Part shown: piece after piece, positions 1-64,000 of the stretch
Layout: every line of letters begins with the position of its first letter
Position numbering within the stretch: position 1 is the first letter of the stretch
From: Paracoccaceae bacterium
GTDB taxonomy: Bacteria; Pseudomonadota; Alphaproteobacteria; Rhodobacterales; Rhodobacteraceae
Length of the DNA stretch: 64,000 nt
Assembly: GCA_017510335.1 (NCBI GenBank)
Contig: JAFWNM010000043.1
Location: 1 to 64,000, forward strand
Direction of reading: 5' to 3'
Notes under the pieces: generated by a model
Databases searched by the model: none
Seen by the model: only the letters and a program-made list of their open reading frames with translations
Told to the model about the DNA's origin: nothing
Made by a program: the position numbers and the translations under genes

Positions 1-77
1 CCAGACCCGCCATGATCCGGGCGAACACGCCCATATCGCTCCATCTGGGCGTCGGTCAGCCAGAAAAGATTGCTCAT
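1..77 (-). pseudogene. IS5-family transposase, N-terminal remnant with internal deletion
   Basis: Reading leftwards from the ATG at 77 gives MSNLFWLTDAQMER, the N-terminus I know from a common IS5-family (IS427-like) transposase. Directly after this the sequence continues, in a different frame, as MGVFARIMAGL, which in that family lies some 60 residues further on. The gene has therefore lost the piece between the two segments and is out of frame, so no working transposase can be made. The rest of the element runs off the left edge of the window. The identification rests on remembered family sequence; the frame break is seen directly. Confidence 0.75.
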
Positions 78-127
78 TGATTTCACCCTTGCGGAGCGTG
101 AATCACGCTTCAAGGATGAAATCAATG
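75..127. repeat. Imperfect palindrome at the IS5-type transposase start codon
   Basis: CATTGATTTCA (75-85) pairs with TGAAATCAATG (117-127). Inside it, CCTT (87-90) pairs with AAGG (112-115) and AGCGTGA (95-101) with TCACGCT (103-109). The left outer arm contains the transposase start codon, so a transcript from the element end would fold over its own ribosome-binding region. Many IS elements limit transposase translation in this way; that role is inferred. Confidence 0.6.
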
Positions 128-287
128 GGTCCTGAGCCTAGAACAACCGGGCGTGAACTTTTTGCCTTCCAAGCATCGCAAACCTCCAGATCCCCTCAAT
201 CCAATGGAATCAGAAGCTTTTGCTCCGTTCAAGCACAGAGTTTTTCAACAGCATCAGCCCTGAGCGGACTCACAATCAGAACAAGTT

Positions 288-321
288 GTCTGGGCCGCGC
301 AGCTTGCGGTGCGGCCCAGAC
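288..321 (-). terminator. Probable terminator of the toxin-antitoxin operon
   Basis: GTCTGGGCCGC (288-298) and GCGGCCCAGAC (311-321) form a perfect 11-bp stem with a 12-nt loop. It starts five bases after the stop codon of the acetyltransferase gene on the minus strand. The following AACTTGTT is a weak U tract, so termination may not be complete. Confidence 0.6.
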
Positions 322-326
322 TTGCA

Positions 327-827
327 TCATCTTTGTTGCTTCAGGCCGAATGCAGGGTGATGGATCACCTCGCCTCGCGGCTCCGTAGCATCGAACGGCA
401 AGGCCTGCACAAACTCGGGCGGAATGACCCCCACGCCCAGCCCCGGATACGCCCTGAAGCCGAACCTGCCATAATATCGGGGGTCCCCAACGAGAACCGC
501 CCCTTGAAAGGTCGTCCGCAACCGTCGGATCGCTTCGGCCATCAGGGTGCTACCGATCCCCTGGCCGTGCCTTGACGGCAAGACCGCAAGCGGCCCGATC
601 AGCCCCCAACTGTCCTGTTCCCCGATCTGTGCTTGCGAAACGGCGAGATACCCAACCACCCGGCCGTCTTCTTCCGCCACAAGTGACAGGGCGAGGGCTT
701 TGTCACCCCTTAACCTGTCTATAATCTGCGCCTCGGTGCCTGTGGATTGCGCCAGCATCGTCATGGCCTCTGTCACGACCGTGCGGATTTCGGCGATGTC
801 ATTGGCAGTTTCATTTCGGATCAGCAT
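327..827 (-). CDS. GNAT N-acetyltransferase, YjhQ-like probable antitoxin
   Basis: This 166-residue protein is a GNAT-fold acetyltransferase of the YhbS/YjhQ type (COG3153). The acetyl-CoA binding motif RHGQGIG lies at residues 86-92, and GDPRYYGRFGF at 114-124 is typical of this subgroup. It begins one base after the stop codon of the upstream YjhX-like gene (TGA-C-ATG), so the two are translationally coupled. In E. coli the pair yjhX (TopAI, a topoisomerase I inhibitor) and yjhQ is a reported toxin-antitoxin module with a GNAT antitoxin, and the arrangement here is the same. Antitoxin function is inferred from that context; an ordinary acetyltransferase remains possible. Confidence 0.8.
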   Translation of the reverse strand: MLIRNETANDIAEIRTVVTEAMTMLAQSTGTEAQIIDRLRGDKALALSLVAEEDGRVVGYLAVSQAQIGEQDSWGLIGPLAVLPSRHGQGIGSTLMAEAIRRLRTTFQGAVLVGDPRYYGRFGFRAYPGLGVGVIPPEFVQALPFDATEPRGEVIHHPAFGLKQQR

Positions 828-828
828 G

Positions 829-1092
829 TCATGCCCCCTGATTGTCGAGTTGGGCGCGCACCGACAGGCGCCCGCGTCTAGAGATGTAGTAAGGACTGCC
901 GGATCGGGATTCGACCAGTCGCTTGCGCCGCAACCGGATGAACGTTTCCAGAGAGAATTCGGACAGGATCATCCCCTCGCGGGTCACGCAGGTGACAGCC
1001 GTGATTTTCCGGCGGTCATCGCGCGCATGCAGGATGTGACCCCCAAGAGCCAGAACGTGCAGCGCACGTTGTTCGTTTCGTGAAATATTCAT
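829..1092 (-). CDS. TopAI/YjhX-family toxin (UPF0386)
   Basis: The 87-residue product begins MNISRNEQRALHVLALGG and contains VTCVTREGMILSEFS and a C-terminal VRAQLDNQGA, all hallmarks of the YjhX/UPF0386 family (E. coli YjhX is 85 aa). TopAI is reported to bind DNA topoisomerase I and block its activity. I chose the ATG at 1092 because it matches the family N-terminus; an ATG 66 bases upstream would add residues with no family resemblance and would cross towards the palindrome at 1161-1183. The full family length is present, so the toxin should be intact. The GNAT gene follows immediately. Confidence 0.88.
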   Translation of the reverse strand: MNISRNEQRALHVLALGGHILHARDDRRKITAVTCVTREGMILSEFSLETFIRLRRKRLVESRSGSPYYISRRGRLSVRAQLDNQGA

Positions 1093-1154
1093 TGAAGTCT
1101 CGTGTGCAAGTGTGAAGCAATGCTCAGGCGCATACACGCCCGAAAACTTTCGTT

Positions 1155-1556
1155 TCACGAGGCTCTCTGATCTTCAGAGAGCCTTATCACACAAGCTCTG
1201 ACATCCAGTCTCCGTTGTCCGAAAGACGGTCTCTGCCGTCCCTCTGCCCGAAAGATATATACTGTCCGGACGAAACGCAACCGGCGTAAATGCCGCAGCA
1301 TCAGCGACATTCGATAGGAAAAAATGCTGCGCCATGCACGAGTGGCCGGTTGGGTGAAGCCGCGTTGCAGGATGCCTGCCACGACGACCGGCAGCGCGGC
1401 CAGTTCCTCTGCGACGCGCGCCTGCTCGGCCCGGCTGTAGTCGACCACCGGCGGGCAGGCGCTGGGCACCGTGTCAGAAGTCCCCCCTGCGCAGGCGGTC
1501 AAGAAGATCGTCGCGGCTGCGAGGGCGGCGGGCGGCCGCATCCAGCACATGAGCAT
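1155..1556 (-). pseudogene. Broken phage spanin (Rz1-like) lipoprotein gene
   Basis: The first 60 or so codons (about 1370-1556) encode a lipoprotein signal with lipobox LTAC at residue 22, then ACPPVVDYSRAEQARVAEE and LAALP, a pattern I associate with small Rz1-like spanin lipoproteins in alphaproteobacterial prophages. From about position 1370 downstream the reading frame turns into unrelated basic sequence and stops at 1155, so the original C-terminus has been lost. Its start lies exactly at the end of the neighbouring IS remnant, which may also have removed upstream phage genes. No other phage gene is visible here. The family call is from memory and moderately sure. Confidence 0.5.
1161..1183. 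promoter_or_regulatory. Palindrome upstream of the toxin gene, possible operator
   Basis: GGCTCTCTGA (1161-1170) and TCAGAGAGCC (1174-1183) are perfect 10-bp inverted repeats with a 3-nt centre, 68 bp upstream of the topAI-like start. Toxin-antitoxin operons are often autoregulated through such dyads. A terminator from the upstream direction is the alternative, but no T-run follows on the minus strand. Confidence 0.45.
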
Positions 1557-2226
1557 TGTTGCAGAACGCAGGCGTAGAGCATGCATTTCCCTTTCAGGTT
1601 CAGGCCACGCGGACGATCTCGGCGGTGCCGAGGGGGTTTAAGCAGTTCACGAAGGTTATGCGGATGTGGATTTCGGCAGTTTGGCGGTCGGGGTCCCTTG
1701 CGGCGATGCGCTCGCCGAAGGACTTGAGGCAGCGCATCTTTGCCTCGGCGCGGCTGCGTCTGTGGTATCCGGTCCACCGCTTGCAGAATGCCCTGCGATA
1801 GTGGCGCGTGGCGCGCAGGGTTTCGTTGCGCGCCGGGGCGGGGCGGGCAATCCTCCTTTCATGGTCGGGCGTTTTGCGGATCGGGATGATCGCCGTGCTG
1901 CCGCGCGCGATGATGGCATTGTGGCAGCGGCGGGTGTCGGATGTGGCGGTGAGCGGCAGCTTGAACAGCACCTTGATCGACAGGCAGACGTGGATCGCTG
2001 CATCCGAGAAGATTGGCGGGCGCCCGGGACGGCCCTCATGTGGCGCGTACCAGGCCATCTCCTTGTCCAGCCAGATCAGCAGTGAGCCGCGTTTGCGAAA
2101 CGCAGCGTTGTGGTCAAACCAATTGGTGGTGCGGTAGCGGGCGGGCTTGGGCTTGCTCATGCGACCCGTCTGACCATATGGATTCGTGATGTGATCCCTT
2201 CTCGACGAGGGTTCTGCAACAACGCC
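1552..2226 (-). mobile_element. Internally deleted IS5-type element with both terminal repeats
   Basis: AGCATTGTTGCAGAAC (1552-1567) and GTTCTGCAACAACGCC (2211-2226) are terminal inverted repeats matching at 14 of 16 positions, including a perfect 12-bp core. They enclose the damaged transposase at 1600-2160. The element is 675 bp, whereas intact relatives are close to 1 kb. With both ends kept it could still be mobilised in trans by a full-length copy elsewhere. I see no clear target-site duplication next to the ends. Confidence 0.7.
1600..2160 (-). pseudogene. IS5-family transposase with central deletion
   Basis: The N-terminal part (MSKPKPARYRTTNWFDHN, then LLIWLDKEMAWYAPHEGR and LSIKVLFKLPL) and the C-terminal part (KRWTGYHRRSRAEAKMR, AARDPDRQTAEIHIRI, ending in LGTAEIVRVA) are clear for this transposase group. 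Between LFKLPL and DTRRCHNAI about 110 residues, including the first catalytic Asp of the DDE triad, are missing. A short stretch near RKTPDHERRIARPAPARNE looks like two compensating frameshifts compared with relatives. The reading frame is otherwise open (186 codons), but the protein cannot be active. Confidence 0.85.
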
Positions 2227-2449
2227 GGTGTGGACGCCTGAAAGGATGTTCCCGTTTTTGAGCAGGTGCTGATCAAGGGACCGGTTCGGCCCCGCATGGT
2301 CATTGTCGTGGCACTCAAATGAACCTTGGCGAAATTCAAGATGCCGAGGCTCGCCAATCCTGTTAGCAAGCACATCATCATTCAATAGCATCCCAGTCGG
2401 AACGGAATTCTTGAAAGCTTGACCATTGATGCTTTGAGGCATCAAATAG
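2227..2449. other. Non-coding gap between IS remnant and helicase gene
   Basis: The only open frames here are short and on the minus strand. They resemble nothing I know. No promoter that could obviously serve the helicase gene stands out. Confidence 0.4.
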
Positions 2450-2566
2450 ACCAATAATTTTAATAACATCCCCGGTGTAACCCTGTCAGAGATTGTTCAT
2501 CCCCGCGATCCATTCCTGAAGGCCTGTGTATCTGTTGACCTTGAGGTTGACCCGAAAGTTGCGCGC
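2450..2566 (+). other. In-frame upstream extension carrying exonuclease motif I of the helicase gene
   Basis: Reading the helicase frame upstream from the GTG at 2567 it stays open back to a TAG at 2447. The codons just before the GTG give KACVSVDLEVDPKVAR, and DLEVD is the Exo I motif (DxE) expected of a DEDD exonuclease. Between 2450 and 2566 there is no ATG, GTG or TTG in frame. Either the gene uses a rare start such as CTG or ATT, or a frameshift or truncation has removed the true start. Confidence 0.65.
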
Positions 2567-5500
2567 GTGTTTGAACTGGCTGCGGTCTGCGGTGACGGGG
2601 CTGATGTCATTCGCGGCAAGGGCGTTGGTGTCGCGTCGGCGCTTGATCGGCTGGAGGCAGCGCTGGGGGATGCGCGGCATCTGATCGGTCACAATATTCT
2701 GCGTCACGACTTGCCGCATCTGGCGGCGCTTCGTCCCCGGCTGGCGCAGCTTGCGCAGGCACCTATCGACACGCTCTGGCTCAATCCACTCGCTTTTCCG
2801 CGCAACCCTTACCACCATCTGGTCAAGCACTACCACGACGGGCGGTTGCTGTCGGGCCATGTCAATGACCCGGAAGCGGATGCACGGCTTGTCTTTGATG
2901 TTCTCAGCAATCAGATTGCGGCCTTTCGCGCGCTACAGGGGCAGTCGCCCGATGCCCTCGCCGCTTATCACTATCTTACATCGCGCGGAGAACATGATCA
3001 GGGCTTCGCGGCAGTATTTCACTACATTCGCGGCGCTGATGTGCCATCCCCCGATCAGGCGCGGCAAGCCGTTGGGCGATTGCTCGACGGGCAGGCTTGC
3101 GCGCCTGCGCTTACAAGCGTTCTTGACGAGATCGCGTCGCCATTGCTGGGGTGGCCGCTTGCCTATGCCCTGTCATGGATAACGGTTGCGGGTGGCGATT
3201 CCGTCATGCCACCTTGGGTGCGGATGCAGTTCCCGGGTGCCGCGGGCATGGTGAAGCGTCTGCGCGATACGTCCTGCGACACCCCTACATGCGCATGGTG
3301 CCGCGAGAAGGGCGACCCGGTCAAAGCGTTGTCGCGGTGGTTCGGCTTTGATGCCTTTCGCCCTGTCCCTACGGATGCTGACGGGCGCCCCTTGCAGGAA
3401 CGCATCGTCGATGAAGGAATGCGCGGGCACAGCCTGCTTGGCATTTTGCCCACGGGCACGGGGAAATCCGTCTGCTACCAAATCCCGGCGCTGGCCAAGT
3501 TCGACCGGACCGGCGCGCTGAGTGTTGTCATCTCGCCGCTGGTGGCCCTGATGGCTGACCAGGTGGCGGGGATGGAGCGGTCGGGTATTTCTTCGGCTGT
3601 CACAGTCAACGGGATGCTCTCATTGCCCGAGCGGCAGGATGCGCTGGACAAGGTGCGTATGGGCGAGGCGGCGATGCTGCTGATCTCGCCCGAGCAGTTG
3701 CGCAGCGTCGGTGTGCGGTCCGTTCTGGCGCAGCACGAGATTGGCCTTTGGGTGCTGGACGAGGCGCATTGCGTCTCGAAATGGGGGCATGATTTCAGGC
3801 CCGATTATCGCTACATCGCGCGGTTCATTCGCGAAACAGCAGGCGATGGCGATCCCGCCCCGGTGATCTGTCTGACCGCGACCGCAAAGCCCGAGGTTGT
3901 GCGCGACATTCGCGACCATTTCCAGAGCCGGTTGGGAATGAACCTCCTGTTGCTTGATGGGGGTGCCTCGCGGACGAATCTGAGCTTTGAGGTGCGCGCA
4001 ACCGGGAAGCGCACCAAACTGGCCGATATCCTCGATGTCATAGAACAGCGCCTGCCGCCAGATGGTGTGTCCGGTGCCGTCGTCTATTGCGCGACACGCA
4101 AGGCGACTGAGGATGTGGCGCAATTCCTCCAACAGCAGGGCTTGTCTGCGGAACGCTATCACGCAGGGCTGACGCCGGATGAGAAGAAGACCATTCAGGA
4201 ACGGTTCCGGATCGGCGCGTTGCGGGTCATCGCGGCGACCAATGCGTTCGGGATGGGGATCGACAAGCCGGATATCCGGCTTGTGGTGCATGGCGATATT
4301 CCCGGCTCGCTTGAAAACTACCTGCAAGAGGCAGGGCGCGCGGGTCGCGACCGGGATCATGCCAATTGCGTGCTTCTGTTTGCGGCCGATGATGTTGAAC
4401 GCCAGTTCCAGCTTTCGGCGCGCTCGCGTCTTGCCCGGCATGAGATAGGCGCCATCCTGAAGGCGGTGCGGCGCATGGATGTGAGGTCGCGCAGCACCGG
4501 CACTGTGGTTGCGACTGCCGGTGAAATCGTGCGTAATGAGCAGGACCGGGAGTTTCAGCGCGAAAGCGCCACCGATGACACGCGGGTCAAGACTGCGCTG
4601 TCCTGGCTGGAAGAAGCGAAGCTGCTGACGCGCGAGGAGAACCGTGTGCAGGTTTTCCCGTCCTCGCTGCGGGTGCGCAGCATTGAGGATGCGCAAGCCT
4701 TGCTGGACAAGGCGCAGATCACGGGTGCGCGGCGCACAGAGTTGATGGATATCGTCCGTCACCTGATCAATGCGTCGCCCGATGAGGGCATCTCCACGGA
4801 TGAGTTGACCGGGATCAGCGGGTTGACTGGTGGGCAATTAACCAAGGCGCTGGCAGATCTCGAAGCTTTGGGAATTGCGCGCAATGACACTGCCGTAACT
4901 GTGTTTGTGCATAATTCTGTGCAGGACAGTTCTGTCAATCGGTTGGGGCAGGCCACGCGGCTTGAAAGCGACCTGATTGCCCTGATGCGCGAAGAAGCGC
5001 CCGATGCCGACGATCACGCAAGCACACCGTTGAACCTGCAACTGGCCAGCGCGAGGCTGCGCGACGGCGGGCACAGCCATGTGCGCCCCGATCTGGTCGA
5101 GAAGCTTTTGCGCGGCATAGCGCGCGATGGCCGTGATCTTGATGGTGGCAAGGGCAATCTTCGCCTGCGCAAACTCTCGCGGCATACGCTCTCGGTGGCG
5201 CTGCAACGGTCATGGCGGGTGGTCGAGCAATCCGCCGCGCTGCGCCAGCAAGCAGGCGAAGCGTTGCTCTCGCATCTTCTGGGGCGTTTGGAGAAAGGTC
5301 AGCGCGGCAAGGATTTGCAGGTTGAAACCACACTGGGCGACCTGCTCGCCAGCCTTTCAGGCGATGCGTTCCTGCGCGGACAGGTCAGGGAAATGACGCG
5401 GCTGATGGACCGCGCGCTTATGTGGCTGCACGAGCAGGACGTGGTGACGCTGGGCAAGGGGCTGACCGTGTTCCGGCCTGCAATGACCGTGCAGCTTGCC

Positions 5501-7588
5501 CCCGGAAAGGGGCAGTTTCTGGTCAAGGACTTTGCGCCTTTGCAGGATCATTATGACGAACAGACTGTGCAGACCCATGTCATGGCCACCTATGCCGAAA
5601 CAGGGCTTGCGTCGATGCGTGACGCGATGCGTCTGTCAGAGGATTATTTCGCGCTGGATCAAGACGCCTTCATGGGCCGCTGGATGAAGGGCAAAACCAC
5701 CGAGGTCAAACGCCAGACAACTGGCAAATCATGGGCCGCTGTTGTCGACGCGCTTGGCAATCCGGTTCAGCAAAAGATCGTCGCGGATGACCGCGATGCG
5801 ACCAATGTGCTTGTTCTGGCGGGGCCGGGTTCGGGCAAGACGCGGGTGCTTGTGCATCGTATCGCGTATCTGATCCGGGTGCGCCGCGAGGATCCGCGCA
5901 GCATTCTGGTGCTCAGCTATAACCGTCATGCCGCTGTCGAAATCCGGGCGCGCCTCCGGCATCTTGTCGGGGACGAGGCTTACGGCGTTACAGTGTCCAC
6001 CTGCCATGCGCTGGCCATGCGGCTTGTGGGGGCAAGTTTCGCCGGGTCGCAGGCCGAAAGCCGCGACTTCGACAATGTTGTCATGGAAGCGGTGCGCCAG
6101 TTGAACGGCGAGGGCCTGAGCAAGACCGAGGCCGAAGCCCAGCGCGATACGCTGATCCAGGGTTATCGGTGGATTCTGGTTGATGAGTATCAGGATGTGG
6201 GCGCACAGGAATACGCGCTGATCGCGGCAGTGGCAGGGCGGACGCTAGAGGACGAAGACTTGCGCCTGAGCCTTTTTGCGGTGGGCGATGACGATCAGAA
6301 CATCTATGCGTTTTCCGGGGCGTCGATCCGCTACATCCGTCAGTTCGAGCAGGACTACAAGGCAAAGCCGGAATATCTGGTCGAGAATTACCGCTCCACC
6401 AAGTCCATCATCGAGGCGTCGAACACAGTGATTTCCGGCGCGCGTGACCGGATGAAGCGGGGCCATGACATCACCATCGACCGCAAGCGGCGCAATGAGC
6501 CGGCAGGCGGGGTCATGGCAAAGCGCGACCCAGTGGGGCAGGGGCGTGTGCAGCTGCTGCATTGCCCGCCAGGAGATCGGGCGCAGGCTGTGGCCGCAAT
6601 CGGTGAATTGCAACGCCTGAGCGCGCTGGAAGAGGGTTGGAACTGGTCGCGTACTGCAATCATCGCGCGTAACTGGCGCCAGCTTGCGCCCGCGCGCGCC
6701 TATGCTGAAGCGCAGGGCATCCCGGTCGAGATGGCCAATGAAAGTTTGCCGAGCCTGTGGCGCATGCGCGAGATGCGATGCTTTATCGAGGCGATTTCGC
6801 GTGACCGCACACGCTTGCTGAATGTGCCCGATCTGCTGGGGATTGCGAACACCCTGCCGCGCAACCGCTGGTCCGATCTTGTTGCCGAGGGCATTGCCGC
6901 GCTGGCACAAGAGGTGGGTGCAGGCGCAGTATCGGTCCCCGATCTGATTGAGTGGTTCGGAGAATGGGCGCGCGATGCACGGGGCGAGCAGCGCGGGCTA
7001 CTGCTGATGACGGCCCACCGCGCCAAGGGTCTTGAATTCGATGATGTGGTGATCCTGAATGGCGGATGGGACCACCCGTCAGGTAACGAGGATGCCGACG
7101 CACCCAGGCGGTTGTTTTATGTCGCGATGACCCGCGCCCGCCGTAGCCTTGCTGTGATGACGCAAGGGGCTCATGCCTTTGTTCCGTCCAAGGGGGACAA
7201 TATTCTGCGGCGCGACGCTGCCCTGCCGGACAAGCATGACCTGCCGCCAGAGCGTTACTATATCCAGCCCGAGCTGGGGCAGGTGTTCATTGACTGGGCT
7301 GGACGTTTGCCTGCGCACGACCGCAGTATCAAGGCGATCGAGCAAGCGCAGGTCGGTGCCCCTGTGACCATGGCGCAGATGCACAGGCGCTGGTTTGTGA
7401 CGGACAGTCAGGGGCGGCGATTGACGGCGATGCGCGCTGACTGGGCTGTGCCGCCGGGACGACGGATCGTCTCTGCCCGGGTCGGGGCAATTGTGACGCG
7501 CCATTCGCATGAGAGTGGTGAGGAACATCGGACAAAGCTCAACCGTGAGGCTTGGGAAGTGCTTCTGCCCGAGATTGTGCTGGAGTGA
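2567..7588 (+). CDS. DEDD exonuclease - RecQ - UvrD fusion helicase
   Basis: This 1673-residue protein, counted from the GTG at 2567, joins three enzymes. Residues 1 to about 115 are the rest of a DEDD 3'-5' exonuclease (GHNILRHDLPHL; HVNDPEADARLVFD). A small Cys cluster follows (CDTPTCAWC). From about 290 comes a RecQ-type helicase with Walker A LPTGTGKS, DEAH in VLDEAHCVSKWGHDFRPDY near 395, and ENYLQEAGRAGRDR near 580. From about 1080 comes a UvrD/Rep-type superfamily 1 helicase: LAGPGSGKTRVLVHRI, VDEYQDVG near 1203, GDDDQNIYAFSG and VAMTRARR near 1515. Such fusions are annotated as RecQ-family ATP-dependent helicases and probably process or repair DNA ends; a defence role is possible given the island setting. 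Starting at 2567 would drop exonuclease motif I, so the 5' end is unresolved. Confidence 0.85.
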   Translation: MFELAAVCGDGADVIRGKGVGVASALDRLEAALGDARHLIGHNILRHDLPHLAALRPRLAQLAQAPIDTLWLNPLAFPRNPYHHLVKHYHDGRLLSGHVNDPEADARLVFDVLSNQIAAFRALQGQSPDALAAYHYLTSRGEHDQGFAAVFHYIRGADVPSPDQARQAVGRLLDGQACAPALTSVLDEIASPLLGWPLAYALSWITVAGGDSVMPPWVRMQFPGAAGMVKRLRDTSCDTPTCAWCREKGDPVKALSRWFGFDAFRPVPTDADGRPLQERIVDEGMRGHSLLGILPTGTGKSVCYQIPALAKFDRTGALSVVISPLVALMADQVAGMERSGISSAVTVNGMLSLPERQDALDKVRMGEAAMLLISPEQLRSVGVRSVLAQHEIGLWVLDEAHCVSKWGHDFRPDYRYIARFIRETAGDGDPAPVICLTATAKPEVVRDIRDHFQSRLGMNLLLLDGGASRTNLSFEVRATGKRTKLADILDVIEQRLPPDGVSGAVVYCATRKATEDVAQFLQQQGLSAERYHAGLTPDEKKTIQERFRIGALRVIAATNAFGMGIDKPDIRLVVHGDIPGSLENYLQEAGRAGRDRDHANCVLLFAADDVERQFQLSARSRLARHEIGAILKAVRRMDVRSRSTGTVVATAGEIVRNEQDREFQRESATDDTRVKTALSWLEEAKLLTREENRVQVFPSSLRVRSIEDAQALLDKAQITGARRTELMDIVRHLINASPDEGISTDELTGISGLTGGQLTKALADLEALGIARNDTAVTVFVHNSVQDSSVNRLGQATRLESDLIALMREEAPDADDHASTPLNLQLASARLRDGGHSHVRPDLVEKLLRGIARDGRDLDGGKGNLRLRKLSRHTLSVALQRSWRVVEQSAALRQQAGEALLSHLLGRLEKGQRGKDLQVETTLGDLLASLSGDAFLRGQVREMTRLMDRALMWLHEQDVVTLGKGLTVFRPAMTVQLAPGKGQFLVKDFAPLQDHYDEQTVQTHVMATYAETGLASMRDAMRLSEDYFALDQDAFMGRWMKGKTTEVKRQTTGKSWAAVVDALGNPVQQKIVADDRDATNVLVLAGPGSGKTRVLVHRIAYLIRVRREDPRSILVLSYNRHAAVEIRARLRHLVGDEAYGVTVSTCHALAMRLVGASFAGSQAESRDFDNVVMEAVRQLNGEGLSKTEAEAQRDTLIQGYRWILVDEYQDVGAQEYALIAAVAGRTLEDEDLRLSLFAVGDDDQNIYAFSGASIRYIRQFEQDYKAKPEYLVENYRSTKSIIEASNTVISGARDRMKRGHDITIDRKRRNEPAGGVMAKRDPVGQGRVQLLHCPPGDRAQAVAAIGELQRLSALEEGWNWSRTAIIARNWRQLAPARAYAEAQGIPVEMANESLPSLWRMREMRCFIEAISRDRTRLLNVPDLLGIANTLPRNRWSDLVAEGIAALAQEVGAGAVSVPDLIEWFGEWARDARGEQRGLLLMTAHRAKGLEFDDVVILNGGWDHPSGNEDADAPRRLFYVAMTRARRSLAVMTQGAHAFVPSKGDNILRRDAALPDKHDLPPERYYIQPELGQVFIDWAGRLPAHDRSIKAIEQAQVGAPVTMAQMHRRWFVTDSQGRRLTAMRADWAVPPGRRIVSARVGAIVTRHSHESGEEHRTKLNREAWEVLLPEIVLE

Positions 7589-7634
7589 ACAACTTTGCTG
7601 CGGTGTTTTTTGCTATGCCAGCTATGCTGATTTC

Positions 7635-7715
7635 ATGAAATTTGCCTTCTACGGTCTTGAAACCACCGGCATTTCGCCCGCCTTTGGTAAGCCCGTGCAG
7701 TTCGCCGCCATTCTG
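7635..7715 (+). pseudogene. Exonuclease I (SbcB) N-terminal remnant
   Basis: An ATG 47 bases after the helicase stop opens 27 codons reading MKFAFYGLETTGISPAFGKP and then VQFAAIL. This matches the N-terminus of exonuclease I, where the motif is normally FYDLETTG; here the catalytic Asp is Gly. After that the sequence no longer resembles SbcB and merges into IS66 fragments. The remainder of this roughly 470-residue gene is absent, so this is a relic cut off by insertion and deletion. Confidence 0.65.
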
Positions 7716-7716
7716 A

Positions 7717-8190
7717 ATGCGGTTGCGGCGTGGGTCATGGGCTTCGGGCGCACCATTTGTCGGAAAGGCGCGCGATGGCCGCTTGGTCCTGCCTGCTTTG
7801 GAAGACGATTTGTTCGGTTTTGTGCCAATCGTTCGGCCAGTGGGCGATCAGCTGGTCGCCGCCGCGCCAGAGGCTGGAACGTGTAGTCGTGACTGGTTCG
7901 AGATCGCCTTTGGGGAAGTGACAATTCGGGTTGACCGCGCCACAGGGGGGCAAAAGAACTGCCAAGATTGTGCGGGCGATTCGACTCTCGGCATGATGTT
8001 TCCGTCGAACCGGGTGCGGGTTCTGGTCTCTGCGCAGCCCATAGATTTCCGCGAAGGTCATGACGGGTTTGCGGCGCTCGTGTCATCGGTGCTGCGCAAG
8101 GACCCGTTCACGGGCACGGTGTTTCGGTCACGCCGGGCCTATCGGCTGAAGCCTTTGTACCCTGGCCATGGGGCGAATTTGTCCGCATTG
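7717..8190 (+). mobile_element. Decayed IS66 fragments (tnpA tail and tnpB head)
   Basis: From 7993 the translation MMFPSNRVRVLVSAQPIDFR, then GHDGFAALVSSVLRKDPFTG, is the N-terminal half of IS66 TnpB (Orf2); it degrades near 8190 and lacks the usual YWDG end. Just before it, FEIAFGEVTIRVDRAT matches the end of IS66 TnpA (Orf1), whose last residues AKIVRAIRLS lie in another frame, showing a frameshift. The IS66 transposase gene tnpC and both element ends are not present. Confidence 0.75.
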
Positions 8191-8405
8191 GGCAACACTG
8201 CCGTGGCAAGCGCGAAGGGCGGCTGTGGCGCCATGACGCATCCCATTCCCGAAAATATGGAAAGGGGTATTGTTGATCAGGTGACAGCTTTGCCAAATGG
8301 GGGGGTGCCTGCCTCATATCCATTCTGGCTGTGCTGCAACCCTGTCTGGAAAGTCAGGCCCCCTACAAGGCGCCCCGCCGTGGCTGAGCAGAAAGCCAAA
8401 ACGCT

Positions 8406-9338
8406 TCAGCTATCGGTTTGCAGGTCACTGGACGCGTTTAGATTGTCGCACAGCATGCTGATAAATCGCTCTGACGCGGGCGATAATGTGCGCCCTCGGC
8501 GCGTAATCACGGCGGCCGGGCGCGTGACCACCGGCTCCACCAGTGGCCGCCAGACAAGGCCGGGGTCACGCACGGCGCGCGCCAGATGTTCAGGGAAAAT
8601 GCACATTCCCATGCCACATGATGCCAGCCACGACGCACTGTAAAGAAACCCGATTTCATTTGCGACCCGCAGCTTTCCACCCACATCTTGCAAGGTGCGT
8701 TCGACCAGATCGCGCACACCATAGTCGCGCCGGGATACGATAAGTGGTTCGTCACTCAGGGCTTTCCATGGGACATGATCGCGCTGTGCCAGCGGATGGT
8801 CGCGCGGGCATACCAGAAACAGCGGGTCGTCATGCAAGATGATGCGGTCGAATTCGGTCATATCCGCAGGGGGGGTGCCAATTCCGAAATCGGCCTTTTC
8901 TTCGCGGATAATGGAATAGAACTGGTTGGGCGCGCAATCATCCAGAACAAGCCTGACGGCCGGATAGGCCGCGCGAAACCCGCGCACCGTTTCGGGCAAC
9001 AATGCGATGCCGGTTGCAGGCGTGGCCGCTACGCGGATCTGGCCGCGCTCCAGCCCGTCCAGATCACTGATGACGGACCCCAGCGTTTCAAGATCACCCA
9101 ACATACGCTCCACAATTCCGATGATCTGCTCGACGGCGGGGGTGGGGGCAAGGGACCGGGTTGTGCGGTCAAACAACCGTGTGCCAAGCGCTGATTCAGC
9201 CTGACTTAACAGCACGCTGACGGCGGACTGGGTTACGTTCATCCGCTCGGCGGCAACGGCAATACGCCGGCTTGCATAAACCGCTGACACCGCGCGAAGC
9301 TGTCGAAGGGTCAGATGATGGACAGCCATTTTATTCAT
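8406..9338 (-). CDS. LysR-family regulator of the TAXI-TRAP locus
   Basis: A 310-residue LysR-type regulator with a winged helix at about residues 8-67 (LTLRQLRAVSAVYASRRI, MNVTQSAVSVLLSQAESAL) and a full-length co-inducer domain. It is divergent from the TAXI solute-binding gene, with a 120-bp AT-rich intergenic region, so it probably controls that transporter and the amidohydrolase behind it, with the transported compound or a product as co-inducer. Starts at 9338 or 9329 are both possible; AAGG lies 2 or 11 bases upstream respectively, and neither is decisive. Confidence 0.85.
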   Translation of the reverse strand: MNKMAVHHLTLRQLRAVSAVYASRRIAVAAERMNVTQSAVSVLLSQAESALGTRLFDRTTRSLAPTPAVEQIIGIVERMLGDLETLGSVISDLDGLERGQIRVAATPATGIALLPETVRGFRAAYPAVRLVLDDCAPNQFYSIIREEKADFGIGTPPADMTEFDRIILHDDPLFLVCPRDHPLAQRDHVPWKALSDEPLIVSRRDYGVRDLVERTLQDVGGKLRVANEIGFLYSASWLASCGMGMCIFPEHLARAVRDPGLVWRPLVEPVVTRPAAVITRRGRTLSPASERFISMLCDNLNASSDLQTDS

Positions 9339-9458
9339 AACCTTATCTAATTAATTAATATGAATATTTCATAACACTGCACGATAAATGCGTATAGTCT
9401 GAATCTGCGGGATGCACCGGAGGAGGGGGCACCCCACGCATCGCACAGGGAGGACAAC
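9339..9458. promoter_or_regulatory. Divergent promoter region with TTCATAAC direct repeats
   Basis: This is the most AT-rich stretch of the neighbourhood. TTCATAAC occurs twice, at 9334-9341 (overlapping the LysR start) and at 9368-9375, flanking a TTAATTAATTAG-like tract. Such sites fit LysR binding and two back-to-back promoters. The downstream gene has a clear ribosome-binding site, AGGGAGGA, before 9459. Confidence 0.4.
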
Positions 9459-10451
9459 ATGATCGGACGCATTCTGGCCGTGGGGCTGGCGTTTGCTGCC
9501 GCCACTGGACTTGGCACAACCGCGCAAGCACAGCGCATCACTATCGGAACCAACCCTCAAGGCACGCTATACTATACTGTCGGCAGCGGGATAGCGGCTG
9601 CGCTGCAGGAAAATCTGGGCCGTCAGGCAACTGTCCAGCCGTTTACCGGGTCATCCGTCTATATTCCCCTGATTGCCGAGGATGAGGTCACGCTTGGCCT
9701 GAATTCGTCCATCGATGTCGGGGGCTGGTATCGGGGTGAATTCGAGAATGAACCCTATACGCAACTGCGCGTTCTGGCGCGGCTTTGGCCCCTGCGGCAG
9801 GCGTTCATGGTGCGCGCGGACACAGGCATGCAGGACGTGTCCGATCTGGCGGGCAAGCGCGTGGTCACCACAGTGTCGGGGCAGGCCGCGACAGGCAGGG
9901 TGAATCAGGCCGTGCTGCAAGCCGGCGGTGTCGCGCTGGATCAGGTTGAACATGTGACGATTTCAGGCATGCCCGCAGGGGTTGATGGGCTGGTCGAAGG
10001 CAACCTGGATGCGCATGGCATCGCAGTCGGGATTCCGCTGACACAACAGGCACATGCCACCATTCCCGGCGGTATTCGTTATGTGTCAATCACAGGGCCG
10101 GATGCGACCGACGAATTCATCGGGGACATCTATCCCGGTGTGTATCTGTTGCAGGTGGACCCGTCGCCGCGCCTGCCAGAGGTGACAGAGCCGGTTGTCG
10201 TTGCTGCATATGATGTGTTCCTGACAGCCAGTGCCAACCTGCCTGATGACCAGGTTCAGGCCATTCTTGGCGCGCTTTATGATGCGCTTCCGCAACTGGT
10301 TAGCGACTATCCCGCAATGGGGGGCGCGCAGCAAGACCTGATGACAAGCCCCACCAACACCATTCCCTTCCATTCCGCAGCGGTGGAATTCTACCGCGAG
10401 AAAGGGATCTGGTCGGACGAGAACGCACAGCGCGACGCGTCCATCGACTGA
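9459..10451 (+). CDS. TAXI-family TRAP transporter solute-binding protein
   Basis: This 330-residue periplasmic protein has a signal peptide ending at AQA (about residue 24) and the TAXI-family pattern ITIGTNPQGTLYYTVGSGIA, where the ligand is first contacted. TAXI proteins deliver substrates to fused TRAP permeases, and such a permease follows at 10687. The 235 bp in between contain a dispersed repeat, which may change the ratio of binding protein to permease. The substrate is unknown; the amidohydrolase at the operon end suggests an aromatic or other carboxylated compound. Confidence 0.9.
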   Translation: MIGRILAVGLAFAAATGLGTTAQAQRITIGTNPQGTLYYTVGSGIAAALQENLGRQATVQPFTGSSVYIPLIAEDEVTLGLNSSIDVGGWYRGEFENEPYTQLRVLARLWPLRQAFMVRADTGMQDVSDLAGKRVVTTVSGQAATGRVNQAVLQAGGVALDQVEHVTISGMPAGVDGLVEGNLDAHGIAVGIPLTQQAHATIPGGIRYVSITGPDATDEFIGDIYPGVYLLQVDPSPRLPEVTEPVVVAAYDVFLTASANLPDDQVQAILGALYDALPQLVSDYPAMGGAQQDLMTSPTNTIPFHSAAVEFYREKGIWSDENAQRDASID

Positions 10452-10565
10452 CGCGCCGTGCGCGTGGGAACCCCCAATTTGGCGGGTTTCCACACCATCT
10501 TGTGGTCCTGCCCTTCTGGTCACCGATGAAAGCGGCATGGCGCTGCTTGTGTGGCCATGCCTGAA

Positions 10566-10672
10566 CTAGAGCATGTTGCTCAAAACTGGGCGCCGGTTTT
10601 TAGCTTGTCGAACATACAAAATCAATAAGTTAGAGCATGTCGCGTGAACACGAATGAATGCGCCATGCTCTT
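10566..10672. repeat. Dispersed intergenic repeat, long copy 1
   Basis: The first half (10566-10617) reads TAGAGCATGTTGCTCAAAAC and goes on through CCGGTTTT and GCTTGTCGAACAT; it matches copies near 46.2 and 52.4 kb. The second half (about 10600-10672) matches the copy near 37.2 kb and carries inverted ends AGAGCATG (10632-10639) and CATGCTCT (10664-10671). It lies between the binding-protein and permease genes of one operon. Confidence 0.75.
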
Positions 10673-10686
10673 GAACCCGAAAGCCC

Positions 10687-12588
10687 ATGCTCATGAAGCC
10701 TGTCTATGCTGCTGCCGCAATTCCGGTAATCGGCCTGTTGTGGTTGCTTGATGTTCCGCGCAGGTTGGGTTTTGTCGTACTGACAGAACAGTATCTTGCG
10801 GTCATTCTTGGCGTTACGGTCTGCGTGGCCATTGTTCTGCGCCCCATGCGGGGATGGCTGCGCTGGCCTGATCTGGCGCTGGGGGTGCTGGGCTGTGCCG
10901 GCTGGGTCTGGCTTGCCTGGAACTATGAGGCATGGCTGCTGAGCGCCACCAGCCGCGGGCCGGAAAAATGGGTGCCCGCCCTGATTGCGATTGTCGCCAC
11001 AGTGGAGGCCACACGCCGCCATTGCGGGGGCGTTCTGGCCGCGCTTGCCCTTGGGTTTACCGCCTACGGGTTCTGGGGCTGGATGGCGCCGGGCCTGTTC
11101 GAGGGGGCCTATCTGCGGCCCGCGCGGTATTTGCTGTATCTGTATAACGACACGAACGGCATTCCCGGCCTTGTTCTGAATGTGGGGGCCACGCAAATTC
11201 TGGGCTTCATCATTTTCGGGGCCGTGCTGAACGCTGTTGGCGGCAGTCAGGCCCTGACCGGGCTGGCGCTGGCCACAATGGGCCACCGGCGTGGTGGACC
11301 GGCGAAGGTGGCAATTTTGTCGTCATCACTGTTTGGCACATTGTCAGGGTCCACCGTGGCCAATGTCATGTCCACCGGCACTGTCACAATTCCGATGATG
11401 AAAAAGGCAGGCTTTCCCGCGCGCCATGCCGCCGCAATTGAAGCGGTGGCGTCAAATGGCGGTCAGATCGCGCCGCCCGTGATGGGGGCCACGGCGTTTG
11501 TCATCGCTGAATTTCTGCAAGTCGCTTATGTTGATGTGATCACGGCCGCGCTGCTGCCTGCTGCGTTCTATTATTACCTGCTTTATCGTCAGGTGGACCG
11601 CTATGCCGCCGCGAACGGTATTGCTGGCGAACCGCGTGAAAACCTGCCGAAGCTGCACAGCGCTGTGTTGGGGGCGTGGCCACTATTGGCGCCGCTGGGG
11701 GTGTTGGTGTGGTTTCTATTCGTTCTGGGCTATTCGCCCGGCAAGGCCGCGCTTTACAGTGCGGGGGCCGCTGTGGCGTTATATCTGGTCACCGCGCCGC
11801 GCGGGGCGTCGCGCCTTGCGCTGCTGGGGCAGGCGCTGGTCAATAGCGGGTCAATGCTGGTCCCTGTGCTGCTGGTATGTGCTGTGGCAGGCATTATTGT
11901 GGGCACAATCAATGTCACGGGTCTGGGTTTTGCGCTGACATTGGCGTTGGGGCGCATCGCGGAACTGGGCGGGTTGCCCGCGCTTTTGCTGATGACCGCG
12001 CTGCTGTCAATCATTCTGGGCGTGGGCATGCCCACAACAGGGGTCTATGTCATTGTTTCGGTGCTGCTGGCCCCGGCGCTGGTGCGTTTTGGCGTAACCG
12101 AAATGTCCGCGCATCTGTTCATCTTCTATTTCGGGCTGCTTTCTATGCTGACGCCGCCTGTGGCGATTGCGTCCTATGCGGCGGCCAGTGTGGCGGGGTC
12201 CGACATGTGGTCCACGGGGATAACCGGGATCAAGCTGGCGCTCATGGCCTATCTGCTGCCCTTCGTGTTTGCGATGAACCCCGCATTGCTGATGGACGGC
12301 ACCTGGATCGAAATTTCGGTGTCCTGCCTGACCATATTGGTTGCCGGTCATTTGCTGGCAGAAGTGCTGGCCAACAAGAACGCCTATGGCGGTGCTTGGC
12401 AGCGTCGCGCAGTGGCCGTTCTGGCGCTGGGCATAGGTGCGCTGACCACATTCTTTCCGCCCGAGTCCTTCATTGTCCTGACATTGGCACTGCTTGCGGT
12501 GCCGGTGGCTTGGGCACTTTCGCGCCGGTTCGGCGCCCCACTTCCCGCGCCGGTGGCGCGGGCGCAAACGGAGCCTTCGAATGACTGA
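10687..12588 (+). CDS. TRAP transporter fused permease (small plus large subunit)
   Basis: A 633-residue membrane protein with hydrophobic segments along its whole length. It combines a small DctQ-like N-terminal part with a DctM-like large permease (PF06808-type). The core signature LGVGMPTTGVYVIVSVLLAP lies in the second half, and ATQILGFIIFGAVLN and GSTVANVMSTGTV belong to the first inverted repeat. Fused permeases of this kind pair with TAXI binding proteins and use a sodium or proton gradient. The ribosome-binding site is weak; ATGs at 10687 and 10693 are both possible. It overlaps the next gene by 8 bases. Confidence 0.9.
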   Translation: MLMKPVYAAAAIPVIGLLWLLDVPRRLGFVVLTEQYLAVILGVTVCVAIVLRPMRGWLRWPDLALGVLGCAGWVWLAWNYEAWLLSATSRGPEKWVPALIAIVATVEATRRHCGGVLAALALGFTAYGFWGWMAPGLFEGAYLRPARYLLYLYNDTNGIPGLVLNVGATQILGFIIFGAVLNAVGGSQALTGLALATMGHRRGGPAKVAILSSSLFGTLSGSTVANVMSTGTVTIPMMKKAGFPARHAAAIEAVASNGGQIAPPVMGATAFVIAEFLQVAYVDVITAALLPAAFYYYLLYRQVDRYAAANGIAGEPRENLPKLHSAVLGAWPLLAPLGVLVWFLFVLGYSPGKAALYSAGAAVALYLVTAPRGASRLALLGQALVNSGSMLVPVLLVCAVAGIIVGTINVTGLGFALTLALGRIAELGGLPALLLMTALLSIILGVGMPTTGVYVIVSVLLAPALVRFGVTEMSAHLFIFYFGLLSMLTPPVAIASYAAASVAGSDMWSTGITGIKLALMAYLLPFVFAMNPALLMDGTWIEISVSCLTILVAGHLLAEVLANKNAYGGAWQRRAVAVLALGIGALTTFFPPESFIVLTLALLAVPVAWALSRRFGAPLPAPVARAQTEPSND

Positions 12589-13648
12589 CCGCTACCCCCC
12601 GATGCCACCGCGCAGACCTGCGCCCCCCTATAAGCGCATAGCCGCCGAAGAAGCGTGGCTGCCCCCTGAAATCATGAACCTGTATCTGAAAGGGTTGGAA
12701 GACGGGACCATCACCGACCCCGGTTTCCGCAGCTTGTGGGGGTTCTTCGGGTCCAGCACCACCGAAAAGGCCCGCGCCCATTCCCGCCGCATCCAGACCC
12801 TTGGCGCAGACCGCATTGCCGATATGGACGCATCGGGCATAGACATGCAGGTGGTTGCCCTGTCTGCCCCCGGTGTTCAGGTGTTCGACCCCAAGACCGC
12901 AAGCGCGCTGGCGCGCAGTGCCAATGACCAGCTGGCCGAGGGGATTGCCGCCAATCCTGACCGTTTTGTCGGGCTGGCCGCCTTCAGCCCCCTTGATATT
13001 GGCGAGGCAGAACGCGAACTGGAACGCGGTGTCACCAAGCTGGGCCTGCGCGGGGGTATCCTGAATTCGCACACCCTGGGCACCTATCTGGATGATGAAC
13101 GCTACTGGGGCCTGTTTGAAGCGGCCGAGGCGCTGGATGTGCCAATCTACCTGCATCCCAACACCCCCAGCCCGCAAATGATCGAACCGTTCCTGAACCG
13201 CGGGCTAGATGCTGCTGTTTATGGGTTTGCCTGTGAAACGGGCCTGCATGCCTTGCGTCTGGTTGTGTCGGGCTTGTTCGACAGGTTCCCGAAACTGCAG
13301 ATCATCCTTGGCCATTGCGGCGAAGCGCTGCCGTATTGGTTGTATCGCATTGACTACATGCATGGGCATATTTCGGTGACGGGCCGCTACCCTGATGTCA
13401 AACCCCTGAAGCGGCGGGCATGGGATTATCTGATGGATAATTTCTACTACACCTCCAGCGGCATTGGCTGGGCGCCCCCCATCGAATATGTGCAAAAGGT
13501 CATCGGCATGGACCGTATGCTCTATGCCATGGACTACCCTTGGCAGTTTGTGCCCGATGAAGTGGGCGCATTGGATGCGATGAATATTGGCGATGAAGGG
13601 CTGAAAATGTTCTTCGAAGACAATGCAAGGCGCGTCTTCAAGATCTGA
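12581..13648 (+). CDS. Amidohydrolase-family protein, decarboxylase-like
   Basis: The 355-residue product belongs to the amidohydrolase-2 group, which includes gamma-resorcylate, 2,3-dihydroxybenzoate and ACMS decarboxylases. It has EEAW near residue 23 (first metal ligand), YLHPNTPSP in the barrel, ILGHCGEALPYWLYRID and YAMDYPWQF with the catalytic Asp. The start at 12581 overlaps the permease stop by 8 bases (AATGACTGA) and gives the expected N-terminus; the open frame extends further upstream but only inside the permease gene. Its place in the TRAP operon suggests it acts on the imported compound, perhaps removing a carboxyl group from an aromatic acid. The exact reaction cannot be told from sequence. 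Confidence 0.8.
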   Translation: MTDRYPPMPPRRPAPPYKRIAAEEAWLPPEIMNLYLKGLEDGTITDPGFRSLWGFFGSSTTEKARAHSRRIQTLGADRIADMDASGIDMQVVALSAPGVQVFDPKTASALARSANDQLAEGIAANPDRFVGLAAFSPLDIGEAERELERGVTKLGLRGGILNSHTLGTYLDDERYWGLFEAAEALDVPIYLHPNTPSPQMIEPFLNRGLDAAVYGFACETGLHALRLVVSGLFDRFPKLQIILGHCGEALPYWLYRIDYMHGHISVTGRYPDVKPLKRRAWDYLMDNFYYTSSGIGWAPPIEYVQKVIGMDRMLYAMDYPWQFVPDEVGALDAMNIGDEGLKMFFEDNARRVFKI

Positions 13649-13666
13649 CGCAGGGCAGGCGCTGCC

Positions 13667-13709
13667 GCCCCCCGCTTCTGGCAGGTTCAAATCCCCAGAT
13701 GCGGGGGGC
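13667..13709. terminator. GC-rich hairpin between convergent genes
   Basis: GCCCCCCGC (13667-13675) pairs with GCGGGGGGC (13701-13709), extended inside by CTGG (13678-13681) with CCAG (13695-13698). It sits between the 3' ends of the amidohydrolase gene and of the DUF1868 gene, so it may act in both directions. No T-run follows directly. Confidence 0.55.
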
Positions 13710-13718
13710 GCGCATGCG

Positions 13719-14408
13719 TTATCGTGTTTTGCCAGCTGCGCCGCGCATGCGTTGGGGGTGCGCGAAATCCCACATGTCGCGGTAAACGACCAGCGCGGGA
13801 CGGCCGAAGGCCATGTTTGCCCCGACAATGCCGGGCTGCAGCGCGTGCAACGCCGCTGCAAACTGCGCTTCGGCTTGGGCGGAAACGGGTCGCACACGGT
13901 ATGCGAGGGTCAGATGCAGTGGACCGCGCAGGCCATGGTCGCTGTGACGCAGTGCACGGGCCAGCCTGTCACGCAGCCGGTCCAGTTGAGTGGCGCGCGC
14001 GCGCCCTTCGGGCTGCAGGGTCAGGCGGATATCGCCGGCCCCGGTCAGGTCCAGCCCTTGCACGACCAGCCGCAACCCGGGCGGCAGCGCGACTGGCCGC
14101 AAGCGGTCCTGCATCCGCGCCACCAGATGCGACAGGCACGCCCCGCGCGCCAATCCGCGCGGCCATGCGTCCTGACGGCGGCGCAGGTTGACGCCACGCA
14201 AGACTGTCATGTGCCAGCACGACGCGGGCAGAAAACTGAACTGGCCAGCCCCCGGCAGATGCTGCAGCGTGGTACACAGGCGGTGCAGCTTTGCGATGGT
14301 GCAAGGATCACGTCGCAAGGGGGCGCTGATGGTGATACCCGGATAGGGGCGCGGCCACCCGTCGGGGCGGAATTTCGCGGCGCTGACAGGATGGACGGGG
14401 CGCATCAT
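13719..14408 (-). CDS. DUF1868 2H-phosphoesterase-like protein
   Basis: The 229-residue protein carries two HxT motifs, HMTVL near residue 66 and HLTLAY near residue 165, spaced as in the 2H phosphoesterase fold; the context FRPDGWPRPYPGITI at the N-terminus is typical for DUF1868. Relatives are thought to cleave cyclic phosphodiesters, but DUF1868 members are uncharacterised. Its start overlaps the stop codon of the EEP gene by four bases, which places it as the last gene of the tctCBA operon. The pairing with an EEP phosphoesterase suggests both act on a phosphorylated compound. Confidence 0.75.
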   Translation of the reverse strand: MMRPVHPVSAAKFRPDGWPRPYPGITISAPLRRDPCTIAKLHRLCTTLQHLPGAGQFSFLPASCWHMTVLRGVNLRRRQDAWPRGLARGACLSHLVARMQDRLRPVALPPGLRLVVQGLDLTGAGDIRLTLQPEGRARATQLDRLRDRLARALRHSDHGLRGPLHLTLAYRVRPVSAQAEAQFAAALHALQPGIVGANMAFGRPALVVYRDMWDFAHPQRMRGAAGKTR

Positions 14409-15424
14409 GCAGGCTGCACCGTCACGGCAATCAGGTCATGATCGGAAATCGCCTGCCCGCCGGTATCAGTGGCGGCCAGGGTCGCGGGGGCGGTGCCCTG
14501 CACCCCTCGCCCCAGAAACCAGTCATACCGCGCGGTGTTTTGTTGTCGGGCGTTCGTCACGCGGCTTATGCGGCTGGTAGGCCCCGGCGCGTTCAGCGTA
14601 TTCCAGTGATAGCCTTGGCGAAGGGCCTCGGAAAACAGCGGGTCGGTCAGGGTGTCGCGCGCGCCATCGCCTGCGCCCGCGTTCAGATCCCCGCCTATCA
14701 GCACCGGATCGCCTGCGGCAAAACGGTCCAGCCGGTCCAGCAGATAGGCCAGTTGCGCAGCCCGCCCCGCACCGTCAGTGTCGCTTTCCAGATGCACGGC
14801 ACAGACCACCAGCGCGTCTGCCCCCTGTCCGAACCGTGCGGCCAGCGCCATGCGCCCGCCCAGCCGCCGCTGCCCGCGACGGGGCGCGATGAACCAGTCC
14901 GCCATATCCGGCAGGCGGATCAGCACGACCTCTCTCGGGGGGGTGCGTGCCGTAATGGCATTGCAGTGCCAGCCCAGATCGTTTTCGGGGGCGTTGCGAA
15001 GCTCCAGAAATTCGGGCGCATAGATTGCCCCGTGACCCTGCGCCGCCGCCAGTTCGGCCACTGTGTCGCGCTGCCCGGTGCGGCCCATGCCGATATCCAG
15101 TTCGGTCAGCAAGGTGACATCCAGCGCCGCGCCGCGCAGCAGTGCCGCACTGTCGGGGCCGAAATGGCATTGCTGCACGTTCCATGCGCCCACGCGCAGC
15201 GCGCGGGCGGGGGGGGCTTGGGGGGTGGGGAACGGGTGCAGACCGATCTGGCGCAGCGCGGGCACGCGCCCCTCGGCTAGGTGGCGCAACCGTGCCGTGG
15301 GGGTTGCCGGTTCAGCCAGACGGGCGCGGCAATCGCGCGGCACGGGTGTCAGGCCGGGCACGGGGGGCGTGGGGGCGTTCAACTGCGGTTCAGATATGCG
15401 GGAAAAGGGGCGCTGGCGCGTCAT
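14405..15424 (-). CDS. Endonuclease/exonuclease/phosphatase (EEP) family protein
   Basis: A 339-residue cytoplasmic member of the EEP superfamily. It shows VGAWNVQQCHF (the Asn of the metal site), LLTELDIGMGRTG with the metal-binding Glu, VVCAVHLESD, LIGGDLNAGAGDG (catalytic Asp-Leu-Asn) and AISDHDLIAV with the catalytic SDH. All active-site motifs are therefore present. The ATG overlaps the tctA stop as ATGA, so translation is coupled to the transporter. Family members hydrolyse nucleic acids, sphingomyelin, inositol phosphates or other phosphoesters; I cannot say which applies here. Confidence 0.82.
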   Translation of the reverse strand: MTRQRPFSRISEPQLNAPTPPVPGLTPVPRDCRARLAEPATPTARLRHLAEGRVPALRQIGLHPFPTPQAPPARALRVGAWNVQQCHFGPDSAALLRGAALDVTLLTELDIGMGRTGQRDTVAELAAAQGHGAIYAPEFLELRNAPENDLGWHCNAITARTPPREVVLIRLPDMADWFIAPRRGQRRLGGRMALAARFGQGADALVVCAVHLESDTDGAGRAAQLAYLLDRLDRFAAGDPVLIGGDLNAGAGDGARDTLTDPLFSEALRQGYHWNTLNAPGPTSRISRVTNARQQNTARYDWFLGRGVQGTAPATLAATDTGGQAISDHDLIAVTVQPA

Positions 15425-16920
15425 CTGCGCCCCCTTGCGGCCAGCGTGGCCAGCGCCATTACCGCCACCATGCCCAGCACAATCGGGCTGTATAAAAAGA
15501 CCAGATGATCCCCCTGCGCCAGCTTCACTGCCAGCCGGTAGTTGTCTTCCAGCATCGGCCCCAGAATTAGCCCCAGAACCAGCGGCGCGATTGGGTATTC
15601 CGCGCGGCGCAGCCAGTAGCCCACGACCCCCAGTGCCAGCGCGACAGCCATATTGTACCCCGCCTTGATCGGGGCCTGCCCGTCCACCGCGAAGGTGCCG
15701 ACGCAGGACAGGATCAGAACACAGGGGATCAGGAACGACAGCGGCACCCGCAACAGCAGCGGAAACAGCCGCACGCCCAGCAACTGGAACACGAACATTG
15801 CCATAAGCGCCGCACCCATGCCAAGGAAGATCGCATAGACCAGCGGCATGTCATTGGCAAACAGCGCCGCGCCGGGAACCACGCCCTTAATCATCAGCGC
15901 GCCCAGAAGCACGGCGGTTACAGCGTCGCCCGGAATGCCCAGCGACAGAACCGGGATCAGCGCGCCGCCGGTCACGGCGTTATTCGCGGCCTCGGGGGCA
16001 ATGACGCCCTCAATCCGCCCTTCGCCCACGGCCGGTTCGCCATCAACGGGGCGAGAGGTCTTGCGCGCCCGCTCATGTGCCAGAAAGACCGCGACGCTGG
16101 CCCCGGCCCCCGGGATTGCCCCGATCAGCGTGCCGATGCCGGTGGATTCCAGAAATACCCGCCACATGCTGCGCAGCCGTGCCCATGACGGAAAGACATT
16201 GCCGATACGCGCGACAGGTTCTGCGCCAGCCGTATTGCGCAACCGCGCCAGATCCAGCAGCGCCTGTGAAATCCCGAAAAGACCGATAAGCGCGGGAATA
16301 AGCTCGATCCCGTTGTGAAACGGCGTGCTTGCCAGCGTGTCGGCAAAGGGCAGGCGCGCCGCATTGGTGAACGGGTCCGATCCCAGCAGCGACAGGCACA
16401 CCCCTAGCGCGCCCATGGCGATGCCGCGCAGCAGGTTTCCTTCGGACATGGCTGCGATGATCAGCAGGCCAAGGGCGGCAATGGCGAATTTCTCCGTCGC
16501 ACCAAAGGCCAGCGTCGCCGCCGCCAGATAGGGCGCGAACAAGATCAGCACCATCAGACTTAGCACCCCGCCCACCAGTGACGCCACCGCCGCCGACCCC
16601 AGTGCCAACCCCGCCTGTCCGGCGCGGGTCATGGCATGGCCATCGCGCACTGTGGCCAGCGCGTTGGGATTGCCCGGAATGCCCAACAAAATAGCCGGTA
16701 TCGACGCCCCCGCGACTGCGCCCGTATAGACCGACAGCAGCATCGCCATGCCAGTGGCCGTGGGCAGGTAGAAGCTGACCGGAAGCATCAGCGCCACGCC
16801 CATTGTGGCCGTCAGCCCCGGAAGCGCGCCCAGCACAATGCCAAGAATACTGCCAAGGGCGATCCAGAACAGGGTTTCAAACGTGGCAATCATCGCCACA
16901 CCCGCCAGAAGATCATCCAT
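15421..16920 (-). CDS. tctA: Tripartite tricarboxylate transporter large permease TctA
   Basis: The 499-residue membrane protein is full length for TctA and carries the conserved glycine-rich segments LGIVLGALPGLTATMGVAL near the N-terminus and LGIPGDAVTAVLLGALMIKG in the second half, with about 12 predicted membrane spans. TctA is the transport channel that works with TctB and a periplasmic TctC protein, using ion-coupled uptake. It lies 12 bp after tctB. Substrates of this family include citrate and other di- or tricarboxylates, but many orthologues carry unrelated acids. Confidence 0.93.
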   Translation of the reverse strand: MDDLLAGVAMIATFETLFWIALGSILGIVLGALPGLTATMGVALMLPVSFYLPTATGMAMLLSVYTGAVAGASIPAILLGIPGNPNALATVRDGHAMTRAGQAGLALGSAAVASLVGGVLSLMVLILFAPYLAAATLAFGATEKFAIAALGLLIIAAMSEGNLLRGIAMGALGVCLSLLGSDPFTNAARLPFADTLASTPFHNGIELIPALIGLFGISQALLDLARLRNTAGAEPVARIGNVFPSWARLRSMWRVFLESTGIGTLIGAIPGAGASVAVFLAHERARKTSRPVDGEPAVGEGRIEGVIAPEAANNAVTGGALIPVLSLGIPGDAVTAVLLGALMIKGVVPGAALFANDMPLVYAIFLGMGAALMAMFVFQLLGVRLFPLLLRVPLSFLIPCVLILSCVGTFAVDGQAPIKAGYNMAVALALGVVGYWLRRAEYPIAPLVLGLILGPMLEDNYRLAVKLAQGDHLVFLYSPIVLGMVAVMALATLAARGRR

Positions 16921-16932
16921 CGCGTGCGTCCC

Positions 16933-17634
16933 TCACCAATTCAGAATGCCGGGCGGCAACTGGATCAGGAACAGTTGCCGGAACATCAGATAAATTGCGA
17001 AGGTCGTGCCGATAGCCACCTGAACTGCCGCCACATGGGGCAGGTGCCGCCAGCGTCGGCAGATCCACACCATCAGACCCAGTGTTCCCACAACGATCAG
17101 GGTTGCCAGTCCAGTTTGCACCGCCGGTTCGCGCAGTATGGGCAGGCCATGGGTCCGCGCCAGCGCAAAACAGGTGCGGATCACCCAGCGCAGGGCTGAA
17201 AACACCGCGACCGACCCCGCCACCACCGCTGCCACAGCGCCCAGAAAGGGCCACAGCCGAAATGGCTGGCCCATATGTCGCTGGTTCAGCGCGATCAGCC
17301 CGAACAGCACCAATGCGGTGCTTAGCACAAAGCCCAAGGGGCGAAACGCGATCAGATAGAGGATCAGGATCGCAACATGCGCCAAGACTGGCCCCGTTTG
17401 AACTGGCCCCGCCAGCCCTGACACCGGACGCGCAGGCCAGCGGCGCACCACATCGCCCAGCAGCGCCGCAGCCAGCACGACCCCCGCCGCCACCGGCAGG
17501 AACCGGCTGCCCGGATCATAGCCGAAGCGGTCACCGATCATCCCCTCGGATGGCAGGGTCCAGGCATAGCCCAGCCAGATCAGTGCAAACCCGATCAGGC
17601 CCAAAGGGACCAGAAGGGCAAGATCATTGCGCAT
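16933..17634 (-). CDS. tctB: Tripartite tricarboxylate transporter small permease TctB
   Basis: A 233-residue hydrophobic protein of the TctB family, somewhat longer than the usual 150-190 residues. It has LVPLGLIGFALIWLGYAW as first membrane span, the GDRFGYDPGSRFLPVAAG loop and several further spans. Two adjacent ATG codons are available; AGGAGG at 17641-17646 lies 6 bases before the second (17634), which I chose, and 3 bases before the first (17637). It is separated from tctC by 83 bp that contain a very stable hairpin. Confidence 0.85.
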   Translation of the reverse strand: MRNDLALLVPLGLIGFALIWLGYAWTLPSEGMIGDRFGYDPGSRFLPVAAGVVLAAALLGDVVRRWPARPVSGLAGPVQTGPVLAHVAILILYLIAFRPLGFVLSTALVLFGLIALNQRHMGQPFRLWPFLGAVAAVVAGSVAVFSALRWVIRTCFALARTHGLPILREPAVQTGLATLIVVGTLGLMVWICRRWRHLPHVAAVQVAIGTTFAIYLMFRQLFLIQLPPGILNW

Positions 17635-17650
17635 CATGAACCTCCTGTAG

Positions 17651-17677
17651 CGGGCCGGGGGCAAGCGCCCCGGCCCG
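17651..17677 (-). promoter_or_regulatory. Stable intercistronic hairpin between tctC and tctB
   Basis: CGGGCCGGGG (17651-17660) and CCCCGGCCCG (17668-17677) form a perfect 10-bp GC stem with a 7-nt loop. There is no T-run. Its position after the binding-protein gene suggests it protects the tctC message or attenuates transcription, so that the binding protein is made in excess over the permease. This role is inferred. Confidence 0.6.
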
Positions 17678-17717
17678 GCGTGGTGTTGTTCCAGATGTGG
17701 CGGTCAACGGCCAACGC

Positions 17718-18686
17718 CTATTGTGCATACAGGCCCGAGGCCCGCACAATCGGTTCATATCCTGTGACCAGATCATCGAAATACGCCTGCGCATCTTCCA
17801 GCGTTGCAAAAGTCGAGATGATGCCCTGTTCGGCCATGAAGCTTTGGTAGCTGGCAGAATCGTAGGCGGCAGCAAAGGCCGCTGCAATCGCTTCGCGCGC
17901 CGCATCGGGTGTGCCCTGACGCACTGCGATTGACCGGAACGACCCACCGGGCACGTCCAGCGCGTCGAAACCGGCCTCAACCAGGTTTGGCACATCAGAC
18001 AGGCCGTCCAGCAGGCTGCGATCTTCGGTCAGAATGACCAGCGGACGGAAATCATCGGGGTTGGTCAGGATTTCCGATTGCGAGAAGATGCCCGCATCGC
18101 AGCGCCCGCCCAGAACATCGGTCCGCAGGTTCTGGCCGCCATCAAAGGGCGTGACGTTGAAAATGCCGTCAAACGCAAGGTCGATCGCAATCGAGGCAAC
18201 GCCGGTCGCGCCGCCCATGCCCGCATTGCCCAGACAGATCGTGCCCGGCGCGGCCTGCGCGGCGTCAATCAGGTCGGCCATTGACTCGATCTTGCTGTCG
18301 GCCAGCACGGCCACGATGAACGGGTCCCAGTTCAGCGCAACAATCTGGTCAAGTTCGCGGTAGCCATCGGTCAGGCCTTGCATGGTGGCCGCAATAGTGT
18401 GGGTGCCCGATACCAGCACAGCATAGCCGTCAGCAGGCATGTTCAACACTTCATTGGTGCCCGCAGCACTGCCAGCGCCGCCGATATTGCTGATCTGGAT
18501 GCGCACCGCCAAGTGGTTGCGCAGTTCCTCGATCAGGGGCCGCACGGCGGAATCCGTGCCGCCGCCTGCCGCGTAAGGCACAACAACGGTCAGGACAAGT
18601 TCTTCGTTCGGCCATTCCTGTGCCTGTGCGGGCAGGCTTGCGGCAGCAAGCAGCAGGGCAGGGGCGAGAGCGTCGAGATATTTCAT
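17718..18686 (-). CDS. tctC: Tripartite tricarboxylate transporter binding protein TctC (Bug family)
   Basis: The 322-residue precursor begins MKYLDALAPALLLAAAS, with signal cleavage after AQA at residue 22, followed by LTVVVPYAAGGGTDSAVRPL, the usual Bug-family start that lines the ligand pocket. I chose the ATG at 18686 because GGAG lies 8 bases upstream and the signal peptide begins there; the open frame runs 28 codons further. It is the first gene of the tctCBA-EEP-DUF1868 operon. The ligand is probably a carboxylic acid but cannot be named. Confidence 0.92.
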   Translation of the reverse strand: MKYLDALAPALLLAAASLPAQAQEWPNEELVLTVVVPYAAGGGTDSAVRPLIEELRNHLAVRIQISNIGGAGSAAGTNEVLNMPADGYAVLVSGTHTIAATMQGLTDGYRELDQIVALNWDPFIVAVLADSKIESMADLIDAAQAAPGTICLGNAGMGGATGVASIAIDLAFDGIFNVTPFDGGQNLRTDVLGGRCDAGIFSQSEILTNPDDFRPLVILTEDRSLLDGLSDVPNLVEAGFDALDVPGGSFRSIAVRQGTPDAAREAIAAAFAAAYDSASYQSFMAEQGIISTFATLEDAQAYFDDLVTGYEPIVRASGLYAQ

Positions 18687-18862
18687 CTTTGTCTCCTTGG
18701 GCTGGGTGGATGACCTTGGACTAACCGCCCTTTTTGAAACAAACATGACAGTTTTGTATATAAATTGCAAAAATCAATTTAATGCGCGGGCCAGTGGCCT
18801 ACCCCGCCCCAGGGGTCGTTCTGCCTTGTGGCGGGTTCAGGCCAGCGGTGGCTGGCGGGGTG

Positions 18863-19975
18863 TTACTTTTGGTCCTGCGCCGTGCCGGTCAGGGGCGCAA
18901 AGCCATGATACAGCGGCAGAAAAGCCGCGCCTTTGGCTGCGGCCAGCGGACCAAGTTGCGACACCCGAATACGGCGGTCGGGCCGGTCCATTTGCGCGGC
19001 TGACACTTCGGCAAATAACATATGTGCCAAATCCACCGGCAATTGCCCCCCCAGCACCAGTTCATCGGGCGCGATGATCAGATCGACCATGTTCATTGCA
19101 TGGGCCAGTTGCTGCCCGGCCCGGCGCACCCAGGTGCGCAGCGCGGGCGGCGGGTCAGCGCACAGATCGGCCAGCGCCCGGGTGGAGGTGACCGGATGCC
19201 CCGCCGCGGCCAGTGTATCGCCCAGATCCAGCACCGACGGGCGCGGCGTGCCGCGTGGATACATGCGTCCGATCTCGCCGGCATTGCCGGCGCGGCCCCG
19301 GTATAGCCGCCCCCCCACAATGAACCCCGCACTAAAGCCATATCCCACATTGATCAGACCCAGTGTTCTGGCCTGTCGGTCCGGCCGGTGGTAGAATTCG
19401 GCCAGCGCGGCGGCGGTGCTGTTGTTTTCGATCCATGTGGGCAGTCCGAACCTGCCCGAAAGGCCCGACAAATCCAGCCCCGACAGCGCCGACAACGCGG
19501 CAAAGGTTTCCACCTTCGGCGGGGTCGCGTGGTTGAAATAGCCCGGCAACGCCACCCCAAGACCTATCGGAGGCTGCGTGCCCTGCGGCCCAGAAGCCAC
19601 CAGTGCGCGGACCAGGCGGGCACATTGCGCCAGTATCACTTCGGCATTGCCTTCAGGCAGGGGCACGACCCGTTCAGCGATGCAGGTGCCCGCGAAATTA
19701 ATGCCCACCACTTCGATTTCGTGCAGTGAAAACGACAGCCCCACGGACCACGCCGCGCCGGGGTTCAGCGACAATGGCAGCGGTGGCTGGCCGCGCGCGG
19801 CGCGGATGCGCGTGCCCTCGTGGACAAGACCGGCCTCGATCAACTCGCGCATCAACCGGCTAAGCGCGCCGGGGTTTATGCCGGTTGACGCCGCGATTTC
19901 GCTGCGCGCCACCGCACCGCCGTCGCGGATATATTCCAGAACCAGGCGCTGGGTCGAAGAAGGAAGAAACTGCAT
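18863..19975 (-). CDS. ROK-family transcriptional regulator
   Basis: The 370-residue protein has an N-terminal winged helix (residues 1-60, RSEIAASTGINPGALSRLM) and a C-terminal ROK domain (IENNSTAAALAEFY, RGRAGNAGEIGRM). The usual ROK zinc motif CxCGxxGCxE is missing: the stretch after GEIGRM reads YPRGTPRPSVLDLGDTLAA, with no cysteine. It lies directly upstream of tctC in the same direction, so it likely controls that operon. Loss of the zinc site is common in ROK regulators that have diverged from sugar kinases, and it leaves the ligand open. Confidence 0.85.
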   Translation of the reverse strand: MQFLPSSTQRLVLEYIRDGGAVARSEIAASTGINPGALSRLMRELIEAGLVHEGTRIRAARGQPPLPLSLNPGAAWSVGLSFSLHEIEVVGINFAGTCIAERVVPLPEGNAEVILAQCARLVRALVASGPQGTQPPIGLGVALPGYFNHATPPKVETFAALSALSGLDLSGLSGRFGLPTWIENNSTAAALAEFYHRPDRQARTLGLINVGYGFSAGFIVGGRLYRGRAGNAGEIGRMYPRGTPRPSVLDLGDTLAAAGHPVTSTRALADLCADPPPALRTWVRRAGQQLAHAMNMVDLIIAPDELVLGGQLPVDLAHMLFAEVSAAQMDRPDRRIRVSQLGPLAAAKGAAFLPLYHGFAPLTGTAQDQK

Positions 19976-20282
19976 TCATGATCCGATCGTCGCGTCACGG
20001 TGCCGCATCAGCGCGATGCGGGTGTCCCTTGTCGATACAGAAACTGCCACAGACCGCCAAGACCAGAACGCCCGCGCACCGCATCAGGCATGGATTGCCG
20101 GTCTTTGGGGGCCGAAACGGGGATGTGTCCGCCTATTGGCGTCGACGGCTGACCGTTGGTGCAATGCTGTGTTTTCCCGAAAGACAACCCGCCCGCGCCG
20201 CCGCAATTGCAGGACGCGTCATGCCGGCTGGGGGCCGGGTTTCCGACGCATGACGTACAGGTGGCTGAACCGCAAGTCCAGT
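19976..20282. other. Intergenic gap between the ROK and LysR genes
   Basis: Short frames in this 307-bp stretch do not resemble known proteins, and no stable hairpin or promoter stands out. The segment next to 19975 should contain the promoter of the ROK gene. I see nothing else in it. Confidence 0.4.
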
Positions 20283-21221
20283 TCAGCCACTTGCACCAAC
20301 CTTGCGTTTTATCTTCTGTTCCGGCGATGCTTCTTTGCTTTGGTCACACAGCCACCGGATAAACTTGAGTTCCGCATCCCTTGGGCGACGGCCGGGAGCA
20401 TGGAACGCGAAAATTTCTGGCCCCGGAATTCGATATTCTGGCAAGGGTTCGACCAGTTCGCCCCGCAAAATTATCTCGGACAAGGTAATTACGGGGCCAA
20501 CGACCGCACCTTCGGCAGCAAGCGCCGCTTCCAGCGCGATGTAGAAGTGATGAAAACACTTTCGTTCGCGGGACAGGCGGACTTGTCGCCTGCTTTGGGC
20601 AATCCAGTTTTCAAGCTCTCTTGGGCGGCTTTCTGACGCAATAAGCGTGATGGCGGACAAGTCGATCTTCCTTTGGTTCCGGATCGTTTGCACCAGCGCA
20701 GGCTTTGCCAGAAGCCCCTGCTTCTCGGAAAAAAGGTGGACTGCATCTTCTGGACGATGATCCGGGTTCGCCTGACGAATTGCCACATCATAGTCGATTG
20801 TCGGAAGTGGCGTGTTTGAATGGGTCGGGATCACATCGACGCGGATATGTGGGTGCTGTCGCAAAAGATGCCACAATCGTGGAATAAGCCAGCGCATTGC
20901 AAATGTCGTTGGCACAGCAACACGGATTGTCGTTTCCGGTGACTGGGGTTGGACCTCATCAATCACAGATGCAAGCATGTCGCGGGCCTGATCAAATGCC
21001 GCTGCTAGAATGAACGCTGTTTCGCTGGGTTCCACAACGCCCGACAATCTGGTGAACAGAATCAGTCCAAGCTGGGCCTCCACCTCGGCGATTTTTTTGC
21101 TCACAGCGCTGGGTGTTACATGAAGCTCGCGTGCTGCTGCCGTGAAGCTTTTGTGACGGCACACGGCGGATACGACAGACAAGCCTTTGAATGGAATTCG
21201 TTTTCTTTTTGTCGTTTCCAT
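20283..21221 (-). CDS. LysR-family regulator (GcvA type), probable PhnR-like
   Basis: The 312-residue regulator has a winged helix near residues 12-70 (FTAAARELHVTPSAVSKKI) and a full effector domain. The start at 21221 has GAGGAG about 8 bases upstream; the open frame continues 37 codons further but without family resemblance. It is divergent from phosphonoacetate hydrolase with 89 bp in between. In Pseudomonas fluorescens 23F a LysR-type PhnR is the inducer-dependent regulator of phnA, so the same role is a reasonable inference here. The C-terminus is lysine-rich. Confidence 0.82.
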   Translation of the reverse strand: METTKRKRIPFKGLSVVSAVCRHKSFTAAARELHVTPSAVSKKIAEVEAQLGLILFTRLSGVVEPSETAFILAAAFDQARDMLASVIDEVQPQSPETTIRVAVPTTFAMRWLIPRLWHLLRQHPHIRVDVIPTHSNTPLPTIDYDVAIRQANPDHRPEDAVHLFSEKQGLLAKPALVQTIRNQRKIDLSAITLIASESRPRELENWIAQSRRQVRLSRERKCFHHFYIALEAALAAEGAVVGPVITLSEIILRGELVEPLPEYRIPGPEIFAFHAPGRRPRDAELKFIRWLCDQSKEASPEQKIKRKVGASG

Positions 21222-21310
21222 TTTTGCACTCCTCGGTTCCTTTAATTCCTTTTGCGATCCGGCGCGCCTGACCGACACAGGGGCAGTTACTGGAACAGGA
21301 TATCTGGCGA

Positions 21311-22582
21311 ATGCTACATCATGACGACGCACTTGGGTCGGACCACTGGAATGACAAACGAATTGACGTAAACGGCAGGCAATACGCCCTTCCGTGCAAA
21401 CCTGTGGCCGTGATCTGCATAGACGGTTTCGACCCCGAATACCTTGATGCGGCGCTTGCCGACGGCACGATGCCTACGCTTGCTGCCTGGGTTCAAAACG
21501 GGTTCGCTTGCACTGTGGACGCGGCCATGCCGACCTTCACCAATCCCAACAATATCTCGATTGTGACAGGTGTGCCGCCGTCTGTGCATGGTGTTTCTGG
21601 GAACTATTTTCTGGATCGCGACACCGGCATCGAAACCGTTATGGTGGACGAGTCCTTTCTTCGGACCGGAACCATTCTGGCCGCTTTGGCAGGTGCAGGC
21701 GTGCCCGTCGCGTCGATCACAGCGAAGGACAAACTGCGCAAGGCGCTAGGTGCCGGCCTGAAGGGGATTTCCTTTTCGGCCCAACACGCTGGCGCCACGA
21801 CGCTGGAAGAAAACGGCATCGAGGCTGCCGAAGCCCTTGTGGGACGTCCGGCACCGGACCAGTATTCGGCAGATTTGTCGCTATTCGTGCTGGATGCGGG
21901 GATCGCTTTGCTGAAAGAAGGCCGGGCGAAGTTTCTGTATTTGTCACTGTCTGATTTCATTCAGCACGCGCATGCCCCGCGCAGCGCGGAATCAGATGAT
22001 TTCCTGCGCGCCATAGATGACAGGCTTCAGGCCATAGAAACGCTTGGCGCTCGTGTCGCGCTGACCGCTGACCATGGAATGAAAGACAAGGCCGATGGCG
22101 CGGGCAGGCCCAATGTCATCTATCTTCAGGACTATCTGAATGCAATTTTTGGTGATGATGCGGTGCGCATCATATGCCCGATTGCTGACCCGTTCGTGCG
22201 GCACCATGGTGGTCTTGGATCATTTGTGCGCGGGTATGTGCGCGACGGCATATCGGTCGAGGATGTGCTGGTTGCGGCACGCAAGGCACCGCTGGTCGCC
22301 GAAGTCCTGTCCGCCGAAGCGGCCGCGCAGCGCTTTAGCTTACCCATCGACCGCGAAGGGGATTTCGTCGCTTTGGCCGCGGACATTGCGGTGATTGGTG
22401 CAAGTGCTGGCGAACATGACGTGTCAACCTTGGCCGGTCATCGCCTTCGTTCCCATGGCGGCATTTCCGAACAGCGCGTTCCGCTTATCGCATCGCACCC
22501 GCTGGTGCCGGGTTCCGCTGACGGAATTCTTCACAACTGGGACGTGTTCGACGTTGCCCTGAACCGCATGGTGCGATCATGA
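21311..22582 (+). CDS. phnA: Phosphonoacetate hydrolase
   Basis: The 423-residue enzyme splits phosphonoacetate into acetate and phosphate (EC 3.11.1.2) and belongs to the alkaline phosphatase superfamily. The zinc ligands and nucleophile can all be placed: Asp38 in ICIDGF, Thr77 in MPTFTNPNNISIVTG, Asp215 and His219 in SDFIQHAH, Asp254 and His255 in TADHGM, and His382 in RSHGGISEQR. NPNNISIVTG and TAKDKLRKALG are strongly PhnA-like. No phnW, phnY or C-P lyase gene is in the window, so phosphonoacetate itself or a precursor must come from elsewhere, perhaps through the ABC transporter behind it. It overlaps the next gene by four bases. Confidence 0.88.
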   Translation: MLHHDDALGSDHWNDKRIDVNGRQYALPCKPVAVICIDGFDPEYLDAALADGTMPTLAAWVQNGFACTVDAAMPTFTNPNNISIVTGVPPSVHGVSGNYFLDRDTGIETVMVDESFLRTGTILAALAGAGVPVASITAKDKLRKALGAGLKGISFSAQHAGATTLEENGIEAAEALVGRPAPDQYSADLSLFVLDAGIALLKEGRAKFLYLSLSDFIQHAHAPRSAESDDFLRAIDDRLQAIETLGARVALTADHGMKDKADGAGRPNVIYLQDYLNAIFGDDAVRIICPIADPFVRHHGGLGSFVRGYVRDGISVEDVLVAARKAPLVAEVLSAEAAAQRFSLPIDREGDFVALAADIAVIGASAGEHDVSTLAGHRLRSHGGISEQRVPLIASHPLVPGSADGILHNWDVFDVALNRMVRS

Positions 22583-23832
22583 CACAGCGTGCGATCGTTA
22601 TCATTCTGGATGGGTTGCGCCGCGACTGGGTCAGTCCCGCGCTGACACCGGAAATCTGGGCCTTCGCAACCCATGCAACCCGGTTTGACCAGCACCGCAG
22701 CGTGTTCCCGTCGTGCACGCGGGTGGTGTCATCTTCTGTTGCCACAGGGTGTCTGCCCGCCCGACACGGGATTCAGGGAAATATGCTGGCCCTGACAGAA
22801 GCTGGTCGCCCCGTTTTGCATGATGTCGGGCCACCGGGCTTTTTTGAGCATCGCCGCGCAGTGACAGGGCAGGCGATGGAACGGCCCACATGGGCAGAAC
22901 GTCTTGCGGGGCGGGGCGGGTCGGTCGTCTATTCTAACGTGTCCCCCGGCGCGGCCTATGCCCAGGACCCTGACGGGTGCGGGCGGGTGTATCACCGCGC
23001 TGGTTCCTACGGTCCCGGCCGTAGTCCTATTGTCGGGGAACAGGCGCTTGACATCACGCCCGACACTGACGGCGACGCGGCCATGATGGACCGTTTTCGC
23101 CGCGACATGCTGGATGAACGCCAGTCCGCGCTGGGCGTGCTTTGGTGCGGCAATCCCGACACCGCGCAGCATAAACTGCTTCTGGGGTCACCCGAACACC
23201 ATGCCGTTCTTGCCACGGTGGATCGCAATATCGGGCGGCTGCTGTCCGCAATAGGGCGTGATGACGAAACACTTGTCGTGCTTGCAAGTGATCATGGGCA
23301 CGAAGCGGTCAGCGGCGCGGTCGATGTTGTCGCGGCCTTGGTGGATGCAGGTCTGAAGGACAGCACAGAAAGTCACGATGTCGTCGTTGCGCCAAACGGT
23401 TCGGCGTGTCTGATTTACCTTGGACCACAGGCACAAGCCAAGCGGTCCGCGATTTCCGGCTGGCTGTCGGCGCAGCCTTGGGCGGGGCAGGTTTTCGACG
23501 CGGACAACCTTGGTGAGCTGGGCCTTTCTGACCGCGACGGGTTGGCCTTTGCGGTTTCGATGGCGGGCAGCGATGCGCCCAACGCTTACGGAACTCCCGG
23601 CGCGACCCTGGTTGCCCTGAAGCCCGGACAGGCAGGACCGGACCTTGGCACCGGGACGCATGGCGGAATTGGTCCTTGGGCACAGTCCCCCTTTCTGATG
23701 ATCCGTGGTCCCGGCTTTGCACCTGGCAGCGTTGTGCATGATGGCACAAGCGCGATCGACCTTGCGCCCACAGTTTTGCGCCACCTTGGGCTGGAGACGA
23801 CCGACATGGACGGCCGGCCCCTGCAAACCTAG
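22579..23832 (+). CDS. Alkaline-phosphatase-superfamily phosphodiesterase/phosphatase
   Basis: The 417-residue protein has the superfamily metal sites: Asp11 in IILDGLRRDW, a Thr47 nucleophile in FPSCTRVVSSSVATG, Asp194 and His198 in GNPDTAQHK, Asp238 and His239 in ASDHGH, and His361 in THGGIGPW. It most resembles the nucleotide pyrophosphatase/phosphodiesterase branch rather than PhnA. It starts inside the stop codon of phnA (ATGA), so the two enzymes are made together. A second step on an imported phosphonate or phosphate ester is likely; the substrate is not known. Confidence 0.8.
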   Translation: MTQRAIVIILDGLRRDWVSPALTPEIWAFATHATRFDQHRSVFPSCTRVVSSSVATGCLPARHGIQGNMLALTEAGRPVLHDVGPPGFFEHRRAVTGQAMERPTWAERLAGRGGSVVYSNVSPGAAYAQDPDGCGRVYHRAGSYGPGRSPIVGEQALDITPDTDGDAAMMDRFRRDMLDERQSALGVLWCGNPDTAQHKLLLGSPEHHAVLATVDRNIGRLLSAIGRDDETLVVLASDHGHEAVSGAVDVVAALVDAGLKDSTESHDVVVAPNGSACLIYLGPQAQAKRSAISGWLSAQPWAGQVFDADNLGELGLSDRDGLAFAVSMAGSDAPNAYGTPGATLVALKPGQAGPDLGTGTHGGIGPWAQSPFLMIRGPGFAPGSVVHDGTSAIDLAPTVLRHLGLETTDMDGRPLQT

Positions 23833-23867
23833 CAGCTTCTTTCAAAATAACCTTAAGGAGACTTCGT

Positions 23868-25406
23868 ATGATACGTCTTGATCCAATCCGCCGCCGCCTG
23901 TTGCTTTCGGTGGCCGCTGCAACCCTGCTGCCACTGGCGTGGCCTGCCATGGCTGACGATCCTGTTCGTGGCGGCGTGCTGCGCTATTCCACAACCGGCC
24001 TGGATACTGCTGATGCGCATCGCCATACAGGGTCAATCGGTGTTGTCCAGGCGTATGCCGAAGCGCTGACCAGCATTGCGCCCGATGGCAGTGTGGAACC
24101 GTTTCTGGCCCAATCCATTGACGTTTCCGATGACGGTCTGGAATATACCTTCATTCTTCGGGACGGTGTGCGCTTCCATAATGGTGATCTGTTGACCGCA
24201 GAAGATGTGGTCGCCAATTTTGCCCGCGTTCGTGACAATGTCAGCCGGGGCTGGCTAAGCGGTGCGATGCAGCTTGTCGAGGAATTCGAGGCGGTTGATC
24301 AGCGCACCTTCCGGCTGGTCATGACAGAGCCATATGCACCGCTGCTTAATCTGCTGTCCGAGTTGTGGATTTTGTCGCCGCAATCCGAAGGCTGGGATGG
24401 CCAGCTTGTCACCCCGATTGGAACAGGTCCCTTCGTTTTTGACGAGTGGCTGCCAGGCGTGCGTCTTCATGCGCCGCGTTTCGATCAGTATTGGAAGGCG
24501 GGGTTGCCCTATCTTGATGCTGTGGAATTCAACCTGCGCGAAGATATCGACAAGGCGCTGGCGTTGCGGGCGGGCGATCTGCACATCGCAAGTGTGACGC
24601 GCGACACATTGCCTGAACTGCGCGCCGATCCGAATATCGATATCCGGTTTATGAAGGATACAAGCTGGAATTTCGTGTCCTTCAACAACCGCTCGCCGCG
24701 CCCACCATTCGACAATGTCCGCGTGCGTGAAGCGGTGGCATATGCGCTTGACCGGCCGGGTTTCATGAATTTTGTTGCCGGGGATGATGGCGTTGTAACC
24801 AACCAGATGGTCCCGCCGGGCAACTTCTATTTCGATCAGGCCATGCATGACGCCGATCGCCACCATACGCGCGACCTTGATCGCGCGCGTGAAATCCTGG
24901 CCGAGGAAGGCGTAAACCCCGCCGACTTCAAGCTGCGGGCCGTTTCATGGCAAAACCCCTACACTCAGGTCGCAGTTCAGATGGTGCGCGAACTGGGATT
25001 CGAGATTGAACATCTGGCACTGGATGATCTGGGCGCCATGCAACGCCTGGGCGAATATGACTGGGATATCGCGCCTTTTGGCAGCGGTCCGCGCGCCGAT
25101 ATTTTCATGCGCTTCATCCGCATGATGAGCGATGGCCCCAACCCCGGCCTGTGGGGGGGTGTCCAGGATGCGGAATTCGATAGCATGGTCACGGCAGCGG
25201 TTCGCGAAGCTGATCCTGACCGCCGGCGCCAACACTATCTTGATGCCTGGCAGCACGCCTTGGACAACTATTACACAGTTGTCATGGGACATTCGCAAGG
25301 TGCCATCGTCAACCGCACTGAAGTTCGGGACTGGGACCCCGGTTTCACCTATGCGCCCAACTGGGCCAGCGGTGGCATTGCACATGTCTGGCTTGGTGAA
25401 AGCTGA
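23868..25406 (+). CDS. ABC transporter substrate-binding protein, oligopeptide/nickel type
   Basis: The 512-residue precursor belongs to the SBP_bac_5 (DppA/OppA) family. An RRRLLLSVAAATLLPLAW signal with twin arginines suggests export by Tat or Sec. EYTFILRDGVRFHNGDLLTA and EDVVANFARV form the family signature near residue 90-125. AAGGAG precedes the ATG by 9 bases. It opens a four-gene ABC cassette in the order binding protein, DppC-like, DppB-like, DppDF fusion, all overlapping or adjacent. Linked to two phosphohydrolases, the cargo may be a phosphonate-bearing peptide or ester. Confidence 0.92.
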   Translation: MIRLDPIRRRLLLSVAAATLLPLAWPAMADDPVRGGVLRYSTTGLDTADAHRHTGSIGVVQAYAEALTSIAPDGSVEPFLAQSIDVSDDGLEYTFILRDGVRFHNGDLLTAEDVVANFARVRDNVSRGWLSGAMQLVEEFEAVDQRTFRLVMTEPYAPLLNLLSELWILSPQSEGWDGQLVTPIGTGPFVFDEWLPGVRLHAPRFDQYWKAGLPYLDAVEFNLREDIDKALALRAGDLHIASVTRDTLPELRADPNIDIRFMKDTSWNFVSFNNRSPRPPFDNVRVREAVAYALDRPGFMNFVAGDDGVVTNQMVPPGNFYFDQAMHDADRHHTRDLDRAREILAEEGVNPADFKLRAVSWQNPYTQVAVQMVRELGFEIEHLALDDLGAMQRLGEYDWDIAPFGSGPRADIFMRFIRMMSDGPNPGLWGGVQDAEFDSMVTAAVREADPDRRRQHYLDAWQHALDNYYTVVMGHSQGAIVNRTEVRDWDPGFTYAPNWASGGIAHVWLGES

Positions 25407-26287
25407 TGCTCTCGGTCCAGAAAACCGGCGCCCCCCGCATGGGGGGCGTTCGCAACCCGGTTGTTGTTCTAAGCGCAGGTTTCGTGATTTTTATTGTGGT
25501 GGCGGCGCTGGTGGGGCCTTTGCTTATCGCACATGATCCGCTGCACCAGAACCTGATGACGCGCAACGCCGCGCCTGGCGCTGATTTCTGGCTTGGGACT
25601 GACAATCTTGGGCGCGATGTGCTTGCGCGGCTTATCGCCGGTGCCCAATTCACGTTGCTTGTCGGGCTGGGTGGCGCGCTGATTGCCTTCGTGGCGGGGG
25701 CCGGAATCGGCCTGAGTGCCCTTGCCATCGGGGGGCCGGTTCCGCATGTCGTGTTCGGTGTGGTGGACCTGGTGCGGGTTTTGCCCGGGCTTTTGATTGT
25801 GTTGTTGTTGATCGCATCGCTTGGACCGGGCACCGGGCCTGTGTTGTTCGCCGTTGGGCTAAGCTTTGCGCCGCAGTTTGCGTATGTTTCCCGGGCGGTC
25901 TGGGTGCGCGAAATGCAGTCTGACTATGTGGCCAGTGCGCGCACGCTTGGTTACGGGCGCATCTATATATTGTCCCGGCATATTGCACCCAACATCGCTG
26001 GTGCATTGGTCACGCAAGCAGCAATCATTCTGCCGCGCTGCATCGTGACTGAATCGGTTGTCAGTTTTCTGGGCCTTGGCGCGTCCCCGGATGCCCCGAC
26101 TTGGGGACGCATGATTTCCGACGCGGCCCGCCTTGCGGAACGGGCACCGCACGCTGTCCTTGCGCCGTTGATCGCGCTGGTCGTGCTGACATTTTCGCTG
26201 TCGATGCTTGGGGACCGGCTGCGCGTTAGACTTGATCCCTTGCGCCGCGCATCCGCGACAACACCCCTAAGGAAAACAATGATATGA
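25406..26287 (+). CDS. ABC transporter permease, DppC-like
   Basis: A 293-residue inner-membrane permease with about six spans and the cytoplasmic EAA-type loop SARTLGYGRIYILSRHIAPN that contacts the ATPase. The N-terminal PLLIAHDPLHQNLMTRNAAP and DFWLGTDNLGRDVLARLIAG are characteristic of the DppC/OppC subunit. Its start shares a base with the stop codon of the binding-protein gene. In most operons the B subunit gene comes first; here C precedes B. Confidence 0.92.
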   Translation: MLSVQKTGAPRMGGVRNPVVVLSAGFVIFIVVAALVGPLLIAHDPLHQNLMTRNAAPGADFWLGTDNLGRDVLARLIAGAQFTLLVGLGGALIAFVAGAGIGLSALAIGGPVPHVVFGVVDLVRVLPGLLIVLLLIASLGPGTGPVLFAVGLSFAPQFAYVSRAVWVREMQSDYVASARTLGYGRIYILSRHIAPNIAGALVTQAAIILPRCIVTESVVSFLGLGASPDAPTWGRMISDAARLAERAPHAVLAPLIALVVLTFSLSMLGDRLRVRLDPLRRASATTPLRKTMI

Positions 26288-27195
26288 AACAGATGGTAGC
26301 ACTCGCCACCACACTTGGACGGTCGGCGCTTCTGGTGGTCGCAATCGGGATACTGGTGTTCTTTTTTCTGCGCATCGTGCCAGGCGATGTTGTGGATGTC
26401 TTCTCTGTCGAGGGGGACCTGACGGCGGCACAGGCGGACATGATGCGCAAAGAACTGGGCCTTGATGCCCCCCTTCCTGCGCAATTCGCAGCCTGGGTCG
26501 GGGATCTTCTGGCCGGTGAGTTCGGAACGTCAGTGCGGTATCAGCGCCCCGTCGGTGATCTGATTGTCGGTGCGATCCCCACGACACTTGTGGTCGGGTT
26601 GGGAAGTTTCGTTTTCGGGGTCACACTGGCCATTACGCTGGCAATTGGTGCCGCGCTTTGGCCGAAATCGGTATTTGCCGTAATGGTCAATGTCGTGAAC
26701 GTCTGGTCGATTGCCCTACCGACCTTCTGCGTCGGATTGGTCGGAATAATTGTGTTTTCAATCTGGTTGGGCTGGATGCCCGTGTTGGGCAATATCTGGT
26801 TGCCGATCATCGTTATCGGAATGGATATCGCAGGTCAGCTTGTAAAAACCCTGCATGAAGAACTGAAAGAAGCAACGAGCAGTGCCCATGTGCGCACTGC
26901 CCGCGCAAAAGGGGTGCACCCGATAAGGTTGATCGTGTTTCATCTGCTGCCTACTGCCGCGCCCCTTGCGCTTGCTTTGTCCGGCATCGTTTTGTCGGGG
27001 CTGGTGGGGGGCACATTGACTATGGAAGTTCTGTTCGGACTGCCTGGCATAGGAAGCCTGACCTTGAACGGTATCCTTGGGCGCGACTATCCGCTGATTC
27101 AGGCAACGCTTCTGCTTCTTGCACTTGCGGTTGTGGTTTTGAACGGACTGACCGACCTGTTGCACACCCTTATAGACCCGAGGCCCGCCCAATGA
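26284..27195 (+). CDS. ABC transporter permease, DppB-like
   Basis: A 303-residue permease with the DppB/OppB pattern: a first span followed by FFLRIVPGDVVD, a periplasmic loop with ELGLDAPLPAQFAAWVGDL, and the EAA loop VRTARAKGVHPIRLIVFHLL. It starts within the stop of the preceding permease (ATGA) and ends four bases into the ATPase gene. The two permeases should form the heterodimeric channel. Confidence 0.92.
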   Translation: MKQMVALATTLGRSALLVVAIGILVFFFLRIVPGDVVDVFSVEGDLTAAQADMMRKELGLDAPLPAQFAAWVGDLLAGEFGTSVRYQRPVGDLIVGAIPTTLVVGLGSFVFGVTLAITLAIGAALWPKSVFAVMVNVVNVWSIALPTFCVGLVGIIVFSIWLGWMPVLGNIWLPIIVIGMDIAGQLVKTLHEELKEATSSAHVRTARAKGVHPIRLIVFHLLPTAAPLALALSGIVLSGLVGGTLTMEVLFGLPGIGSLTLNGILGRDYPLIQATLLLLALAVVVLNGLTDLLHTLIDPRPAQ

Positions 27196-28868
27196 CCCAT
27201 TTGCTGGAAATTTCGAACCTGTCCATCGACATCAACGGGGCGCGGGTGGTCGAGGCGCTTTCCCTTGCCATTGACAAAGGGGAGTGCCTTGGCATTGTCG
27301 GTGAAAGCGGCAGTGGCAAATCGCTGACTGCGCTTGCTGTGTTGGGGCTGTTGCCGCTGGCGGCATCTGTTGATGCGGCATCTGCAATCCGCTTGGTTGG
27401 CACCGACATCACCCGACTGGACGATGCGGCGATGCGGCGTTTTCGTGGCGCGCGTGTCGGCATCGTGTTTCAGGACCCCATGTCATGTCTGAATCCTTTT
27501 ATGAAAGTGGGTGCCCAGATCGTTGAGGCGATCCGGACGCATAAGCCGGTTTCGGGTGCCGATGCGCGCCGGCAAGCGCAAAATCTGCTGCGCGAGGTCG
27601 GCATTCGTGACCCGGAACGCCGTTTCGGAGCGTTCCCCCACGAACTGTCCGGGGGTCAGCAACAGCGGGTTATGATTGCCATGGCGCTGTCGGCGGACCC
27701 TGCGTTGCTGATCGCGGATGAGCCGACCACCGCGCTGGATGCAACTGTCCAGCATCAGATCCTGACCCTTTTGAAACGCCTTCGCGCACAGCGCGGAATG
27801 GCGTTGATGTTCATTTCCCATGATCTTGGCGTCGTGGCATCCATCGCGGAACGGGTCGCGGTTATGCGCCATGGCCGATTGGTCGAATCCGGGCCGGTTC
27901 ACGACATTCTTGCAGCGCCGCGTCATCCCTACACGCGCGCGCTGATTGCCGCGCGCAGAAGGATGGTGGGCGGACGCACGAAGGGGGCGGGGCAGGCTGC
28001 AACAACTGGCGGTGTTGTCGTAGAGGGGTTGCGCATCGTCTATCGTGCGAAACACAGTCTGGGCCGATCCTTTGTTGCGGTCGATGATGTCGATCTGGTT
28101 ATAGAACCGGGCCAGGTGATGGGTTTGGTGGGCGAGAGTGGCAGCGGGAAAAGCAGTATCGCGCGCGCGCTGGCAGGGCTTGCCAGACCGGATAAAGGCA
28201 GAATTGCCATGCTCGGGCAGGAATTCACGCGCCAGTCATGGCAGATTCCAAGGCACCTGCGGGGCAAGCGCCAGATCGTATTTCAAAATCCGACTGGCGC
28301 CCTTAATCCAAGGCTGCCCATTTCAACACAACTCGCGGAGCCGCTGAATGCGATACATGGCCCCACCGGCCAAGAGCGTGTCGATCGCATGATACAATTG
28401 CTTGCCGAAGTGGGGCTGGATGAAAGCTACCTTGACCGCTATCCACATGAAATGAGCGGCGGACAGAAACAACGCATTTGCATCGCACGGGCGCTGCTGT
28501 CTGATCCCGATGTGCTGATTTGCGATGAAGTCGTCTCGTCCCTGGATGTGACAACCCAGCTTCAAGTCCTTGATTTGCTGGCATCGCTGCGCGCAAAACG
28601 GGGGTTTTCCATGCTGTTCATCGGACATGACCTTGATGTTGTGGCGGCCGTGTCAGACCATATCGCCGTCATGCACGAGGGGCGGATCATCGAGACTGGC
28701 ACGGCTGCGGATATCATTGAAAGGCCCACGAATTCCTATACGCGCCGTTTGATCGACGCGATGGACGCCGTTCGATTGCCACAGGACCTGTCTGACGATT
28801 TCCACCCCGGTTTGTTGGGCCATATCGAAACCGGCGTCGGCGCGACGTCTTTTTTCGCGGCGGGCTAG
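27192..28868 (+). CDS. ABC transporter ATP-binding protein, DppD-DppF fusion
   Basis: The 558-residue protein carries two complete ATPase domains. The first has Walker A GESGSGKSLTAL near residue 38, signature LSGGQQQRVMIAMAL and Walker B LLIADEPTTALDA. The second has GESGSGKSSIARAL near residue 316, MSGGQKQRICIARALL and VLICDEVVSSLDV, with the usual Pro of the second Walker B replaced (DEVVSS instead of DEPTSA). Fused DppDF proteins are common for peptide and nickel importers. The transport cassette is complete. Confidence 0.92.
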   Translation: MTHLLEISNLSIDINGARVVEALSLAIDKGECLGIVGESGSGKSLTALAVLGLLPLAASVDAASAIRLVGTDITRLDDAAMRRFRGARVGIVFQDPMSCLNPFMKVGAQIVEAIRTHKPVSGADARRQAQNLLREVGIRDPERRFGAFPHELSGGQQQRVMIAMALSADPALLIADEPTTALDATVQHQILTLLKRLRAQRGMALMFISHDLGVVASIAERVAVMRHGRLVESGPVHDILAAPRHPYTRALIAARRRMVGGRTKGAGQAATTGGVVVEGLRIVYRAKHSLGRSFVAVDDVDLVIEPGQVMGLVGESGSGKSSIARALAGLARPDKGRIAMLGQEFTRQSWQIPRHLRGKRQIVFQNPTGALNPRLPISTQLAEPLNAIHGPTGQERVDRMIQLLAEVGLDESYLDRYPHEMSGGQKQRICIARALLSDPDVLICDEVVSSLDVTTQLQVLDLLASLRAKRGFSMLFIGHDLDVVAAVSDHIAVMHEGRIIETGTAADIIERPTNSYTRRLIDAMDAVRLPQDLSDDFHPGLLGHIETGVGATSFFAAG

Positions 28869-29222
28869 GGTATCTGGCTGGTTCACACGGTTTCAGAACG
28901 GCGTTTGCGGGTTTTCCGGCCCGCGCCACTGCACGCCACAAATTGCGCCGCGCCTGAAGGCCAATAACCGCGCCACGCTGCAACCCGGGCATGGCGGCAA
29001 AACACCGCAATTGCGGGTGGCGCCTGAAATATGACATCCGGCCTTGCGGCTTTTGTTGGTGGCATTGACGGTGCCCGGCCCTTGACTACGCGGGCGGCGC
29101 TGCGCATGTTGTATCCGTGCGTTGCAATTGTTCAAGTGACGTGCGCAGGATGGGCCCTATCCATTTGCGACACGAAAACCGGGTGCAAATACGACCATCG
29201 TTTATCAGCAAAGGACGCCGTC
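28869..29222. other. Intergenic gap before the uncharacterised gene pair
   Basis: In this 354-bp stretch I see one 12-bp perfect palindrome, CCGCAATTGCGG (29005-29016), and no convincing gene. The ORF that runs through the second half is the upstream extension of the next gene and has no recognisable content. A promoter for the gene at 29223 probably lies here but none is distinct. Confidence 0.4.
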
Positions 29223-29879
29223 ATGTCGTCGATCACACAAATCCCGAAGGGAATCGCCCGCGATCTTGGTTTGCCCGGACGTGACATATTGCGCGGTGTG
29301 CGGTCAACACTGGCACCTGCCAAAGCGCTTTTGCCAGAGCCTGTTCGCCTTGTTTTACGAAAGTTCGATGCGTCAATCACGCCATCTGGTGTGCCCGACA
29401 GCCTGACGCCGGATGCGGATTTCTTTTCAGGCAAACACGAACATACAGCGCAGTTTGCGATGGTCGCGCATGCGGCACTGACCGAGGTTTTGCAGCTTAT
29501 GCAGCGCGATCATTTGATGGTCAGCGAAACTGTTCTGGCGCTTGGCCTGCGGCGGGCGGCGTTGCCGTCGCGCAAGCATAATTGCGCCAGTCAGGTGGCT
29601 GCAGATGTCGCAAAAAGCATCATCAAACATCATGCCGTCGGTTTCGTGCCGGGCACCCCTTACGGAATGCAGCAAGAGGATCTGGACGATACAAGCGTGG
29701 CGGTTTTCACGGTGCTGTTGTGGTTGCTGGTCGACAGACCGGAACCCGGACAGCACGAAGCAGCGCTTTTGAAACTGTGCCACGATGTTGCTGCGACCCA
29801 GCGCGCCGATATTCTGGCTGCAATTGGCGCACATGACAATCTGGCGGCGTTGCTCGATTCAAACGCGCGTCTGATCTGA
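29223..29879 (+). CDS. Uncharacterised protein, first of a pair
   Basis: I do not recognise this 218-residue protein. I chose the ATG at 29223 because AAAGGAC precedes it by 6-7 bases; the open frame extends 64 codons upstream through sequence without protein character. No signal peptide or membrane span is evident. The middle is rich in His and Lys (SGKHEHTAQFAMVAHAAL; RKHNCASQVAADVAKSIIKH) and looks helical, and Leu-rich helices follow (VFTVLLWLLVDRPEPGQHEA). It stands 354 bp after the ABC ATPase gene and 9 bp before the next unknown gene, so those two almost certainly form an operon. Confidence 0.7.
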   Translation: MSSITQIPKGIARDLGLPGRDILRGVRSTLAPAKALLPEPVRLVLRKFDASITPSGVPDSLTPDADFFSGKHEHTAQFAMVAHAALTEVLQLMQRDHLMVSETVLALGLRRAALPSRKHNCASQVAADVAKSIIKHHAVGFVPGTPYGMQQEDLDDTSVAVFTVLLWLLVDRPEPGQHEAALLKLCHDVAATQRADILAAIGAHDNLAALLDSNARLI

Positions 29880-29888
29880 TGGCGCGTC

Positions 29889-30509
29889 ATGTCTGACAGA
29901 AGCCTTCAGGTTCAGGACGCGGACCGCCCGCCGGTGCGAAAGGCCGTGCAACGCCTGCGCTGGTTTCACAAGTCGTTTCACGATCAGGTCGCACAATGTG
30001 CGCATACGACGGGTGTTTCGTTTTCAGTCGACGATAAGAAACTGACAGCCGGGTTCATCGAATGGCTGCGCGCCTTTGATGCCCAAAAACCCCATAATGC
30101 AGATAGTCGCCGCGCCTATGTCGGGTTTGCTGCGGGGCTGATGCTGCGCACGATGATCCGGCACAACCCACTGACCGCAACGGGGCTTCCAGACAGTTTT
30201 GATGCCGCGGACCCGGCATATTTCTGGCCGGAGGGCTATGTTTATGTGACCTTCTGCCTGAATATCCGCGCTGCGGTTCTGGAACAGGATTTCCACGAAG
30301 ATCAGCGTCTTGCACCCGAACTGACGGATCTGCGCAGTTGGTGGTCGTTCCGCGAGAACATCAAGAACGATTCGTCCTTGGCGATTGCGTTTCTGGACCT
30401 GTTCGCCGGCGAAGTGCCAAACTGGACCATGTCGGCGGTATTCCAGTCAACGCAGGTGCGCGATGCCCTTGGCCAGAACCGAACCGGCAGTATTGAAAGC
30501 ACCACCTGA
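29889..30509 (+). CDS. Uncharacterised protein, second of a pair
   Basis: A 206-residue protein I do not recognise. It begins 9 bp after the stop of the preceding unknown gene. It appears soluble and mixed helical, with aromatic-rich stretches RLRWFHKSFHDQVAQCAHTT, AYFWPEGYVYVTFCLNIRAA and LRSWWSFRENIKNDSSLAIA. It contains His, Asp and Glu residues that could form a metal site (HEDQ, FHKSFHDQ), but no known motif. Downstream, 89 bp later, lies a DeoR-type regulator in the same direction, so the pair sits between the phosphonate and sugar loci and could belong to either. Confidence 0.7.
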   Translation: MSDRSLQVQDADRPPVRKAVQRLRWFHKSFHDQVAQCAHTTGVSFSVDDKKLTAGFIEWLRAFDAQKPHNADSRRAYVGFAAGLMLRTMIRHNPLTATGLPDSFDAADPAYFWPEGYVYVTFCLNIRAAVLEQDFHEDQRLAPELTDLRSWWSFRENIKNDSSLAIAFLDLFAGEVPNWTMSAVFQSTQVRDALGQNRTGSIESTT

Positions 30510-30598
30510 GGGGTAGAGGCGGCTTTTTGCCATCTTGTTAAAATTATCAAAAACGATCAAACTCTATCATACGGGAACTGGTATGTTAGGGGGCCGGA

Positions 30599-31420
30599 AT
30601 GGCACGAAAAACAACGGCGCGGGTCGACCTGCTGCCTGCACAACGCCACGCGCTTATTCTGGATGTGTTGCGCGATTTCGGGGCGGCTTCAGTTCAGGAT
30701 CTTGCCGACCGGCTGGATGCATCAGTGTCAACTGTGCGGCGCGACCTCGATTATCTGACGGAACAGGGGTATCTTGACCGCACCCACGGGGGGGCCGTCA
30801 TCCGCACTGTGCCGTCTGCTCGGTTTGAGCCGGAGGCATCCATTTCCGCAGAGCTTGCGAAAAGTCAGAAAAGCCTGATCGGTGCCGAGGCGGCGCGGCG
30901 GGTGAAGGCCAACCAGAGTATTCTGTTTGACGCGAGTTCCACGGTTCAGGCCGTAAGCCGTTGCCTGTTTTCCGCGCAAACCCCGATAACCGCTGTCACG
31001 AATGACCTGATAACCGCAGGTATTCTAAGCCAATCTTCCAGGATTGAGACGATTGTGACAGGCGGCGTGGTGCGTTCTGGCACCGGCACGCTGATCGGGG
31101 CACCGGGCGACCCGTTCCTGACCACGATTCACGTCGATATTGCGTTTATCGGTGTTCACGCCATTTCGGACCAGGCATTCACTGAAACCAGCCTGGCACT
31201 TGCGGCAATGAAGCGGCGCATGATCGAGGCAGCGGCGCAAGTTATCGTTGTGGCTGATTCAAGCAAGTTCGGCCTGACCAGTTTTTGCGACATCTGCGCG
31301 CTGTCCGATGTCGACGAGGTTATCACCGACAGCGGCGCAAGTGCAGGGCAGATAGACGCTGTGCGCGCCGCTGGTACGAAATGCAGCGTTGTGGATGTTG
31401 TGACTGGTCAGGTGCGTTAA
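30599..31420 (+). CDS. DeoR/GlpR-family transcriptional regulator
   Basis: The 273-residue regulator has an N-terminal DeoR helix-turn-helix (ASVQDLADRLDASVSTVRRD, LDYLTEQGYLDRTHGGAV) and a C-terminal sugar-phosphate sensing domain with TGGVVRSGTGTLIGAP and VVADSSKFG. AGGGGG lies 6 bases before the ATG. Such proteins repress sugar catabolic genes and are released by phosphorylated sugar intermediates. It leads the pdxA2-like, aldA-like and ABC transporter genes on the same strand, which are its probable targets. Confidence 0.88.
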   Translation: MARKTTARVDLLPAQRHALILDVLRDFGAASVQDLADRLDASVSTVRRDLDYLTEQGYLDRTHGGAVIRTVPSARFEPEASISAELAKSQKSLIGAEAARRVKANQSILFDASSTVQAVSRCLFSAQTPITAVTNDLITAGILSQSSRIETIVTGGVVRSGTGTLIGAPGDPFLTTIHVDIAFIGVHAISDQAFTETSLALAAMKRRMIEAAAQVIVVADSSKFGLTSFCDICALSDVDEVITDSGASAGQIDAVRAAGTKCSVVDVVTGQVR

Positions 31421-31440
31421 CTGTAAACCCGTCCGCAAAT

Positions 31441-31477
31441 TGTATTGACAGAAATTGATCATTATTGCACTGTATTG
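31441..31477 (+). promoter_or_regulatory. Candidate promoter and direct repeats upstream of the pdxA2-like gene
   Basis: TGTATTG occurs at 31441-31447 and again at 31471-31477, exactly 30 bp (about three helical turns) apart. The first copy overlaps a consensus -35 TTGACA (31445-31450); a -10 with 17-bp spacing would be CACTGT, which is weak. The quasi-palindrome AATTGATCATT lies in between. The arrangement would suit a DeoR-type repressor. Weak -10 keeps confidence low. Confidence 0.35.
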
Positions 31478-31548
31478 GAGGAATATGGAATATTTTGGCG
31501 GAATGGTGTGCCAAGGGGCGCGCAAAATTCCGTAAGGGAAGCTGTCTT

Positions 31549-32574
31549 ATGAAGCTTGCGGTCACAATGGGCGATCCCGCTGGTATCGGGCCGGAGATCA
31601 CGTTGAAAGCCTTGCAAAAGATGCACGGCCCTGATGCGCCGGAATTGATTATCCTGGGGTGTGCGGGGGCGCTGGACGTGGCTGGCCGCGCCATGGGCCT
31701 GCCTGTGCCGCCGCGCATCGCGCCCGATCAGGTTGCCACCCATCGCGGGCATGCGGTTCTTTCCCTTGACCCCGACAGCGCGACGCCCGAACCGGGCATT
31801 GTCAGCGCCACTGGCGGTCACTTTGCGTTCCGCGCAATCAGTGTTGCCGTGGATCTGGCACTTGCGGGAACAGTCGCCGGGATTGTCACGGCCCCCTTGA
31901 ACAAAGAAGCGCTGAACCTTGCCGGTCATAGCTATGCTGGTCATACTGATATGCTGGCCGACCTGACAGGTACATCCGGCACCGTCATGATGCTGGCACA
32001 TGGTAACTTCCGGGTGGCGCATCTGACAACGCATGTCGCGCTTGCCGATGTGCCGAAACTGTTGACCCCGCAGCGCCTGAACCGCGTAATTGACCTGACG
32101 CATACGGCGTTGAAACAGCTTGGCCTGACCAATCCCCGCATCGCAGTCGCGGCGTTGAACCCGCATGCGGGCGAAGGCGGGATTTTCGGCCGCGAGGATA
32201 TCGATATTTCTGCCCCGGTTGTTGCCGAATGGGTTGCGCGCGGCGTTCATGTCGAAGGGCCGGTTCCAGGCGACACGGTTTTCGTGAAGCTGAAGGGCGG
32301 GCGCTATGACGCGGTTATCGCCATGTATCATGATCAGGGGCACGTTCCCGTCAAATTGCTGGGCTTTCGCACCAATCCCGAAACCGGGGCATGGGAAGCG
32401 CTGAATGGTGTCAATGTAACCTTGGGGTTGCCGATCATCCGCACATCGGTCGACCATGGAACCGCGTTTGATATCGCGGGGCAGGGCATCGCCAGTGCAG
32501 ATAGTATGGTGGAAGCGATCGAATACGCAGTCGCCCTGGCACAAGCACAAAAGGCGGGGCAGTCCGCAGCCTGA
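31549..32574 (+). CDS. PdxA2-like 4-phospho-D-threonate/erythronate dehydrogenase
   Basis: The 341-residue enzyme is of the PdxA family: MGDPAGIGPEITLKAL at the N-terminus, metal-binding His in AGHTDMLAD, AMYHDQGHVPVKLLGF and TSVDHGTAFDIAGQG. Length and catabolic setting suggest PdxA2, which oxidises 4-phosphorylated C4 sugar acids; spontaneous loss of CO2 then yields dihydroxyacetone phosphate. True PdxA in vitamin B6 synthesis is normally elsewhere, next to ksgA. PdxA2 usually has a DUF1537 kinase as partner; none is in this window. The ATG at 31549 is chosen because it gives the family start and has AAGGGA upstream. Confidence 0.82.
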   Translation: MKLAVTMGDPAGIGPEITLKALQKMHGPDAPELIILGCAGALDVAGRAMGLPVPPRIAPDQVATHRGHAVLSLDPDSATPEPGIVSATGGHFAFRAISVAVDLALAGTVAGIVTAPLNKEALNLAGHSYAGHTDMLADLTGTSGTVMMLAHGNFRVAHLTTHVALADVPKLLTPQRLNRVIDLTHTALKQLGLTNPRIAVAALNPHAGEGGIFGREDIDISAPVVAEWVARGVHVEGPVPGDTVFVKLKGGRYDAVIAMYHDQGHVPVKLLGFRTNPETGAWEALNGVNVTLGLPIIRTSVDHGTAFDIAGQGIASADSMVEAIEYAVALAQAQKAGQSAA

Positions 32575-32609
32575 AGTTGCCCTGCCCCAGAATACACGGA
32601 GGAACAAAG

Positions 32610-34097
32610 ATGAACATACCACTTCCCGGACCGGAAATGCTGGTCAACGGAAAGTTCCGCACTGGCCCCACGCAGCGCGACGTGATCAACCCGGCGACAG
32701 GGCAGGCATTCGCCAAAGTGTATATGGCAGATGCGGACATCGCGCATGAGGCCATCGCCAGCGCGCGCGCAGCGCAACCGGCATGGGGGGCGCTAGCGCC
32801 GCTGCAGCGTGCTGCGGTCATGCGCGAAATCGCGCGACTGATCCGGCAGGACGCCGAAGATTATGCGCGCCTGATCGTCAGCGAGCAGGGCAAAACCATC
32901 AAGGAGGCGCGCGGCGAAGTGGGCGGCGCCGCAGAGTTCTTTAGCTATTTTTCCGAATTTGCCCGTCGTATTCAGGGGGAAATTCTGCCGTCAGACCATG
33001 CAGGTGAACAAATCTGGGTGCAGCGCCTGCCCTTGGGTGTGGTCGGGGCGATCATCCCTTGGAACTATCCTTTTGCACTGGTTGCCCGCAAGGTTGCGCC
33101 AGCGCTGATTGCGGGCAATACTGTTGTGCTGAAAAGCCATGAGGAAACGCCGCTGTCGGCGTTGGCAATGGCGCGCATATTCGACCGTGCGGGCGTGCCC
33201 GCTGGTGTCGTGAATATCCTGTCTGGCACCGGCCCCGAGGTTGGCGAGGCACTGTGCACCGCGCCCGATATTGACCTGATCACGATGACCGGCAGCGTGC
33301 CCACAGGCAAGCGCATTATGGCAAACGCCGCGCAAAACCTGACACCCGTATCGCTGGAACTGGGCGGAAAAGCCCCGTTCATTGTTATGGCCGATGCTGA
33401 TCTGGACCTGGCTGTGCGGTCTGCCGCGACCTCTCGCTACATGAATTGCGGGCAGGTCTGCATTTGCAACGAACGCACCTATGTCGAACGTCCGGTGTAT
33501 GATGCGTTTGTGGAGAAGTTTCTGGCCGTCAGCGCATCGTTGCGCGTCGGTGATCCGATGGACCCGGCCACCGATATCGGACCGAAGGTTAATCTGGCCG
33601 AACTGGAAAAGGTTGAGGCGCGCGTTGCACAAGCCTTGTCGGAGGGCGCTGAATTGCTGATGGGGGGGCACCGCCCCGACCACAGCCCCACCGAAGGCGG
33701 GTTCTACTATACACCGACGGTGTTGACCGGACTGCGCCCCGATATGGCGATTTTGCGTGATGAAACCTTCGGGCCTGTGGTGCCCATTGTTCCCTTCGAC
33801 ACGTTCGATGATGTCGTGGAACAGGCGAATGACAGCCGGTATGGCTTGTCCGCATATCTGTTCACCAATGACATGCGCCGCATAATGCGCGCTGTAAACG
33901 AAATCGACTTTGGCGAGATTTATGTGAACCGCATCGGGCCGGAAAGCTTGCAAGGGTTTCACACAGGCTTTCGCAACAGCGGGCCTGGGGGGGATGACGG
34001 GGTGCATGGTCTGGACAAGTATCTGCGCAAGAAAACCGTCTACATAAATTACTCAGGGTCGAACACCGTAGATCTTATGCCTTACCCTGCGGGGTAG
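32610..34097 (+). CDS. AldA-like lactaldehyde/glycolaldehyde dehydrogenase
   Basis: A 495-residue NAD-dependent aldehyde dehydrogenase. The catalytic Glu is in LELGGKAPFIV and the Cys in NCGQVCICNERTYV; the latter, with ESLQGFHTGFRNSGPGGDDG, is the typical pattern of AldA. AldA enzymes oxidise small hydroxyaldehydes such as lactaldehyde and glycolaldehyde. GGAGGAAC precedes the ATG at 32610 by about 6 bases. It lies 35 bp after the pdxA2-like gene and so probably produces an acid in the same pathway, for example from a C2-C4 sugar aldehyde. Confidence 0.85.
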   Translation: MNIPLPGPEMLVNGKFRTGPTQRDVINPATGQAFAKVYMADADIAHEAIASARAAQPAWGALAPLQRAAVMREIARLIRQDAEDYARLIVSEQGKTIKEARGEVGGAAEFFSYFSEFARRIQGEILPSDHAGEQIWVQRLPLGVVGAIIPWNYPFALVARKVAPALIAGNTVVLKSHEETPLSALAMARIFDRAGVPAGVVNILSGTGPEVGEALCTAPDIDLITMTGSVPTGKRIMANAAQNLTPVSLELGGKAPFIVMADADLDLAVRSAATSRYMNCGQVCICNERTYVERPVYDAFVEKFLAVSASLRVGDPMDPATDIGPKVNLAELEKVEARVAQALSEGAELLMGGHRPDHSPTEGGFYYTPTVLTGLRPDMAILRDETFGPVVPIVPFDTFDDVVEQANDSRYGLSAYLFTNDMRRIMRAVNEIDFGEIYVNRIGPESLQGFHTGFRNSGPGGDDGVHGLDKYLRKKTVYINYSGSNTVDLMPYPAG

Positions 34098-34140
34098 GGT
34101 CCGACATCCCGGAACAGGTCAACGAGGATGAACTTTTGCG

Positions 34141-34169
34141 TTGACAGAGTTACAAATGTGCGATTGCAT
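34141..34169 (+). promoter_or_regulatory. Candidate sigma-70 promoter of the sugar ABC transporter genes
   Basis: TTGACA (34141-34146) is followed after 17 bp by TTGCAT (34164-34169), a moderate -10. It lies 105 bp upstream of the ATPase start. The -35 is perfect, the -10 has only partial agreement. Confidence 0.35.
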
Positions 34170-34273
34170 GAACAACATACAGGAAAGGCCGGAGGAGCCC
34201 GTTCCAGGCAAATTGTTGAACATCGCAGCCTGGGCCGGTGGCCAAAACATCACGGACGAAAGGGGAGGAACGG

Positions 34274-35041
34274 ATGCAAGAGAAACGACCATTGTTGGAG
34301 GTCAGGAACCTTGAGAAGCGATTTGGCGGTGTCCGCGCGCTTCAGGGGGCCTCGCTGATCATCGAAGCAGGTGAAACTATCGCGCTGGTTGGGGATAACG
34401 GCGCGGGCAAATCGACATTCGTAAAATCAATCGCGGGTGTGCAGCCCGCTGATACGGGCGAAATTTTGTTGAACGGCAAGCCGGTCAGCATCCGCACCCC
34501 CAAAGATGCGGGTGCATTGGGTATCGAGGTGGTGTATCAGGATCTGGCGCTGGCCAATTCACTGGATGTGGCCGCGAATGTTTTTTTGGGGGACGAGCCG
34601 AGGCTTCTTAACCTTGGATGGTTTTCCATCCCTGATACCAAAAAGATTGCACGGGAAACGGCAGAAACCCTAAAGCGGCTGCGCATCAATATTCCTGATC
34701 CCAATCGCCCTGTGGCAAACCTGTCCGGCGGGCAGCGTCAGGCGGTTGCGATTGGCAGGTCTGTTCGCAAGGGACTGCGCGAATTGCTGATCCTTGACGA
34801 ACCCACCGCGGCGCTGGGCGTAGAAGAAGTGCGCAAGGTTCTGGCGCTGATTGAATCGCTGAAAGAGTCGGGGCAATCGATGCTTATCATCTCGCATGAT
34901 CTTGAGCATGTTTTCCGGGTCGCAGACCGCGTTGCCGTGATGCGCCAGGGCCGCGTGATTGCAACACGGCGGATTGCGGACGTCACGAAAACGGATGTCG
35001 TTCGCCTTATCGTTGGTGATCTTGAAGGAGCGGTCGCATGA
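34274..35041 (+). CDS. Sugar ABC transporter ATP-binding protein (FrcA-like)
   Basis: The 255-residue protein has a single ATPase domain: Walker A GDNGAGKSTFVKSIAG, signature LSGGQRQAVAIGRS, Walker B LLILDEPTAALG. Single-domain ATPases in this CUT2 (ribose/fructose) class are of the FrcA kind; RbsA and XylG have two domains. GGGGAGG precedes the ATG at 34274 by 5 bases, which decides the start. The gene is first of a three-gene transporter operon, ATPase-permease-binding protein. Confidence 0.9.
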   Translation: MQEKRPLLEVRNLEKRFGGVRALQGASLIIEAGETIALVGDNGAGKSTFVKSIAGVQPADTGEILLNGKPVSIRTPKDAGALGIEVVYQDLALANSLDVAANVFLGDEPRLLNLGWFSIPDTKKIARETAETLKRLRINIPDPNRPVANLSGGQRQAVAIGRSVRKGLRELLILDEPTAALGVEEVRKVLALIESLKESGQSMLIISHDLEHVFRVADRVAVMRQGRVIATRRIADVTKTDVVRLIVGDLEGAVA

Positions 35042-36024
35042 CAAACCCAGCCCAAACCATGCCGGGCAGTGCGCCCAAAAGCAACTCTTTGTATCGGCTT
35101 ACAGGTTTGCCGTATTTCAACGTGGCTGTTGCGATTGTCGTGATCTATGTCGCGCTGACCATCATAACCGGCGACACGTTCAATACCGTGAACAACCAGA
35201 TCACGATCATGCGCGCCGCGTCAGTGTTCCTGATCCTTGCTGTTGGCCAGACGCTGGTTATGAATACTGGCGGCATCGACATTTCTACGGGGTCGATGAT
35301 CGGCGTTGTGGGGGCGATTGTCGGATCCACCCTGCAAAGCGGTGCACTTGACCCCATGCTGGCGATACCTGTCTCTATTTTGCTGGGCGCGTTGCTGGGG
35401 GCGTTCAACGGGTTCAACATCACGGTGCTGGGCGTGCCGCCCCTGTTGGCCACGCTTGGCACTTTCGTTGCCTATCGCGGGTTTACGCAACATTACATGG
35501 GCGTCAACCTTGTGACGAACCTGCCTGATGTGGTGACCACTGTTGGCCGTTCCTGGGGGCTGGGTATGCCCCTTGCTGTGTGGATCGCGCTGTTTGTTAC
35601 CTTGGTGGGCTGGTTCGTGCTGACCCAGACACTTTACGGGCGGTATATCACGGCAATCGGGTCCAACCCCAAAGCTGCGGAAGCGACGCGACTGAATGTC
35701 AAACTGCTGACCGCGTCAACCTATGTCATTCAGGGGGCACTGGCAGGTCTGGCGGCACTGGTTCTGATGGGGCGCCTGAATTCATCGTCTGCCGCAATGG
35801 GCGAGGGGTTGGAGTTGCACATCATCGCGGCAGTTGTGTTGGGGGGCACCTACCTGTTTGGCGGGCGTGCCACCATGGTGGGAACGCTGCTGGGTGTCTA
35901 CCTGATTGGCATGCTGGAGAATGGGCTTATCCAGACGGGCGCGGGCTTCTTTGTGCAAAAGATGATCCTTGGCTTGCTGATCATTGCGGCGGTTGCCCTG
36001 CAACTGCAGCAAAAACGCAACTGA
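35038..36024 (+). CDS. Sugar ABC transporter permease (RbsC/FrcC-like)
   Basis: A 328-residue integral membrane protein of the CUT2 permease family, with the hallmark GGIDISTGSMIGVVGAIVGS and GALLGAFNGFNITVLGVPPL, then the loop IGSNPKAAEATRLNVK that faces the ATPase, and AAVVLGGTYLFGGRATMVGT near the C-terminus. It overlaps the ATPase gene by four bases. Relatives move pentoses, hexoses or polyols. Confidence 0.92.
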   Translation: MTNPAQTMPGSAPKSNSLYRLTGLPYFNVAVAIVVIYVALTIITGDTFNTVNNQITIMRAASVFLILAVGQTLVMNTGGIDISTGSMIGVVGAIVGSTLQSGALDPMLAIPVSILLGALLGAFNGFNITVLGVPPLLATLGTFVAYRGFTQHYMGVNLVTNLPDVVTTVGRSWGLGMPLAVWIALFVTLVGWFVLTQTLYGRYITAIGSNPKAAEATRLNVKLLTASTYVIQGALAGLAALVLMGRLNSSSAAMGEGLELHIIAAVVLGGTYLFGGRATMVGTLLGVYLIGMLENGLIQTGAGFFVQKMILGLLIIAAVALQLQQKRN

Positions 36025-36123
36025 TAGCGCCCATATCAGACTGAATTCCCGGCGGCAGTGCGTCTTGGCGCCGGGGCACAACACGCAAAGACGCATGTTC
36101 AATCTTTCTGGGAGGAGAGAAGA

Positions 36124-37140
36124 ATGAAATCGGTTACTACACTATTGGCGACAGCAGCGTTTGTCGGAACCGCCGGAATGGCCATGGCACAGGACGCGCC
36201 TTTGCGCATCGGGTTTGTCTCGCATCAGCATGACATCACCGACCTGTTCGGTCAGCTTGAAATCGGCTTTCGGAACCGGCTGGACGCCGAAAACCTGGAA
36301 TATGAGCTATTTCAGGCGGCACCCAGCGCATCCGGACGGCATGACGAAATGCTGAATATTCTGGAAAACATGGCCAACCTGAACCTTGACTACATGGTTT
36401 TCGGGCCGTCTAGTCTGGACCAGAACACCCCCGGTCTGGTTGAAGTGGCAAATTCCGGCACCAAGCTTTTGATGGTCGATTACGAGCCGGCCGAAGGGGC
36501 AACATTCCCGTTCGGGGAGTCGGTTTTGAACTGGTCGGTCTATAACCACGGCCAAATGGGCGAAGCCACCGGCGAATGGATTGCCAACCACTTTATGGAG
36601 CAAGGCAAGTCCGAGGCCAACGTCATCATGATCTGGGGGCCAATCGCTTCCGAGATCAGTCAGGCGCGCGGGAATGGTGTGCTGCGCGCCATGGAAGCAG
36701 CCGAAGGGTTTACCGCCAATATCCTGTATGAAGGGTATGCGGACTTCCAGCGCGAACTGGCCTATGCCGAGATTGAGCGCGCGCTGATTGCTTATCCCAA
36801 TGTTGAAGTCGTCGTCGCAATGAATTCTGTCATGGCACTGGGGTCGATGGCCGCTTTGGAAGGACATGGCGTGATTGATGACGTGGTCGTAACCGGCATG
36901 GGGGGGCAAGCCGATGAACTGGAAATGGTCGCACGCGGCAAGATCGGTGTTGCCGTGTTCCGCGACCCGCGCAGCATGGGCGCAAACTCCGCTGAAGCGC
37001 TGATCATGGACCTGCAAGGGCGCACGGATGAGATTCCGCCCGTGCTGTATACCGATCTGCGCACACTGGACACGATTGATGCGATCCGCACCTATGTTCC
37101 TGTCGAGATGCTGGATATCGACGCCAAACTGGGCAACTGA
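36124..37140 (+). CDS. Sugar ABC transporter periplasmic binding protein
   Basis: The 338-residue precursor has a signal peptide ending at AMA (residue 22), then RIGFVSHQHDITDLFGQLE, and later QARGNGVLRAMEA and VVVAMNSVMALGSMAALEGH, as in Peripla_BP_4 (LacI-fold) sugar receptors. GGAGGAG lies before the ATG at 36124. It completes the CUT2-type importer; a terminator hairpin follows about 90 bp after its stop. The ligand is probably a sugar or polyol, perhaps C4-C5 given the enzymes upstream. Confidence 0.9.
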   Translation: MKSVTTLLATAAFVGTAGMAMAQDAPLRIGFVSHQHDITDLFGQLEIGFRNRLDAENLEYELFQAAPSASGRHDEMLNILENMANLNLDYMVFGPSSLDQNTPGLVEVANSGTKLLMVDYEPAEGATFPFGESVLNWSVYNHGQMGEATGEWIANHFMEQGKSEANVIMIWGPIASEISQARGNGVLRAMEAAEGFTANILYEGYADFQRELAYAEIERALIAYPNVEVVVAMNSVMALGSMAALEGHGVIDDVVVTGMGGQADELEMVARGKIGVAVFRDPRSMGANSAEALIMDLQGRTDEIPPVLYTDLRTLDTIDAIRTYVPVEMLDIDAKLGN

Positions 37141-37160
37141 TCGTTTCCCCCGCAAACCAG

Positions 37161-37232
37161 AGCTTCTCGAACATGCGAAATCCATAGGTTAGCGCATGCC
37201 CCTTGAATGCCGGTGAACGCGAGATGCGCTAA
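37161..37232. repeat. Dispersed intergenic repeat, copy 2
   Basis: AGCTTCTCGAACATGCG at the start and the stretch with inverted ends TTAGCGCAT (37189-37197) and ATGCGCTAA (37224-37232) match the second half of the copy at 10566-10672 base for base over long parts. It lies between the convergent sugar-ABC and PTS operons and merges into a terminator. Confidence 0.7.
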
Positions 37233-37263
37233 GCGCCGGGTCAGCGATGGCCCGGCGCTTTTT
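37231..37263 (+). terminator. Rho-independent terminator after the sugar ABC operon
   Basis: AAGCGCCGGG (37231-37240) and CCCGGCGCTT (37251-37260) form a perfect 10-bp stem, followed by a run of five T (37259-37263). This is the clearest intrinsic terminator in the window. On the minus strand there is no matching U tract, so it serves the plus-strand operon. Confidence 0.85.
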
Positions 37264-37291
37264 CCTGCATACGTTGTTGTGCAAAAACGGG

Positions 37292-39178
37292 CTACAGCCC
37301 CTCCAGCCCGCAAATCTGTCGCTTGACGCGCGCGATTGCACCGGGGGACATGCTAAGCTCGGTTACGCCTGCCGCTATGAAAAGTGGAACCAGTGCAGGG
37401 TCGGCAGCAGCTTCGCCACATATGCCGACCCAGATTCCATGCCGTGACGCCGCGGCGCAAACGGCCTTGATGGCGGCCAGAACGGACGGATGGTCCGCGC
37501 GGCACAGCTGCGCAACATTCGGGTTCAGCCGGTCGGCGGCCATCAGATACTGGGTCAGGTCATTCGTGCCGATGGAAAAGAACGCCGCTTCCTGCGCCAG
37601 CAGGTCGGCGGTCAGAACGGCGGCAGGGGTTTCGACCATGATGCCCAGATCGAATGTCCCATGGGCTGTCCCCTCGTGGGTCAGTTCGGTGCGGCATTGG
37701 TCAATCAGGTCACGGGTGGCGCGCAGTTCTGACAGGTCGCTGACCATGGGCAGCATGACTTTCAGGTGCCCATGCGGGGCCGCCCGTAACAATGCGCGCA
37801 ATTGTGGTTTGAACACATCTGGCCGTGACAGGCACAACCGGATGCCGCGCACCCCAAGTGCGGGGTTTTCTTCGGCTGTTGCCGTCAGGCCGCGCAGGGG
37901 TTTGTCGGCCCCGATATCAAGAGTGCGGATGATCACGGGGTGCTCAGGAAAACGCGCCAGAATGGCGCTGTAGACCTGATACTGGTCGTCCTCTGCGGGT
38001 GGACCTGCCGCGTCGATGAACATCAATTCGGTGCGGAACAAGCCAACCCCCATGGCCCCCGCCGCGCAAGCGCGGTCCAGTTCGGCCACAGACCCAAGGT
38101 TTGCCGCAACCGTAATTGCGTGTCCGGCGGGTGTTTGCGGGGCCACATCACGAAAGCGCAGAAGGTCGGCAGCGTCTTTTTGCGCGGCCTGCGCGGCGTC
38201 TGCAAACTGCTGCTCGGTGGCGGCATCGGGGTCGGGGATGACCAGCCCGCGCGCGCCATCTATCGCAATGCGGTGCGCTGCACACAAGCGGTCCCGCAGC
38301 GCTTCGGCCCCGAAGACAGCGGGCACACCATATGCACGCGCAATGATTGCGGCGTGGCTGGTCACGGCACCTTTCATGCACACAATACCGCCCAGCCGCG
38401 CCAGATCGGTATTGCCGATGTCCAGCGCGGGCAATTCGTCGGCCACGATGATGGCGCCATCAGGGGCGGCGTTCAGGGTCAGCGGTTTCTGCCCTTGCAA
38501 TTCCAAGGCCATCAAATGGGCAACACTGCGCATGTCTTCGGCCCGCGCGCTGGCATAGGGATCATCCAGCGCAGCAATCTGGCGCGCGTTTTCGGTGCCT
38601 GTCTGCTGCACGGCAGCGACGCTGGACATGCCCGCCCGCACCCGCCCGGCAAGGGTGTCCAGCCATTCGGTATCTTCTGCCAGATCGCTTAAGGCCTGCA
38701 ATATCTGGCGCGTTCCGGCATGCGCTGTGCACGCGGCGTCCGCACGGATGCGCGCTGTCAGGCGCGCCGCAGCGCCTTGCAGGCGGCGCAACTCGCTTTC
38801 TACGGCGCAGGCTTCAACATAGTCGGGTTCGGGGTGCACCCTGGGCTGAACGAAGTGAAACGCCGGACCAATGGCCAGGCCGTCGCTGGCCGCTATGGCG
38901 GGTTTTGCCGGGGGGGTGGCCTGTGCCTGCGCCCCGTCCAGAAACCGGCAAATCTGGTCCATGGCGGTTTGTGTGTCGTCCCCACGCCCGCGCAGCGTAA
39001 CTGTCTGCCCTTCCTTGACGCCCAGCATCAGAAGTTTCATGGATGACCGTGTCAGCGCCACGCGCCCGTCATGCAGAATTTCGATATCGGCCCGGAACGC
39101 GCGCGACAGCCGCACCAGTTCCGCTATTGGCCGGGCGTGCAACCCCCCTTTTACCCGCACATTGATATTACGTTGCAT
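37292..39178 (-). CDS. PTS HPr - enzyme I fusion protein
   Basis: The 628-residue protein fuses HPr and enzyme I of the phosphotransferase system. In HPr (residues 1 to about 85) the phosphorylated His14 lies in KGGLHARPIAEL, with Ser45-Ser46 at the regulatory position. Enzyme I follows from about residue 95, with the active His275 in GAVTSHAAIIARAYGVPA; the PEP-binding C-terminal barrel shows FLRTELM-like GLFRTELMF and GTNDLTQYLMA. Most Rhodobacterales carry only the regulatory PTS, so a dedicated sugar-type EI-HPr is notable. Unlike FruB-type multiphosphoryl proteins it has no IIA domain; IIA is encoded separately at 39536-39997 in the same operon. It ends the operon IIC-IIA-IIB-HPr/EI. Confidence 0.92.
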   Translation of the reverse strand: MQRNINVRVKGGLHARPIAELVRLSRAFRADIEILHDGRVALTRSSMKLLMLGVKEGQTVTLRGRGDDTQTAMDQICRFLDGAQAQATPPAKPAIAASDGLAIGPAFHFVQPRVHPEPDYVEACAVESELRRLQGAAARLTARIRADAACTAHAGTRQILQALSDLAEDTEWLDTLAGRVRAGMSSVAAVQQTGTENARQIAALDDPYASARAEDMRSVAHLMALELQGQKPLTLNAAPDGAIIVADELPALDIGNTDLARLGGIVCMKGAVTSHAAIIARAYGVPAVFGAEALRDRLCAAHRIAIDGARGLVIPDPDAATEQQFADAAQAAQKDAADLLRFRDVAPQTPAGHAITVAANLGSVAELDRACAAGAMGVGLFRTELMFIDAAGPPAEDDQYQVYSAILARFPEHPVIIRTLDIGADKPLRGLTATAEENPALGVRGIRLCLSRPDVFKPQLRALLRAAPHGHLKVMLPMVSDLSELRATRDLIDQCRTELTHEGTAHGTFDLGIMVETPAAVLTADLLAQEAAFFSIGTNDLTQYLMAADRLNPNVAQLCRADHPSVLAAIKAVCAAASRHGIWVGICGEAAADPALVPLFIAAGVTELSMSPGAIARVKRQICGLEGL

Positions 39179-39210
39179 GCGCGCCTCCCTTGTTGTGATG
39201 CTGCGCCAGC

Positions 39211-39226
39211 TTAGCGCATGTTCTAG
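39211..39226. repeat. Dispersed repeat, short fragment
   Basis: TTAGCGCATGTTCTAG matches the end of the dispersed repeat family (read on the minus strand: CTAGAACATGCGCTAA). The TAG stop of the IIB gene lies within it. Only one end of the repeat is present. Confidence 0.5.
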
Positions 39227-39510
39227 CGTGACAGGATTTCGGTGATCTTTTCCAACTCGCGGTCTTTGCCAATGCCTGTCAGGAATGCCAGCGTTACGAT
39301 CGCGGGGCGCGGAAGGTCCTTTGGCAGCGGCGTGGTCGAGATGACCAGATCGACATCCCCAATCTGGCTAGGCACTTCGGACGCCTTGCATTGCCGCGTA
39401 ACGATTGCGATCCCGCGATCTTTCATTGCGGCCTGCACAGCCTGCGCGACAACAGTTGATGTGGCAACGCCAGTGCCACAGGCAACAAGCACTTTTTTGG
39501 GTTCGGTCAT
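39223..39510 (-). CDS. PTS galactitol-type IIB component
   Basis: A 95-residue cytoplasmic protein with Cys11 in VLVACGTGVATSTVV, the residue that carries phosphate to the sugar in GatB-type IIB components. The length is normal for this family. It lies between the IIA gene (25 bp upstream) and the HPr-EI gene, and its stop codon is formed by a dispersed repeat fragment. Confidence 0.88.
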   Translation of the reverse strand: MTEPKKVLVACGTGVATSTVVAQAVQAAMKDRGIAIVTRQCKASEVPSQIGDVDLVISTTPLPKDLPRPAIVTLAFLTGIGKDRELEKITEILSR

Positions 39511-39535
39511 GTCCGGTTCCTTCGGTTATCAGGTG

Positions 39536-39997
39536 TCAGGGAAGCAACGCCAGCGCCTGTTGCGGTGTTTCTGCTTGCCACAGAAGGCGGGCACGCGCTT
39601 CATCTTGCAAAACTTCGCCAATGGCCTGCAGGACCCCAATTTGCGCATCTTTGTCCTGCAGCGCCAGCAAAAACACCACATGAACGGGAACAAACATGTC
39701 GGGGTCATCCATGCTGCCGAAGGCAACCGGATGGGCCAGCGTGGCAAGGGCTATGGCCGGGTGCACAACATGTTCAGGATCGGTATGCGGGACAGCCACC
39801 GCGAAGTCGTCCGATAGCGGCAGGCCGGTCGGCATGTCCTGTTCGCGGGCGCGCACCGCTTGCGCAAACCCCGGACGCACGAAACCGCCCGTTAGCAGCT
39901 TGTCGGCCAGCAAGGTGATAACCTCTGCGGCAGTTTCAACGCGCTGTGACAGTACAATGTTTTCAAGCCGGATGAATTCGCTCAGGTGTTGGGTCAT
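39536..39997 (-). CDS. PTS IIA component (fructose/galactitol/mannitol type)
   Basis: The 153-residue protein belongs to the PTS_EIIA_2 family. His71 in VAVPHTDPEHV is the expected phosphorylation site, preceded by MPTGLPLSDDFAVA. The start at 39997 follows the IIC stop by one base (TGA-C-ATG) and gives the normal family length. It should pass phosphate from the HPr domain of the HPr-EI fusion to IIB. Confidence 0.88.
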   Translation of the reverse strand: MTQHLSEFIRLENIVLSQRVETAAEVITLLADKLLTGGFVRPGFAQAVRAREQDMPTGLPLSDDFAVAVPHTDPEHVVHPAIALATLAHPVAFGSMDDPDMFVPVHVVFLLALQDKDAQIGVLQAIGEVLQDEARARLLWQAETPQQALALLP

Positions 39998-39998
39998 G

Positions 39999-41417
39999 TC
40001 AGTCCTCTTTTGGTGGATCGTCCGCGCCTGCGGCACGTTCCAAGGCCGCGCGGTAGCGGTGAAGCAGTGCAAATGCCCCGGCGATCAGCGCAGCGAAAAT
40101 TGCCAGTCCGGCATATCCAAGGCCCTGCGTCAGCGCGACAGCCAGATAGGTGACCCACACGAAACCATCGCCCATTGCGGTCAATTCGGTCCCGTTTGCG
40201 GGTTGCGCGATGCCTGCATCAACCGCAGCAAGCGTGAAGGTGGCAGAAAGTGCAGTCGCGATGTAGAAGCCCAATGTCAGCGTTACTGTCCCGATCAGCA
40301 CCATGCGCACCACATTCCCCCGCACAATGGGCGCGGCCAAGGCCACGATGAAGGGAATGACCACAAGATCCGTGAACACCAGCACACGGTTTCCCGGCAG
40401 CAGGACTGACAACGCAATTGCGACAGGTATCAGGATCAGCGCGCTTGCCATGGCGGACGGGTGTCCGATGACAATGCTTGAATCCAGCCCGATCGTGACT
40501 TCCCGCTTGCCAAGGCGGCGCTCTACAAACTGGCGCGCGCCGTCGGTCACCGGGATCAACCCTTCCATCAGAATTTTCAGCACATAGGGCAGCAGCATCA
40601 TGCCTGCCGCAAGGCTGACCCCGACAGCAAACGCGTTCACGCTTGTCGTGACGGGATTATCCAGGTCCAGAAACCCTATCATACCCAGACCAAGGCCAAG
40701 GAAAAACCCCAGCGCAGTCGGGTCACCCAATATTCCAAGGCGGCGCGTCACCGTTTCGGCATTGGCATCCAGACCGCGCAGGAACGGTATTTTTTCGATC
40801 ATCCAATTCACGGCAATCGCAATCGGCAAGACCTGCACCGACAGGATATGTGGCACCGAAACGCCCGGAATACCATAAAACCGCTGCACCGCGCGGGCGC
40901 ACCAGTCCGAAAAAAACAGCGAAAGTGCCGCAATCAGCGCCACAGTGCCCAGCCCCATAACCAGCGATCCGGTCGCTGCCAGCACAAGCGCCCCGATCAG
41001 TGCGAAATGCCAGTAATTCCAGATATCCACATTCATGGTGCGCGTGATGCCCGTCAGCAAAAGCGCGATATTCACCGCCAGCCCGATGGGAATAACCCAT
41101 AGCCCGACCTGTGATCCGAACGCGATTGTCGCGGCAGTGGGCCAGCCCATATCGATGACGTCGCGTTCAATTCCGGTGCGCGCGGCAATAGCCTGAGAGA
41201 CATCGCCCAGCACCGACCAGAACATGCCGATGACCAGAACGACACCAATAAATGCAATACCCACGCTTAACGCCGCGCTGGCGGCCTTTACAGGCTTCGT
41301 TCCGAAAACAAGTGCAAGGCAAAAGATGACAACCGGCAGATATGCCATGCCATACAGGCCTTGCCATGCCGCAGCAAAGCTGAAGCCAAGGTCTGGACCA
41401 GTAAGAATGCCATCCAT
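39999..41417 (-). CDS. PTS galactitol-type IIC permease
   Basis: The 472-residue membrane component is of the GatC family (EIIC-GAT), with about ten or more hydrophobic spans and conserved patches such as DMGWPTAATIAFGSQVGLW, NYWHFALIGALV and LILIPVAIALSVLLPGNRVL. The ATG at 41417 has GGAG 6 bases upstream; the open frame extends 13 codons further. Gat-type PTS in bacteria import galactitol and other polyols or C4-C5 sugars, phosphorylating them during entry. It is first in its operon and divergent from the dehydrogenase E1 gene, with two palindromes in the intergenic region. Confidence 0.9.
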   Translation of the reverse strand: MDGILTGPDLGFSFAAAWQGLYGMAYLPVVIFCLALVFGTKPVKAASAALSVGIAFIGVVLVIGMFWSVLGDVSQAIAARTGIERDVIDMGWPTAATIAFGSQVGLWVIPIGLAVNIALLLTGITRTMNVDIWNYWHFALIGALVLAATGSLVMGLGTVALIAALSLFFSDWCARAVQRFYGIPGVSVPHILSVQVLPIAIAVNWMIEKIPFLRGLDANAETVTRRLGILGDPTALGFFLGLGLGMIGFLDLDNPVTTSVNAFAVGVSLAAGMMLLPYVLKILMEGLIPVTDGARQFVERRLGKREVTIGLDSSIVIGHPSAMASALILIPVAIALSVLLPGNRVLVFTDLVVIPFIVALAAPIVRGNVVRMVLIGTVTLTLGFYIATALSATFTLAAVDAGIAQPANGTELTAMGDGFVWVTYLAVALTQGLGYAGLAIFAALIAGAFALLHRYRAALERAAGADDPPKED

Positions 41418-41482
41418 GCCGCGCTCCTGCCTTGTTGCCACATAGAACGTGCCCAACCTGCCGCCATGGTTGCGGCATTTTG

Positions 41483-41512
41483 AACATGTGTAGATATTCA
41501 GTTACACATGTT
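41483..41512. promoter_or_regulatory. Palindromic operator candidate near the PTS operon
   Basis: AACATGTGTA (41483-41492) and TACACATGTT (41503-41512) are perfect 10-bp inverted repeats with a 10-bp centre, 66 bp upstream of the IIC start. A regulator binding here would sit over or just upstream of the PTS promoter. Confidence 0.6.
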
Positions 41513-41692
41513 GCATCAGCTTCCCCGCAAGATCAACATATGATTGCCCCTAAGTGTGCATGCAGCTTCGCCCTGTGCAACAGTTGATTTTGTTTTTTTT
41601 GGCAGCCCTTATGGGTTGCGGGCCCGCAATCCGGTCCGACAGTGTGCTGATGCGGGGGGCGCGCGGTCGATGGTGGCAAGGTGTGAACTTAA

Positions 41693-41721
41693 TTATTGAC
41701 CAAATGACATTTGTTCAATAA
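41693..41721. promoter_or_regulatory. Palindromic operator candidate near the E1/E2 operon, SorC-like
   Basis: TTATTGACCAAAT (41693-41705) and ATTTGTTCAATAA (41709-41721) are 13-bp inverted repeats with one mismatch and a 3-bp centre. The core TTGAxCAAATGACATTTGTTCAA type resembles operators of SorC/EryD-family regulators, and a SorC-type gene ends the adjacent operon. It lies about 115 bp before the E1alpha start. Confidence 0.65.
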
Positions 41722-41836
41722 CTTTCAGTCATATCTCGCAATGATTTGCATTGGGTCGCAGTGGCGATCCGCAAACCCGGCCTGTTTCCGAAAGTTACTT
41801 CGGTGCGGGTGCGGCTGAAACGAAAGGGCTGTGAAC

Positions 41837-42856
41837 ATGTCTCGGGCGGTGCAGGTGGCAACAGACAACCTTCCATTCGTGATCAGGCAGTATGCGCCCG
41901 CGCAGTTGCGCGCTGCCCTGAAGAAAATGTATCTGATCCGCCGCTTTGAAGAAGGGGCAGAGGAAAGCTATGCGCGCGGCCTGATCCACGGCACGATGCA
42001 TCTGTCCATCGGGCAGGAAGCTTCCGCTGTCGCATCATGTCTGGAGCTTTCGGATCAAGACAAGATTACATCCACCCATCGCGGCCATGGGCATTGCATC
42101 GCCAAAGGGGCAGATGTGGGCCGCATGTTCGCAGAGTTTTTTGGCAAGCAAACCGGCTATTGCCACGGGCGCGGCGGATCAATGCATATTGCGGATGTCA
42201 AAACGGGCAATCTGGGTGCAAACGGTATTGTCGGGGGGGGGCTGCCAATAGCCGTGGGGTCCGCGCTGACGGCCAAACGGCAGGGAAAACCGGATGTGAC
42301 GGTGTGTTTTTTCGGGGATGGGGCCAATAACGAAGGGGCCTTCCACGAAGCGTTGAACATGGCCAGCGTCTGGCAGTTGCCCGTTGTTTTCATTTGTGAA
42401 AACAACAAATACGGCATGTCCACATCTGTGGAAAGATCTACGGCTGTTGCGCGGATATCTGACCGTGCGGCGGCCTATGCCATGCCGGGCGAAACTGTTG
42501 ACGGCAACGACTTTTCCGCAGTTGCCCAGGCCGCGCATACAGCGATTGCACGGGCGCGAAGCGGGCAGGGACCAAGCCTTATTGAAAACCTGACCTATCG
42601 CATCCGGGGGCATTCCAAATCCGATCGCAACCGCTACCGCACCAAGGACGAAATTGAAAGCTGGGTTGCAAAAGACCCCATCACCCGGTTTCGCGCCCAA
42701 CTTGTCAGTCATGGCATTCTGACCGATGCAGATGCTGCCGCACTGTTGCTCGAGGCCGAGGCAGAGGTTGCGGCGGGTATCGAATTCGCCAAATCCAGCG
42801 CCGCGCCGGATATAGCAGATGTCACGCGCTATGTTCACGCCGAGGACGCGATATGA
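41837..42856 (+). CDS. Thiamine-dependent dehydrogenase E1 alpha subunit (AcoA-like)
   Basis: The 339-residue protein has the thiamine pyrophosphate motif [19 protein letters not shown] and [11 protein letters not shown], as in AcoA/PdhA-type E1 alpha subunits. [25 protein letters not shown] and GRGGSMHI are further family marks. With E1 beta it decarboxylates a 2-oxo acid or acetoin-like ketol and passes the acyl group to lipoate. I chose the ATG at 41837 because AAAGGG lies 8 bases before it; a GTG at 41831 is in frame. It opens an operon with E1 beta, E2 and a regulator. Confidence 0.88.
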
Positions 42857-43860
42857 ACGCGCCTGCACATCCATCCCGCACGCTAAGTTACGCAGAAGCC
42901 CTGCGCGAGGCGATGGCGCTTGCGCTGGAAAGCGACCCGAATGTGGTGCTGATGGGCGAAGACATTGGCGTTTATGGGGGCGCGTTTCAGGTTACGGGCG
43001 ATCTGATTGACCGTTTCGGGCCTGACCGGGTGATGGACACGCCAATCTCGGAACTGGGGGGGGCCGGTGTGGCAGTGGGGGCAGCACTGACCGGCCTGCG
43101 CCCGATTTATGAGTTTCAGTTTTCCGACTTTGCGGCGCTTGCGATGGAACAGATTGTCAATCAGGCCGCGAAAATGCGCTTCATGCTGGGCGGAGAGGCG
43201 TCAGTGCCGCTGGTGTTTCGCATGCCTTCGGGGTCAGGTACGGGGGCCGCCGCGCAGCACAGTCAAAGCTTCGAGGCATGGTTTGGCCATGTGCCGGGCC
43301 TGAAGGTTGTGCAGCCCTCAACACCATATGACGCCAAAGGGTTGCTGCTGGCCGCTTTGGCTGACCCCGATCCAGTGATCATTTTCGAACATAAGCTGCT
43401 TTACAAAATGAAGGGCGATGTGCCCGCTGGCCACTACACAATTCCCATCGGAAAGGCCGAAATCCGGCGCGAGGGAACGGATATCACCATTATCGCCGGC
43501 GCGATCATGGTGCATCGTGCTTTGGAAGCGGCCGAAACACTGGCCGCTGACGGGATCAGCGCCGAGGTGATCGACCTGCGGTCTGTCCGCCCCATCGACA
43601 GCGCCACGATCATTGCATCGGTCTGCAAGACGGGGCGCGCGCTGTGTGTATTCGAAGGTGTGCGCACATTGGGGCTGGGGGCCGAAATCAGCGCATTGAT
43701 TGCCGAAAGCGACGCGTTTGATTATCTGGAAGCCCCGATCATGCGCCTTGGCGGGGCCGAAGCGCCCATTCCCTATAATCCTGACCTTGAACGCGCGGCC
43801 GTGCCACAGGTCGACGGGATTGAACGCGCAGTGCGCAAGCTGGTCGGGGGCGAAGTCTGA
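42853..43860 (+). CDS. Thiamine-dependent dehydrogenase E1 beta subunit (AcoB-like)
   Basis: The 335-residue protein is a transketolase-type beta subunit: [55 protein letters not shown] and the C-terminal [15 protein letters not shown] are typical for AcoB/PdhB. The gene overlaps E1 alpha by four bases, consistent with a 1:1 heterotetramer. It stands one base before the E2 start. Confidence 0.9.
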
Positions 43861-43861
43861 C

Positions 43862-45154
43862 ATGCCCACCGAAGTGATCCTGCCAAAGGTCGATATGGAC
43901 ATGACTGCGGGCACCCTGTCGGTCTGGCATGTCGCAGAAGGGGACTTCGTGGCGAAAGGCGCGCCCTTGTTCGACATTGAAACCGACAAGGCCGCGATGG
44001 AAGTGGAAAGCCCCGCATCCGGTCACGTTCACAACATGGTTGCTCCGGGCCAAAGCGTCGCGGTGGGTGCGCCAGTTGCGTGGATATATGCAAAAGATGA
44101 ACCTGTAACCGCGCCACCTGCCAGCGCTGCGCGCGCCGATGGGGTGGGAACTGCCCCCAGCATTGTGCCGCCCCGACCTGCCGCCCCGCAACCTGCCGCC
44201 CCGCAGGAAGTGCACCATGATCCGCGCCAGCGCGCCACACCCGCTGCGCGGCGCCTGGCGCGCGAAACAGGCGTTGATTTGCGACATGTCGCAGGCAGTG
44301 GCCCGAAAGGGCGGGTGCAACGGGCCGATATCGACAATCGTGCGCATGGGCAGCCGCAACACGGTGCTGCGCAGTTGCCTTCCGGCTGGTCTGTGCAACC
44401 AGGTGACCTGCATCTGACCCGACGCGCGGGCCGCGATACTGCACCGCTGTTCCTGATTCACGGGTTCGCGGCAGATTCGACAGGTTGGGCACCGCTGGAA
44501 CGCGCGCTTCCCAAGGACCAGCCATTGCTGCGACTGGATTTGCCCGGTCATGGCAAATCGCCCCGCCGCAGCCTGCGCAGCTTTGCCGAACTGGCGCGGG
44601 CTGTTGTCGCCGCGTTTGATGCAAGCGGCGCGGATCAGGTTCATTTGGTGGGCCATTCGCTTGGTGGTGCGTTGGCGCTGGCACTGGCAGATATCCGCCC
44701 ACGCAAGATCCTTAGCCTTACGCTGATTGCGCCGTCGGGGCTTGGCCCGGAAATTGACGCGCCGGTGTTGAACGGAATCGCGCGCGCCAGCCGCGTGGAA
44801 AGCCTGCTGCCATGGCTTCGGCGTCTGACAGCCGATCCTGACAGACTTGGCGAGGATTACGCCCGCGCTGCCCTGCGTGGGCGCCTTGATCCGCAGCTGC
44901 GCGCGGCCCAGCTTGATCTGGCAACCGCACTTTTCCCCGATGATGTTCAGGCCTTCGATCTGACCGCCGCTTTGCGCCGTGTGACAGCCCGCACTGCAAT
45001 TATCTGGGGGCGGGCTGACCGGATTATTCCATGGCGTCACGCCCTTGCGGCACGCGGCGACATGGCGCTGCATCTGTTACCGGAGTGCGGGCATATTCCG
45101 CATATTGACACCCCCGAAACTGTGGCAGGCATTCTGGCCCGGCAGATGGCGTAA
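43862..45154 (+). CDS. Lipoyl E2 - alpha/beta hydrolase fusion (AcoC-like)
   Basis: The 430-residue protein starts with a lipoyl domain (residues 1-80; Lys43 in [12 protein letters not shown] is the lipoylated residue), followed by a Pro/Ala linker, a peripheral subunit-binding domain around 123-158 ([20 protein letters not shown]) and an alpha/beta hydrolase fold with nucleophile Ser in [11 protein letters not shown] and His in [14 protein letters not shown]. It lacks the normal E2 acyltransferase catalytic domain. This layout is that of acetoin-dehydrogenase E2 (AcoC). No E3 (dihydrolipoamide dehydrogenase) gene is present, so E3 must be supplied from elsewhere. Confidence 0.88.
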
Positions 45155-45197
45155 TTATTCGCTTGCCCGGCGCGTCCGGATGCTGAAATGTGCTGAT

Positions 45198-46184
45198 ATG
45201 ACCAAGGAAAACACACCCGTCCGCACCTTTGCCGAAACGCTGCCACAGACCGACATGGATCGCCTTCGTGCGCGTGCGGTTTGGCTTTATTTTGTCGAGG
45301 GGCGCACGCAAAGCGACGTTGCCACCTTGCTGGGACTGAACCGCGTGGCGGTTGTGCGGCTTCTGGCGGATGCGCGCCGCAGAAATGAAGTGCGGATCAC
45401 TGTGTCTGCGCCCCTTGCCGACCTTGTGAAAGTGGAACGTGCGTTGGAAGAACGCTTCGCCATCAATCACGTCATTGCCGCGCCAGTGTCCGACCCGACG
45501 TCTGATCCGGTGAAGGTGATTGCTGCGGCAGCGGGCGCATTTATCAACCGCACCATGCAATCGGGTATGTCGGTCGGTGTGGGGTGGGGGCAGACCCTCT
45601 ATAACACGCTGCCGTTCATCGCTGGCCGCACGCTGGAGAATTTTCGGGTCGTGTCGTTGCTGGGCGGGATTTCCGCAGCGCGGCGGTTCAACCCGGCGGA
45701 ATTTGCCTGGCAGTTTGCGCAATTGTTTCAGGGGGACGGTTTTCTTATTCCAGCGCCGGCGCTGGTTGACAGCGCGGAAACCAAACATGCCCTGCTGGAA
45801 CGCTGCGGACTGGCAGAGATATTCCAGATGGCCGACCATCTGGACATGGTGCTGGTTTCGGTGGGGGGGATATCGACCATCACGACATCCTACAGGCTGG
45901 GCCATTTGTCCGAACCCGAACGCCGGTCCTTGGTGGAGGCGGGCGCTGTGGGTGATTTGCTATACAATTTCATCGATGCGCGCGGCCGTTTGGTCGACAA
46001 TCAGGTGAACGGGCGCGCGATTTCGGTTGATTTGCCGCAGCTGCGCAAAACCCCGGAACGGGTTTTGGTTTCCGGTGGCCCCGAAAAGATCGGGGCGCTT
46101 CTGGGGGCGATAAACGTGCTGGAACCGACAGTTCTTATCACCGACGAAGTGACTGCGCGCGCCTTGTTGGAACAGCGTGATTAG
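45198..46184 (+). CDS. SorC-family sugar-binding transcriptional regulator
   Basis: The 328-residue regulator has an N-terminal helix-turn-helix (LYFVEGRTQSDVATLLGLN, RVAVVRLLADARR) and a C-terminal SorC sugar-binding domain (GVGWGQTLYNTLPF, VVSLLGGISA, DMVLVSVGGIS). Members of this family, such as EryD and SmoC, control polyol and sugar operons with phosphorylated sugars as ligand. It follows E2 by 43 bp and probably acts on the palindromes between the PTS and E1 genes. An ATG six codons upstream (45180) is an alternative start. Its TAG stop lies inside a dispersed repeat. Confidence 0.88.
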   Translation: MTKENTPVRTFAETLPQTDMDRLRARAVWLYFVEGRTQSDVATLLGLNRVAVVRLLADARRRNEVRITVSAPLADLVKVERALEERFAINHVIAAPVSDPTSDPVKVIAAAAGAFINRTMQSGMSVGVGWGQTLYNTLPFIAGRTLENFRVVSLLGGISAARRFNPAEFAWQFAQLFQGDGFLIPAPALVDSAETKHALLERCGLAEIFQMADHLDMVLVSVGGISTITTSYRLGHLSEPERRSLVEAGAVGDLLYNFIDARGRLVDNQVNGRAISVDLPQLRKTPERVLVSGGPEKIGALLGAINVLEPTVLITDEVTARALLEQRD

Positions 46185-46237
46185 CGCGTGTTCCCCAAAA
46201 CTGGGCAACGGTTCCGAGCTTCTTGAACATGCTCTGA
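46181..46237. repeat. Dispersed intergenic repeat, copy 3
   Basis: TTAGCGCGTGTTCCCCAAAA is followed by CTGGGCAACGGTTCCGAGCT and TCTTGAACATGCTC. It matches the first half of the copy at 10566 and the copy at 52427. Its first TAG (46182-46184) is the stop codon of the SorC gene. Confidence 0.75.
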
Positions 46238-46358
46238 CGGCCTGAAAGCCCGCCAGCCGAAGCGCCCGGTGGCGGCGCGGAACATCCGCCTTCAGACAGG
46301 GGCTGTATGGGCCGACGCGCCATCACAGTGGCAATGTCCCGGTAGCGGTTTTGCGACA

Positions 46359-47696
46359 TCAGTTCGCCCGTGACAGGCCCACAATCTGGCCTTGCGGTGC
46401 GTTGGTGCGGAAATACAAATTCCAGCCAATCCGGTTCAATGCCGCTGCCGTGATTGCAAGCCCCAGTCCGCTGCCCTTGTGCTTTGACGCTGTGCCAGTG
46501 AAAAAGCGTTGTGTCACATATGGCAAATCTGCCGGGTCGATGCCTGGACCTTGATCGCGGACTTCAATTCCCGTGTCGGACAGCGTGATGACCACTTCGG
46601 TGCCCGCCGCTGCTGCATTCAGCGCATTTTCAACGACATTGCGCAGCGCAAGGCCCAGATGGACAGGATCAGCCCTGGACCCTGCCGCTTCGTTTTCAAC
46701 ATGCACGACCAGATTGCGCGCCATCGCCAGATCCTGCAAATCCCATACGACCTTTTGCGCGATGGTCCCCAGCGGTTGTGCAGTGCTTTTATCTGCGCCG
46801 CCATCTTCAAGCCGGGCAAGTTCCAGCAATTGGTTTACCAGCCGGTTCGTCCGGTCCACTGCCCCTGTCAGCCGGTCAAGCGCGTTGCGCCGCACGTCGC
46901 CGGACGGGGCGGCCCTGGCAACTTGCGCCTGTGTCTTTATCCCTGCAAGCGGGGTCTTGAGTTCATGCGCCGCATAGGCAATGAAATCGCGTTCCCGCCT
47001 GCGCGCGCCGTCCAGACGCGCCAGCAATGCGTTCAGCGCCGCGCCGACAGGGCGCATCTCAGGGGGCAGGGGGGCCGTGGCCACGGGGGAAAGGTCATTG
47101 TCGGACCGGATGGCAAGGCCGGCGGCAAAGTGCCCAAGCGGCAACAGCCCGCGCCCCACACTTAGCCAGATTGCGAAGGCCAGCAGGGGCGCGATGATCA
47201 CAATGGGCCACAGCAGCCCCGCGCGCACATCGGCAACCAGATTCTCGCGCATTGCCAGGCTTTCGCCGACAACAATTTCGACCCCCAATTCTTCATTGAC
47301 CACAGTATACACGCGCCAGCGGTCGCCATTCATCTGCGTCATGCTGAAGCCCGGTTCCGACGCGCCCAGTCGCGCAGCAGGTCCAGCGCCGGATTGCCCC
47401 AAAAGCGTGCCGCGCAGGGACCAGACCTGACAATGCAGCTGTCGTTCCAGACCGCCCTCGAACACACGGAAATCCGGCAAGCTCAGGCTGCCCGCAGCAT
47501 CGGTGCTGACGGCTTCGGCCAACCCGCGGTCCGCCAGTAGCGACGACACCATCTGGCCCGCTTCTGCCAGCCGCGAATCCAGCACGCGCTCGATCTGTGC
47601 CTTGGCCGAATATTGCAGCCAGACCACCGCCGACAGCCAGATCAGCCCTGTCGCCACAAGCAGTATGGCAAACAACCGCCAGCGAATTGACATCAT
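46359..47696 (-). CDS. Sensor histidine kinase (QseC/TctE-like)
   Basis: The 445-residue membrane kinase has two spans (about 8-28 and 160-180) around a periplasmic sensor part, a HAMP-like linker, the phosphorylated His244 in YAAHELKTPLAG, an N box NVVENALNAAA, and G boxes DQGPGIDPADLP and GSGLGLAI. Its start overlaps the stop of the response regulator gene by four bases. Divergent from dsbD, it likely senses an envelope condition such as metal or thiol stress. The signal cannot be read from the sequence. Confidence 0.9.
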   Translation of the reverse strand: MMSIRWRLFAILLVATGLIWLSAVVWLQYSAKAQIERVLDSRLAEAGQMVSSLLADRGLAEAVSTDAAGSLSLPDFRVFEGGLERQLHCQVWSLRGTLLGQSGAGPAARLGASEPGFSMTQMNGDRWRVYTVVNEELGVEIVVGESLAMRENLVADVRAGLLWPIVIIAPLLAFAIWLSVGRGLLPLGHFAAGLAIRSDNDLSPVATAPLPPEMRPVGAALNALLARLDGARRRERDFIAYAAHELKTPLAGIKTQAQVARAAPSGDVRRNALDRLTGAVDRTNRLVNQLLELARLEDGGADKSTAQPLGTIAQKVVWDLQDLAMARNLVVHVENEAAGSRADPVHLGLALRNVVENALNAAAAGTEVVITLSDTGIEVRDQGPGIDPADLPYVTQRFFTGTASKHKGSGLGLAITAAALNRIGWNLYFRTNAPQGQIVGLSRAN

Positions 47697-48358
47697 GTCG
47701 CGTCCTTCTGCAACTGGTAGCCTATGCCGCGCACTGTGCGGATCATCCCAGCCCCGAGTTTCGCGCGAAGCTTGTGGATATGCACTTCAAGCGCGTTGCT
47801 TTCGACGCCGTCCTGCCAACCATACAGCCGGTCTTCCAGCGTCGGGCGGCCAATGATCGCGCCGGGCCGTTCCATAAGCGCATGCAACAACGTGTATTCG
47901 CGCCGCGACAGCGCGATTTGTTGCCCGCCACGCGCGGCGGTGTGCGCTGCGGGGTCCAGTTCCAGATTGCCAAACCGCATCACTGGTTCGGCGCGCCCTT
48001 CGCTGCGCCGCCCGATGGCACGCAGGCGCGCGGCCAGTTCGTCCAGATCGAAGGGCTTGCCCAGATAATCATCTGCCCCATGGTCCAACCCGGCAATCCG
48101 GTCTGCCACTGCATCCAGCGCGGTCAGCAAGATCACTGGTATGTGATGGCCAGCCTTGCGCCAACGGGTCAGCAGATCAAGGCCCGAGCCATCAGGCAGC
48201 ATCACATCCAGCACCACGGCCGCGAAGCAGCCATTTTGAAATGCCATATCTGCATCGGCACAAGTGCCTGTAACTTCGGCTAAAAACCCGTTCAGGCCAA
48301 GGCCGGCGGCCAAGCCGTCGGAAAGTGTTTCGTCATCTTCAACGATCAAAATGCGCAT
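47693..48358 (-). CDS. OmpR-family response regulator (QseB/PmrA/TctD-like)
   Basis: The 221-residue regulator has a receiver domain with phosphoacceptor Asp51 in VVLDVMLPDGSGLDLL and the conserved Lys in LGKPFDLDELAARLRA, then an OmpR-type winged helix with LSRREYTLLHALME and HKLRAKLGAGMIRTVRGIGY. It is first in a two-gene operon with its kinase. The promoter region it shares with dsbD carries a direct repeat of the type that the QseB/PmrA subgroup recognises, so it probably regulates dsbD and itself. Confidence 0.92.
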   Translation of the reverse strand: MRILIVEDDETLSDGLAAGLGLNGFLAEVTGTCADADMAFQNGCFAAVVLDVMLPDGSGLDLLTRWRKAGHHIPVILLTALDAVADRIAGLDHGADDYLGKPFDLDELAARLRAIGRRSEGRAEPVMRFGNLELDPAAHTAARGGQQIALSRREYTLLHALMERPGAIIGRPTLEDRLYGWQDGVESNALEVHIHKLRAKLGAGMIRTVRGIGYQLQKDAT

Positions 48359-48409
48359 GTCTTTGGCCTAGTGGGCTTTGGGGGCAAGTTCCAGTGATGG
48401 TGTGCCTAC

Positions 48410-48440
48410 CTTAAGGCTGCCTTAAGCTAACGGGTATGAA
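48410..48440. promoter_or_regulatory. CTTAAG-N5-CTTAAG response-regulator box and possible -10
   Basis: CTTAAG at 48410-48415 and 48421-48426 are perfect direct repeats with a 5-bp spacer. This matches the PmrA/QseB-type box consensus. TATGAA (48435-48440) could be a -10 for dsbD; it lies only 10 bp before the ATG at 48450, so the message would be nearly leaderless, or the promoter lies elsewhere. Confidence 0.7.
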
Positions 48441-48449
48441 CGGGGCAGC

Positions 48450-50192
48450 ATGACAAAGATGAATATACTTCGCGCCTTCTGGCCCATCGCCCTTGCAGCC
48501 CTTGGGGTGCTTTTGTTTGCCAGCGTGGCCATCGGGCAGAACGTCCAGTGGTCCAGCCCTGCAACCAATACTGCCTTGCCTGCGGATGAAGCGTTTGTCC
48601 TTAGCCACGAAACCCGCGCTGATGGCGGGATAAGCCTGACATGGCAGGTCACGCCGGGGTATTACCTGTATCGCGACAAGCTGGAAGTGCGCACAGCGTC
48701 TGGCCCCGTCGCGCTGGACCTGCCGGATGCGGAACTGACCGAAGACCTGACATTCGGTTCCACACATGTGTATCGCCAAGATATCACCCTTGATCTGGCG
48801 CAACAGCGCGGTGTCCTGTCAGTCGGGTGGCAAGGCTGTCAGGATGACGGCATTTGCTACGCCCCCCAAAGCACCAAGATCACACTGGGCGGGGGCGCGG
48901 CCAGTCTGACCTTATCCGATGAAGCGCGTGTGATGGACCGGCTGGGCGCACAAGGCGTGCCGATCCTGCTGCTGGCTTTTTTCGGCTTCGGGCTGGCGCT
49001 GGCCTTCACCCCCTGTGTGCTGCCAATGGTGCCAATCCTTGGCGGCTATCTTGCCCGCGACGGGGCGCAGATGACGCGACGACGCGGGTTCATCTTGTCA
49101 TTGGCCTATGTGGTGGCGATGGCGGCGGCTTTCGGGCTGCTGGGAATGGCCGCGGCGGCGACAGGGCAGAACCTGCAGATGGTGCTGCAATCCCCTGTGG
49201 CAATCGCGCTGGTCATCGCGTTGTTTGTCGTGCTGGCTGTATCTATGTTCGGGCTGTTTGACATCCGCTTGCCCAATAGCTGGGTGGCGCGGATTCAAGG
49301 GAAAAACGCGGGGGCGCGCGGCACGCTGCCCGGTGCGCTGGGTCTGGGGTTTACCTCGGCGCTGGTGGTGGGGCCTTGTGTGACGGCCCCGCTGGCGGCG
49401 GCGCTACTATATATTGCGCAGACTGGCGACATGATGCTGGGGTCGGCGGCCCTGTTCATGCTGGGGTTGGGTAAGGGTGCGCCGCTGGTGGTGTTTGGCA
49501 CGCTGGGGGCGAAGTATCTGCCCCGCTCTGGGGTGTGGATGGTGCGGGTCAAACAAGGGTTCGGTTTTATCTTTCTGGCGCTTGCCCTGTGGTTGGCTGG
49601 GCGTTTTGGCCAGGGCCCCTGGATCGTTGCGGGCTGGGCGCTGGTGCTGGCGGGGTTCGCTTTGTTCCTGTTGCGTGTGGCTTTGCCTGACTTGCGCGGC
49701 CCGCGTAGCCGCATCCTTGTTGGTGCGCTGGCCATATGCGCCTTGTTGCCTGCAGGGGTGCTTGCGCTGGGGGCAGTGCGCGGCGCGGATAACCCGCTGC
49801 GGCCCTTCGCCATCGGGCAACCCGCGTCCGGTATCGCGCCGCAGTGGCAGACGGTCACGGACCGTGACGGGTTGCAGGCAGCGCTTGCTGCGCCGGACCA
49901 ACCTGTTGTCATCTACCTGACGGCGGATTGGTGCGTGAGCTGTCGCACCATTGAACGCCGCGTCCTGCCCAGCGCCGATGTGTCGGCAGCGCTGGACGGG
50001 ATGACGCGCATCAAGGTCGATCTGAGCGATTTTAACGCTGAAGGGCAAGCGTTGATGAACAGCCTTGGTGCCGCAGGTCCGCCCACGATGATCTTTCTTG
50101 ACGCCACCCTGCAAGAAGGGGCCGGCACCCGCCTGATAGGCGAAACCCGTGCCGCGCCAGTGATTGAGTCCGCGAAGCGGGTGCAGCCATGA
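48450..50192 (+). CDS. dsbD: Thiol:disulfide interchange protein DsbD
   Basis: The 580-residue protein has the three DsbD domains. The periplasmic alpha domain has the Cys pair 130/136 in GCQDDGICY. The membrane domain has Cys189 in FTPCVLPM and Cys310 in VVGPCVTAPL. The C-terminal thioredoxin domain has CVSC at 495-498. It moves reducing equivalents from cytoplasmic thioredoxin to periplasmic partners, here probably the TlpA-like and DsbA/ScsC-like proteins encoded behind it. ATGs at 48450 and 48459 are both possible; the signal sequence follows either. It overlaps the next gene by four bases. Confidence 0.93.
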   Translation: MTKMNILRAFWPIALAALGVLLFASVAIGQNVQWSSPATNTALPADEAFVLSHETRADGGISLTWQVTPGYYLYRDKLEVRTASGPVALDLPDAELTEDLTFGSTHVYRQDITLDLAQQRGVLSVGWQGCQDDGICYAPQSTKITLGGGAASLTLSDEARVMDRLGAQGVPILLLAFFGFGLALAFTPCVLPMVPILGGYLARDGAQMTRRRGFILSLAYVVAMAAAFGLLGMAAAATGQNLQMVLQSPVAIALVIALFVVLAVSMFGLFDIRLPNSWVARIQGKNAGARGTLPGALGLGFTSALVVGPCVTAPLAAALLYIAQTGDMMLGSAALFMLGLGKGAPLVVFGTLGAKYLPRSGVWMVRVKQGFGFIFLALALWLAGRFGQGPWIVAGWALVLAGFALFLLRVALPDLRGPRSRILVGALAICALLPAGVLALGAVRGADNPLRPFAIGQPASGIAPQWQTVTDRDGLQAALAAPDQPVVIYLTADWCVSCRTIERRVLPSADVSAALDGMTRIKVDLSDFNAEGQALMNSLGAAGPPTMIFLDATLQEGAGTRLIGETRAAPVIESAKRVQP

Positions 50193-50986
50193 CCGGCATA
50201 TCCCTTGGCCCTGTTGTGCTGTCGGTTGATCGCTTCGCTTTTATCGCTGGTGTCATGGCCTTTTTGGTGCTGGTGGCGCTGGCCCGGCGCGGCAGCCGGA
50301 CGCTTGCAGGACTGGACGAAGGGGCAACGGCCCTTCTGTTGGTCGGGCTGGTGGGGGGCAGGGTGGGGCATGTGCTGCGCAATTTCACCGTCTACACCGA
50401 AGACCCGCTGACGGTTTTTGCCGTCTGGCAAGGGGGCTTTGACGCGGCTGCCGCGCTTGGCGCTGGTGCGGGTGTGCTGGCTGTGGTGGCATTGCGCGGC
50501 AAGACGCGTGTTGCGGGGGGGCTGCTGGCTACGGGAATGGCGGGTATTCTGGTCTGGCAAGCGGTCCTGCACACGCTGCCTGCACCGCAAATGACGCTGC
50601 CGCCTGCCAGTTTTGCCGCACTGCAGGGGCCTGCCGTCACACTTGCGCCGGGGCAGCCTGTTGTCATCAACCTGTGGGCCAGCTGGTGCCCGCCCTGCCG
50701 GCGTGAGTTGCCGATGATGATGACCCTGGCTGCGGCAACGCCAGAGGTGCAGGTGCTGTTCATCAACCAAGCCGAGTCTGGCCCGGATGTGCAGGACTAT
50801 CTGCTGCAACAAGACCTGACCACCGACGGCGTGCTGCTGGACCCGGACGCAGCGGCGATGGCGCTGTTCCAGACGCCGGGCCTGCCTGCCACGCTGTTCT
50901 TCTCCTCCTCGGGCCGCCTCGATTCCGTTCATCTGGGCGAGATTTCGCGCGCGGCCTTCCAGTCCCGATTACACTCCCTGAGGTAA
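50189..50986 (+). CDS. Lgt-like membrane part fused to TlpA-like thioredoxin
   Basis: The 265-residue protein has an N-terminal membrane part with several spans that contains GGRVGHVLRNFTVY and FAVWQGGF, which closely resembles the core of prolipoprotein diacylglyceryl transferase (Lgt), but it is much shorter than Lgt. The C-terminal domain (from about 135) is a TlpA/ResA-like thioredoxin with NLWASWCPPCRREL (Cys167, Cys170) and a cis-Pro in GLPATLFF. It is probably a membrane-anchored periplasmic disulfide reductase fed by DsbD. Whether the Lgt-like part has any lipid role is unknown; most Lgt catalytic regions are absent. Confidence 0.82.
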   Translation: MTGISLGPVVLSVDRFAFIAGVMAFLVLVALARRGSRTLAGLDEGATALLLVGLVGGRVGHVLRNFTVYTEDPLTVFAVWQGGFDAAAALGAGAGVLAVVALRGKTRVAGGLLATGMAGILVWQAVLHTLPAPQMTLPPASFAALQGPAVTLAPGQPVVINLWASWCPPCRRELPMMMTLAAATPEVQVLFINQAESGPDVQDYLLQQDLTTDGVLLDPDAAAMALFQTPGLPATLFFSSSGRLDSVHLGEISRAAFQSRLHSLR

Positions 50987-50989
50987 GAC

Positions 50990-51799
50990 ATGACCCTGAA
51001 AAAATTGCTGGCTGGCCTTGCGCTGGCCGGGCTGGTCGGTGCTTGCGCGCCCGCCCCCGAACGTGCCAACCCCGAACCCGAAGCCAAGGTCGATGCCCTG
51101 CCGCCAGAAGTGTTGCGCATGTATGGTGGCCTGCATGATGGCGATGTCTGGATCGACCCCGTTGATCCGAAATATCTTTCGATGGAAACCATCCGCCAAC
51201 AGGTCGATTACTGGACCGAAGAACGTCCGGGCACCATTATCGTGGACCCTTGGGACAGGTATCTGTATCTGGTGCAAAGCGGGGATCGCGCCATGCGCTA
51301 CACTGTCGGCGTGGGCGAGGCGGGGCGCGATTTTTCGGGCGATGCCACCATCCCTTATGGCCGCGAATGGCCACGCTGGACCCCAACGCCCAACATGCTG
51401 GCCGAAGATCCCGAAGCCTATGAACCCCATCGCAGCGGCATGAGTGGGGGCGCGGATAATCCGCTTGGGGCGCGCGCGCTTTACTTGCATCGCGGCGGCA
51501 AGGACACGCTGTATCGCATTCATGGCACGCCGCAGCCCTGGACCATTGGCATGGCCAGTTCCTCTGGCTGTATACGCATGTTCCAGCAAGACGTGATCGA
51601 CCTTTATGCGCGCGTGGACAAAGGCCGCACCCGCGTCACTGTGCTACGGGAAGATCAGGCAGGGCAGGGGACACGCCCGCCAGGGGCTGCGCCCGCCCCT
51701 GCTGCGGGGACACAAATACCGATGGCCGAAGCCCGGACATTGCAGCGCATGGCCGATGATGACGGTTTGACGCTGGACATGCTGCTGGGCGGCGGTTGA
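50990..51799 (+). CDS. L,D-transpeptidase (YkuD-like) lipoprotein
   Basis: The 269-residue protein has a lipoprotein-like signal with Cys19 in LAGLVGACAP and a YkuD domain: IIVDPWDRYLYLVQSGDRA, YRIHGTPQPWTIGM with His178 and SSSGCIRM with catalytic Cys194. It should cross-link peptidoglycan or anchor proteins to it in the periplasm. The catalytic cysteine must be kept reduced, which makes sense of its place among the Dsb/Tlp genes. The C-terminal 60 residues are a Pro/Ala-rich extension. Confidence 0.9.
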   Translation: MTLKKLLAGLALAGLVGACAPAPERANPEPEAKVDALPPEVLRMYGGLHDGDVWIDPVDPKYLSMETIRQQVDYWTEERPGTIIVDPWDRYLYLVQSGDRAMRYTVGVGEAGRDFSGDATIPYGREWPRWTPTPNMLAEDPEAYEPHRSGMSGGADNPLGARALYLHRGGKDTLYRIHGTPQPWTIGMASSSGCIRMFQQDVIDLYARVDKGRTRVTVLREDQAGQGTRPPGAAPAPAAGTQIPMAEARTLQRMADDDGLTLDMLLGGG

Positions 51800-51820
51800 A
51801 ACCCCAATAGGAGAAACACC

Positions 51821-52429
51821 ATGCTGACACGTCGCAATTTCACCCTTGGCACCCTTGCCGGACTGGGCGTCGCGGGCCTGTTCCCGGGCGCGAAAGCACA
51901 GACCCCGCCAAGCATAGAAGATGTGCTGTTTGACCCTGACCAGCCGGTTCTGGGCAATCCGCAAGGTGATCTGACCATTGTGGAGTATTTCGACTATCAA
52001 TGCCCGTTTTGCAAACGCAACCATCCCGACCTGATGCGCGCAGTGCAACAAGACGGCAATATCCGGTTGTTGATGAAGGACTGGCCCATTTTTGGCGCCG
52101 CTTCGGTGCGGGCCAGCCAATTGGTGCTGGGCGCAGTGGCGGATGGCCGCTATGCGCAGGCCCATGCTGCGCTGATGGCCACACCGGGGCGTCTGGGCAA
52201 CCGCGATATTGACGCAGCACTACAGGGCGCTGGCCTGCAGCCCCGGACCCTTCAGGCAGGCTACCGGCAAGACCGATCCAGACTGGACGGGCTGATCGCG
52301 CGCAATTCCCGTCAGGCGGCCGGGTTTGGCCTGTCGGGCACGCCCGCGTTCATCATCGGCACAGTGATCTATGCGGGGGCCATGAATGCCGGTGATCTTG
52401 CCAATGCCATCCAGGACGCCAGAGGCTAG
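51821..52429 (+). CDS. DsbA/ScsC-family periplasmic thiol oxidoreductase
   Basis: The 202-residue precursor has a twin-arginine-like signal (LTRRNFTLGTLAGLGVAGLF) and a DsbA-fold domain with CPFC at 61-64 in YFDYQCPFCKRNHPD and a cis-Pro loop SGTPAFIIG. It resembles ScsC/BcfH/Com1-type proteins, kept reduced by DsbD-like ScsB and working as isomerase or in copper tolerance. GGAG lies upstream of its ATG. It is the last gene of the dsbD operon; its TAG stop is the first triplet of a dispersed repeat. Confidence 0.88.
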   Translation: MLTRRNFTLGTLAGLGVAGLFPGAKAQTPPSIEDVLFDPDQPVLGNPQGDLTIVEYFDYQCPFCKRNHPDLMRAVQQDGNIRLLMKDWPIFGAASVRASQLVLGAVADGRYAQAHAALMATPGRLGNRDIDAALQGAGLQPRTLQAGYRQDRSRLDGLIARNSRQAAGFGLSGTPAFIIGTVIYAGAMNAGDLANAIQDARG

Positions 52430-52481
52430 AGCATGCTGCGCAAAAGTGGGAACCGGTTTCGAGCTTCCTGAACATGCGCTA
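52427..52481. repeat. Dispersed intergenic repeat, copy 4
   Basis: TAGAGCATGCTGCGCAAAAG, then TGGGAACCGGTTTCGAGCTT and CCTGAACATGCGCTA, the best-preserved short copy. The ends TAGAGCATG and CATGCGCTA are near inverted repeats. Its TAG at 52427-52429 ends the dsbA-like gene. Confidence 0.78.
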
Positions 52482-52711
52482 GGCGCGGCTGCAGTTCTGC
52501 ACGACCGCCCCGACTGTGTGATCAGGGGCAAGGCCGGGCACGGTTCTGCGCCTGTCCCACGCGGCGCGTGCTTCAGGGGGCTGGATGGCAGCCCAGCGCC
52601 CCAGAATGGCCGGGCCTGCCGCGCCCAGAAATTTACCGTTCGGACAGTGTGCGGTATCATGGTGGCAATATATGGCGCGCGCTGGCACTTCACCGCGCCC
52701 CACACTGACCC
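52482..52711. other. Gap between convergent dsbA-like and aldehyde dehydrogenase genes
   Basis: I see no gene and no clear terminator in these 230 bp. The sequence is GC-rich without long open frames of protein-like character. Confidence 0.35.
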
Positions 52712-54202
52712 TTATCCCGCATCGATCCATACAGATTTGGTTTCAAGAAACGCGTCCAGATGTTCGACACCGCATTCGCGGCCATGGCCGGATTGTTTCA
52801 TCCCCCCCATGGGCACTGCAGGGTCCATAAGCTGGTAGGAATTGACCCAGACAGTTCCTGCACGGATACGTCGGCTCATCCGGTGCGCGCAGCCCAGATC
52901 GCGCGTCCAGACCCCGGCCCCAAGGCCGTATTCGGTATCATTCGCCATTTTAACGGCATCGGCTTCGGTGTCGAAGGGGATGACAACCGCGACCGGGCCA
53001 AAAATTTCTTCCCGCACAATCGTCATGTCCGAAGATACGTTTGAAAAGATGGTGGGTGCCACGAAACACCCCGTTTCCAAGGCGCCCGCCAGCCGCTGGC
53101 CACCCACCACGGCAGTGGCCCCTGCGGTCTTTCCGGCATCCAGATAGGACATAACGCGCATCAACTGGCGTTCTGACGCGATGGGACCAATTTGCGTTGC
53201 AGGATCGGTGGCCGGCCCCACCTGCAGGGCGCGGGCGAAATCTGCCATGCGGGTAACGACTTCATCAAAGACGGGACGTTGCACGAAAATGCGACTTCCT
53301 GACGAACAGACCTGTCCGGTATTGCCAAACACCCCCATGGCCGCGCCTGCCACGGCGCGGTCCAGATCAGCATCGGCAAACACGATGTCCGGGGATTTGC
53401 CGCCCAGTTCCAGCGACAGCCGCTTCAGGTTCCCCATCGACGCCGCGATGATCTGGCGCCCGGTTGCGGTTGATCCGGTGAAGGCAATCTTGTCCACGCC
53501 CGGATGCGCTGCAAGTGCCGCGCCCGCCTCAAGTCCATAGCCGGTGACCATATTTACCACGCCGGGCGGCAGCCCTGCTTCCTGCAACAGTTCCATCAAC
53601 CGGATTGACGACAGCGACGCATCCTCGGACGGTTTGAGCACCAGCGTGCACCCCGCCGCCAGAACCGGGCACAGCTTGATCAGGGCCGCAGGGAACGGGG
53701 CGTTCCACGGAATGATGGCCCCCACCACACCGACGGGTTCGCGCAAGGTATAGCTGACCACATCGCCGGGAATTGAATTCGAGATTGTGCGCCCTTCTAT
53801 CGCGGTCACGAGCCCCGCATAGAACCGGATGACCGAAGGCGACCTGCGCCGCATCACGGGCAGGCGGGCAATCGGCGCGCCCATTTCCAGCGTGTCGATC
53901 ATGGCCAGATCGTCGATATTGGCCTCGACCAGATCTGCCAGCCGCAACAGGATGCGCTGGCGGTCTGCGGGCGTCATGCGCGCCCACTCGCCTTCCAGTG
54001 CCGCGCGCGCACTGCTGACCGCGCGATCAATATCTTCGCTGCCGCCGCGTGCAATGCGCGCCAAGGGGGCACCGCTGGAGGGGTCCACCGTAGGGAAATC
54101 GCGCCCGTCCGCAGCGTCGCACCAGCTACCGTTTATGAATATCTGCTGGACGGGCCTGTTTAGCAGGGCCGGGCGCGGCGGGATCTGGAAATGTTGGGTC
54201 AT
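52712..54202 (-). CDS. Aldehyde dehydrogenase family protein
   Basis: The 496-residue NAD(P)-dependent enzyme has the catalytic Glu in SLELGGKSPDIVFADADLD and Cys in GNTGQVCSSGSRIFVQ, with the Rossmann signature FTGSTATGRQI. It has the full family length and most resembles betaine-aldehyde or aromatic-aldehyde dehydrogenases. GGAGG precedes the ATG by 6 bases. It is the last gene of the P450-TRAP-GMC operon and should turn the aldehyde made by the GMC enzyme next to it into an acid. Confidence 0.88.
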   Translation of the reverse strand: MTQHFQIPPRPALLNRPVQQIFINGSWCDAADGRDFPTVDPSSGAPLARIARGGSEDIDRAVSSARAALEGEWARMTPADRQRILLRLADLVEANIDDLAMIDTLEMGAPIARLPVMRRRSPSVIRFYAGLVTAIEGRTISNSIPGDVVSYTLREPVGVVGAIIPWNAPFPAALIKLCPVLAAGCTLVLKPSEDASLSSIRLMELLQEAGLPPGVVNMVTGYGLEAGAALAAHPGVDKIAFTGSTATGRQIIAASMGNLKRLSLELGGKSPDIVFADADLDRAVAGAAMGVFGNTGQVCSSGSRIFVQRPVFDEVVTRMADFARALQVGPATDPATQIGPIASERQLMRVMSYLDAGKTAGATAVVGGQRLAGALETGCFVAPTIFSNVSSDMTIVREEIFGPVAVVIPFDTEADAVKMANDTEYGLGAGVWTRDLGCAHRMSRRIRAGTVWVNSYQLMDPAVPMGGMKQSGHGRECGVEHLDAFLETKSVWIDAG

Positions 54203-54220
54203 CTGTTCCTCCGGTCAGGG

Positions 54221-55840
54221 TCAGGCCGCGTCCGCAAGGCGGGCGGCACGAATAAGGTCTGCGGCGCGTTCGGCAATCATCACGACAGGGGCCGCCGTAT
54301 TGCCGGAAGGGATTGTCGGCATGACTGACGCATCAACGATGCGCAGACCGGACAGGCCAATCAGGCGTAAGTCAGGGGTCACAACAGCATCTGGTCCATG
54401 CCCCATGCGGCAGGTGCCGACCGGATGGAACACTGTGGCAACAACCTGCCGCGCATATGCAATCAGCGCGTCGCGATCATGGACATCCGCCCCGGGCGAG
54501 GTTTCTTGCGGGGTGAAGGCTGCCATTGCGGGCTGGGCCATGATACGCCGCACCAGACCGACCGCCCGCACAGCAAGGTCCACATCTTCGGGGTGGCCAA
54601 GATAATTGTTCAGGATCTCCGGCTGCACTGACGGGTCGGGGTCAGTGATATGGACATGCCCCCGCGCTGCAGGGCGCAGGTTGCACGCCGAGGATGTAAT
54701 TCCCGGCCACGGGTGCAGCGGCCCGCCAACACTGTCATAGCTGGCCGCCGAAACATGGATTTGCACATCCGGCACCGCCACCCCGTCCGTGACCGATGCA
54801 AACGCCGCCAGCAGGGGCGGCTGCGCAGACATAGGGCCGCTGCGCATCAGCGCCCATTGTGCCGCCATCACCGCGCGCCCCAGAAAACTGCGCCCTGAAT
54901 CGTTCAGTGTAGGGGTGCCGTCCAGCCGGTGCTGCACGCGAATTTGCCAATGATCCTGCAGGTTTTCCCCCACGCCGGGCAGGTTCAGGACAGGGGCTAT
55001 TCCAAGCGCCGAAAGCCGCGACGCCTGCCCGATGCCAGAGCGTTCCAGCACCCCAGGCGAGGCATAGGCCCCGGCCGACAAGATGATCTCGCGCCCCGCG
55101 CGCACAATGTGGGGTTCGCCGCGGTGGATAAGCTGCACCCCGGCTACGCGGCTGCCTTCGACAACAAGCCTTTGAACCATCGCGCCGGTCACAACGGTCA
55201 GGTTGGCGCGTCCCTTCGCCGGTGTCAGAAATGCTTTGGCGGTTGTCTGGCGCCTGCCGTGATGAATGGTTGCGCGAAAATACGCGACGCCTTCATTCTC
55301 GCCGCAATTATAGTCGGGTGTTCGGGGAATTCCGGCCTGTTCAGCGGCGTCGATATAGGCATCCAGCGCGGGCCAGCGCATTCCGGGGTCGGAATTGATC
55401 CATGGCCCTTGTTGGCCGTGCCCTTGCTGGGGCGGGCCTTCTGCGCATTCAGACCGCATGAAATACGGCACCACATCGGCCCACCCCCAGCCTGTGCACC
55501 CCATATCGGCCCAACCGTCATAATCAGTTCGGTGACCGCGCACATAGACCATGCCATTCATGCCCGAACACCCACCCAGCATGCGCCCGCGCGGCAAGGG
55601 CATGGTGCGACCGTTCAGATGCGGTTCCGGCGCGCTGTGCCACATCCAGTCGAAGCGCGGATTGCCGATGACATGACCCAGCAGAAGCGGAATTTCCACC
55701 CGCAGGTCGCGCCCTGTGCCGCCAGCTTCCAGCAGCAGCACCGACATGCGGGGGTCCTCGCTTAGCCTGTTGGCCAGAACGCAACCGGCTGTGCCACCGC
55801 CAATGATGACGTAATCCCAGGTTTGGTCAAACATGCCCAT
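54221..55840 (-). CDS. GMC-family FAD-dependent alcohol/choline dehydrogenase
   Basis: The 539-residue flavoenzyme begins with the FAD motif YVIIGGGTAGCVLANRL, and has ARGRMLGGCSGMNGMVYVRG-like GMC signature 1 (PRGRMLGGCSGMNGMVYVRG), GAYASPGVLERSGIG signature 2, and the C-terminal His pair in VFHPVGTCRMG and SGNTAAPV. I chose the ATG at 55840, just two bases after the TRAP permease stop and with GGGGGTGA upstream; 55834 also fits. It oxidises a primary alcohol to an aldehyde, which its neighbour can oxidise further. It resembles BetA but the P450 and TRAP context points to another substrate. Confidence 0.88.
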   Translation of the reverse strand: MGMFDQTWDYVIIGGGTAGCVLANRLSEDPRMSVLLLEAGGTGRDLRVEIPLLLGHVIGNPRFDWMWHSAPEPHLNGRTMPLPRGRMLGGCSGMNGMVYVRGHRTDYDGWADMGCTGWGWADVVPYFMRSECAEGPPQQGHGQQGPWINSDPGMRWPALDAYIDAAEQAGIPRTPDYNCGENEGVAYFRATIHHGRRQTTAKAFLTPAKGRANLTVVTGAMVQRLVVEGSRVAGVQLIHRGEPHIVRAGREIILSAGAYASPGVLERSGIGQASRLSALGIAPVLNLPGVGENLQDHWQIRVQHRLDGTPTLNDSGRSFLGRAVMAAQWALMRSGPMSAQPPLLAAFASVTDGVAVPDVQIHVSAASYDSVGGPLHPWPGITSSACNLRPAARGHVHITDPDPSVQPEILNNYLGHPEDVDLAVRAVGLVRRIMAQPAMAAFTPQETSPGADVHDRDALIAYARQVVATVFHPVGTCRMGHGPDAVVTPDLRLIGLSGLRIVDASVMPTIPSGNTAAPVVMIAERAADLIRAARLADAA

Positions 55841-55842
55841 GC

Positions 55843-57162
55843 TCACCCCCGCATCAGATCGGGCAGGAACAGCACGATCACCGGAAACAGGACCAGCAGC
55901 AGCACGACAATCAGATCGCACACCAGAAACCAGCCGACCCCCTTGAAAATTTTTTGCAACGGTATGGTGTCACCGACCACACTTTTGACCACATAGACAT
56001 TGAACCCAAGGGGCGGGGTCAACATGCCTATCTCTATGAACTTCACGGCCAGCACGCCGAACCATATCAGGCTCATGTCCATCGCGTTCACCAAGGGCAC
56101 AAAGACAGGCATGGTGATCAGCAAAATGCCAAGTGGGTCAAGGAACATACCCAGGATCAGGAAGATAACCGTGATGGCCAGCATCACCAGCAGCGGATCA
56201 AGGCCCAACGGGGCAATGGTATCTGCCAGAATGCGGCTCATTCCGGTAAGCGCCAGAAACCGCGTATACAAAAGCGCGCCGATCCCCACGAAGAATATCT
56301 GGGCGGTCACGGCCATCGAGTCCTTCAGCGCCTCGATGAATTTTCCGACATTCATTTTGCCTTGCAGGACTGCGATCACAAGCGCAAGAAACGCCCCCGC
56401 TGCGCCCACTTCTGTGGGGGTGACCGTGCCGGAATACAGGGCACCGACAATTCCCACCATCAAAAGCGCAATGGGCCAGATTTCGGCAAGCGCCAGCCAG
56501 CGCGCACGCCGCAGGTCGGGTTCATCATCCAGCGAAATACGCGGCGCAAGCGACGGGTTGTGCATGCAGCGCAACAGGATCATCACCGAATACAGTGCTG
56601 CTGTCAAAAGCCCGGGCAACACCCCCGCCAACAGAAGTGCGGTTATCGACACTTCCGCAAACACGCCGAAAATTACCAGCAGGATCGACGGCGGGATCAG
56701 CGCTGCAATTGTGCCCGCACTGGCCACCGTGCCCGCAGCCAGCCCCTTTTCATAGCCCGCCTTCAGCATTTCAGGAATGGCAATGCGCCCCATGGTCGCC
56801 GAAGCCGCCACCGAAGACCCGCAGCCCGCAGCAAACCCCGCGCAGGCCATGTTCGTTGCCACCGCCAGCCCGCCGGGAAGGGCGGCAAGCCACAGGCGGG
56901 CCGCCTTGAACAGGGCAGTTGCCGTGCCCGACACTGCCACAATCGCCCCCATCAGCAGGAACATCGGGATGGCCGACAAGTCCCAGTTGGCGACAAAATT
57001 ATAGGGCACTTCCCTTAGCTGGCCCAGCGCTGTGTTCCAGCCCCGCACATACCAGAAGCCGCCAAACGCCACGGTTCCCAGCGCCACGCCAATCGGCACC
57101 CGCAGCGAAATCAGAAACAAAACCACCGCAAGGCTGGTTCCGCCAAGAACAAGACCTGTCAT
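55843..57162 (-). CDS. TRAP transporter large permease (DctM)
   Basis: The 439-residue protein has about 12 spans and the DctM hallmarks ASAGTIAALIPPSILLVIFG and LGMFLDPLGILLITMPVF, plus LTPPLGFNVYVVKSVVG near the C-terminus. It starts within the stop codon of the small permease gene. With DctQ and DctP it forms a complete TRAP importer of the DctP class, usually for carboxylates. Confidence 0.93.
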   Translation of the reverse strand: MTGLVLGGTSLAVVLFLISLRVPIGVALGTVAFGGFWYVRGWNTALGQLREVPYNFVANWDLSAIPMFLLMGAIVAVSGTATALFKAARLWLAALPGGLAVATNMACAGFAAGCGSSVAASATMGRIAIPEMLKAGYEKGLAAGTVASAGTIAALIPPSILLVIFGVFAEVSITALLLAGVLPGLLTAALYSVMILLRCMHNPSLAPRISLDDEPDLRRARWLALAEIWPIALLMVGIVGALYSGTVTPTEVGAAGAFLALVIAVLQGKMNVGKFIEALKDSMAVTAQIFFVGIGALLYTRFLALTGMSRILADTIAPLGLDPLLVMLAITVIFLILGMFLDPLGILLITMPVFVPLVNAMDMSLIWFGVLAVKFIEIGMLTPPLGFNVYVVKSVVGDTIPLQKIFKGVGWFLVCDLIVVLLLVLFPVIVLFLPDLMRG

Positions 57163-57665
57163 TACAGGGACTCCCTATCGGGTGTTGACAGGCTGCGAAG
57201 CAGGCGGATCAGCACATGCAAAAACAAAAGTCCGCAAGCCAGCGGGACAATCCATCGTCCCTGCCAGACCGGGATTACCGCGATTTGCAGGTCAATGAAT
57301 TCCCCCGACGCCGTGCGCCGCTGCGCACTTTCAAACGCCATCCATGTCAGCATGCCAACATAGACCAGCATCAGCGTGGTGCTGAACAGATCGACCAGCC
57401 GCCGCATTCCCCCGCGCATGCTGGAGGTGAACACATCGACAGACATTTGCCCAAGGTTGCGCGACACGAATGCAAGCGGCAGGAACGCCAGCGCGACCAT
57501 ATAGTAGCGCGCGGCCACCACATTGGTGCCGTGCAAGGGCGCATTCAGCACTGTCCGGCTGAACACGTCCACCGCGACATGCGCCATCATCGCCGCCCCT
57601 GCAAGGGCGGCGATATAAAGGCACCAGCGTTCCAGCACTTCCAGAATATCATCAAGTTTCTGCAC
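57162..57665 (-). CDS. TRAP transporter small permease (DctQ)
   Basis: A 167-residue membrane protein with four predicted spans and the DctQ-family feature FSRTVLNAPLHGTNVVAARY. It shares one base with the following large permease gene and lies 21 bp after the binding-protein gene. It is required for assembly of the transport complex. Confidence 0.88.
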   Translation of the reverse strand: MQKLDDILEVLERWCLYIAALAGAAMMAHVAVDVFSRTVLNAPLHGTNVVAARYYMVALAFLPLAFVSRNLGQMSVDVFTSSMRGGMRRLVDLFSTTLMLVYVGMLTWMAFESAQRRTASGEFIDLQIAVIPVWQGRWIVPLACGLLFLHVLIRLLRSLSTPDRESL

Positions 57666-57686
57666 GTCAGGTCCGCCAGTCAGGGG

Positions 57687-58808
57687 TTACAGATCGTCAG
57701 GATCGACCTTGGAATAGACTTCATCCCACAGGACTTCGGCGAATTTCTCGACGTCCTCGCCAATCTCCTCGGACAGGGCGCGCCACTTTACCAGAAGTTC
57801 GGCATAGCTGTCGTATATCTGCGCTGCATCGGCCACGCCGAAACCTTCGGCACGGCTGATATGGCTTTCGCGTTCCTGCGCCTGATAGGCAGCCATCATT
57901 GTGTCGAAATCCTCGCCCACGGGCACGAATTCAACGCCGAATTCACTGACAGCTTGTGCCACGTTATCGGCGTTTTGCTTGATGAACAGATCGATTGTCT
58001 GGGTTGCGCCGACATAGGCCGCCCCGCGCAGATGCGCGATCTGCTGGTCGCGCGTCATTGCCTTGAACACTTCGCGGTTCAACCAAAGCGCCAGAACCGG
58101 CGATGAGACACCCAATGAAAAATCGGTCACATGCTTGGCGAATTCCCCATAGCCGAAGGTCTTGAGCCAGCCCGAAACACCTGCCACGCAATCCAGCCCG
58201 CCGCGTTGCAGCAGTGTGACCGCTTCAGTCAGGGATGCCGAAATCACCTGCGCGCCGGCTTCGTTCAATATGCCCAGCGACGCGCCGGACGCGCGGACGC
58301 GCTTGCCGCGAATATCCTCGACTGTGGTGATTGGCTGGCGGCACATCAGATAGAACGGCGCCCCCGCATAGCCCCCCAGTGGCAGCGCGTCCTGCGCGCG
58401 GGCCTCTGCCAGGCAAGACGGGCAATTCAGCATGATCGTTTCCACCGATGCGCCCGCCGCTGCAACCGGGTCCGACCCGGGCACGACGGTTGAATACAGC
58501 ATCGACATTGCCGGGGTCAGGTCCGGCACGTAGGTTGGCACCGCGACGCCTGCATCCATAAGTAGATCGCGCACCGCTGCAAAGGTTTCCACCCCGCCGG
58601 CAAGTTGTCCACCGGGCATCAGTTCCCATGTGATTTCGCCATCTGTTTCTTCGGCAATTCGGTTGAACATTTCGGGCAATGCGCCGGCGTTCAGCCAATC
58701 CGTTGCCGGAACCCAGGACCCATAGACATAGTCCTGCGCCGCCACTGGGGCTGCTACCCCTGCGGCAAGGGCCACGGCAAGCGCTGCCTTCCTTGCAAAA
58801 TCTTTCAT
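57687..58808 (-). CDS. TRAP transporter solute-binding protein (DctP)
   Basis: The 373-residue precursor has a signal peptide ending at VAA (about residue 24) and the DctP-family pattern, with GKRVRASGASLGILNEAGA and the conserved Arg that binds carboxylates. Length is slightly over the usual 330. GGGAGG lies before the ATG. It contains an unusual Cys pair region (NCPSCLAEARAQ, YLMCRQP). It lies 54 bp after the P450 gene in the same operon, so the ligand may be the P450 substrate. Confidence 0.9.
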   Translation of the reverse strand: MKDFARKAALAVALAAGVAAPVAAQDYVYGSWVPATDWLNAGALPEMFNRIAEETDGEITWELMPGGQLAGGVETFAAVRDLLMDAGVAVPTYVPDLTPAMSMLYSTVVPGSDPVAAAGASVETIMLNCPSCLAEARAQDALPLGGYAGAPFYLMCRQPITTVEDIRGKRVRASGASLGILNEAGAQVISASLTEAVTLLQRGGLDCVAGVSGWLKTFGYGEFAKHVTDFSLGVSSPVLALWLNREVFKAMTRDQQIAHLRGAAYVGATQTIDLFIKQNADNVAQAVSEFGVEFVPVGEDFDTMMAAYQAQERESHISRAEGFGVADAAQIYDSYAELLVKWRALSEEIGEDVEKFAEVLWDEVYSKVDPDDL

Positions 58809-58855
58809 TTCATTCCTCCCGGTGAATGCTGGGTTGGCCCCAGCGGCTGGTAGTC

Positions 58856-58872
58856 CCCGGCGTCATGCCGGG
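58856..58872 (-). other. Small hairpin spanning the P450 stop codon
   Basis: CCCGGC (58856-58861) and GCCGGG (58867-58872) pair around GTCAT; the P450 stop codon (58863-58865) is in the loop. It may slow decay or partly terminate transcription before the dctP gene. No T-run follows. Confidence 0.4.
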
Positions 58873-60056
58873 ATCACGCTGACAGGCAGGCGGGCATGGC
58901 CGCGCAGCCAGTTTGTATGTGTCAATTCCGGTTTCCCGTTCAGGTCGATGGCGCGGAAATGGCGTGCCATGGCCGTCAGGACGGCGACGGCTTCCAGCCG
59001 CGCGATGACCTGGCCCACGCATCCATGCACGCCGACCCCGAAGGACAGATGCCCGCGCGTGCGCCGCGCGATGTCGAAAACATCGGGGCGGTCAAAAGCG
59101 CGCGGGTCGCGATTGCCTGCCGCGATGAACAGCAGAACCTTCTGCCCCTCGCGCAGCGGCGTTCCCCGAAAACTTGTATCCTTGGCCACAGTCCGGCCAA
59201 CCAAGTGGCTGGGGGGATGCAGGCGCAGGGTTTCCTCGAACGCGGCGGCGGCGCGCGTGGGGTCTGCGCGCAGAAGATCCCATTGATCAGGGTTTTCCGC
59301 CAGCGCGCGAATGGCATTGCCGATACCATAGATCGTTGTATCCAGTCCCGCAGACAGGAAAGTGCGCACCAGAAGCCCGGCTTCGGCGGGGGTGATTGTG
59401 CCTGTATCGGCATGTGCATAAATGGCCGCGCCAAACCCGCCCGGTGCCAGATTTTCACGCGCGCATTGCTGCGTGACCCATGCGACCGACTCGCGGGCGT
59501 GTTCCTCGGCCTTTTGCCAGATTGCGTTTCGTGGCCCAAGGGAATTGAAATTCAGGCTGGCATAGCGCAGCAAATGGTCGCGCCCGTCTTGCTGAAGGCC
59601 CACGGCATCCGGCAAAACCGCCATTGGCAAGGCTTTCGCCAGGTCGGCTGCGGCGTCAAACTGACCGCGCTGTGCCAGATCACGCACCATACGGTCTGCT
59701 TGCGCTTCGGTCTGGGCCTTGAACTGTTCAAGTGAACGTAGCGACAGGATGTCGTTGAGCACACCGCGCGCGCGGTTGTGGTCGGGTGGGTCCGTATCCA
59801 GAATAACCGAAGGCACACGCCAGCCATCCTTGCGAATATCGACGATGCCTGTGCCACCTGTGGATGTGAAAACCTGCCAGTTGCGCAGGATTTCGCGGCA
59901 TATCTCATGGCGGCCCGTTGCCAGAATGCCATGACTTGACACAAAGACAAGTTCCCCCGCATCGCGGATATGCGCGTCAATCTGTCCCGGTCGGCATATC
60001 TCCGCATCTGAAAACGGATCGCCCGCGATCACGGGCAAATCGGTTATCACTTTCAT
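58863..60056 (-). CDS. Cytochrome P450, CYP199-like
   Basis: The 397-residue bacterial class I P450 has the haem-binding Cys346 in SFGVGVHGCVGQVIARLEA, the oxygen-activating I helix SAGLDTT (237-241), and the ExxR pair Glu275-Arg278 in FEETLR. The sequence around the Cys and the I helix resembles CYP199-type enzymes that demethylate or hydroxylate para-substituted benzoates, but that is from memory. The ATG at 60056 is chosen because GGGGG lies 9 bases before it; the first ATG (60065) directly abuts that motif. No ferredoxin or reductase gene is nearby, so redox partners must come from elsewhere. Confidence 0.88.
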   Translation of the reverse strand: MKVITDLPVIAGDPFSDAEICRPGQIDAHIRDAGELVFVSSHGILATGRHEICREILRNWQVFTSTGGTGIVDIRKDGWRVPSVILDTDPPDHNRARGVLNDILSLRSLEQFKAQTEAQADRMVRDLAQRGQFDAAADLAKALPMAVLPDAVGLQQDGRDHLLRYASLNFNSLGPRNAIWQKAEEHARESVAWVTQQCARENLAPGGFGAAIYAHADTGTITPAEAGLLVRTFLSAGLDTTIYGIGNAIRALAENPDQWDLLRADPTRAAAAFEETLRLHPPSHLVGRTVAKDTSFRGTPLREGQKVLLFIAAGNRDPRAFDRPDVFDIARRTRGHLSFGVGVHGCVGQVIARLEAVAVLTAMARHFRAIDLNGKPELTHTNWLRGHARLPVSVIPA

Positions 60057-60210
60057 CGTGAACATCCCCCTGGGGTGCGACCCTCCTCATGCGCCGCAAT
60101 ATCCCCGATCCAATTCTTGCTACATGAAATTTGCTTTGCAAAGGGGGCAAAACTATAAATTATTAGTCTGATCTATTAGTTTTATTCATGACTGCGCTTC
60201 AGGAGGGACT
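60057..60210. promoter_or_regulatory. Divergent promoter region of P450 and LysR genes
   Basis: An AT-rich segment contains AAACTA (60150-60155) and TAGTTT (60177-60182) as inverted repeats and two copies of ATTAG inside. It has the look of a LysR binding site placed between the two divergent start codons. Confidence 0.45.
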
Positions 60211-61122
60211 ATGCATATCGATCTGAAAGGGCTGGAAGCCTTCATTGCAATCGCGGATGCAGGCAGTTTTCTGGGCGCGGCAGAGCGTCTGAACCTGTCA
60301 CAAACAGCACTAAGCCACAGAATTGCCAAGATCGAAGCCGATCTTGGCGTCACCCTTATTGCGCGCACATCGCGCAGGCTTTCGCTTACGGCGGAAGGGC
60401 GTGAATTGCTGCCCCGCGCGCGCGCCTCTCTGGGGGAACTGTCGGTTCTTGTGGCGGATTTCCGGCATCGCGGGCAGGCGCGCAAGCGCCAGATTATGGT
60501 TGGATGTATCCCGACATTGGTTGCCGGGGTCATGGCCCCGGCGCTTCAGACATTCATGCAGACCTATCCATCTGTCCGGGTGCGCGTGCAGGATGGATAT
60601 GCCTCGGTGCTGGCAGAAATGGTGCGCACGGCACAAATCGATCTGTCCCTGATGGTCACGCGCGGCACGCATTTCGAAACTGTATTCGAGCCGCTGCGCA
60701 GCGAGGGGTTTGTTCTGTGCTGCCGGCCGGATCATGCGCTTGCGCGGCATAACTCGCTTCGGTTCGGTGACCTGGAAGGCTATGATCTGATTGGTAACAG
60801 CGTCATAGCCGATGCAATGCGCGATATTGACCAGTTGTTGCAATGGCGCTTTCGCGTGGAAAATGTGGCAACAGCCATCGCCATGGTCGAGGCCGGGCTG
60901 GGGGTCACGCTGGTGCCCGCGCTGGCCATGGGACAGCATAACCGCGCCAGGCTGTCGGCAGTGCCGCTTGCGGAACCGGCGGTGGTGCGGCGTCTTGGCC
61001 TGCTGACCCGGCCGGATATGCCCCTTTCCAGCCCTGCGGCCCATCTGGCCGAGATCCTGCGAGAGGCCATGTGGGACGGAAGCGCGGCTTCATTCGTGAC
61101 TAAGGATGAAACATATTCATAG
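60211..61122 (+). CDS. LysR-family transcriptional regulator
   Basis: The 303-residue regulator has a winged helix at residues 4-62 (GSFLGAAERLNLSQTALSHR) and a full-length effector domain. It is divergent from the P450 gene and 118 bp before a NitT/TauT-type ABC operon on its own strand. It may therefore control the P450-TRAP-GMC operon, the ABC operon, or both. A GGAGGG ribosome-binding site precedes the ATG. Confidence 0.88.
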   Translation: MHIDLKGLEAFIAIADAGSFLGAAERLNLSQTALSHRIAKIEADLGVTLIARTSRRLSLTAEGRELLPRARASLGELSVLVADFRHRGQARKRQIMVGCIPTLVAGVMAPALQTFMQTYPSVRVRVQDGYASVLAEMVRTAQIDLSLMVTRGTHFETVFEPLRSEGFVLCCRPDHALARHNSLRFGDLEGYDLIGNSVIADAMRDIDQLLQWRFRVENVATAIAMVEAGLGVTLVPALAMGQHNRARLSAVPLAEPAVVRRLGLLTRPDMPLSSPAAHLAEILREAMWDGSAASFVTKDETYS

Positions 61123-61240
61123 ATACTGGAAATCAAAGAATTTGACGATGTGCTGATGCCCGGTATGGTGCTGGTGTGCACCGTGATGTCCGGCCTGGTT
61201 GCCGACGGACCGGGCGCGCACCAGCATTTGGGAGGATGCC

Positions 61241-62287
61241 ATGTCTAAATTCGGTAGCGTCAAACGTGTGCTTGCGACCACAACGATTGTTGCGTCGCTG
61301 GCTTATGCCCCTGCGGGCCTTGCGCAGGAAAATGAAACGGTCCGCCTTGGGCTGCTGCGCGTCTCGTCGCAGGCGCCGTTTTTCGTGGGGGCCGCGAAGG
61401 GCTATTTTGAAGAAGTCGGGATTGACGTGGAAATCGTGTTCTTCGATGCGGCTGTGCCCGCAACGCTGGCCATTGCGTCAGGGGATGTCGACCTGTCGAT
61501 CGTGGGTTTCATTCCGGCCTTCTTCAACCTTGCCGCAGATGGTAGCCTGAAGGTTGTTTCCGGCCATGCGCGCGAAACCGCCGGGTTCCAGAATACCGGC
61601 TTTTTCGTATCCACGCAGGCTTGGGAAGCGGGCGTGCGCGAATTTTCCGACCTGGGCGGACGGTCCCTGGGGCTGACAACCATGGGATCAACCGCGCATT
61701 TCATGTCGGCGATGATTGCCGAAAGCGCTGGCGTTGACCCTTCCAGCATTCGGTATGTTCCCGCCCAGGGGTTGGGCAATCTTGCGGCCATGGTGCAGGG
61801 TGGGCAGACCGATGTGGTTGCAGGCGCAAGCACCGGGTTCCTGCCCCTGTATCAGGAAGGGCAGATCGAACTGATGGGCTGGGCAGGGGATGCCTTGACC
61901 ATGCAATTATCTGCCTTGGCCACAAGTGCCGACATGATTGAAACCCGGCGTGACGCCATCGAAGCTGTCATCAGCGTCTATGAACGCGTGAAGGATGAAT
62001 ATTACGCCGCCCTTGTCGATAACAGAAACGAGGATGGAACCTTCATTGATCAGGCGCTTGCAGATGACTTCCTTGGCATCGTGGAGGAATACACCGGCAT
62101 TTCGGCCGGGGCGATGTCACGGTCGATCAGCGCCATCGACGCGCGCTTGGATGTCGGCAACATCGTAGCCGCGGCAGAGTGGTATTATGCGCAGGGCTTC
62201 ATGGACCAGCCTGCAGATCCTGCGATGTTTCTGGACCTGTCTTTCGTCGAGGGTCATGAGAACATTCCCGACGGGTTCGGGAACTGA
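61241..62287 (+). CDS. ABC transporter substrate-binding protein (NitT/TauT type)
   Basis: The 348-residue precursor has a signal peptide ending at GLA (about residue 29) and the NMT1/SsuA-like start VRLGLLRVSSQAPFFVGAAK, followed by GYFEEVGIDVEIVFF and ASGDVDLSIVG. The ATG at 61241 has GGGAGG upstream, which decides the start; the frame extends 14 codons further. Proteins of this class bind nitrate, taurine, sulfonates, pyrimidine precursors or aromatic acids. Confidence 0.9.
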   Translation: MSKFGSVKRVLATTTIVASLAYAPAGLAQENETVRLGLLRVSSQAPFFVGAAKGYFEEVGIDVEIVFFDAAVPATLAIASGDVDLSIVGFIPAFFNLAADGSLKVVSGHARETAGFQNTGFFVSTQAWEAGVREFSDLGGRSLGLTTMGSTAHFMSAMIAESAGVDPSSIRYVPAQGLGNLAAMVQGGQTDVVAGASTGFLPLYQEGQIELMGWAGDALTMQLSALATSADMIETRRDAIEAVISVYERVKDEYYAALVDNRNEDGTFIDQALADDFLGIVEEYTGISAGAMSRSISAIDARLDVGNIVAAAEWYYAQGFMDQPADPAMFLDLSFVEGHENIPDGFGN

Positions 62288-62305
62288 AGCGCGAAGGAAC
62301 TGTAA

Positions 62306-63079
62306 ATGGAACTCGCCCTTACAGGCATAACGCATCACTTTGGTGCGCTGAAGGTGCTGGATAATGTGTCCATCACCGCGCGCGACGGAGAGATCCTTGC
62401 CCTGATCGGGCCTTCGGGGTGCGGGAAATCGACATTGCTTGGCATTGCGGGGGGGCTTCTGGCCCCCTCGGAAGGGCAGGTGGAACTGCGCGGCACACGC
62501 GGGCCGGATACGTTGAACGAAATCACCTATGTGTTTCAGGATTTTGCGCTTCTGCCCTGGGCCAGTGTGCGGGACAATATCGCGTTTGCGCTGAAACATC
62601 ATGGCCTGTCGCGCCAGGCCATGGACGCGCGTATTTCGAATGCACTGGAGCGCACTGGACTGTCGGAGTTTCTTGATGCCTATCCCAAACAGCTTTCGGG
62701 GGGCATGAAGCAGCGTGTGGGCATTGCGCGTGCCCTTGCCGTGCGCCCTGCGGTGTTCCTGATGGATGAACCGTTATCGGCCCTGGACGCGCAGACACGC
62801 GAACTGCTTCAGGAAGACATTCTAGACCTTTGGGAACGCGACCGTGCCACAATCGTGTATGTGACGCATAATTTCCAGGAAGCGATCCGGCTTGCCAATC
62901 GCGTTGTGGTCCTGTCCCGCAGGCCGGGCCGCGTCCGAGAGGTGATCGAGGTTCCCATTCCGCAAAAGGACCGCCAACGCCCCGAGCATCAGGCGCAAAT
63001 TCAAGGGCTTGCAGAACGCTTGTGGTCGCTGATCCGCGACGAGGCCCGTGACGCAGACAGGGAGTTGATAAATGGCTGA
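62306..63079 (+). CDS. ABC transporter ATP-binding protein (NitT/TauT type)
   Basis: The 257-residue ATPase has Walker A GPSGCGKSTLLGIAGGL, the Q loop YVFQDFALLPWASVRDNI, signature LSGGMKQRVGIARAL and Walker B VFLMDEPLSALDA. These match SsuB/TauB/NrtD-type ATPases. It overlaps the permease gene by 8 bases. Confidence 0.92.
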   Translation: MELALTGITHHFGALKVLDNVSITARDGEILALIGPSGCGKSTLLGIAGGLLAPSEGQVELRGTRGPDTLNEITYVFQDFALLPWASVRDNIAFALKHHGLSRQAMDARISNALERTGLSEFLDAYPKQLSGGMKQRVGIARALAVRPAVFLMDEPLSALDAQTRELLQEDILDLWERDRATIVYVTHNFQEAIRLANRVVVLSRRPGRVREVIEVPIPQKDRQRPEHQAQIQGLAERLWSLIRDEARDADRELING

Positions 63080-63929
63080 CCTATCGTCTTCAGCCAGCCC
63101 GCGCCACAGCCCGCAGACTGGTGTAAAGCACGACAATGCAACGCAGGTTGCACGGCCGATGGTCTTTCGCGGCGGGGGCTTCGCGCCGAAGTCGCAACCC
63201 CTTGTGACAGCGGTTGCCATCCTTGCGCTTCTGGCGTTCTGGCAGGCCGCGACCATACTATGGTCCATCAGCCCGACCTTCCTGCCATCGCCCGAACGCG
63301 TTGGCCGGTCACTTTGGCGCATGATCGAAACCGGCGAATTGTGGCGTCATCTTTCGGCCTCGCTTTACCGGATTGGCTGGGGCTGGTTTTTGGGCACAGT
63401 GTTTGGCGTTACCATCGGCGTCATGATCGGGCTGTTTACTGTGGCGCGCGCGGTTGGCGCACCACTGGTCGCGGCCCTTTATCCGGTTCCGAAAATCGCT
63501 TTGCTTCCGCTGTTCATTCTGTGGTTGGGCATTGGCGAGGGGTCGAAAGTAGCCACAATCGGTCTTTCGGTCTTCTTTCCGACGGTCATTGCCACCTATG
63601 CCGGTGTCGATGCCGTGCCGCGCAACCTGATCCGCATGGCGCAAAGCTTCAATGTGCCGCTGTGGCGGATTGTCTGGTCGCTGCTGTTGCCGGGCGCCCT
63701 TGCAGGTATGCTGGCGGGGTTCCGCATTTCCATTGCTGCCGCGCTGCTGGTGCTTGTTGCCGCCGAAATGATCGGGGCGCAATTCGGGCTTGGCGCCTTT
63801 CTTATCCTTACGGGCAACATGCTTCAGACTGACAAATTGATGGCCGGGGTCGTCGTGTTGTCGGCGATGGGGCTGACCGCAAGCTGGCTTGTCACCTTAA
63901 TCGAACGCCGCGTCCTTCATTGGCGCTGA
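63072..63929 (+). CDS. ABC transporter permease (NitT/TauT type)
   Basis: The 285-residue permease has about six spans, a longer cytoplasmic N-terminus (60 residues, low complexity) and the SsuC/TauC-like loops LYPVPKIALLPLFILWLGIG and AQSFNVPLWRIVWSLLLPGA. It completes the importer with the two preceding genes. GGGAG near 63060 could be its ribosome-binding site. Confidence 0.92.
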   Translation: MADLSSSASPRHSPQTGVKHDNATQVARPMVFRGGGFAPKSQPLVTAVAILALLAFWQAATILWSISPTFLPSPERVGRSLWRMIETGELWRHLSASLYRIGWGWFLGTVFGVTIGVMIGLFTVARAVGAPLVAALYPVPKIALLPLFILWLGIGEGSKVATIGLSVFFPTVIATYAGVDAVPRNLIRMAQSFNVPLWRIVWSLLLPGALAGMLAGFRISIAAALLVLVAAEMIGAQFGLGAFLILTGNMLQTDKLMAGVVVLSAMGLTASWLVTLIERRVLHWR

Positions 63930-63951
63930 TCCCATTTATTCAGGAGTGCTC

Positions 63952-64000
63952 ATGTCCCTATCTTCTCCCAACATCATTCATGAACCCGCCCGCGAAGTGC
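63952..64000 (+). CDS. Start of a further gene, truncated by the window edge
   Basis: An ATG at 63952 with CAGGAG 6 bases upstream opens a frame reading MSLSSPNIIHEPAREV and runs off the window. The first 16 residues resemble the leader of some FAD-dependent oxidoreductases, but that is too little to name it. It is placed 22 bp after the permease gene and so in the same operon. Confidence 0.5.
   Translation, partial: MSLSSPNIIHEPAREV

Follow-up and report, generated by a model that had tools for sequence, protein, structure and literature searches.

A candidate CTG start codon upstream of the first catalytic motif of an exonuclease–RecQ–UvrD fusion gene in Rhodobacterales

In the window analyzed here, a stretch of 64,000 nucleotides at positions 1 to 64,000 of contig JAFWNM010000043.1 from a Paracoccaceae bacterium, an uninterrupted forward-strand reading frame extends from a TAG codon at 2447–2449 to the stop codon at 7586–7588, and raises the question of where its translation begins. 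The first ATG, GTG or TTG codon of the 2450–7588 frame is a GTG at 2567–2569, and initiation there would drop motif I of an exonuclease domain. Frame reading, Pfam helicase matches, motifs and fold comparison bore out the first-pass annotation in that this single frame encodes a DEDD exonuclease, a RecQ helicase and a UvrD helicase, and the absence of any in-frame ATG, GTG or TTG between the stop at 2447 and the GTG at 2567 was confirmed. Motif I (VDLEVD) is encoded at 2534–2551 and indeed lies upstream of any usual start.

The two motor domains, both on the forward strand, were readily assigned. The RecQ helicase core (Pfam DEAD and Helicase_C; 3386–4351) was identified by Pfam, a subfamily model, its fold and sequence matching, and the UvrD/PcrA-type SF1 helicase (5759–7159) by Pfam, models, motifs and sequence matching. 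All seven helicase motifs sought were present, namely I, II and VI of RecQ and I, II, III and VI of UvrD. The RecQ part, whose fold matched RecQ cores, scored 292.2 bits against the RecQ subfamily model TIGR00614 (cut-off, 219.8 bits); against TIGR01389, the canonical bacterial RecQ equivalog, it scored 344.1 bits, below the cut-off of 640.2 bits, and neither the RQC nor the HRDC family appeared in the Pfam list for the protein. The UvrD part scored 139.6 bits for Pfam UvrD-helicase (threshold, 23 bits) and 58 bits for UvrD_C (threshold, 25.6 bits), in keeping with a UvrD-like SF1 helicase. The region between both motors was modeled with a pLDDT of 71 and a pTM of 0.44. The RecQ and UvrD motors represent different superfamilies, and both move 3′→5′.

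In the exonuclease part, motif I (D-x-E) is followed on the same strand by motif II, LIGHNILRHDLPHL (HN-x4-D; 2681–2722), and motif III, GHVNDPEADARLV (2855–2893), in which N-x4-D replaces H-x4-D. All three motifs were kept across 32 aligned homologues, and both motif I and the Asn of motif III were found in 32/32 alignment rows and in 11/11 rows of a wider set, the two sets overlapping in the genes of three organisms. The predicted fold of this part (pLDDT 81) aligned with DEDD exonucleases; Foldseek by itself returned nothing for the model at E ≤ 0.001, and a Pfam scan of the protein matched no exonuclease family. With an RNase H-like fold and four acidic metal ligands in motifs I–III, the domain was placed in the DEDD exonuclease superfamily. 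The DEDDh subclass is defined by H-x4-D, in which a His precedes the last Asp by five residues; the domain carries Asn, not His, at that position and falls outside the subclass. The exonuclease had initially been described as a remnant, a description contradicted by the conservation of motifs I–III in 32 homologues and by the match of the predicted fold to DEDD exonucleases. Because all members examined have Asn in place of the catalytic His usually found in motif III, it is not certain that the domain is active as an exonuclease. Between the exonuclease and RecQ parts, a three-cysteine segment (CDTPTCAWC; 3260–3310, forward strand) has cysteines invariant in 32/32 alignment rows, and is missing from the Nostoc and Aliarcobacter members.

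How other members of the family begin was then compared over 87 distinct loci reaching motif I. Eleven of these, namely the window, nine relatives from its clade and L017, had no ATG, GTG or TTG from the in-frame stop to the motif. Outside the clade, one of these codons was found 12–23 codons before motif I in 71 of 72 rows (L017 being the exception), and exactly 14 codons before it in 42 of those 71; in these rows a normal start lies before motif I and not at the equivalent of GTG 2567. Within the clade, 10 of the 13 rows, including the window, are start-less over the same stretch, and the exceptions (L001, L029 and L068) have only TTG or GTG codons at least 25 codons upstream, as with the TTG that lies 25 codons ahead of motif I in L001 and L029, or a GTG that precedes the motif by two codons, as in L001 and L068. 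On the basis of these 10 of 13 rows, the start-less 5′ stretch in the clade exceeds chance.

The 13 clade rows are the window, L001, L002, L003, L006, L014, L021, L028, L029, L031, L033, L042 and L068. Before these counts were made, L004 (near-identical to L001), L005 (with an insertion before the motif) and exact duplicates were dropped, as were L039, L048/L070, L050 and L119, which do not reach motif I, and the partial L045, L046 and L053; L048 and L070, which represent one stretch, have no match before query residue 37 and appear to be broken. In a tree of 80 rows, built without six short rows and L004, the 13 rows and L005 formed one clade with an SH-aLRT support of 99, whose neighbor, L036, has ATG codons. 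Elsewhere in the tree, L017 shows TAG-CTG where its relatives carry TTG.

At −51 nt from motif I, a CTG codon is invariant in 13/13 distinct clade rows, the window included, while the adjacent codons change amino acid; in the window this codon occupies 2483–2485 (forward strand) and is the proposed start. Of the 16 codons from there to motif I, 14 show between 3 and 7 forms among the 13 rows, the two exceptions being a second invariant CTG at −18 (window 2516; CTT in L005) and a Cys codon in two forms. Pairwise differences at the three codon positions between the CTG and motif I were 0.27/0.15/0.43 in the 13 rows and 0.17/0.08/0.34 in a nine-row subset alignable without large gaps. Immediately before the CTG, this subset gave a flat 0.27/0.25/0.23; all 13 rows compared ungapped, with indels ignored, gave 0.49/0.37/0.43, which is not flat, the indels making the frame meaningless there. 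Over the 16 codons following the CTG (−48 to 0), dS exceeded dN in 69 of 74 valid pairs; the frame-shifted controls, with dS above dN in 3 of 10 and 2 of 15 valid pairs, comprise too few pairs to be informative. The median dS over −48 to +78 was 1.14 (72 valid pairs), so that a silently free codon should have varied, and an invariant CTG was found in only 6 of the 100 all-Leu columns of the gene in the clade, the proposed start among them. One-base length differences are located just upstream of the CTG, and in L014, L021 and L068 a stop codon lies two codons upstream of it. The start of L005, with its insertion and two in-frame TTG codons, is ambiguous, and a CTG following GGAG lies farther upstream there.

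As judged from the coding signature, protein conservation and the invariant codon, the onset of coding in this Rhodobacterales clade is at CTG 2483. Translation very probably starts at this codon and would yield a 1701-aa protein retaining motif I. The full gene proposed from the frame, Pfam matches, motifs, clade alignment and tree accordingly spans 2483–7588 on the forward strand, and this exonuclease–RecQ–UvrD gene is intact by its sequence, with no visible damage.

Five nucleotides before the CTG, the clade alignment revealed a Shine–Dalgarno-like GGTG (2474–2477, forward strand), which at −10 to −4 was found in 12 of the 13 clade rows, L001 having GGTA instead, versus 4% of 1034 in-gene CTG codons. 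The duplex energy before the CTG was unremarkable, being matched by 17–49% of in-gene CTG codons; these energies were calculated with a general anti-Shine-Dalgarno sequence, as a search of this assembly for the 16S 3′ end gave no match. Farther upstream, TTGACC (2419–2424, forward strand), common to most clade rows, is a putative −35 element, and a scan for promoter consensus sequences found none. At the DNA level, the window resembles L001 from 2418 as far as the stop codon (7588), and the unit common to both therefore comprises the gene and its immediate leader, which begins slightly ahead of TTGACC. Similarity to L004 runs from 2417 to the end of the L004 contig, and that to L045, a partial relative, continues to 7714.

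Three other accounts of the 5′ end were weighed against a CTG start. Translation from GTG 2567 would leave the upstream stretch untranslated and produce a 1673-aa protein without motif I. It has in its favor that this is the first normal start codon and that the aligned codon of L001 is also GTG, but the column holds GTA, GTC, GTT or ATC in the other 11 of the 13 rows, the codons upstream are under coding constraint, and motif I is present throughout both homologue sets and preceded by a normal start in all but one of the outside-clade rows; this reading is very unlikely. Entry by some other unconventional route, either a frameshift out of a short ORF lying upstream or initiation at a different rare codon such as CTG 2516 or ATT 2492, is also unlikely. 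A 10-codon GTG ORF overlaps the start in another frame in six clade rows but is absent or different in the window, L001, L002, L014, L021, L033 and L068, and ATT 2492 is not conserved; CTG 2516 shares the invariance of the proposed start across the 13 rows, but it has almost no Shine–Dalgarno pairing ahead of it, and the stretch before it (−48 to −18) has a coding signature of its own (0.31/0.16/0.46).

The remaining account, in which the original start was lost, for example by insertion of a neighboring transposable element, and the window holds a decaying copy, could draw on a transposase remnant just upstream of the gene on the other strand and on the disrupted frames of two clade relatives, L028 and L042. 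Against it, the start-less arrangement, the CTG and the conserved upstream bases recur in 13 distinct rows including nine named genera, and the 1701-codon frame is intact with all motifs sought, which renders such decay highly improbable. The first-pass annotation had offered a damaged 5′ end and a rare start side by side; with the 5′ region shared with nine named genera, the rare start is retained and the damage set aside.

A CTG start has precedents as well as cautions. Such starts are considered very rare, PMC11983097 quoting a figure of 20 in nearly 85,000 annotated genes, and are rarely gained, only 2 of 61,358 ancestral AUG starts having switched to CUG (PMC5622118). The IncFIB rep gene has been experimentally proven to start at CTG, a synonymous change to CTC abolishing function, while in most of its GenBank entries the start is wrongly assigned to a GTG lying 14 codons further downstream, and its CTG was argued from mutants to set low expression (PMC11983097). 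The gene studied here resembles IncFIB rep in having a CTG start with a GTG downstream, and differs from it in that the latter is a plasmid replication gene, studied in E. coli, whose start was shown experimentally. In Caulobacter dnaA, a CUG with a Shine–Dalgarno site bound ribosomes in vitro by toeprinting and was unused in vivo, the working AUG lying downstream (PMC8443254). Unlike dnaA, the clade has no normal start between the CTG and motif I, except for the GTG of L001 and L068. That the CTG is fixed in 13 rows, which include nine named genera, and has not been replaced at that codon by ATG, GTG or TTG suggests selection for weak initiation.

A scan of genome contigs gave 53 loci, nearly all from Rhodobacterales, and the CTG-clade relatives include nine named genera, with Alloyangia pacifica and Antarctobacter heliothermus among the cultured members. 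At E ≤ 0.001, a threshold that admits a few weak matches, the exonuclease part was found in 68 of 394 genomes drawn from the family, 42 of 292 from the order and 16 of 349 from the phylum, these draws overlapping; the order draw contains three genomes congeneric with that of the window, and the gene was absent from all of them. Among plasmids, 24 of 873 matching records, from several phyla, reached at least 80% query coverage, with carriers including Rhizobium, Cereibacter, Croceicoccus, Thiothrix, Allochromatium, Nostoc and Bacteroides (the queries of the plasmid and whole-genome searches begin at 2516). The family is, by these searches, accessory, patchy and plasmid-borne, and its patchy distribution and plasmid carriage suggest mobility. 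A mobile island, as initially proposed, finds weak backing at this locus itself, where the G+C content is unremarkable, and fares better at the level of the family; a YjhX-like toxin gene accompanies the transposase remnant upstream.

Inspection of the homologues' neighborhoods for defense genes, as the first-pass annotation had advised, revealed a recurrent gene for a SauUSI-like type IV restriction enzyme. Its representative, L006:5891–9055, comprises PLDc_2, ResIII, Helicase_C and DUF3427 domains; its best PDB match was 7clg, which is SauUSI (3.7e-87, residues 129–639), the match stopping short of the C-terminal part, where DUF3427 matches instead. Having a PLD nuclease and an SF2 ATPase and being similar to SauUSI, it was classed as SauUSI-like. 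In 14 distinct loci, such a gene adjoins the helicase gene (L002, L003, L006, L013, L014, L029, L031, L039, L041, L080, L082, L083/L138, L099 and L139), with only its C-terminal part matched in L014 and the gene in two pieces in L039. It lies divergently upstream at nine loci, in seven of them with a small methyltransferase-like gene between, in tandem upstream at L014, L083/L138 and L139, and convergently downstream at L013 and L041. In L021 it is 7.6 kb from the helicase gene, and L042 retains the methyltransferase-like gene alone. A helicase neighboring the Nostoc member was also considered as a SauUSI-like gene and rejected as a different gene. The 14 loci are a lower bound on an uncertain total, as the 134 helicase-matching loci include duplicates and partial and paralogous matches, many with only about 1.4 kb of flank.

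At E ≤ 1e-100, the SauUSI-like gene was detected in 13 of 198 family genomes, and the window's own genome gave no match. If about 7% of 4-Mb genomes carry one copy, chance alone was estimated to place it beside the helicase gene at far fewer than one locus; the observed adjacency is explained in part by shared islands and by common ancestry in the clade, and may reflect only shared island residence. Other neighbors include type I restriction–modification genes in Allochromatium and cas genes in Thiothrix, and the plasmid homologues of Bacteroides and Aliarcobacter lie near partition, SSB or replication genes. For the repair or anti-phage role first suggested, these neighborhoods offer an association, through the SauUSI-like gene beside relatives, which the window's genome does not share.

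Each motor domain taken singly resembles known families, RecQ (TIGR00614) and UvrD/PcrA/Rep, whereas the window protein fuses both with an exonuclease and does not reach the full-length RecQ and UvrD equivalog models. WRN is a eukaryotic exonuclease–RecQ helicase with RQC and HRDC domains that acts in repair. The window protein is like WRN in placing a DEDD-fold 3′–5′ exonuclease ahead of a RecQ helicase, the RecQ cores matching by sequence; it differs in its UvrD motor, which WRN lacks, and in that RQC and HRDC are not Pfam-listed, and in the sequence alignment with WRN only the RecQ end matched, the exonuclease part giving no match. ExoDinG and S. aureus DinG differ in being without a UvrD part and in that DinG, another branch of SF2 helicases, is not RecQ. 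Comparison with PADLOC models for DpdF, GajB and other defense helicases gave partial matches of one helicase domain each among the best 25 of 81, none of which spans both motors. Membership of DpdF was rejected, the NCBIfam equivalog scoring 192.6 bits against a cut-off of 550 bits, and that of GajB and PsyrT was considered in the PADLOC and NCBIfam comparison and not adopted. A literature search over titles and abstract openings found nothing describing an exonuclease–RecQ–UvrD fusion.

Overall, the explanation that we favor, with moderate confidence, is an intact, CTG-started, single-chain DNA end-processing enzyme of 1701 aa, expressed at a low level and conferring a defense benefit. Helicase–nuclease activity of the protein is likely from its motifs and domains, and a defense role taken by itself stands at about even chances. 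Initiator tRNA would start at the CTG behind the weak GGTG site, and the codon may be retained as it keeps a potentially harmful helicase–nuclease scarce, as argued for IncFIB rep. The two 3′→5′ motors in one chain would unwind DNA beginning at ends, gaps or restriction cuts, either by working in series along one strand or by engaging both strands at a gap or cut, and the 3′ end that they feed would be removed by the exonuclease. The host might thereby benefit from degradation of invading DNA, by the enzyme alone or after a cut by a restriction enzyme. The early proposal that a nuclease with two motors could process ends alone fits this anatomy, except that both motors run 3′→5′, without the opposite polarity of RecBCD.

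An equally CTG-started and active enzyme might instead serve plasmid or chromosome maintenance, through fork rescue or repair, and we regard this as a substantial possibility short of even. The repair function of WRN and the two plasmid homologues near partition, SSB or replication genes speak for it, and the role of ExoDinG is not settled (PMC11981726). Set against maintenance are the patchy presence in 68 of 394 family genomes and in none of three congeners, the type IV restriction-like neighbor recurring at 14 distinct loci, and the nearby type I restriction–modification and cas genes elsewhere. In its most specific form, the defense reading would make the protein a CTG-braked single-chain machine, combining an N-x4-D exonuclease with two 3′→5′ motors as the DNA-destroying partner of SauUSI-like enzymes; this form is tentative and rather doubtful.

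Gene callers limited to three start codons are common practice, and annotation on that basis would silently cut catalytic motif I from the window gene and most of its clade. The exonuclease–RecQ–UvrD fusion is broadly distributed, yet all nine annotated records examined describe it merely as a "RecQ family helicase"; the protein encoded in the window is probably an accessory DNA-end processing enzyme that would act in defense, with its expression held low.

In the window, the leader of the helicase gene is overlapped on the opposite strand by an ORF (1603-2469, minus strand) showing a short match to the DDE_Tnp_1_5 transposase family at residues 126-176, and this ORF is likely a transposon remnant. 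Also upstream of the helicase gene, a putative toxin gene of the YjhX type (832-1158, minus strand; Pfam E-value 2.7e-36) was found to adjoin a GNAT acetyltransferase gene (330-827).

Among the related loci, a small methyltransferase-like gene lies between the SauUSI-like restriction gene and the helicase gene at seven loci, as exemplified by L006 (9062-9649, minus strand). The neighborhood of the homologue at L007 is another nuclease-helicase context, with genes (4197-7469 and 15077-18523) for a helicase-like protein of the RNase_H_2/AAA kind and for an AAA_27 protein; homologues of both are present in L008. The reading frames of the helicase-gene relatives L028, L042, and L048/L070 (the latter two representing the same stretch) are disrupted, and the gene seems to have been lost repeatedly.

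At L017 (9950-10924 and upstream), a CTG codon is located immediately 3' of a TAG stop, at the position where TTG occurs in the relatives of L017. This CTG is a second case, separate from the clade that includes the window.

In L127, a Microvirga plasmid locus, the annotated start of the homologue falls 468 nt inside the matched region, even though an in-frame ATG is present before exonuclease motif I. The public annotation therefore cuts off the exonuclease motif there too.
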